From: a virus
DNA length: 23,646 nt
Strand: one strand, 5' to 3'
IMG/VR virus record: IMGVR_UViG_3300029892_000106
Span: 1-23,646 of that record
Position 1 is the stretch's first letter; each line of letters starts with the position of its first letter. The notes beneath the pieces are model-generated. The model searched no databases, was not told where the DNA came from, and saw only the letters and a list, made by a program, of their open reading frames with translations. The position numbers were made by a program, and so were the translations under genes. This document shows positions 1-23,646 of this stretch, piece by piece.

Positions 1-32
1 GCGGCTGCCAATCCGCCGCCGCGCCCAGGGTC

Positions 33-374
33 CTAGACTTTTGACCCCCTATACCCCCACCGGGCGTTAATAGCCTGCCTCTTCGATATCTCATCATGGC
101 ATACCTGGCACAGTGCCATGAGATTATTATCATCGTGCGTCCCGCCATGAGACGGACTTACTTTGTGGTGAGTGGTCACTGCTGGTCTCCCGCATATCTC
201 ACAGTAAGGCCGAGTCTTAAGGACGCGCCGCCTAACCCTGCGGTAATCGTTTCCGTATCCCTGAAAGCCCCGCCGTCCTTGCCACGGCTCTCGCCTGTGT
301 ATAGGGCAAGGCTGGAGATTAGGGCATCCTGATTGACTACACGGAGACCTGAGCTTTGTCATCAATTGGACCAT
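33..374 (-). CDS. HNH endonuclease (phage packaging-associated type)
   Basis: 113-residue protein with a C-terminal HNH/beta-beta-alpha-metal nuclease domain. The zinc pair CEICG (about residues 58-62) is followed by the catalytic-type THHKV and, after GGTHDDNNLMALC, by the second pair CQVCH. The N-terminal third has CSQSGCPNLQPCPIH, a possible extra zinc knuckle. Phage HNH proteins of this size usually sit next to the terminase genes and help cut concatemers during packaging; here it is the leftmost gene, and the terminase would lie just off the window. An alternative start is Met6. Family assignment is firm; the packaging role is inferred from family and position. Confidence 0.9.
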   Translation of the reverse strand: MVQLMTKLRSPCSQSGCPNLQPCPIHRREPWQGRRGFQGYGNDYRRVRRRVLKTRPYCEICGRPAVTTHHKVSPSHGGTHDDNNLMALCQVCHDEISKRQAINARWGYRGSKV

Positions 375-416
375 CTCCAGGCGGGTACTCTCTAATCACA
401 CACAATGCACCCTTTC

Positions 417-635
417 TTATACCAGACTCTTCAGCACGCTCTGCAATGCCGTGCGTCTCTCTTTCAGCAGTTTCAACCGTAGTTTGTCAGTTTCAAACAT
501 CGCCTTAGCCTGCTGATACGTCTCGTTTTTCTCCTCCATGCCGGGCATCAATTCAAGGATCGCACCCTCAATAGCCAGTAGCTCTCTTTGTAAGGCGACA
601 GGATCACGCTCGATTCTCTCCTGCTCGGTAAGCAT
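417..635 (-). CDS. Small coiled-coil phage protein
   Basis: 72 residues, almost entirely helical and charged, with heptad-like leucines (LQRELLAIEGAILELM ... LRLKLLKERRTALQSVL). The start is fixed by a GGGGGGAG ribosome-binding site four bases upstream of ATG. It begins inside the frameshifted tail of the HNH gene upstream, the usual sign of translational coupling. No family recognised; a short dimerising helical protein is all that can be said. Confidence 0.6.
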   Translation of the reverse strand: MLTEQERIERDPVALQRELLAIEGAILELMPGMEEKNETYQQAKAMFETDKLRLKLLKERRTALQSVLKSLV

Positions 636-887
636 ATTCTCTCCCCCCGAACCAATCTAGATGGTATTTGATGCAAAATGAAAAACGACCAATACGATGG
701 ATCTCTTCATGATGATAGCGGCATAATGGCCGAACATCTCTTCATTGTCGTTTCCACCAGCCCCACGACTGATCAGGTGGTGCGGTTCCCCCGGCCTCCC
801 GCATATGACGCAGGGTCTACCCCGTAACGAGGCAAGAAACCGCCCGTCCCGCACACGGCGGGGCTTCTCTAGCCTCAAGCCGCACAC
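604..887 (-). pseudogene. HNH endonuclease with a one-base frameshift
   Basis: The first half reads CVICGRP then EPHHLISRGAGGNDNEEM, the typical first half of an HNH nuclease. The frame then turns into an unconvincing tail ending at 657. Shifting frame at about 737 restores the expected second half, VRPLCRYHHEEIHRIGRF, ending at TGA 604-606 inside the next gene, as phage genes often do. One missing base (ATG-TTC where ATG-NTT-CGG is expected) explains this. The start is unclear: GTG 887 after AAAGGA, TTG 878 overlapping the upstream stop, or ATG 935. The change may be real decay or a sequencing error; without it this would be a second active-looking HNH nuclease. Confidence 0.65.
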
Positions 888-1204
888 TCGTCCTTTATGA
901 CCATGGGTCTTGTAAAAGGCTTGGTAGCATGGCACAAATACTCAAACCAAATATCTCCATAAGGCTGGACTCCCACCACGGAAATCCAGTCTATTTCACA
1001 CCCGGGATAACGTGCTTTTATTTTATTTTTGGCGTCATCAATAGACGTGGCGATAACGCGCGCTTGGTGGAATTGCAATATAGTCACCCCTAGTCTAAAA
1101 TCAATTGGTGGAGGTGGAGGGGTTTCCCCCTCGTTCTCCGCATAAGCGGAGCGAATTTCACCCCCAAAGTCAAAGCGAGCAATGACAATCTTTTCTTCGT
1201 GCAT
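875..1204 (-). CDS. Hypothetical phage protein
   Basis: 109 residues. It has a proline run (GETPPPPPIDF, about residues 27-37) between a short N-terminal strand-rich segment and a mixed alpha/beta remainder containing ATSIDDAKNKIKARYPG. No known family recognised and no signal or membrane segment seen. It overlaps the phosphoesterase stop by 35 bases upstream and touches the HNH gene downstream, so it belongs to the late operon. Function unknown. Confidence 0.6.
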   Translation of the reverse strand: MHEEKIVIARFDFGGEIRSAYAENEGETPPPPPIDFRLGVTILQFHQARVIATSIDDAKNKIKARYPGCEIDWISVVGVQPYGDIWFEYLCHATKPFTRPMVIKDECAA

Positions 1205-1964
1205 CCAACCTTATGCGGGGCGCTCCCATTGTCTGCGGGTGGTATCCACGCTTTTCCGCATACCCGCCCCAATCGAGGAAACTGCCGCATGATACGAATA
1301 GTTGCCGCTTAACCTCGACCTTGTTGCGCCTGGGGTCCGGCACGAGAATGTCCTTCGTGAACACAAACCGCTGATGGCTATGTGACACGAGGTAGGCATC
1401 ACAGCCCGCCACTACACCCTGCAAGTCCTCTGCGGCATTGGCCTTGCCGCCCACCCTTCTAGCACCGCTCCAGCCATGAGTAGCATATAACAAGTACACC
1501 AGGGGCTTGCCATTGTGTGAACCAGTGCTCTTTTTCCGCTGGCCCAGCCGTATCTTCACCAGCGCACCTTCGTTACTGTAGGCGTCAGGTATCCCCAACT
1601 GGGCGCAGATGTGTTCACCAAGAGAAAGGCCGCTTTCCTTGTGTGTCCTGGCCTCGTGGTTTCCATCATTCCACGCTAAAATTTTATTTTTTTCTGCCAA
1701 GGGCTTGAATAACTTGACCGCCATCTCAACCTGTTGCCGGGGGTTCAGGGCGGCTTCGTAGGTGTCGCCTATGCTGTTACGTGTGGCGTTGTCACAGACA
1801 TCACCGTTAACGATGCAGAAAGCATTGTCCCTCTCCAGTATCCAGTCACGGTAGCCGGTGAATTTATCGAGGTTGAACCGGGGATCTCCTATGTGGAGGT
1901 CAGACAAGCCGATGATGTAGGCGCAGTCTAGATCAGATGGTAAGTCTCGGCTGATCCACCGCAT
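1170..1964 (-). CDS. Calcineurin-like metallophosphoesterase
   Basis: 264 residues carrying the ordered metal-binding motifs of the superfamily: SDLHIGD near residue 21, NGDVCD near 53, NDGNHEA near 100, ATHGW near 163 and SHSHQ near 196. Members hydrolyse phosphomonoesters or diesters, some of them nucleic acid, with two metal ions; the substrate here is unknown. The start chosen is the ATG at 1964, preceded by AAGGGGG at proper spacing, not the ATG six codons upstream. It overlaps the DNA methylase by 32 bases. Stand-alone phosphoesterases in phage late regions are known, but their job is generally undefined. Confidence 0.9.
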   Translation of the reverse strand: MRWISRDLPSDLDCAYIIGLSDLHIGDPRFNLDKFTGYRDWILERDNAFCIVNGDVCDNATRNSIGDTYEAALNPRQQVEMAVKLFKPLAEKNKILAWNDGNHEARTHKESGLSLGEHICAQLGIPDAYSNEGALVKIRLGQRKKSTGSHNGKPLVYLLYATHGWSGARRVGGKANAAEDLQGVVAGCDAYLVSHSHQRFVFTKDILVPDPRRNKVEVKRQLFVSCGSFLDWGGYAEKRGYHPQTMGAPRIRLDARRKDCHCSL

Positions 1965-2631
1965 CAGATACCCCCTTATCAAAGCAAAAATACTCCTGTT
2001 GTAATCTTTTAGCAGCTATCTCGCAGTATTTCTCCTCGATCTCAATGCCAATGGCCATGCGGCCCAATTGCTTTGCGGCCACCAGCGTCGTGCCAGAGCC
2101 CATGAAGGGGTCAAGAATTGTTCCATCTGGCGGGCATCGACTCACCAGATCGCACACAACAGACAGTGGCTTGACTGTTGGATGCCCTTCCACGCCCTCA
2201 CATCCCACACGGCGTACGATATAGCAATCATGTTTGTATGGTCTGCGCTCTGTTAGGTTGAGTCCAGAACCCTTTGAGAACCAAAGGATCGCCTCTGATT
2301 TCAGTAACCAGCCTGCTAGTGGATATGTGCAATCGGCGGGTTTGTACATCCACAGAAGACGCTTTAGGGGTTGCTTTAAAGCATTAGCCACATTTACGAC
2401 TTCGCCTGTGGAAGTGAAAACAAACATGCTTCCTGTCTCTACAAGTAGACCCCACGCTTGTTTCAAGGCAGGCCCAACACTTTCAAGATAGTTCTTGCAA
2501 TCAGTCTCAAAACGGTTCATCCCATACGGCGGATCCGTCAACACCATATCCACCGGACCAAGGTGAGGCATAACCTCCCGGCAGTCCCCATGGTAAATGA
2601 CTATTCCGCCCTGCTCATAGTAGGGAGTCAT
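1933..2631 (-). CDS. DNA methyltransferase, beta class (N6-adenine or N4-cytosine)
   Basis: 232 residues. The catalytic motif TDPPYG is at residues 32-37 and the SAM-binding motif DPFMGSGTT follows near residue 178, so motif IV precedes motif I, the beta-class order. HPTVKP, typical of the class, lies between them. DPPY fits amino-methylation of adenine or cytosine. No restriction partner is next to it, so it is an orphan phage methylase; such enzymes usually protect phage DNA from host restriction or mark origins (inference). The target recognition region (about residues 60-145) is short. The ATGA start overlaps the stop of the gene upstream. Confidence 0.92.
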   Translation of the reverse strand: MTPYYEQGGIVIYHGDCREVMPHLGPVDMVLTDPPYGMNRFETDCKNYLESVGPALKQAWGLLVETGSMFVFTSTGEVVNVANALKQPLKRLLWMYKPADCTYPLAGWLLKSEAILWFSKGSGLNLTERRPYKHDCYIVRRVGCEGVEGHPTVKPLSVVCDLVSRCPPDGTILDPFMGSGTTLVAAKQLGRMAIGIEIEEKYCEIAAKRLQQEYFCFDKGVSDAVDQPRLTI

Positions 2632-2831
2632 CCAAGCCCCCCTTTCAGCACCTTAAACCCCAGCCTCCGAATGACCGCCCTGTCGTGTGTCACCTGGTAA
2701 AGACAGTCCAGCAGGATGTCGGCAATGTCGTCCTTCTCGCCCTCGGCAACATAGAAGGCATACCCTGCTTCGTCCGCCTCGATCACGAGGAGGGGGTCAT
2801 CAAATATCGTGTGGCCGTTTTCTATGTACAT
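2628..2831 (-). CDS. Small hypothetical phage protein
   Basis: 67 residues, acidic first half (DDPLLVIEADEAGYAFYVAEGEKDD) and a more basic end. No family recognised. It ends in an ATGA overlap with the methylase gene, so the two are probably co-translated. Its ribosome-binding site GGGGGTG lies within a hairpin at 2838-2852 directly before the start. Confidence 0.6.
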   Translation of the reverse strand: MYIENGHTIFDDPLLVIEADEAGYAFYVAEGEKDDIADILLDCLYQVTHDRAVIRRLGFKVLKGGLG

Positions 2832-2837
2832 GAAAAC

Positions 2838-2852
2838 ACCCCCGTTGGGGGT
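2838..2852 (-). promoter_or_regulatory. Hairpin with T-tract covering the ribosome-binding site
   Basis: Read on the minus strand: ACCCCC, loop AAC, GGGGGT, then GTTTTC and the ATG of the 67-residue gene. The 6-bp G:C stem includes the only Shine-Dalgarno candidate. It may limit translation of that gene or act as a partial terminator between the Zn-ribbon gene and the methylase pair. Confidence 0.4.
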
Positions 2853-2883
2853 TGGTTTGTGGTAATCTATTTACATTCCGGGA

Positions 2884-3147
2884 CTAGCCAACTTTGCTCA
2901 CACCCTTATTGCGCCACACCCCACCACGTTTTTCAACTCTAGAGGTTCTCTTGGTATCCATCAATTTCAGCCAACGCCACTCTTCCGTTGGATATTGGGA
3001 TTCTGTATACCAAATACCCTTCCTTAGAAATCCCCCACATTCGGGACACTCAAGATAGTCTTGCATAAGGAGGCTGGATGGACCGTTTTTTCGCTGGAGT
3101 CTCACCACTTGCGGTATGCCTGCGTTCAAGCAGTCGGGGCAAAGCAA
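2884..3147 (-). CDS. Small zinc-ribbon protein, first gene of the late operon
   Basis: About 87 residues with two CxxC knuckles, LCPDC at the N-terminus and ECPECGG near residue 34, the spacing of a zinc ribbon. The C-terminal third is basic (KRTSRVEKRGG), consistent with nucleic-acid contact. An ATG at 3153 touches the GGGGGG ribosome-binding site with no spacing; TTG at 3147 has six bases of spacing and is preferred. It is the first gene behind the strong promoter at 3215-3243. Function unknown. Confidence 0.55.
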   Translation of the reverse strand: MLCPDCLNAGIPQVVRLQRKNGPSSLLMQDYLECPECGGFLRKGIWYTESQYPTEEWRWLKLMDTKRTSRVEKRGGVWRNKGVSKVG

Positions 3148-3168
3148 GCACATCCCCCCAATAAAGTA

Positions 3169-3189
3169 CCGCCTCAGGTTTTGAGGCGG
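3169..3189 (-). terminator. Hairpin in the late leader (terminator/attenuator-like)
   Basis: Perfect 8-bp stem TGAGGCGG/CCGCCTCA with a five-base loop. On the minus strand it is followed by TACTTTATT. It sits between the late promoter and the first late gene, so it is either a weak intrinsic terminator or an attenuator. The T-tract is broken, so strength is uncertain. Confidence 0.5.
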
Positions 3190-3214
3190 CTTCCATTAAA
3201 GTTCTCTTTTCCCC

Positions 3215-3243
3215 ATCATATTAAGCATAGCACATAATGTCAA
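3215..3243 (-). promoter_or_regulatory. Putative late promoter (TTGACA-N17-TATGAT)
   Basis: On the minus strand, TTGACA (3238-3243), exactly 17 bases, then TATGAT (3215-3220). This near-consensus sigma-A promoter points into the late genes. It lies in the gap between the ArpU-like regulator gene and the Zn-ribbon gene. Confidence 0.8.
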
Positions 3244-3244
3244 G

Positions 3245-3277
3245 TTTTGGTTCACTTTTGGTTCACTTTTGGTTCAC
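3245..3277 (-). repeat. Three perfect 11-bp tandem repeats upstream of the late promoter
   Basis: GTGAACCAAAA on the minus strand occurs three times head to tail (3245-3255, 3256-3266, 3267-3277), ending one base from the -35 box. The 11-bp period is about one helical turn, so the copies face the same side of the DNA, as activator-binding repeats do. They overlap the last codons and stop of the ArpU-like gene. Confidence 0.8.
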
Positions 3278-3736
3278 CCAGCCTAATCTGATGGCGATCT
3301 TTGCAATAATGATACGTTTCAACCGCCAACAGTTAGCTTTGGGCATGCCCAAGGTGCTAGCTACAGCATGATCAGACAACTCCTGGTCATACTTCAACCG
3401 CACCAGTTCCCTCTCAAGCGGCGAGAGGGCCTTCAGCCCCCTCTCGACCCGCGCCTTGTCGTTCTTCTTTCTCTCCAGGAGTTTCGCCACCCTCACTGCC
3501 GTCGGCCCCTCTGCCCGTATCAGTGCCCACCGTTCCGTCGGTGACGTATTATGGGGAGTCCTGCCTTCCCAGTCTCCCACAACGGCGATTGACGCACCAG
3601 GCGATGGCATGAGTTCATCCAGCTCGGCCTCAAGAGACGCTATGGCATCTGCCAGAGTCTTGTAGTTATAAAGCAAAGCCTCGACCCTGCGGTACACTTC
3701 GGGCCTTATGTCCGGCCCCCGGGCTGGTTCGGGCAT
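3263..3736 (-). CDS. ArpU/RinA-like late transcription regulator
   Basis: 157 residues. The C-terminal ~50 residues form a sigma-70 region-4-like helix-turn-helix: LSPLERELVRLKYDQ, then LSDHAVASTLGMPKANCWRL. The middle is helical and charged. Size, layout and place at the end of the early genes match ArpU/RinA-type activators of phage late transcription. The start is the ATG at 3736, behind a perfect AAGGAGGTGG site; an ATG eight codons upstream lacks one. The gene ends in the tandem repeats beside the late promoter, which suggests it acts there (inference). Confidence 0.75.
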   Translation of the reverse strand: MPEPARGPDIRPEVYRRVEALLYNYKTLADAIASLEAELDELMPSPGASIAVVGDWEGRTPHNTSPTERWALIRAEGPTAVRVAKLLERKKNDKARVERGLKALSPLERELVRLKYDQELSDHAVASTLGMPKANCWRLKRIIIAKIAIRLGWVNQK

Positions 3737-3927
3737 AGACCCACCTCCTTTTTGACCCATCCTTTGTCAACGAACCACTTACACCCTCTTGCCCACAATG
3801 CCGCCTTAGCATCATCATAAAACCTGCACACTGGCCCACATACGCACCTATCACACTCATGTAATCCATGGCAGCCTGCATTTATGTCCCATACTATCTC
3901 ATCAGGTCCGCGACCCAGAGCACTCAT
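3706..3927 (-). CDS. Small cysteine-rich protein
   Basis: 73 residues with six cysteines and two histidines clustered near residues 19-35 (CHGLHECDRCVCGPVC) plus Cys49 and Cys65, suggesting a metal site. AAGGAGGAG precedes the ATG. It overlaps the regulator gene by 31 bases. No family recognised. Confidence 0.6.
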   Translation of the reverse strand: MSALGRGPDEIVWDINAGCHGLHECDRCVCGPVCRFYDDAKAALWARGCKWFVDKGWVKKEVGLCPNQPGGRT

Positions 3928-3988
3928 CCTCTATCTCCTCCTTCCAGTTCTTCCCCGTCAGGGCGTTGTATGCGGCCAAGGCTGGCAT
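3902..3988 (-). CDS. Possible 28-residue small protein
   Basis: ATG 3988 to TGA 3902 encodes a short peptide starting MPALAAYNALTGKNWKEEIEDE, with plausible composition. It fills an otherwise empty gap and overlaps the next gene start. No good ribosome-binding site is visible, so support is weak. Confidence 0.3.
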   Translation of the reverse strand: MPALAAYNALTGKNWKEEIEDECSGSRT

Positions 3989-3998
3989 TCGAAAATGG

Positions 3999-4319
3999 TC
4001 ACTCTGCGGGATCCCCCTCGCATTCGTGCTGGCATTCCATACACATGTACAATCGCCGCTCGTCAGCAGCCTTCGTTACATCCACCATCTTCCCGCCGCA
4101 CCTGATACATGTGTTGATTTTATGCGTTCGACGATCCGAAATCGCCTGCAGTCTCATCTCATAATCTGCTTCCCTGGCCAAGATGCCGAAGAGATTTTTC
4201 CGCTCCGCCGCGATCCTCCTAACGGTGTAATCCAGATCCAATTTTTCCGCAGCCCGCATGAACTCTATGAGCTCTTCCATGTCCTCAGGAAAATAGATAT
4301 TTTCTGTCACTGTTTTCAC
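3999..4319 (-). CDS. Hypothetical protein with C-terminal zinc ribbon
   Basis: About 106 residues. The N-terminal two-thirds is helical (EDMEELIEFMRAAEKLD and an arginine/glutamate-rich stretch). The end holds two knuckles, CIRCGG and CMECQ, about 20 residues apart, a zinc ribbon. The start is taken at GTG 4319, a GTGA overlap with the upstream stop; GTG 4310 is equally possible and better spaced from GAGGGA. Family not recognised; DNA or RNA contact is only a guess from the ribbon. Confidence 0.6.
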   Translation of the reverse strand: MKTVTENIYFPEDMEELIEFMRAAEKLDLDYTVRRIAAERKNLFGILAREADYEMRLQAISDRRTHKINTCIRCGGKMVDVTKAADERRLYMCMECQHECEGDPAE

Positions 4320-4612
4320 TCCCTCGGCATAAGCTTTTTGAATTCCTCCAGGGGAACAGTCACCAACCATTCACCCCTATCCTGCCGGTGCGCGACTCCC
4401 ATGGCACCCTGCTGCCGAGCTTCCTCCAGCCATTTCTGCAACGTGATAATACCACGCTTAATCCGCTTAACTGAGAGATATCTCCCATTCGGTGAGACCA
4501 GATCCGGTAGCACTCCCGCACCCGAACTCGGCACTCGCTTCCACCCAAGGAGGGCGGCCAGCTCTCTTTCACCACGGTCCCCTTTTTGACGGGGGGATTT
4601 GCCGCCGGTCAT
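4316..4612 (-). CDS. Holliday-junction-resolvase-like (PD-(D/E)XK) protein
   Basis: 98 residues with the outline of small Hjc/RecU-type resolvases: KGDRGERELAALL (residues 10-22), then RVPSSGAGVLPDLV with the candidate catalytic Asp37, the strand YLSVKR, and a tail GVAHRQDRGEWLVTV like phage members. The expected E-x-K of the active site reads S-V-K (residues 47-49), so the glutamate is missing. It is either a variant using another residue or inactive. ATGA overlap with its upstream neighbour. Confidence 0.65.
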   Translation of the reverse strand: MTGGKSPRQKGDRGERELAALLGWKRVPSSGAGVLPDLVSPNGRYLSVKRIKRGIITLQKWLEEARQQGAMGVAHRQDRGEWLVTVPLEEFKKLMPRE

Positions 4613-4902
4613 GACTCACTACGCGCCCTCTTGAGCGCCGCCCGCAGCTTCCGTTTGGCCGCTTGACGTATGCCAGCGCAATACGGGTCCATATCGCCCG
4701 GTTTTAGATCGTCCAGGCCATCCGTCAGCGCAAACAGTGCCGCATTACACGCCTCCATCAAGTCCTCCGCCGCCGCTATTAGATATCCCCTCTCCGCAAT
4801 CTCCTCCGCCGACCTGCCGAACGGTTCCGCGCACCGCACTTCACAGCCGCCATTATCTACGGTGATGACGCGGTTTATGTCGGGGCGGTAGGTCCAGGTC
4901 AT
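4609..4902 (-). CDS. Hypothetical phage protein
   Basis: 97 residues starting MTWTYRPDINRVI at the ATG 4902, behind GGAGGAGAG; an upstream ATG has no ribosome site and poor composition. The centre (EIAERGYLIAAAEDLMEACNAALFAL) is the helical segment seen in many small phage proteins of unknown function, and the C-terminus is basic (KRKLRAALKRAR). ATGA overlap with the resolvase-like gene. Confidence 0.6.
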   Translation of the reverse strand: MTWTYRPDINRVITVDNGGCEVRCAEPFGRSAEEIAERGYLIAAAEDLMEACNAALFALTDGLDDLKPGDMDPYCAGIRQAAKRKLRAALKRARSES

Positions 4903-4951
4903 ATGACTCTCTCCTCCCACACGACATAGAATATGGCTACGCCCAACAGCG

Positions 4952-5032
4952 TCAAACGCCAACGCCGTCCCTCCACCTCTCACAGCCCTCACACCCGCGC
5001 CGTGGAGCTCCTTGAAAATCGCCCGCGCTCAT
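4952..5032 (-). CDS. Possible 26-residue protein with CEGCERW motif
   Basis: ATG 5032 to TGA 4952 encodes MSAGDFQGAPRRGCEGCERW plus six residues. The end matches ACEGCERWKEG at the C-terminus of the gene at 9069-9326, and the DNA is similar too. It is either a tiny real gene or a leftover of that family. Confidence 0.35.
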   Translation of the reverse strand: MSAGDFQGAPRRGCEGCERWRDGVGV

Positions 5033-5056
5033 TCGTCAGTGCGCTCTCCGCCGTTC

Positions 5057-5455
5057 TCACTCCTCCCACCTCCCGGCGGCCTTGAGGATGGCTTTGGCGA
5101 GGGCTTCATCAATGTTGCCGTTGGCACAAAAGCAAGCCCTGTGGTTGTCTCGCCACATAGAAACCTCAACAAAATAGGTTCCATCATCACGCTCTATTGT
5201 GAGGAGCCAGTCCTGCTCGTCGATGATCCCAATCAGCTCCTCCAGCGTAGGCTCCCAGGTGCCGTCACCGACGGCGGGAAGGGTGAGAACGGCAGTAGTG
5301 TCTTGTTGAGTATCACACTTGCGGCAGTAAAACCCGATAAAACGACGACCCTCACGTCCATCCATACAAACGGATTCCGTTTTTGGCTCCCAATCATGTC
5401 TGCATTCGCCCGCCAGCTCAGCGAGGGCGTCAATCTGTTCACGAGTCAGGTTCAT
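5057..5455 (-). CDS. Hypothetical phage protein with metal-binding knuckle
   Basis: 132 residues. Cys18 and His20 (ECRHDWEPK) pair with FYCRKC near residue 45, a likely zinc site of the 'C-x-H-x-W ... Y-x-C-x-x-C' kind common in small phage proteins. The rest is alpha/beta and acidic. ATG 5455 has GGAGGAGGAGG about 12 bases upstream. It was once directly downstream of the small reading frame now broken by the IS element. Function unknown. Confidence 0.6.
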   Translation of the reverse strand: MNLTREQIDALAELAGECRHDWEPKTESVCMDGREGRRFIGFYCRKCDTQQDTTAVLTLPAVGDGTWEPTLEELIGIIDEQDWLLTIERDDGTYFVEVSMWRDNHRACFCANGNIDEALAKAILKAAGRWEE

Positions 5456-5526
5456 CCTTGGTTTCCTCCTCCTCCTTCATAACTTCTTTCCACCCGAAAG
5501 CACCATCAGCTTCTCTTTGCCAGTGC
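5439..5526 (-). pseudogene. 3' part of a small gene broken by the IS element
   Basis: Removing the IS and one target copy joins 7354-7342 to 5518 and yields a 30-codon frame (GTG 7354 to TGA 5439) beginning VWHWQREADGAFGWKEVM, with an AAGG site upstream and an overlap with the next start. Only this 3' part remains on the left of the element. Whether the 30-residue protein was real is uncertain. Confidence 0.35.
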
Positions 5527-5986
5527 GATCAAGTCCAGATTCTTGGTGTAAATTCTCCTGGTAGACGGAAAAGCGCAAGCTTGCGGACATTAGTCCTGAA
5601 CTGGTTCACCTCGCTTGAGATGCAGCGGTTTCCCCTGACCGGAAATCCGGGTTTGGGCCGCCCTGCGGTCGCTAGGCCCTGCCGCACTGCGTAAACATGT
5701 TGATTATCCCTGCTCGGGCGTTCAGCATGAGCCGCCCAGTGTCGCAAGGCCAGGCCCTCAAGAGGGGCGCCCTTTTTCATACCGGGAGCCCCTTGGGCCA
5801 GCATCCTGTCCACGGCAGTCCCGTGCACTGTGATATGGGGAGACTGCTTTCGAAAGCCGTGGCTATTGCTGAGAGTGGCTAATCCAGCGCACGAAGGGCA
5901 TTCCCAGCGCCCCTCGTTTAGGGCTTCTTGACACCTGGTGTCAAGTCTTCAAGTTTTGCCAAACCGGCGGGTCTGTTACTTTCCCG
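5527..5986 (-). other. Extra 3' segment of the IS element, no clear gene
   Basis: About 460 bp between the transposase stop and the left end, longer than usual for the family. It holds an open frame without a convincing start or ribosome site. From about 5934 down to 5529 it reads CQEALNEGRWECPSCAGL, then a low-information stretch ending LFRLPGEFTPRIWT. The CxxC pair hints at a zinc ribbon but matches nothing I recognise. A perfect palindrome GACACCTGGTGTC lies at 5930-5942. It could be a structured RNA or a passenger relic. Confidence 0.4.
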
Positions 5987-7204
5987 TCAGGCTGCCTGTG
6001 AGATACCTTGGTCGTGCCCGGCGACCACGCCTAGAGAGTTCTTCCACTCCAGGTAATCGCTCATGTCAAAGTACCGGTGGCCTGTAGACCAACTCTCATC
6101 GATCTCCATGAGTACGGCTCCAAGGAGTCTTAGAGCGGAGTCTTCGTTGGGGAATATGCGTATCACCCGTTCCCTCCGGCGAACCTCCTGGTTAAGCCGC
6201 TCGACGCCGTTCGTGGTCCTCAGGCGCTTGCGGTATCTCTCGGGAAGCGCCATGACCGCCATGGCATCTTCAAAGCCATCCTCAAGGCACTTGACGGCCT
6301 TGGGAGCCCGTTCGGAATATTCCTGGAGCACCTCCTCAAGGAGCCGGCGGGCCGTGACCATATCTGGTGCCTCGAAGATTAGCCGTAACCTCCCATGGAG
6401 CTCTCCCTGGAGCGCCCTGGGGCAGGCATCAAGGATGTTACGGGTAAAGTGTGTCTGGCAGCGCTGCCACGTAGCCCCCTGAAAACAGGTCTCAACGGCT
6501 TTTACCAACCCCCTGTGGTCGTCCGATACTACCAGGTCCACCCCCCGTAATCCCCGGGTCTTAAGGCTCTCAAAGAACTCAACCCAACTGGCCTCCGTCT
6601 CGCTGTCTCCCAGGGCTAGCCCCAATATCTCCCGGTAGCCCTCCCGGCTGATGCCGGTGGCTATGAGAACGCTCGATAGCCTCACACGGCCGTCCTTTCG
6701 CACCCGGATTACCATGGCATCCACCAACACAAACGGGTACTCACCAAGCTCCCGGTTCTTCCATTGCCCCACAACCTCGTCTAGCCCCTTGCATAACTCC
6801 GAGACGGTCGAATGGGAGAACTCCGTGCCACACAGTTCCTGCACCACTGCCCTTACCTTTCGCGTCGATACCCCGTTTACTACCATCTCTACCATGGCCA
6901 AAAGCAACGCCTGCTCGCTCCTTTGATACCTCCGGAACAGGTCCGTCGAAAAATGCCCGCTGCGAACCCGAGGCACCTCAAGGTTCAACTCTCCTACCCG
7001 CGTCTTTAGTTGCCTCTCCCGATACCCGTTCCGGTAACCCTCACGCTCTGGTGTCCTCTCGTAACGCCCCGCCTTTAGATGCTCAGCGGCCTGGGCATCC
7101 AAGACCTGATTTATCACCTGCTCCACCAAAACTGCCAACCCGTTATCACGGGTGAATAACTGCTGCACTACCGCCTCGTCTATGGTAATCTTGTACTGGG
7201 CCAT
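5987..7204 (-). CDS. IS256-family (mutator-type) transposase
   Basis: 405 residues, normal length. The DDE triad is visible: Asp in FVLVDAMVIRVR, Asp in VDLVVSDDHRGL, and Glu in RTTNGVERLNQEVRRRERVIRIFP, with the family signature CQTHFTRNIL between them. The N-terminus has ERTPEREGYRNGYRERQLKTRVG, the conserved DNA-binding region. The start is ATG 7204 behind AGGAGGGATAAGAGG; an upstream start at 7240 lacks a site. No frameshift or stop, so it should be active. Confidence 0.96.
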   Translation of the reverse strand: MAQYKITIDEAVVQQLFTRDNGLAVLVEQVINQVLDAQAAEHLKAGRYERTPEREGYRNGYRERQLKTRVGELNLEVPRVRSGHFSTDLFRRYQRSEQALLLAMVEMVVNGVSTRKVRAVVQELCGTEFSHSTVSELCKGLDEVVGQWKNRELGEYPFVLVDAMVIRVRKDGRVRLSSVLIATGISREGYREILGLALGDSETEASWVEFFESLKTRGLRGVDLVVSDDHRGLVKAVETCFQGATWQRCQTHFTRNILDACPRALQGELHGRLRLIFEAPDMVTARRLLEEVLQEYSERAPKAVKCLEDGFEDAMAVMALPERYRKRLRTTNGVERLNQEVRRRERVIRIFPNEDSALRLLGAVLMEIDESWSTGHRYFDMSDYLEWKNSLGVVAGHDQGISQAA

Positions 7205-7326
7205 CCTCTTATCCCTCCTGGTTGATATAGGTTTTGTCACCTTTCCATCTACCAGGGAGAGGGTGGCCTTTCCTCCTTCACCTCCCTCTCTAGGCCTTTA
7301 CCTCTGCCTACCCTTTTTACACCATT

Positions 7327-8016
7327 CTACCGGACACTACTGCCAGTGCCACACGCAACCTTAACGAATCTCATCAAAATACATGCAATCCTCGTCCTCA
7401 ACTTCAACAGCAATTTCTTTATTCGGTTCAAGGGTGTATTCGTTTTCGCCACAGCAGAATTCGATCGTGTGCGCTCTGCCTTCGCCGCCTCCACCACGGC
7501 CTGCTCTGCTTCCCAGCGTGCAATGTTGATCGTGGCCTCCCCACCGGAGAGGGCTTGCTGCACATCTGCCAGCGCGTCATTATACCCCTGCTCGTGTGCC
7601 GCGCACTTGTCATCGGGGATGTCCTCGTCAAGTTTGCCAGGATAGCCAAGCCAAGATATGCCCTCCCTTATCCTCCGCACCTGCTCCCTCAGCCTCCCAC
7701 ATTCCGGGCACCCTGGGACGGGAGTGGAGAGGGCTTCCTTTTCAGAGGCCTCCCCACCGGAGAGGGCCATGTTCCGCTGAGCTTGTCGGCAAAGGCTATC
7801 TATTCGTGCCTTCGCTTCCACGACCTCACGCGGATCTGCCTTGTCATCCAGAAGTAGTACGGTTTCTCGTACCAGGTCTATGACATCCCACAGCTCCCGC
7901 AAACGCTCGTTTTCCTTTAGAAGCTCTTCCACGCGCTCATTCACGGCGCGAATCTCCTGTTCGAGGAACTGTTTGTAGCTCGATGCGGGTTTCTCAACCA
8001 TCCGAACCGCCTCCAT
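7327..8016 (-). CDS. Coiled-coil phage protein with CPEC motif; C-terminus altered
   Basis: 229 residues as read. Residues ~15-45 form a coiled coil (EQEIRAVNERVEELLKENERL); PGCPECGRLREQVRRIREG lies in the middle. The segment ALSGGEA occurs twice, matching a 21-bp direct repeat at 7534-7554 and 7747-7767. The last ~40 residues are basic and atypical, and the final codons fall inside the IS end. One added base near 7480 would switch to an acidic tail, HTIEFCCGENEYTLEPNKE to CMYFDEIR, stopping at 7361, which looks more natural. ATG 8016 and ATG 8001 both have good ribosome sites. Function unknown. Confidence 0.55.
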   Translation of the reverse strand: MEAVRMVEKPASSYKQFLEQEIRAVNERVEELLKENERLRELWDVIDLVRETVLLLDDKADPREVVEAKARIDSLCRQAQRNMALSGGEASEKEALSTPVPGCPECGRLREQVRRIREGISWLGYPGKLDEDIPDDKCAAHEQGYNDALADVQQALSGGEATINIARWEAEQAVVEAAKAERTRSNSAVAKTNTPLNRIKKLLLKLRTRIACILMRFVKVACGTGSSVR

Positions 8017-8161
8017 TCTTTATCTTCCTCCAGCAGAAGTACCAGTCACCCCACAAGCTGCAACACCTGAAGCCTATATGAGTCATGAACTTGATCGACC
8101 TCCGGTCGGCAAATTTGCTTATACCGCACCACCAGAAGGGATTCAGGCGGCGGAGTTTCAT
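7994..8161 (-). CDS. Small basic Trp/Cys-rich protein, 55 residues
   Basis: ATG 8161 to TGA 7994, starting MKLRRLNPFWWCGISKFADR and containing FRCCSLWGDWYFCWRK. The start is an ATGA overlap with the stop of the gene at 8158, the same coupling used throughout this operon, and the end overlaps the start of the next gene, so it fills the gap exactly. Five cysteines and six tryptophans in 55 residues are unusual. It may bind metal or membrane; no family recognised. Confidence 0.5.
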   Translation of the reverse strand: MKLRRLNPFWWCGISKFADRRSIKFMTHIGFRCCSLWGDWYFCWRKIKNGGGSDG

Positions 8162-8511
8162 CTCGCACTGCTTCCCTTGAGGACTGCTCTCGCCTCTTCA
8201 ATGTTTCCCCTGCTGACTGTGCAGCGGCCCGGACTGTAGGCACCTCGGACACTTTTGACGATGCCTTCCAGCAGCCTCCGCAGCCGCTTCACTTCCACCT
8301 TCAGTGCTTCATTTTCTGTTTTTATCTCATCAGCATAGATACACATCGCGGCAGCATCTAGGGCATCATCGAGGCGTTCAGTTTCGACCCTAATAGTATT
8401 GTCGCGTAACTGTTGTACCTGGGCACGCAGCCTCTCCACCTCAGCCCTCAGTTTCTCGTTTTCCGCCCGCAGGTCACGGGCTTCGAGGTCGTTGTCACTC
8501 GGCCAGTTCAT
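8158..8511 (-). CDS. Coiled-coil phage protein
   Basis: 117 residues with two leucine-zipper-like stretches, LRAENEKLRAEVERLRAQVQQL (about residues 14-35) and a second about residues 64-85 ending EVKRLRRLLEGIV. The start is ATG 8511, behind a perfect AAAGGAGG; longer readings upstream are antisense-like in composition. It overlaps the neighbour upstream by 17 bases. Dimerising structural or accessory role only by inference. Confidence 0.65.
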   Translation of the reverse strand: MNWPSDNDLEARDLRAENEKLRAEVERLRAQVQQLRDNTIRVETERLDDALDAAAMCIYADEIKTENEALKVEVKRLRRLLEGIVKSVRGAYSPGRCTVSRGNIEEARAVLKGSSAR

Positions 8512-8863
8512 CCGAATCGCCTCCTTTGAGGGCGTCTTCCAATGTTTGCTGGACGGCCTCGCAGCACTCATCCAGGCACCATGATAGAGCCTCGGACAAT
8601 GCCTTCCGCAGCCTCTCCACCTCGTCCAGCAGAACAGGCACAACCTCCATAGCCCGGATAGCCAGCTTGTTTCTCGCAGCATCACGCTCAAATACACATG
8701 CTGAACAGTCGCTGGGCGGGTAACCAGGATCTCCATAGTCGTGTGCAGCACAATAATCCAACAGCTCGCCCCGCTCGGGCGCGTTGGCCTCCTCGCACAG
8801 CCTCCTCAGCCCCTCCAGATCCAGGGGCCCCTGCCGTCCAGCGCACGACAGATTACCCGGCAT
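8495..8863 (-). CDS. Hypothetical phage protein ('PALLDEVERLR' type)
   Basis: 122 residues starting MPGNLSCAGRQGPLDLEGLR at ATG 8863, behind AAGGAGGG. The centre has YCAAHDYGDPGYPPSDCSAC, a possible metal site, and then EVVPVLLDEVERLRKALSEAL. The 'vP-x-LLDEVERLR' helix is shared by many small phage early proteins of unknown function. C-terminus is acidic. Part of the run of overlapping early genes. Confidence 0.65.
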   Translation of the reverse strand: MPGNLSCAGRQGPLDLEGLRRLCEEANAPERGELLDYCAAHDYGDPGYPPSDCSACVFERDAARNKLAIRAMEVVPVLLDEVERLRKALSEALSWCLDECCEAVQQTLEDALKGGDSDELAE

Positions 8864-8865
8864 GG

Positions 8866-9072
8866 TCAATCCCTCCTTGCATGTCGCTTGACAGATGACC
8901 TCCACGATAAGGTGCAAGAGAAATATGGCTCGGCAATCTCATCACGTAACAGCCCCACAACCTCCTCCACGTGTCGCAGGATGACGGACGCCATCCACTG
9001 GATGTCGTCGTCGTAGACGCGGCACTCAGCGAGGCCCCGCTCGATGGCGTGTAACAGGCCCTTGTCGGTCAT
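8866..9072 (-). CDS. Small hypothetical phage protein
   Basis: 68 residues starting MTDKGLLHAIERGLAEC at ATG 9072, with AAGGAGG upstream. Mostly helical; the C-terminus is basic (SSVKRHARRD). It overlaps the stop of the neighbour upstream by four bases. No family recognised. Confidence 0.55.
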   Translation of the reverse strand: MTDKGLLHAIERGLAECRVYDDDIQWMASVILRHVEEVVGLLRDEIAEPYFSCTLSWRSSVKRHARRD

Positions 9073-9326
9073 TTGTCTCCCTCCTTCCACCTCTCGCAGC
9101 CCTCACACGCCTGATCTCCCCAATCGGCAACAAGTGAGCAGTTATACAACTCAGAAAAATACTGGCATGTAGGACGATAGCCTAGTTCCATCAATAAGCG
9201 CCGTTTTCTCTCCGCAAGCCGCGCCCGGACTTTCATAGCGCCAGAGCCATGAGACATCCTAAGTGCGTGAAGGCGGTCATCAATAGACCGAATTTCATCC
9301 CACAGAATCTCGTTCACGATACCCAC
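9069..9326 (-). CDS. Small protein with C-terminal Cys cluster
   Basis: 85 residues: a helical basic first half (VRARLAERKRRLLMELGY), then CQYFSELYNCS and the ending ACEGCERWKEGDK, four cysteines likely holding a metal. The CEGCERW ending is repeated in the 26-codon frame at 4952-5032. It overlaps both neighbours by a few bases. Function unknown. Confidence 0.6.
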   Translation of the reverse strand: MGIVNEILWDEIRSIDDRLHALRMSHGSGAMKVRARLAERKRRLLMELGYRPTCQYFSELYNCSLVADWGDQACEGCERWKEGDK

Positions 9327-9661
9327 CTCCTCCCGGCCATCGTCCCGCCGTTATGCGTGGCAATGCCCTCAAGTATCTGGGCCACAGAATATCCGTAACT
9401 GTGACCCACTGCTATTAGCCGTAAATAATGGCGCATATCGTCCCACCTGTCAGGCGGCAGCGCTTCTGTGAACGGGACCGCATAAGGCAGATGTGGGGTC
9501 GGATTAAATGGCAACCCCCTGCGCCGCCGCCACTCACCCACTGTCCTGATGTTGATGCCTTCCAATTCCGCGATCTCTCTATCGGTTAGTCCATGTCTAT
9601 ATAGGGCCATCCTGTGAGCATCTTGGTCGGGAGTCAGCATCGGTTCTACACCCCCCGCCAT
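9314..9661 (-). CDS. Helix-turn-helix protein
   Basis: 115 residues with a homeodomain-like helix-turn-helix at about residues 17-50 (MALYRHGLTDREIAELEG, then IRTVGEWRRRRGLPFN), of the kind found in resolvases and small phage regulators. The remainder is helical (DDMRHYLRLIAVGHSYGYS). ATG 9640 is an alternative start. It directly follows the helicase loader gene with overlap; it may bind DNA in replication or regulation (inference). Confidence 0.7.
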   Translation of the reverse strand: MAGGVEPMLTPDQDAHRMALYRHGLTDREIAELEGINIRTVGEWRRRRGLPFNPTPHLPYAVPFTEALPPDRWDDMRHYLRLIAVGHSYGYSVAQILEGIATHNGGTMAGRRWVS

Positions 9662-10389
9662 GAACGACCTTCGATAACCACAAGGTCACACATTTCGAGT
9701 AGCCTGCCTACAACCTCTCCCCCGAAAACCTCTCTCATCTCCGCCTCGTTCATGCGCGTGGTAACGACCATAGGCATATCTGCCTCGTACCTGGTATTCA
9801 CCAGCGAAAATACGTCTCGCTTGGCTTCTCCCCTAAAGCCCTTAAGAGCTAGTTCCGTAAAATCGTCGAGAACCAGAAATCGGTGTTTCGCTAGCGAGTA
9901 CAAAGACCCATCGTGCTGGGGCATTGAAACCCAGCGGAAGGACCACTCGCCGTTTAGGACCACCCTACGTAAAACGGATGCTGCCAAGTGGGTTTTACCA
10001 ACTCCTGTTCCGCCGGAAAACAGTAACCCACGCATTTCCTTGCCTGGCCGATAGTTGACTGCGTATGCAAATGCTGCTTCGTAGGCTTCGCGGTTGTATT
10101 CATTCTGCCTGAACGTCTCGAAACGGCGGGCCGCGAACCTCTTCCCTAGCTGCCCATCCAGGATTGCCATGAATTGGTGGGGGCAAGGCTTTGCTCGGAA
10201 AACGTCGTATGGCATTCCGGCATCCCCCTCGTCATCGGACTTCCTGACCATGTAGCCCCTGGGTCCCATCTCTAGATCACACTGGTCAAGTCCAGTACAC
10301 GTGGGGCAAATGTTTTGAGTTCTGTTGACCATCTTGAGATTTAGCCAGTTTACTTCTTGTTCATGGCGGTCTTTCGTTTGAACTTCCAC
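9646..10389 (-). CDS. dnaC: DnaC/DnaI-like helicase loader (AAA+ ATPase)
   Basis: 247 residues. Walker A is LLFSGGTGVGKTHLAAS near residues 122-138 and Walker B is RFLVLDDFTEL near 170-180; VVTTRMNEAEM is the sensor region. The N-terminus has a CPTC knuckle and further Cys, as in DnaI/DnaC-type loaders that carry a zinc site. It would place the host replicative helicase on the phage origin together with the upstream replication protein. The GTG start is preceded by GGAGGGATTAGAG and overlaps the upstream gene by 29 bases. An IstB-type relative is the alternative, but no transposase partner is present. Confidence 0.88.
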   Translation of the reverse strand: MEVQTKDRHEQEVNWLNLKMVNRTQNICPTCTGLDQCDLEMGPRGYMVRKSDDEGDAGMPYDVFRAKPCPHQFMAILDGQLGKRFAARRFETFRQNEYNREAYEAAFAYAVNYRPGKEMRGLLFSGGTGVGKTHLAASVLRRVVLNGEWSFRWVSMPQHDGSLYSLAKHRFLVLDDFTELALKGFRGEAKRDVFSLVNTRYEADMPMVVTTRMNEAEMREVFGGEVVGRLLEMCDLVVIEGRSWRGV

Positions 10390-11305
10390 CCTCTAATCCC
10401 TCCCGCCGGCGACGCGCTTCCTCCTGTTGCTTCTTGGCCTCAAGCCAGGACGCGGCAACGTCGTTGTCTCTGCGCCTGCCGTTCTTGTTGTCGTACTTAC
10501 CCTCAAGCACTCTAACCATGTTGGCCTCCTTGATGAGCCAGTCGAAGTCGCAGCCTTGCCACTTGCCGTTTCTGCCGCTCAAGAATTCGCTGGCCTCCGC
10601 CTTCTCGAAAAGCATTCGGAATCGTTCAATGCTTGGGTGTTTCCGCCAGTGGGCCTTCAAGGTGCGGCGGCGCGAATCAGTGATCTCCTTGACGCTGGGG
10701 AGGGAGGTACAGATCGTATTGTACAGGGAGACGATCTCGCCATGCGGCGTCCGTGACGCCGCATCTGGCTCGTTAGAGACTGGATCTTTTTCTTTCTTAT
10801 GATCTACTCTTCTCTGATCTTCTCTCTTCTTATCTTCTCTTATAGCCATTGGGGTTGCCATTGGGGTTGCTATAGCCTCCCCATTGCCCTCCCCATTAGC
10901 CTTGCCATCCTGTTCACCCCACCTGGCATCGGCTCCGCGTTTTCCGGCCTCAGATAGGAGCCGCTTGCGCTCGTCCCACGTCCCCATTCGCCGGCACAGG
11001 CTGTCAGACCATATATACTCGCCGTCGGTTTGCAGGAGCCCACTCTCCCCGTCCTTGAATTCCTCAATGCAATCTTTTAGGAACGCGCTCAGGTAGTCCG
11101 TTTCTACCCCTAATTCCATGGCCAGGGCCTGGCATTGCCACGGTCTACCTATGGCCATCCTATAGCCCGGGCTCTCGCGCAGGATTTCCACAATTGCCCA
11201 CCAAAGGCCGTAGCCTGCCCAACCGTACTTTGCCCGAAGCCCCATTATCTTTGAATCTCGTCGTGCGTTTGCATCGTGCCGGAACCAGAAAGCATCCTTA
11301 GCCAT
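10361..11305 (-). CDS. Replisome organiser with Lin1244/Lin1753-like N-terminus
   Basis: 314 residues. The N-terminal ~110 residues (MAKDAFWFRHDANARRDSKI, then YGWAGYGLWWAIVEILRE) match the winged-helix Lin1244/Lin1753 (DUF4373-like) domain of Firmicute phage replication initiators. A low-complexity linker follows, with GEGNGEAIATPMATPMAI and a KKREDQRRVDHKKEKD run, then a C-terminal helical domain. The start at 11305 has GAGGGG upstream; the longer reading does not. Placed before dnaC, as in many Firmicute phages. The phage origin is often inside this gene. Confidence 0.82.
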   Translation of the reverse strand: MAKDAFWFRHDANARRDSKIMGLRAKYGWAGYGLWWAIVEILRESPGYRMAIGRPWQCQALAMELGVETDYLSAFLKDCIEEFKDGESGLLQTDGEYIWSDSLCRRMGTWDERKRLLSEAGKRGADARWGEQDGKANGEGNGEAIATPMATPMAIREDKKREDQRRVDHKKEKDPVSNEPDAASRTPHGEIVSLYNTICTSLPSVKEITDSRRRTLKAHWRKHPSIERFRMLFEKAEASEFLSGRNGKWQGCDFDWLIKEANMVRVLEGKYDNKNGRRRDNDVAASWLEAKKQQEEARRRREGLEGGSSNERPP

Positions 11306-11316
11306 ATTGCACCCCT

Positions 11317-11418
11317 CTAGCCGAATATCATGCACCCTACTGCCAGTCCCAGCCCCCAGCCTGCAAGGAACGCCCAGCGCCATAGGATGCTGCGGGATTC
11401 GTCAGGTGGCTGAAGCAT
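11317..11418 (-). CDS. 33-residue membrane protein
   Basis: ATG 11418 to 11317 encodes MLQPPDESRSILWRWAFLAG, followed by a hydrophobic end, together one transmembrane helix (about residues 12-32). AGAGGTGACGAGC precedes the start. It fits between two real genes. Early phage operons often carry such tiny membrane proteins of unknown use. Confidence 0.5.
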   Translation of the reverse strand: MLQPPDESRSILWRWAFLAGWGLGLAVGCMIFG

Positions 11419-11423
11419 GCTCG

Positions 11424-12359
11424 TCACCTCTGGGCCTCTCCCGCATGCCCTCCGACAAGGACAGCAATCTGCGCCAGGAACTCCTCCCGCCTGCGGGCAG
11501 CCTCGGTCCACTGCTGGACTGTCAGTTCGGCGCATGATTCCACACCGAAGTGCTCCCGTATGAGGCTAGCGACAAAGTCCTTCACCTCAGCCGGATCGTG
11601 CCCGTGCTTTTTCGCCCATTCATCGACAGCCGCGAAGAGGGCTTTCTGGGCCCCGGAACCGTTGCTGGCCTTCTTGTTGCGTGTGCCGCCGCTCTGGGGG
11701 TTATCATGCTGACTGCCCACAGCTCGCCGATCCTGACGGGGACTGCTATCGCCATCCTCTACCATGTCCTCTAGGTCCTGCGTGAATATCTGTGAAAGAC
11801 TAGCCACGGTCAACGTGGCATCCACCTGCGCCCGCTTCTTGGCCATCTTGAGAACTGTGTTGACCAGCGTGAATGTGTCTAGGTTCTCCACTAGGTACTC
11901 CTTGTAGGTGCCGTATTGGCCCTCGCGCTCACGAGTCTGGAGAGTGTTCTTGTCCACGCCTTCGGGCAGCTTGCGCTCTGTGACCCAACGATTGGCATAT
12001 CTGGCCTCCTTGGTGTTCGCGTGCCCAAGGCCCTCTGTCACGAGAAGGCCCCCCTTGGACAGGCGGCACTTAACAGTGAACGCAAAGAATCCCTTCTCGT
12101 AGTCCTGGACCCTTTCGGCGACCTCGTATTCGGAGGTAAGCCCCATGAGCATAAGGATTTTCTCGGCACCAGGTTTCAACAACGTGGGCTTGTTGCCCGT
12201 GCCAGGGATGACGCCGTAGTCGTGACCCTCCTTGAGAGTCTGTTGCACAATAGCCTGGAATCTGCGGATCTTGTCCATCGTTGACTGAACATGCGCGAGA
12301 TCTACTCCGTCTATCACCGATATCGGGCGTGGAATAAGGCTGGATTCCTGCAATGCCAC
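11424..12359 (-). CDS. Conserved phage recombination-region protein, candidate ssDNA-annealing protein
   Basis: 311 residues. The conserved core runs over residues ~35-190: EGHDYGVIPGTGNKPTLLKP, then GAEKILMLMGL and NTVLKMAKKRAQVDATL. This family is frequent in phages of Firmicutes and metagenomes and is usually left as hypothetical. After a Gly/Ser/Asn-rich linker comes a C-terminal helical domain. It directly follows a PD-(D/E)XK exonuclease gene, the place normally held by a RecT/Erf/Rad52-type annealing protein, so that role is inferred from position only. GTG start with AAGGGGG upstream. Confidence 0.65.
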   Translation of the reverse strand: MALQESSLIPRPISVIDGVDLAHVQSTMDKIRRFQAIVQQTLKEGHDYGVIPGTGNKPTLLKPGAEKILMLMGLTSEYEVAERVQDYEKGFFAFTVKCRLSKGGLLVTEGLGHANTKEARYANRWVTERKLPEGVDKNTLQTREREGQYGTYKEYLVENLDTFTLVNTVLKMAKKRAQVDATLTVASLSQIFTQDLEDMVEDGDSSPRQDRRAVGSQHDNPQSGGTRNKKASNGSGAQKALFAAVDEWAKKHGHDPAEVKDFVASLIREHFGVESCAELTVQQWTEAARRREEFLAQIAVLVGGHAGEAQR

Positions 12360-13013
12360 TTACGCCGCCCCCTTTCTGTCGATATCGTAGATTGTCTTGC
12401 ACGCAAGGAACACCGCCCAACCTGGTTCAAAGTCCGTGTACATCCGCTGTTCGAACTCCTCCGTCTCTTTCCTCGGGATGTTCAGGATGATCGCCCTGTG
12501 CACCGGGTATCCATTCTCAACCAGGAGTTGACGGTACGCTGAAAGCTGGTAGTAATACTCCTTGTAAATGCCTGAGCCTGTCTTCAGATCCACCAGCGTA
12601 TAAAGTCCATCCAGGATGCCGTAGATATCACAGGTACCTCCGAAGCCGTATGTTTCGCTCACCAGCGATTGTTCGCCCAGGAGTACCTGGATGTCATGGC
12701 CTCTCTGCCATTCGTAGAAGGACAAGAGTGAGTTTTCTGCCCGATCTATCTCCTCCGGCGAGAACCCCTCCAGGTCAGGCTTCTCGCCAGTGAGGGAGCA
12801 CTGGGCCATGAGATGGGCCAAGGTGCCTATATTGGCCGCCTTGTCACGGTACTTCTTGTAGTCAATACCCTCCATGCCGAGCTTCCACGCCCAATGGATA
12901 AGGGCGGGCTTTGCCAGAACGCCCAGCACTGTCGTGACGCCGGGCACCTTCGTGCCGTCCTTGAGTTTGTACTGGGTATGGGCCTTCACGCCGCGGAATT
13001 TTTCGGTGGTCAT
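12360..13013 (-). CDS. PD-(D/E)XK nuclease (phage exonuclease, RecB-like)
   Basis: 217 residues. Motifs in order: ANIGTLAHLMAQC with the conserved His of this nuclease group (near residue 67), then FGGTCDIYGILDGLYTLVDL with the two Asp, KTGSG with the catalytic Lys, and YYYQLSAYRQLL with the QxxxY motif. This is the Cas4/AddB/exonuclease VIII-like layout. Phage members resect DNA ends for single-strand annealing. It is two bases from the candidate annealing gene, forming a recombination pair. Confidence 0.88.
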   Translation of the reverse strand: MTTEKFRGVKAHTQYKLKDGTKVPGVTTVLGVLAKPALIHWAWKLGMEGIDYKKYRDKAANIGTLAHLMAQCSLTGEKPDLEGFSPEEIDRAENSLLSFYEWQRGHDIQVLLGEQSLVSETYGFGGTCDIYGILDGLYTLVDLKTGSGIYKEYYYQLSAYRQLLVENGYPVHRAIILNIPRKETEEFEQRMYTDFEPGWAVFLACKTIYDIDRKGAA

Positions 13014-13046
13014 TTAGTCATCCTTCCCTCCCGAGCCGGACTGTGG

Positions 13047-13082
13047 TATAATAGCCGCTCGGAGCGCTCAGGCGCTCTTTTT
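13047..13082 (+). promoter_or_regulatory. Extended -10 box followed by terminator-like hairpin
   Basis: On the plus strand, opposite to the surrounding genes, TGTGGTATAAT (extended -10 at 13042-13052) is followed within ten bases by GAGCG-loop-CGCTC (13062-13077) and TTTTTC. No -35 match is visible. It may be a chance match or a source of a very short antisense RNA. Confidence 0.25.
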
Positions 13083-13271
13083 CTCTGCCTCCATCCTCGT
13101 GAGCACCCGCCGAAGCGCCCGGGCCATGAATTCAGCCTCGCTGGCCGTTCCTTCACTTCTGCCCCGCAGGTACTCGCACGTTTCAATCTCCGCTTCCTCC
13201 CTACACCTGCGCGCCCGTTCCTCGGCGCACTGGGCGAGGATCTTGATTTCCTGGTGGATCGTCAGAGTCAC
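13068..13271 (-). CDS. Small helical phage protein
   Basis: 67 residues from GTG 13271, in a GTGA overlap with the stop of the small membrane protein upstream. Rich in Glu, Arg and Ala with three cysteines (AQCAEERARRCREEAEIETC). It looks like a helical hairpin. A longer in-frame reading has a low-complexity Gly/Ser start that is the shadow of the membrane gene. Function unknown. Confidence 0.5.
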   Translation of the reverse strand: MTLTIHQEIKILAQCAEERARRCREEAEIETCEYLRGRSEGTASEAEFMARALRRVLTRMEAEKKSA

Positions 13272-13369
13272 CACAGCCAGATCACCACCATTGCCGCTAT
13301 CCCCACTACCGCCAGCACCATCGCTCCGTGCCTGGTGTCCCTTGCGTACCGAACCATCCAATCCATCAT
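13268..13369 (-). CDS. 33-residue membrane protein
   Basis: Starts MMDWMVRYARDTRHGAMVLA and ends in a hydrophobic run to WLW, one transmembrane helix with a basic cytoplasmic start. GGGGTG lies upstream. It overlaps both neighbours by four bases, which supports it as a true gene. Role unknown. Confidence 0.5.
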   Translation of the reverse strand: MMDWMVRYARDTRHGAMVLAVVGIAAMVVIWLW

Positions 13370-13695
13370 GCATCGCACCCCCCGAAATACCCCCTGAGCT
13401 GTAACGCCCAGAGGCTCACATTGCGCCGCGTCATGCGCGGCACGAACATCCGCCACGATTTGCCGCATCTCCGGCAATGATAGGCGCAGCAGCCGCCCGT
13501 ATGCCTTCCGGTGTAATGGGCCACTAACTCGATATACTGGCCGAACAAGGACGCCCCGCAGCCCGGGCAGCGATTCGACGGCATATGTATCACGCGCTCC
13601 GGGTCTTCCGATGCCTCCTCCCAGAGGGCATCTCCGAGAACCCTTCTAAGATCCTTTACCTTGCCGGAATACGCCATTATGAGCCTCTTGCCCAT
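13366..13695 (-). CDS. Zinc-finger-type phage protein
   Basis: 109 residues. CPGCGASLFGQYIELVAHY starts a zinc domain that closes with CCAYHCRRCGKSW near residue 75, giving two CxxC pairs. The ends are basic. AAGGAGGCAAGTTGA precedes ATG 13695. It is likely to bind nucleic acid, a guess from the fold only; no named family recognised. Confidence 0.6.
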   Translation of the reverse strand: MGKRLIMAYSGKVKDLRRVLGDALWEEASEDPERVIHMPSNRCPGCGASLFGQYIELVAHYTGRHTGGCCAYHCRRCGKSWRMFVPRMTRRNVSLWALQLRGYFGGCDA

Positions 13696-14238
13696 TCAAC
13701 TTGCCTCCTTCATCTCCGGCTTAACGTATCCACGGTCGTAACATTTCTGATTATGCGCTCGGATGGCCGCAGGCACGTCAACATAGCGCGATGCCGCCAA
13801 TTTCAAGACCTCGATGACGTGTTCTACGTCTAGGAGTTCCTGGAACGCCCGCTCGAAGAGGGCCCTCTGTCCCGCCGTCAATTGGTCCCCGTTCTGGCGG
13901 TTCAATACCGCACTGATTAAATCGTCCAGCAACCTATTGACTTCGCCCATCTCGTCCCGGTACTTGGCCAAGATTGCCACCGGGGAGATATCAACGGCGT
14001 TGAGGAGCTCATAGCAGTATCTCTCGCCGATGGCGCAGCTACGTCGACAGTAGTAAGTAGTTATCTCGGGCGCACTATAGAGATCTGAGGCGCGTAGCAC
14101 CGTTGAGGCATCAATCTCTTGGGTCCCAGTCTCTAGTCTCCGAAGGTGCCTTTCTGAGAACCCCAAGGCGAGGGCTGCTTGCATGAGGGACAACCCGGCG
14201 TTTAGCCTGGCCTTGCGCAGCATGTCGTTAACCTTCAT
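13696..14238 (-). CDS. XRE-family helix-turn-helix regulator
   Basis: 180 residues. N-terminal helix-turn-helix: MLRKARLNAGLSLMQAALAL, then FSERHLRRLETGTQEI (residues 6-43). Next a cysteine cluster, YYCRRSCAIGERYC (about residues 62-75), that could sense metal or redox, and a helical C-terminal region. The cluster is common in a phage XRE subfamily. AAGGAGGTGGACAT gives a strong start. It is in the early operon, after the Cro-like and excisionase-like genes, so probably a second-tier regulator. Confidence 0.75.
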   Translation of the reverse strand: MKVNDMLRKARLNAGLSLMQAALALGFSERHLRRLETGTQEIDASTVLRASDLYSAPEITTYYCRRSCAIGERYCYELLNAVDISPVAILAKYRDEMGEVNRLLDDLISAVLNRQNGDQLTAGQRALFERAFQELLDVEHVIEVLKLAASRYVDVPAAIRAHNQKCYDRGYVKPEMKEAS

Positions 14239-14309
14239 ATGTCCACCTCCTTCCTATATCCGGCCTCCGCCTGTCCGCCCATGGCATATGACCAGGCCAC
14301 TGGTCGGTG

Positions 14310-14561
14310 TTATGATGGTTTCAAACCGATGAGAGTCCTTGGTGGGCTCCGCCTGATCCCCTGGAACGAAGCGTCGAACGGGTGCTCAGGAGGTCCCTCT
14401 CCTGCAATCCAAGCATCGAGGGCGGCGCGTGAAAATCGGTAGATCCGACCTACCTTCCGGTGGGGAATGCGGTTCACCTGGCATAGGCCCCGGATGGTCT
14501 TCACGTCGACCTGGAGGTACTTGGCCGCCTGTTCGGTTGTGAGGATGTCTGGGTATTGCAT
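14310..14561 (-). CDS. Excisionase-like helix-turn-helix (HTH_17) protein
   Basis: 83 residues starting MQYPDILTTEQAAKYLQVDV at ATG 14561, behind GGAGG. The MerR-like winged helix of excisionases is plain: LTTEQAAKYLQV, then IPHRKVGRIYRFSRAALDAW. The C-terminal 30 residues are a basic, proline-rich tail. By position and fold it could be the recombination directionality factor for the integrase, though HTH_17 proteins also act as plain regulators. Longer in-frame readings upstream lack a ribosome site. Confidence 0.7.
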   Translation of the reverse strand: MQYPDILTTEQAAKYLQVDVKTIRGLCQVNRIPHRKVGRIYRFSRAALDAWIAGEGPPEHPFDASFQGIRRSPPRTLIGLKPS

Positions 14562-14685
14562 GGGACGAGCCTCCGTTCTAATTTCGTCGCTAAGGCCCCC
14601 AGAATGCCCTAGGAGCCGTTTTCCGGGGCGGGTGAATACTTTATATAACCCTTGACCCGGGGCAAACTTAGCCTCAGGGAGAACA

Positions 14686-14922
14686 CTAGGCAGATTCTCG
14701 GGCGATTGCCGAATTGGAATGTATGAAAAGCTCCTCAATCTCGGCGATACCCAGGAGATCTGCAATAATGGGCAAATGCTGGGCCTTTAACTGACACCTG
14801 CCACTTTCCAGATAGTGATAGCCCAGCGGGGTTTTATAGCCTAACGCTTTTGCCATTTGCCCTTGTGTTATGCCTTTTTGGATCCGAAGGACCCGCATTT
14901 TTTCTAGATCGACCTGTAGCAT
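14686..14922 (-). CDS. Cro-like XRE repressor, first early gene
   Basis: 78 residues with one helix-turn-helix (MRVLRIQKGITQGQMAKALG, then YHYLESGRCQLKAQHLP). AAGGAGACTATTCG precedes ATG 14922. It is transcribed away from the CI-like gene across the operator region, the place of cro in lambda-like switches. The family shares weak sequence with CI, as expected. Confidence 0.75.
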   Translation of the reverse strand: MLQVDLEKMRVLRIQKGITQGQMAKALGYKTPLGYHYLESGRCQLKAQHLPIIADLLGIAEIEELFIHSNSAIARESA

Positions 14923-14940
14923 CGAATAGTCTCCTTCCTA

Positions 14941-14953
14941 TACCATTTCGGTA
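14941..14953 (+). promoter_or_regulatory. Operator O1, TACCATTTCGGTA
   Basis: 13-bp site TACC-N5-GGTA inside a longer perfect inverted repeat CTATACC/GGTATAG (14938-14956). It lies just downstream of the early promoter and before the Cro-like gene. Confidence 0.65.
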
Positions 14954-14965
14954 TAGCCTAACCCT

Positions 14966-14994
14966 AGTATAGTGTGCCAGTATGGTAAAGTCAA
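14966..14994 (-). promoter_or_regulatory. Early leftward promoter (TTGACT-N17-TATACT)
   Basis: On the minus strand TTGACT (14989-14994), 17 bases, TATACT (14966-14971). It drives the Cro-like gene and the early operon. Confidence 0.8.
14975..14987 (-). promoter_or_regulatory. Operator O2, TACCATACTGGCA
   Basis: Same 13-bp pattern, TACC-N5-GGCA on the minus strand, lying wholly inside the -35/-10 spacer of the early promoter, so a bound repressor would block RNA polymerase. Confidence 0.65.
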
Positions 14995-15023
14995 GGGGGG
15001 AATTTCCGATTTGGCAAACTTTC

Positions 15024-15052
15024 TTGGAGTCGGGTCTTCGGAATGCTACAAT
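15024..15052 (+). promoter_or_regulatory. Repressor promoter (TTGGAG-N17-TACAAT)
   Basis: Plus-strand TTGGAG (15024-15029), 17 bases, TACAAT (15047-15052). Predicted start near 15059, about 12 bases from the CI ATG. Confidence 0.65.
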
Positions 15053-15057
15053 CAAGT

Positions 15058-15070
15058 TACCGTGACGGTA
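15058..15070 (+). promoter_or_regulatory. Operator O3, TACCGTGACGGTA
   Basis: Third copy of the TACC-N5-GGTA site, within the 15-bp palindrome TTACCGTGACGGTAA (15057-15071). It covers the predicted transcription start of the repressor and touches its ATG, which points to autoregulation. Confidence 0.65.
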
Positions 15071-15430
15071 ATGAGTGATGAAAAAATGCTGGGAAAAAGA
15101 TTGAAGAAAGCCCGCGAAGCAAAAGGCTTGAGCCAAGTAGGCCTGGCCAAGGCGTTAAGCGTGACAAGCGCCACAATTAACCGATATGAACAAGGCATCA
15201 GACAACCCGATCCAGGCACGTTACATGCTTTGGCCGATGAGTTGGAAGTCAGCGTGGATTGGCTTCTTGGCCGCACTGATGACCCCAAAGGCCATTGCGC
15301 CCAAGTTACAACCATTGCCGCGCATCGCGCCGATGATCCCTTGGCGGAACTCCCCGAAGAAGCGCGCAGGTCCGTCGAAGACTTTATCGAGTATGCGAAG
15401 CGGAAGTATGGGAAGAAGGAGGAGAAATGA
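15071..15430 (+). CDS. CI-like (ImmR-type) phage repressor
   Basis: 119 residues. XRE helix-turn-helix at residues ~9-65: KRLKKAREAKGLSQVGLAKA, then SATINRYEQGIRQPDPGTL and ELEVSVDWLLGRTDD, the usual end of the domain. The C-terminus (LPEEARRSVEDFIEYAKRKY) is the short helical tail of ImmR/Xre phage repressors; there is no LexA-type peptidase domain, so release must come from elsewhere, here the ImmA-like protease next door. ATG 15071 has no clear Shine-Dalgarno and abuts operator O3; Met6 is an alternative. Confidence 0.85.
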   Translation: MSDEKMLGKRLKKAREAKGLSQVGLAKALSVTSATINRYEQGIRQPDPGTLHALADELEVSVDWLLGRTDDPKGHCAQVTTIAAHRADDPLAELPEEARRSVEDFIEYAKRKYGKKEEK

Positions 15431-15442
15431 GGAGGAAGTGAC

Positions 15443-15904
15443 GTGCTGGACAAGATGTATTCCCTTGCGGAGCGGGAGGGCGTAGCGATAGAGGTGTGGC
15501 CGCTCGAATTCCCTGTACTCGGACTGTATTATTCAGATCCCTCGCTGGACAGGCCTGTCATCGCCATATCGCAACATATCATCAACCAATCTTACATCCT
15601 ACGATCCGTCCTGGCAGAAGAGCTCGGGCACCATTTCACCTCAGCCGGGGTTTGTTTTACCCCGACGTGTTATCCCTGTTATCATCACCGGTTCAAGGTG
15701 ACGCGAGCAGAGGAACGGGCCATGCGCTGGGCTGCGCTCTATCTAATGCCTGGCAGGATGCTGGCGGAGGCCTTGAGCTCCGGTATCACCGAGGCTCACG
15801 ATTTGGCAGAGCATTTCGAGGTCACAGAAGGACTCGCACGGTTCAGGCTGGAGCTCAGCAGGAAAACGGGGGAAATTCTGTGGGGTTCAAGAGAAATTGC
15901 TTAA
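15443..15904 (+). CDS. immA: ImmA/IrrE-family metallopeptidase
   Basis: 153 residues. The zinc motif reads LAEELGHHFTSAG near residues 57-69: the usual HExxH appears as E-E-x-x-H, a variant found in phage members. A downstream EERAMRWAALYLMPGRML carries the conserved E/A-x-x-FA-x-x-LLMP-like element. In ICEBs1, ImmA cleaves the repressor ImmR after DNA damage; this gene follows the repressor by 12 bases in the same direction, so the same logic is inferred. GTG start with AGGAGGAAGTGAC. Cysteines at CFTPTCYPC might add a metal site. Confidence 0.82.
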   Translation: MLDKMYSLAEREGVAIEVWPLEFPVLGLYYSDPSLDRPVIAISQHIINQSYILRSVLAEELGHHFTSAGVCFTPTCYPCYHHRFKVTRAEERAMRWAALYLMPGRMLAEALSSGITEAHDLAEHFEVTEGLARFRLELSRKTGEILWGSREIA

Positions 15905-15916
15905 GGAGGCAATAGC

Positions 15917-16468
15917 ATGCTTACAAAGATTTTTGGGGTAGTCGTTTTGAGTCTGTTAGTGGTCTTTGCATTTCTAGGCTGCGGAACAACGACTCCAGAA
16001 AAAGTAGACGAAAAAGTAACGGCAGAAAAGGCAGAAGAGGCCGCCGAAACCGAGACTTCGGCTGCTGCTGTATTTGCCATCGGTGATACGGTCAAAATGG
16101 GCGACTTAGCGATTACATTAAACTCCGTCCGGTGGGATGAAGGAACGGAAATGATACAACCTATTGAGGGGGAAAAATGGTTAGTCTTTGATGTTACTCT
16201 AGAGAATGCTGGAGATGAACCAGAGATGATAAGTAGCATGCTCATGTTTGCGCTTTATGACAAGGAAGGATACAAAAAGGGATATCAACTTATGGCAAAC
16301 ACAAAGGGTAGCCTAGATGCTGAATTAGGACCGGGAAGAAAACTGAGAGGCGAAATTGCATTTGTTGTTGAAGAGGGAGAGGATGCCTGGGATTTCATCT
16401 TCGAGCCAAATATACTAGGCTTTGGACAGGCGATCTATTCAATAGGCCTCGGAGAGGTACAAGAATAG
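15917..16468 (+). CDS. Lipoprotein with DUF4352-like domain (lysogenic conversion candidate)
   Basis: 183 residues. A lipoprotein signal peptide ends in VFAFLGC, with Cys22 the lipidated residue. A charged Glu/Lys/Ala linker follows, then an immunoglobulin-like beta domain: GDTVKMGDLAITLNSVRWDE, then WLVFDVTLENAGDEPEMISS, typical of DUF4352 (telomere-repeat-binding-factor-like fold). It would sit on the outer face of the membrane. In phage immunity regions such lipoproteins are often expressed in the lysogen; blocking infection by related phages is one possible role (inference). AAGGAGGCAATAGC precedes ATG. Codon use is more AT-rich than its neighbours, a sign of separate origin. Confidence 0.8.
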   Translation: MLTKIFGVVVLSLLVVFAFLGCGTTTPEKVDEKVTAEKAEEAAETETSAAAVFAIGDTVKMGDLAITLNSVRWDEGTEMIQPIEGEKWLVFDVTLENAGDEPEMISSMLMFALYDKEGYKKGYQLMANTKGSLDAELGPGRKLRGEIAFVVEEGEDAWDFIFEPNILGFGQAIYSIGLGEVQE

Positions 16469-16480
16469 AGGTACAAGAAT
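16453..16480 (+). repeat. 14-bp tandem duplication at the lipoprotein stop
   Basis: AGAGGTACAAGAAT occurs twice in a row (16453-16466, 16467-16480). The first copy holds the last codons of the lipoprotein gene. It looks like a slippage duplication. Confidence 0.8.
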
Positions 16481-16495
16481 AGTAGGAGGGGACCA

Positions 16496-17629
16496 ATGCG
16501 CGGCCACATCCGAAAACGCGGGAAGAATTCCTGGTCTTTGGTCGTGGAGCTAGGCCGCGATCCGCTGACGGGCACGCGCCGCCAGAAGTGGATTACCGTG
16601 CGCGGCACTCGGAAGCAGGCCGAGGCCCGGCTCTCTGAGGTCATATCGTCCTTGGAGAGGGGCGCGTACGTAGAACCCACGAGGGACACCATAGCCGAGT
16701 ACCTGGCAAAATGGCTTGAGGTCTATGCCGTCCCCAACGTTTCCGAGAACACCCTTAATGGCTATACTATCAATGTCCGGAAGCATATCATTCCGTACAT
16801 CGGGCGCATCCCTCTGAAGGATCTTCGCCCGGCCCACGTCCAGGAGCTCTACTCGGGGCTCCTTGCATCGGGCCTTTCCCCGAAATCGGTCCGGTACGTT
16901 CACACCACCCTCCACGAAGCACTGAAGCACGCCGTCCGCTGGGAGCTCATCCCCCGTAACGTGACGGAGGCTGTGACGCCGCCAAGGGTGCCGAGGCACG
17001 AGATCACGGTACTCGAACCCCGGCAGGTGACGGCGATCCTGAAAGCGCTCCAGGATACCCGGCTCTACATGCCGGTGCTCCTGGCCGTTTCCACCGGCAT
17101 GAGGCGCGGGGAGATATTCGGCCTGCGCTGGCCTGACGTAAATTTCGAGCGAGGGCTTATACATATTGCCCGTTCCATGTTGCGGGTAGAAAACGGTGCG
17201 CCGGTGTGGGGCACTACCAAGACTGAGGGCAGCCGGCGCAGCATCAGCCTCCCGGCCATGACAATCCGAGCCTTGCGCGAGCACGAGAGGGCCCAGGACG
17301 TGTTCAAGCGTGTTCACGGGTCCGCTTACCGTAACCATGGCTTGGTCGTGTGCCTCGAGGATGGCCGTGCCTGGGATCTTTCTAACTTCGCGTCCGCCTT
17401 CCGCCGGGCCATGGATGGCCTGGGCTTCAAAGGCATCCGCTTCCATGACCTCCGGCACACTCACGCCACGATGCTTCTTAAGGAGGGCGTCCACCCGAAA
17501 ATCGTTTCTGAGCGTCTAGGACATGCCACGGTCCAGATGACCCTCAATACCTACTCCCACGTGCTCCCAGAGATGCAGAAGGAGGCCGCCTCTAGAATAG
17601 ACGACCTCCTAAATCCGAAGGATGGTTAG
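16496..17629 (+). CDS. int: Tyrosine-type phage integrase
   Basis: 377 residues. Arm-binding N-terminal domain (MRGHIRKRGKNSWSLVVELG), SAM-like core-binding domain from about residue 60 (DTIAEYLAKWLEVYAV), then the catalytic domain with Arg in AVSTGMRRGEIFGLRW, HDLRHTHATMLL, LGHATVQMTLNTYSH giving the R-K-H-R-H-Y set. All key residues are present. AGGAGGGGACCA precedes ATG. The stop lies inside the first arm-type repeat of the attachment site, the usual int-attP arrangement. Confidence 0.97.
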   Translation: MRGHIRKRGKNSWSLVVELGRDPLTGTRRQKWITVRGTRKQAEARLSEVISSLERGAYVEPTRDTIAEYLAKWLEVYAVPNVSENTLNGYTINVRKHIIPYIGRIPLKDLRPAHVQELYSGLLASGLSPKSVRYVHTTLHEALKHAVRWELIPRNVTEAVTPPRVPRHEITVLEPRQVTAILKALQDTRLYMPVLLAVSTGMRRGEIFGLRWPDVNFERGLIHIARSMLRVENGAPVWGTTKTEGSRRSISLPAMTIRALREHERAQDVFKRVHGSAYRNHGLVVCLEDGRAWDLSNFASAFRRAMDGLGFKGIRFHDLRHTHATMLLKEGVHPKIVSERLGHATVQMTLNTYSHVLPEMQKEAASRIDDLLNPKDG

Positions 17630-17850
17630 CAATCCGTTAGCAATTCCCGCTTTCCAGCCGTTCCCCGCTTGCTAACCCCCTGATAAACTGGCTCCTCGTG
17701 TAGGACTCGAACCTACAACCCCTCGGTTAACAGCCGGTGTAGGGAGGCTGATGGGAAATATGTATTTTACCGATAGAGTGCTAGATGATACATTGAGATG
17801 ACTCTCGCACCGTTTGAGACCATGTAGGGCGTTAGCAATTTGGTTAGCAA
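17625..17850. other. attP attachment region with five GTTAGCAA arm repeats
   Basis: GTTAGCAA at 17625-17632, 17636-17643, 17831-17838 and 17843-17850, and inverted at 17669-17676. They flank the tRNA-Asn-like core at 17689-17737. Pairs are spaced 11 and 12 bp. Size (226 bp) and layout resemble lambda attP, with arm sites on both sides. Besides these elements I see no gene in 17630-17974. Confidence 0.75.
17689..17737 (-). other. Core site: 3' half of tRNA-Asn(GTT)
   Basis: Read on the minus strand it runs CCGGCTGTTAACCG (anticodon GTT), variable loop, T-arm GTAGGTTCGAGTCCTAC, and 3' acceptor strand CGAGGAG with CCA. The 5' half, including the D-arm, is absent, so it is not a functional tRNA gene. 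It is the crossover segment that would rebuild the host tRNA-Asn gene on integration. Confidence 0.85.
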
Positions 17851-17941
17851 ATAGAGCCCTAGTATCTACCACTTCTCCGCCTAGAATTCCTCATCATCCC
17901 CATTTATCATTCTGCACTGAGCGCGAAAATCCTGCCAAAAG

Positions 17942-17966
17942 AAAACCCCCTGATGGGGGGCTGAAG
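17942..17966 (-). terminator. Terminator after the ibrAB-like operon
   Basis: Minus strand: CAGCCCCCCATCAGGGGGTTTTCTTTT, a C/G stem with ATCA loop and T-rich tail, a few bases after the stop of the ParB-domain gene. It shields the attachment site from transcription. Confidence 0.85.
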
Positions 17967-17974
17967 GGCTTCCG

Positions 17975-18577
17975 CTACTCCCATGCCTCGCTGAATTCCC
18001 TGTCTGCAAACAGCTCCGCCAAGCCAGTGATCTGCTTCAATCTCAGAACCTCATCAGGCTCCATACCGAGCTCCTTCGCAATTTTCTTGTCACTCCAGTT
18101 CCGCCGCGAGAGTTCCAGCACGATATTGGACATGCCCATAACAACGTGCTTCCCACGCGCCCTGTTGTGCCGGATGGTGGCCGCTATCCTATCGGCCCGC
18201 TCCCTATCCAGAAGGGTAATGGGCAGATAGCCTTTCACTCGCTCCCGTATCTCGCGGCACTCTTTCCCCACGCGGTTACGGTGGAACCCATCCACCACCT
18301 CAATCCATTCACCCTCATCGTAACCCACGATAGGCTGGGTGTACCCGTCCTGTCTGATGGAGTGCTCCAGTAACCGCATTTCAGGTGGAGCCACGACATT
18401 GGGGTTATAATCGTTCGCCTCCACCCTATCGGCTGGTACCCATAGCACGCAGTCCACGGGCTCGTCCTTGAAGGGGCTAACCTCATGAAGCCGCCGTCGT
18501 ATCGCATTCAGGGCGGCCACCCCCTGGCCCATGGGCATCCGCTTGATCTCCTTGACAATGGCCTCAACAAAGTCCAT
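17975..18577 (-). CDS. ibrB: IbrB-like ParB-domain protein
   Basis: 200 residues. After a helical start, a ParB/Srx-type nuclease fold: WVPADRVEANDYNPNVVAPP, then LLEHSIRQDGYTQPIVGYDE, VVDGFHRNRVGKE and the RHNRARGKH motif; a helix-turn-helix follows (RRNWSDKKIAKELGMEPDE). No ParA partner exists here. It is coupled (TAATG) to the PAPS-reductase/DUF3440 gene, the arrangement of E. coli ibrAB. The start at 18577 has a GGGGA site; ATG 18589 also possible. ParB-fold proteins bind or hydrolyse CTP or act as nucleases; which applies here is unknown. Confidence 0.8.
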   Translation of the reverse strand: MDFVEAIVKEIKRMPMGQGVAALNAIRRRLHEVSPFKDEPVDCVLWVPADRVEANDYNPNVVAPPEMRLLEHSIRQDGYTQPIVGYDEGEWIEVVDGFHRNRVGKECREIRERVKGYLPITLLDRERADRIAATIRHNRARGKHVVMGMSNIVLELSRRNWSDKKIAKELGMEPDEVLRLKQITGLAELFADREFSEAWE

Positions 18578-19773
18578 TATATTCCCCATCGCGCCCGGCG
18601 CTTCTTCATCATTTTCAGGTACTTCTCGTAGGCCTCGCTTTTCGTCTGGCTGAAAGAGAGTCCCTTGCACCAATAATCGTTTCTGAGCAGTGCCTTGCAG
18701 ATCCTTCGCCACGACGGCACCTCCTTAGCCGCTTCCTTCTGTATGTCGTCACAATCTGGGATACCGTTTGGGTATCCTCTGTCCATCCACCACTTCACGA
18801 ATACCGCAATCTTGTTCTCAAAGTGCTCTCGCGTCCTGGCTGGCATGCTCTCTAGGAGCAGTCGGGCAAAGGACTCCCACGTGTGCCCGTCTGGTTTAGT
18901 GATCTTGAGGCGTCCCAGGATGTTGCCAGATTCCAGGGCATATAGCGCGCCTTGGTTTGCCCCGTTGACACGGGCAACAATCCTTCCCCAAGTCTCGGGT
19001 TCTATGACATGAAACAGCCATAGTCCCTTCCGCTGATCATCGCCATACGGCTGGCAGATCCTCATCTGGTGGATAGTTAGCCCCGCCTGGTGCATACGGT
19101 CATAGAGGACATTGTAGGGCTTGCCGAACCTGGCATTGTAGACCCATATATCTTCGGTCTTCCAATCATAAATAGGATAAACATTGTAACAGCCCTCACC
19201 AGTCCAAGTAGTGAAAACCTTATCATCAAACCGCGCCTTGTTCCCCACAATTGTACGATACCTGTTAAGAGACTCATCAGTGCGGATGCCAACAAGGGAG
19301 GCACTTAGCTGGCCTTGCCCGTACCACTTGTTGAAGGCAGGAACAAACTCCTCAAACTCCATCGCGTAGCGATAAAACGGGAAATAGGTCTGATCAGTAA
19401 TCGCAATCTTCGGTGGCTGCCTCACCCACTCCATGCCAGGCTCCCAGCAGATCCACCTAGGCTGATACTGGGAGACGGCGTTGCGGAGGATGATGGGCAG
19501 GCAGACCCAGAAAGGCTCTATGTGCTCAGCATAAAGGTTATACATCTCCTGGATATGGTCAATGGTGAGTTTATACTGCCCTTCAAGATCCACAAAGAGG
19601 ACTGCCACCCTCCGGCCCCGCTTAATTGCTTCATCCATAACCAGGTGGAGCATAACAGTGGAATCTTTACCCCCGCTGAAACTCACGCAGATGCGAGAGA
19701 ATGTGTCAAATGTCCAGGCTATGCGCTCCCTGGTCGCATCGTAGACGCTGATTCCGAGAAGCCTCTTGCCCAT
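18577..19773 (-). CDS. ibrA: IbrA-like PAPS-reductase-family protein with DUF3440
   Basis: 398 residues. The PP-loop SFSGGKDSTVMLHLV (residues 31-45) binds ATP/PAPS-type substrates; LFVDLEGQYKLTIDHIQEMY and GIRTDESLNRY complete the family pattern. The C-terminal half, with RICQPYGDDQRKGLWLFH and RVNGANQGALYA, fits DUF3440. Some PP-loop members activate uracil/sulphur chemistry on RNA or DNA; the substrate of IbrA is not known, but E. coli IbrAB acts as a regulator of prophage genes. Start has GGAGG. Overlaps the gene upstream by 55 bases and ibrB by stop-start. Confidence 0.85.
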   Translation of the reverse strand: MGKRLLGISVYDATRERIAWTFDTFSRICVSFSGGKDSTVMLHLVMDEAIKRGRRVAVLFVDLEGQYKLTIDHIQEMYNLYAEHIEPFWVCLPIILRNAVSQYQPRWICWEPGMEWVRQPPKIAITDQTYFPFYRYAMEFEEFVPAFNKWYGQGQLSASLVGIRTDESLNRYRTIVGNKARFDDKVFTTWTGEGCYNVYPIYDWKTEDIWVYNARFGKPYNVLYDRMHQAGLTIHQMRICQPYGDDQRKGLWLFHVIEPETWGRIVARVNGANQGALYALESGNILGRLKITKPDGHTWESFARLLLESMPARTREHFENKIAVFVKWWMDRGYPNGIPDCDDIQKEAAKEVPSWRRICKALLRNDYWCKGLSFSQTKSEAYEKYLKMMKKRRARWGI

Positions 19774-20126
19774 ACCTGCACCTCCTGCTCCGCGAGCCTA
19801 ACAATCTTTCCGTCTATAACCCGGCAGAAATACCTGTCCGTATTTCTCCAGGAAACAGGAGAGCTCACCTCATAAACCGGGCCTTCGTCCAGGATGTAAT
19901 AGGCGTAAACGCCGCGAGTCCCAACGCTGTTGGCCCGGGAGTAGTCCTTCTTGTAGGGGAGAAATCTGCGCTCATAACCGTACCTGCCGCAAAGCCCTGT
20001 GATTTCGGCAACCCAATAGCGATTTGGGAGCCCCTTGCCCCTGTTAATGAGAGGCACAATGGCAAGTATCTCAGGCGGTATCCCCCAATTATCATTAATA
20101 CACTCAAGTCTAAGTATCGTCTTCAC
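19719..20126 (-). CDS. Hypothetical protein of the ibrAB-like operon
   Basis: 135 residues from GTG 20126, a GTGA overlap with the upstream stop. It is rich in aromatic and basic residues (PNRYWVAEITGLCGRYGYERRFLPYKK) and beta-rich; no known family recognised. It overlaps ibrA by 55 bases, so its C-terminus (SESASTMRPGSA) is constrained by that reading frame. Strict coupling suggests it works with IbrA/IbrB. Confidence 0.65.
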   Translation of the reverse strand: MKTILRLECINDNWGIPPEILAIVPLINRGKGLPNRYWVAEITGLCGRYGYERRFLPYKKDYSRANSVGTRGVYAYYILDEGPVYEVSSPVSWRNTDRYFCRVIDGKIVRLAEQEVQVWARGFSESASTMRPGSA

Positions 20127-20479
20127 GACTGAAATAACCCATCCAGCAGGTTCTCTTCGAGCGCGGTAAGCGTGTTGTAAGCAGCCTCTACGCCCTCACC
20201 AAAGGCCCTATGGTAAATGTAGATTTCCCTATCATTCAGGACGCTTGGGTTTAACTCTGGCATGTAAATAGCATCGGATTCCGCAATGCGCGCCTCCAAA
20301 ATGCGCTGGCAGGTAGCCCTGTTGTTTTCGATGGACTTCGCGACACTGGGCATCCTGAGATACTGTGCAAACGCCTTCTCCACCAGTTCTCGCTTCTGGA
20401 CACCCTCCCGGATAGCCTGACCTGACATTCTGGCCCAGAGCTCCCGGTCAATATCTATGTTGATGCGCTTGACGCTCAC
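20123..20479 (-). CDS. Ribbon-helix-helix regulator-like protein
   Basis: 118 residues from GTG 20479 (GTGA overlap). The N-terminus SVKRINIDIDRELWARMSGQ then VQKRELVEKAFAQYL is a ribbon-helix-helix (CopG/Arc) fold: beta strand with alternating Arg/Asn/Asp and two helices. The C-terminal 70 residues are helical with no known match. It could be the local regulator binding the repeats at 20862-20886, or a structural subunit of the system. Not paired with a recognisable toxin. Confidence 0.7.
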   Translation of the reverse strand: MSVKRINIDIDRELWARMSGQAIREGVQKRELVEKAFAQYLRMPSVAKSIENNRATCQRILEARIAESDAIYMPELNPSVLNDREIYIYHRAFGEGVEAAYNTLTALEENLLDGLFQS

Positions 20480-20838
20480 TCCTTCATCGCCTCCATCACG
20501 CGGTTGTAGTGATCCCGGTATTCCTCGTCGGCCTTGATTTCTCCCATAAGGCGCGCTTTGAAGGCCGCCGTCTTTCCCTCCCAGATTGCCTCTTTGATAT
20601 CCTCCGGGAGGATAACCGCCGCTTGCCGCGCGCCTACCCGGAACATCGCGGCGTCCTTGCCCTTTATCTTGCCGAACTGGGCCTCGTATGCCTGTCCGTT
20701 GACTGTCAAGTTCTTGATGACCTTGATGGTGGTTTCCCTTGTCTCCGCTCCGTCCGCTACTGTCTCTTTGTCTGTCTGGGTGGCTACCATCATTTTGACC
20801 CTCGCGCCCTTCTCGGTCGTCCAAGTGTACGTTTCCAT
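20476..20838 (-). CDS. Hypothetical protein, first gene of the ibrAB-like operon
   Basis: 120 residues with beta-rich first half (TWTTEKGARVKMMVATQTDK, then TIKVIKNLTVNGQAYEAQFG) and a helical C-terminus (PEDIKEAIWEGKTAAFKARL). Strong site GAGGAGGAGG before ATG 20838. No family recognised. It is directly behind the operon promoter and in GTGA overlap with the ribbon-helix-helix gene. Confidence 0.65.
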   Translation of the reverse strand: METYTWTTEKGARVKMMVATQTDKETVADGAETRETTIKVIKNLTVNGQAYEAQFGKIKGKDAAMFRVGARQAAVILPEDIKEAIWEGKTAAFKARLMGEIKADEEYRDHYNRVMEAMKE

Positions 20839-20856
20839 TTCAACCCCTCCTCCTCT

Positions 20857-20890
20857 GGGTCTATGATATCATAGATGTCATAGATACACA
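20857..20890 (-). promoter_or_regulatory. Promoter/operator of the ibrAB-like operon
   Basis: Minus strand: TTGTGT, 17 bases, TATCAT, overlapped by ATCTATGAC-ATCTATGAT-ATCATAGA, two direct and one inverted half-site with 9-bp steps. The last pair forms the perfect palindrome TATGATATCATA (20862-20873). Repeats of this kind suit a ribbon-helix-helix dimer array. Confidence 0.55.
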
Positions 20891-20950
20891 ATACCCTGGA
20901 GCAAAAATTTTTCGGATTTCCAAAGAAAATTTTCGCACCCCTACGCAGGC

Positions 20951-20980
20951 AAAACAAAAACCCTCCCCGAAGGGAGGGTT
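20951..20980 (-). terminator. Strong terminator of the lysis operon
   Basis: Minus strand: AACCCTCCC, TTCG tetraloop, GGGAGGGTT, then TTTGTTTTG. A perfect 9-bp stem (20959-20980) with T-tract, after the holin stop. It separates the late operon from the ibrAB-like operon. Confidence 0.92.
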
Positions 20981-21026
20981 AGGAGGGGAGGCTGCCCCAC
21001 CTGGGAGGGGCAGGCAGGGAAAATTG

Positions 21027-21272
21027 TTATTCTGCTGCGTTTTTTGCTGTGGAATAAAGCCCGGCTGCACTCAAGCCTACGGCTAAGCCTATTATGGCGG
21101 CTGTAAACCACTGAGTTTCTGCATAAAACGTGTAACCAAAGCTGATGGCAAGGCCAAATGCTACTGCCAGAAGTCCGCCGAACTTGGACGGGAAACCTAT
21201 TGCTTTTGCTAGGCTCACAAGTCCTATAATGACTCCAACGGCAGCCACTCCTCCGACAAGCTCCAGATCCAT
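21027..21272 (-). CDS. Holin-like membrane protein
   Basis: 81 residues with three hydrophobic segments, about residues 5-24, 33-50 and 57-77, separated by short loops (KAIGFPSKFG; YAETQ). The C-terminus is small and polar. AAGGAGGTAGAGTT lies upstream of ATG. Next to an endolysin gene, a small three-pass protein is best read as the holin that opens the membrane at lysis; the exact family is uncertain. Confidence 0.7.
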   Translation of the reverse strand: MDLELVGGVAAVGVIIGLVSLAKAIGFPSKFGGLLAVAFGLAISFGYTFYAETQWFTAAIIGLAVGLSAAGLYSTAKNAAE

Positions 21273-21278
21273 AGAACT

Positions 21279-21821
21279 CTACCTCCTTGTTTGATTTGGG
21301 AAATCCCTGATTGCGTAGGCGATGCCCAGTGCCGCCTTTTCCCGGTACCAGTCCGCTTTCAGCAGTATTTCTTCATCTGGGTTACTGATGAATGCCAGTT
21401 CTACCAGGACAGCCGGGGGCACCGCCTCTTTGAGTACCGTTAGATCCGGCCTGAGTTTGATACCCCGATTCTGTCTGGCCGTTGTAACACCGAGATGGTA
21501 TAAGAGTATATGGGCTAACGCTCCAGAGTCGTACTTCTCGGTGTAGATAAGGGCCTCCATACCCCGTACTTTGGGGTCGTTAAATGAATTTGCATGAATG
21601 GAAACAAGTACATCAGCGTAGTCCGCCATCCGCGCCCGTTGAATCTGTGTAGGCCGGTCATTCTGTGACCGGGTGAGTACCACGTCATATCCCAGCCGCT
21701 CTAAGTATTGCTTCACGCGGGTTGATACTGCCCAGTTAACCTCGGCCTCGTGGAGACCCGTTGGACCAATGGCCCCAGGGTCTTCCCCACCGTGCCCAGG
21801 GTCAAGACAGACTAGGGGCAT
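21279..21821 (-). CDS. N-acetylmuramoyl-L-alanine amidase (Amidase_3 endolysin)
   Basis: 180 residues: LVCLDPGHGGEDPGAIGP (zinc His at 10), GLHEAEVNW (zinc Glu), VSIHANSFND (zinc His) and PAVLVELAFISNPDEE with the catalytic Glu. All Amidase_3 metal and catalytic residues are present. It cuts the bond between muramic acid and the stem peptide. There is no wall-binding domain. Start at 21821 has GGAGG; the longer reading is the shadow of the protease end. Overlaps the protease gene by 10 bases. Confidence 0.93.
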   Translation of the reverse strand: MPLVCLDPGHGGEDPGAIGPTGLHEAEVNWAVSTRVKQYLERLGYDVVLTRSQNDRPTQIQRARMADYADVLVSIHANSFNDPKVRGMEALIYTEKYDSGALAHILLYHLGVTTARQNRGIKLRPDLTVLKEAVPPAVLVELAFISNPDEEILLKADWYREKAALGIAYAIRDFPNQTRR

Positions 21822-22633
21822 CGGCTGAATACCTCCAGCACGCGGGAGAGCGGTATGGCGAAGTTGAAACTGTCTGCGCCCGTGACACCCGCGCATGGTA
21901 CTCCCACAACGTTGCCCAGATAGTCTACCAACATTCCGCCAGAATTGCCTGGGTTAATTGGGGCATCTATTCCAAGCACATGCTGGCCACGCTTCCAATA
22001 GTTGATATATCGCTGGGGATTACGCACCACGCCACGGCACAAGTCCCATGGAAACCCAAACGGATTCCCAAGCGCCCACACCGTTTGCCCCTGCTCAGGA
22101 TCTACGGTGCCCAACGCGGCCTGTGGGCAAGGAAGGCCCGCCCCTGCGTCCGCGTAGAAAGGCTTTTCTACATCCAGCACCGCAAGGTCATACTCGTGGG
22201 CCATGACTAGCACAGTTGCCTTCATTCCGTCAATGGGACTGAACCCCGCTGCCGGGTTGCCCCACACGGAGATGCCCACTGTCTTTACATCGTCCTCCAA
22301 ACTCTCAACGACGTGGGCATTAGTCATCACGCGCCAGGGCTTGCCCGGTAGCCAAAAGCCGCTCCCGCGCTGCCCCAATAACTGACCTCTCCGCTCCAAC
22401 GTTGTACGAACAAAGACCAAACTCAACATCCGTTTTTGCACCGGCTCCCGGCCTTCGGTCTCGTACTGTCGCCTCAGAACTGCTGCAAGCTGCGCCCGCG
22501 TAACCGGCGCATCTGGGACAAACATGCCGTCATCGTGACCTGTGAGAAGACCAAGTTTGACTGCAATCTCCACATCATGCTCAAACCAGCGGCCCTTGAT
22601 AGCGCTTTCCCAGTCCTTGAATCTCAATGGCAT
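21812..22633 (-). CDS. SLH-domain trypsin-like serine protease
   Basis: 273 residues. Residues ~5-55 are one S-layer homology repeat (WESAIKGRWFEHDVEIAVKL, then GLLTGHDDGMFVPDAPVTRA). After a linker comes a chymotrypsin-fold protease like HtrA: MTNAHVV (His), EYDLAVLDVEKPF (Asp), and INPGNSGGMLVDYLGNVVG (Ser), closed by FAIPLSRVLEV. No PDZ domain and no signal peptide. The domain pair is well known in Firmicute wall proteases but odd between an endolysin and a holin-like gene. It may loosen an S-layer at lysis or process phage tail proteins. Confidence 0.9.
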   Translation of the reverse strand: MPLRFKDWESAIKGRWFEHDVEIAVKLGLLTGHDDGMFVPDAPVTRAQLAAVLRRQYETEGREPVQKRMLSLVFVRTTLERRGQLLGQRGSGFWLPGKPWRVMTNAHVVESLEDDVKTVGISVWGNPAAGFSPIDGMKATVLVMAHEYDLAVLDVEKPFYADAGAGLPCPQAALGTVDPEQGQTVWALGNPFGFPWDLCRGVVRNPQRYINYWKRGQHVLGIDAPINPGNSGGMLVDYLGNVVGVPCAGVTGADSFNFAIPLSRVLEVFSRCP

Positions 22634-22636
22634 TTG

Positions 22637-22858
22637 CTACCCTCCCCACGCCATTCTCACAATTAGCCCTACAACCGCGGAGGAGAGCGCCGTCAGTGCG
22701 ACGGCAACGCCCCACGACGGCCTGTTGGCGATCCGGTCCAAGCGGTCCATGAGCCGGATATGCTCTTTGGAGTGCTCGCCGCGCCATTCCTCAAGTGCTC
22801 CAATCCGCTCATCGTGTCGCCATATAACCTGCTCCACACTGTCCGCCAACTGCACCAC
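22637..22858 (-). CDS. XhlA-like coiled-coil membrane protein
   Basis: 73 residues: a helical, charged first two-thirds (RHDERIGALEEWRGEHSKEH) and a C-terminal transmembrane helix (VAVALTALSSAVVGLIV), the layout of XhlA/haemolysin-type lysis helpers in Firmicute phages. Start is unsure: two GTG at 22858/22855 touch the GGGAGG site, while TTG 22849 is spaced eight bases from it. Likely works with the holin. Confidence 0.65.
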   Translation of the reverse strand: MVQLADSVEQVIWRHDERIGALEEWRGEHSKEHIRLMDRLDRIANRPSWGVAVALTALSSAVVGLIVRMAWGG

Positions 22859-22874
22859 CTCCCGGCCAAACTAA

Positions 22875-22892
22875 AAAGCCCCTGGGGGGCTT
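22875..22892 (-). terminator. Terminator-like hairpin upstream of the XhlA-like gene
   Basis: Minus strand AAGCCCC-CC-AGGGGCTTTTTAG. Seven-pair stem with T-tract between two late genes, probably tuning lysis gene expression or ending the tail operon. Confidence 0.75.
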
Positions 22893-22919
22893 GTTGCGCA
22901 TAACAGGTCCAAGTACGTC

Positions 22920-23327
22920 TTATGCCAGCAGTTCCTCCAGCACCTCGTTGATGATTTCTGCTTCGGCCTCGGCCTCGGCCATCTTGTCAACGTGTGCGCT
23001 TGCGATCTGCAACGCTTCTTTGCGGGTCATAGGCCGTAGCCCGCCCTCCCCCGGCGGATGGGGTTGGAAGTAGGTCAGATTGCCGTCGATGTAAATCAGG
23101 TAGACCTCGCCGTTCTCTGGGATGTCTGTGCGAGAGGCCAGGATTTTCTCTGCCGGGACTCCGTTGATAGGGGACCTTTTGTTCCAGATTTCGACACGGT
23201 AGCGGGCCTTCTTCTGCTCCTTCCGCGCGGCTACATCTCGCTTGCCAAGCGCAGCCTCCACATCCGCTAGGGTTTTGTTTGCGCGCAGTTCACGGGCACG
23301 TTCGAGCAGTGCGATCTTGTTGATCAA
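22920..23327 (-). CDS. Hypothetical tail-region protein
   Basis: 135 residues starting with a helical segment (LERARELRANKTLADVEAAL), then a beta-rich centre (RYRVEIWNKRSPINGVPAEK, then VYLIYIDGNLTYFQPHPPG) and an Ala/Glu-rich helical end. The TTG start is preceded by GGAAGGGGGAATCTGAA. Placed between the kelch-repeat protein and the lysis genes, it is probably a tail accessory or chaperone; no family recognised. Confidence 0.55.
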   Translation of the reverse strand: MINKIALLERARELRANKTLADVEAALGKRDVAARKEQKKARYRVEIWNKRSPINGVPAEKILASRTDIPENGEVYLIYIDGNLTYFQPHPPGEGGLRPMTRKEALQIASAHVDKMAEAEAEAEIINEVLEELLA

Positions 23328-23343
23328 TTCAGATTCCCCCTTC

Positions 23344-23646
23344 CTACTTGCCTACGAAAATTGCCTCCCCCGATGCAGGTGGTCCGTACCAATCACCAGA
23401 TTGTACTCCTTGCAGCGAGAGATCAGGCCACCGCACAAGCCCTGATACCGGGGCCTGTACAGAAGCCGGATCGTACTCCTCGTTGGCGGCGAGGTAGGCG
23501 CCATTATATCCTCCCACCGCGTACATCATTCCGTTTCCAGGAGCTGCGGTGGCCAAGCCGTTCCGAGCGGTGGGCATGGCAGCTTTGGCGGTCCAAGTAT
23601 TGGTCGCCGGGTCGTATTCCTCGTTGGCGGCGAGGTAGTTGGCGCC
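23344..23646 (-). CDS. Kelch-repeat tail protein, C-terminal part
   Basis: The frame is open to the right edge, so the gene starts outside the window. At least one full kelch repeat is seen: AANEEYDPATNTWTAKAAMP, then TARNGLATAAPGNGMMYAVG and GYNGAYLAANEEYDPASVQ, a 47-residue period (about 141 bp in DNA, seen again as similar DNA near 23472 and 23612). It ends in a non-kelch tail of about 40 residues. Kelch propellers in phage tail fibres or tips bind surface sugars; receptor binding is inferred. Confidence 0.8.
   Translation of the reverse strand, partial: GANYLAANEEYDPATNTWTAKAAMPTARNGLATAAPGNGMMYAVGGYNGAYLAANEEYDPASVQAPVSGLVRWPDLSLQGVQSGDWYGPPASGEAIFVGK

Follow-up and report, generated by a model that had tools for sequence, protein, structure and literature searches.

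The window analyzed here is the whole 23,646-nucleotide stretch of the virus record IMGVR_UViG_3300029892_000106. A tyrosine integrase of 377 aa is encoded on its plus strand (positions 16496–17629) and was recognized by matches to PF00589 (3e-26), to the SAM-like domain PF14659 (3e-16) and to the integrase family phrog_1 (5e-88). Its catalytic residues R203, H317, R320, H343 and Y353 are invariant among 7 relatives; a neighboring tyrosine integrase whose catalytic residues are conserved is one of the features expected of a phage attachment site (attP). The N-terminus matches PF14657 (Arm-DNA-bind_4) at 2.5e-4, just under the Pfam cut-off, which counts to that extent against the interpretation developed below. 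The TAG stop codon of the integrase (17627–17629) falls inside the first of a series of short repeats. On the minus strand, 14310–14567 encodes an excisionase-family HTH protein (TIGR01764, 1.7e-13; HTH_17), a candidate directionality factor.

An exact search of the whole record found five copies of the 8-mer GTTAGCAA, all inside 17625–17850, of which four are direct and one is inverted. Two direct copies, the putative arm sites P1 (17625–17632, plus strand) and P2 (17636–17643, plus), are followed by the inverted copy P3 (17669–17676, minus), then by the core described below, and then by two more direct copies, P'1 (17831–17838, plus) and P'2 (17843–17850, plus). The direct pairs are spaced by 11 bp on the integrase side and by 12 bp on the far side, about one helical turn, and the position of P1 is conserved in relatives. 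Such repeated arm-type sites on both flanks of a core are expected of a tyrosine-integrase attP. The first-pass annotation had counted three copies on the integrase side and two beyond; these counts agree with the search, with the correction that the third copy lies on the opposite strand, which had gone unmentioned. An equal frequency of the 8-mer elsewhere in the genome would have spoken against that annotation, and this is not the case within the record. Under dinucleotide shuffles the count of GTTAGCAA averaged 0.35, reached at most 2 and was never 5. No 226-bp stretch of the window other than 17625–17850 contains any 8-mer four or more times, and when the region was shuffled 2000 times its top 8-mer count never exceeded 3. 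A literature search for GTTAGCAA gave only unrelated papers among the matches listed.

P1 and P3 match each other as a perfect 9-bp inverted repeat, as might be found if the repeats were a transcription terminator or some other non-recombination feature of the integrase gene's 3' end. However, the region folds no better than its shuffles (z −0.65), the far pair is 200 bp beyond the integrase gene, and the direct repeats of relatives come without an inverted copy. A structured RNA or terminator, having no Rfam match and an unremarkable fold, was rejected, and the probability of a role outside recombination is judged to be next to negligible.

Between the two repeat groups lies a 48-bp core, the 3' half of a tRNA-Asn from anticodon stem to CCA, which reads CGGCTGTTAACCGAGGGGTTGTAGGTTCGAGTCCTACACGAGGAGCCA on the minus strand from 17736 down to 17689. 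Its last 45 nt, from anticodon loop to CCA, match chromosomal tRNA-Asn genes of Bacillota-group genomes at 42–43 of 45 bases; these matches occurred in 12 of the 398 genomes of the sampled phylum (2–3 mismatches), and a class-level genome search added one more, with 2 mismatches. The core thus shows, at 42–43 of 45 bases and with genomes other than the exact host, the identity with a host attB (here a tRNA 3' half) that is expected of an attP. This bears out the earlier description of a tRNA-Asn 3' half flanked by repeats within a 226-bp region. ARAGORN found no whole tRNA in the window, which makes this a half site, as an attP should have. In the alignment, identity with the chromosomal tRNA-Asn genes ends just 5' of the anticodon loop, suggesting that strands are exchanged within the loop. 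The anticodon loop is the usual place of crossover for anticodon-type tRNA-targeting integrases. The likely 7-bp overlap, placed from this identity boundary, is the loop sequence TTAACAG (17727–17733), which holds most of the palindrome GTTAAC (17726–17731).

Hosts were sought in 398 genomes drawn from one phylum and in 113 and 154 genomes of two classes. The first-pass annotation had pointed to tRNA-Asn genes followed by this integrase in host genomes; neither the exact half nor a close integrase was recovered from the three sets. In these 398, 113 and 154 genomes no integrase of more than 49% identity was present among the matches listed, and no tRNA-Asn half came closer than 2 mismatches. 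Viral contigs likewise gave no exact match to a 32-nt part of the tRNA half. Since none of these genomes carried the tRNA-Asn half without mismatch or an integrase closely similar to this one, the attB is a prediction only.

The genes around the site were compared with phage and protein families. To its left lie repressor-like, recombination and replication genes. To its right, all on the minus strand, are a ParB-like phage protein (17975–18712; phrog_2159, 5e-71) rather than a host gene, a phage PAPS-reductase-like protein (18577–19773; phrog_2302, 2e-88; PF01507 and PF11922), and the lysis genes, a holin and an amidase endolysin (21027–21821; phrog_1299, 1.4e-15, and phrog_435, 1.5e-39). All of these belong to phage families, confirming by phrog and Pfam matches the earlier claim that phage genes flank the region on both sides; host genes on one side, which would have spoken against that annotation, occur on neither side within the record. 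The order fits a single phage map (lysis, attP, integrase, repressor, replication). The record begins at its left end with an HNH endonuclease followed by a terminase and closes at its right end with a kelch protein. It is classed as linear, and no end repeats or overlapping ends were found in it. Near-identical kelch-motif repeats lie at the right end (23465–23638) and are the likely reason that the assembly stops there.

The absence of a whole tRNA from the window, together with phage genes on both sides, identifies the site as an attP and not an attL or attR; these, with no whole tRNA and no host genes present, were rejected. Because the order around the site is the usual one of temperate phages (lysis, attP, integrase, lysogeny), a single integrated prophage with host flanks does not describe this DNA, and the unintegrated form follows from a half tRNA that has arms to its left and right. 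The first-pass annotation had called the genome circular or virion in form, or closed during assembly. The unintegrated (or tandem) part of that claim holds, given the half tRNA with its two arms; a closed circle is unsupported by a linear record without end repeats. The same local sequence would be expected of a circular replication form, of packaged or concatemeric DNA and of a junction between tandem prophages. In the last case, two prophages at one tRNA gene would restore a whole attP, bordered by phage genes, with no need for a free circle, and a linear record lacking end repeats would agree with this. However, the host would have to be a double lysogen, the 23.6 kb contain neither host DNA nor a second integrase, and the gene order suits one phage map. 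A tandem junction is therefore considered very improbable.

Loci of related integrases were examined for comparable repeats. Four of these, L004–L007, were retrieved by protein search and independently of the motif. In L004, a Deltaproteobacteria MAG with an integrase 42% identical and located beside tRNA-Sec, GGTTAGCAAATGGTTAGCAAA lies just past the integrase stop codon, and in L007, a Desulfovirgula MAG (38% identical), GTTAGCAAGCGTTAGCAA occupies this place; both thus carry tandem GTTAGCAA 10–11 bp apart at the stop. L005 and L006 have GATTAGCAA twice in this position, adjoining tRNA-Leu. In the reverse direction, viral contigs were scanned by DNA only for tandem GTTAGCAA, and in 12 of 16 fetched loci carrying a tyrosine integrase the repeat was no more than 170 bp from the integrase 3' end. 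Two of them, L015 and L074, have 3+2 sites around another tRNA half, the layout of the window; being near-identical in layout, they are probably one phage. Tandem repeats (score 8 or more) were present in 43 of 61 non-redundant relatives, at least 4 of which had been fetched by the motif itself, as compared to 3 of 305 shuffles (about 1%). In most cases their period is 11 bp, and most lie directly past the integrase stop codon, which shows that in this integrase family arm sites can usually be read off at that place. The repeat itself varies with the integrase (for example GTTAGCAA, GTTTGCAAA, TGTCACCAA or GGCGACAA), as it would if it moved together with the arm-binding domain. In L141, downstream of the integrase, the integrase-side repeats are GTTGCCCAA as compared to TTTGACAGCAA twice beyond the tRNA half, a mismatch that possibly marks the edge of a second element.

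These comparisons bear on which protein would bind the repeats. Another phage protein, a repressor or an excisionase, might be the binder: the excisionase-like HTH protein at 14310–14567 is a candidate, and the link between integrase and GTTAGCAA rests on comparison. However, GTTAGCAA recurs at the integrase stop in unrelated loci beside different tRNAs, and in other relatives different motifs occupy this place with the same period; both fit a site that travels with the integrase. A different binder is thus very improbable. The proposal that the 8-mer is the integrase's arm-binding site is supported by this recurrence, and GTTAGCAA probably represents the arm sites gripped by the integrase N-terminal domain.

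The closest relative, L010 (IMGVR_UViG_3300001446_000006), has an integrase 59% identical to that of the window. As in the window, its core is a tRNA-Asn 3' half flanked on either side by arm repeats, and phage-like genes lie on the far side. However, its arm motif is GTTCCAAAC, arranged 3+1, and its tRNA half is reversed relative to the integrase; that the closest integrase has another arm repeat counts against the interpretation favored here. Three TTCCAAAC arm repeats (L010 5822–5853) lie inside the integrase reading frame, in a C-terminal extension, so that this arm DNA is protein-coding as well. By an approximate regex test for the tRNA T-loop, the tRNA 3' end faces the integrase, as in the window, in 36 of the 44 relatives with a T-loop motif near the integrase gene and is reversed in 8. 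A near-palindromic overlap may, speculatively, ease such flips of the tRNA half.

GCAA-type arms accompany 17 of 20 integrases with Trp32 as compared to 4 of 23 others (Fisher p 1e-5). On the tree, only 3 well-supported independent pairs are present, about 2 of them concordant, which is not significant; L010 contradicts the relationship, as it combines Trp32 with GTTCCAAAC arms. With so few independent changes and this counterexample, a residue code is a lead only, and a weak one: Trp in the arm-binding domain may go with GCAA-type arm sites. A wider proposal, in which the arm site just past the integrase stop follows a Trp32–GCAA code and the near-palindromic GTTAAC overlap allows one tRNA to be used in either orientation, is regarded as doubtful. 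For cluster K mycobacteriophages (PMC3203893), as for Oenococcus phages (PMC8074189), similar links between residues and arm sites have been suggested.

Very likely, the phage is temperate, its host belongs to Bacillota or a similar group, and the window contains its attP in intact form, with a tyrosine integrase, five putative arm sites and tRNA-Asn as target. For integration itself, we infer the following course. The N-terminal domain of the integrase would bind the five GTTAGCAA sites on both arms, bending attP, and the bent complex would pair with the host tRNA-Asn gene. The core would be the substrate of the catalytic and SAM-like domains, with strand exchange in the anticodon loop. After integration, the phage-borne 3' half would restore the interrupted gene, leaving the integrase gene just downstream and convergent to it.

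Several characterized sites resemble this arrangement. The attP of mycobacteriophage Pixie (cluster K3; PMC3203893) likewise has a tyrosine integrase, a core shared with a tRNA gene (tRNA-Lys in Pixie), a direct pair of arm sites on one side with more on the other, and one site opposite in orientation; it differs in having three far-side sites where the window has two, and in arm sequence, tRNA and host. The Oenococcus oeni IntF/IntB prophage attP (PMC8074189) also has direct repeats on both arms, there 10-bp copies of ATTTGCACAA, for which the proposed binder is an N-terminal domain, variable from one integrase to another. Its repeats are arranged 2+4 with another consensus, although a TTNGCA-like core is common to both. 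Lambda attP shares the core with arm sites on both arms, and lambda Int the N-terminal arm-binding and catalytic domains; the structure 1z1g (lambda Int) matches the window integrase by sequence outside the N-terminal domain. In the window, unlike lambda, the target is a tRNA and the arm-binding domain weakly matches PF14657; the likeness is one of architecture only. Of the accessory elements of lambda-like sites, which include IHF and Xis binding sites, the window showed an excisionase-like gene. The site is a textbook tyrosine-integrase attP, well-formed but ordinary, and the phage genome around it is unintegrated (or tandem). That arm sites pair with N-terminal domain variation is not a new principle, having been put forward before for mycobacteriophages and for Oenococcus phages. 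The attP and integrase are fully delimited in a record from an uncultured virus and could be used as a predicted tRNA-Asn integration system.

Other genes of the record were also observed. An intact IS256-type (Mutator family) transposase (5987–7240; PF00872, 6.6e-129) lies in the phage replication region; a search of 5800–7450 around it found no terminal inverted repeats at least 14 nt long. The ParB-like and DUF3440/PAPS-reductase-like proteins (17975–19773), between attP and the lysis genes, are a possible moron pair. Next to the endolysin, 21812–22633 encodes an HtrA-like serine protease with an apparent N-terminal SLH-like stretch, recognized by eye; an SLH-like tail was likewise seen by eye on an amidase-like protein of L010 (7682–8338).
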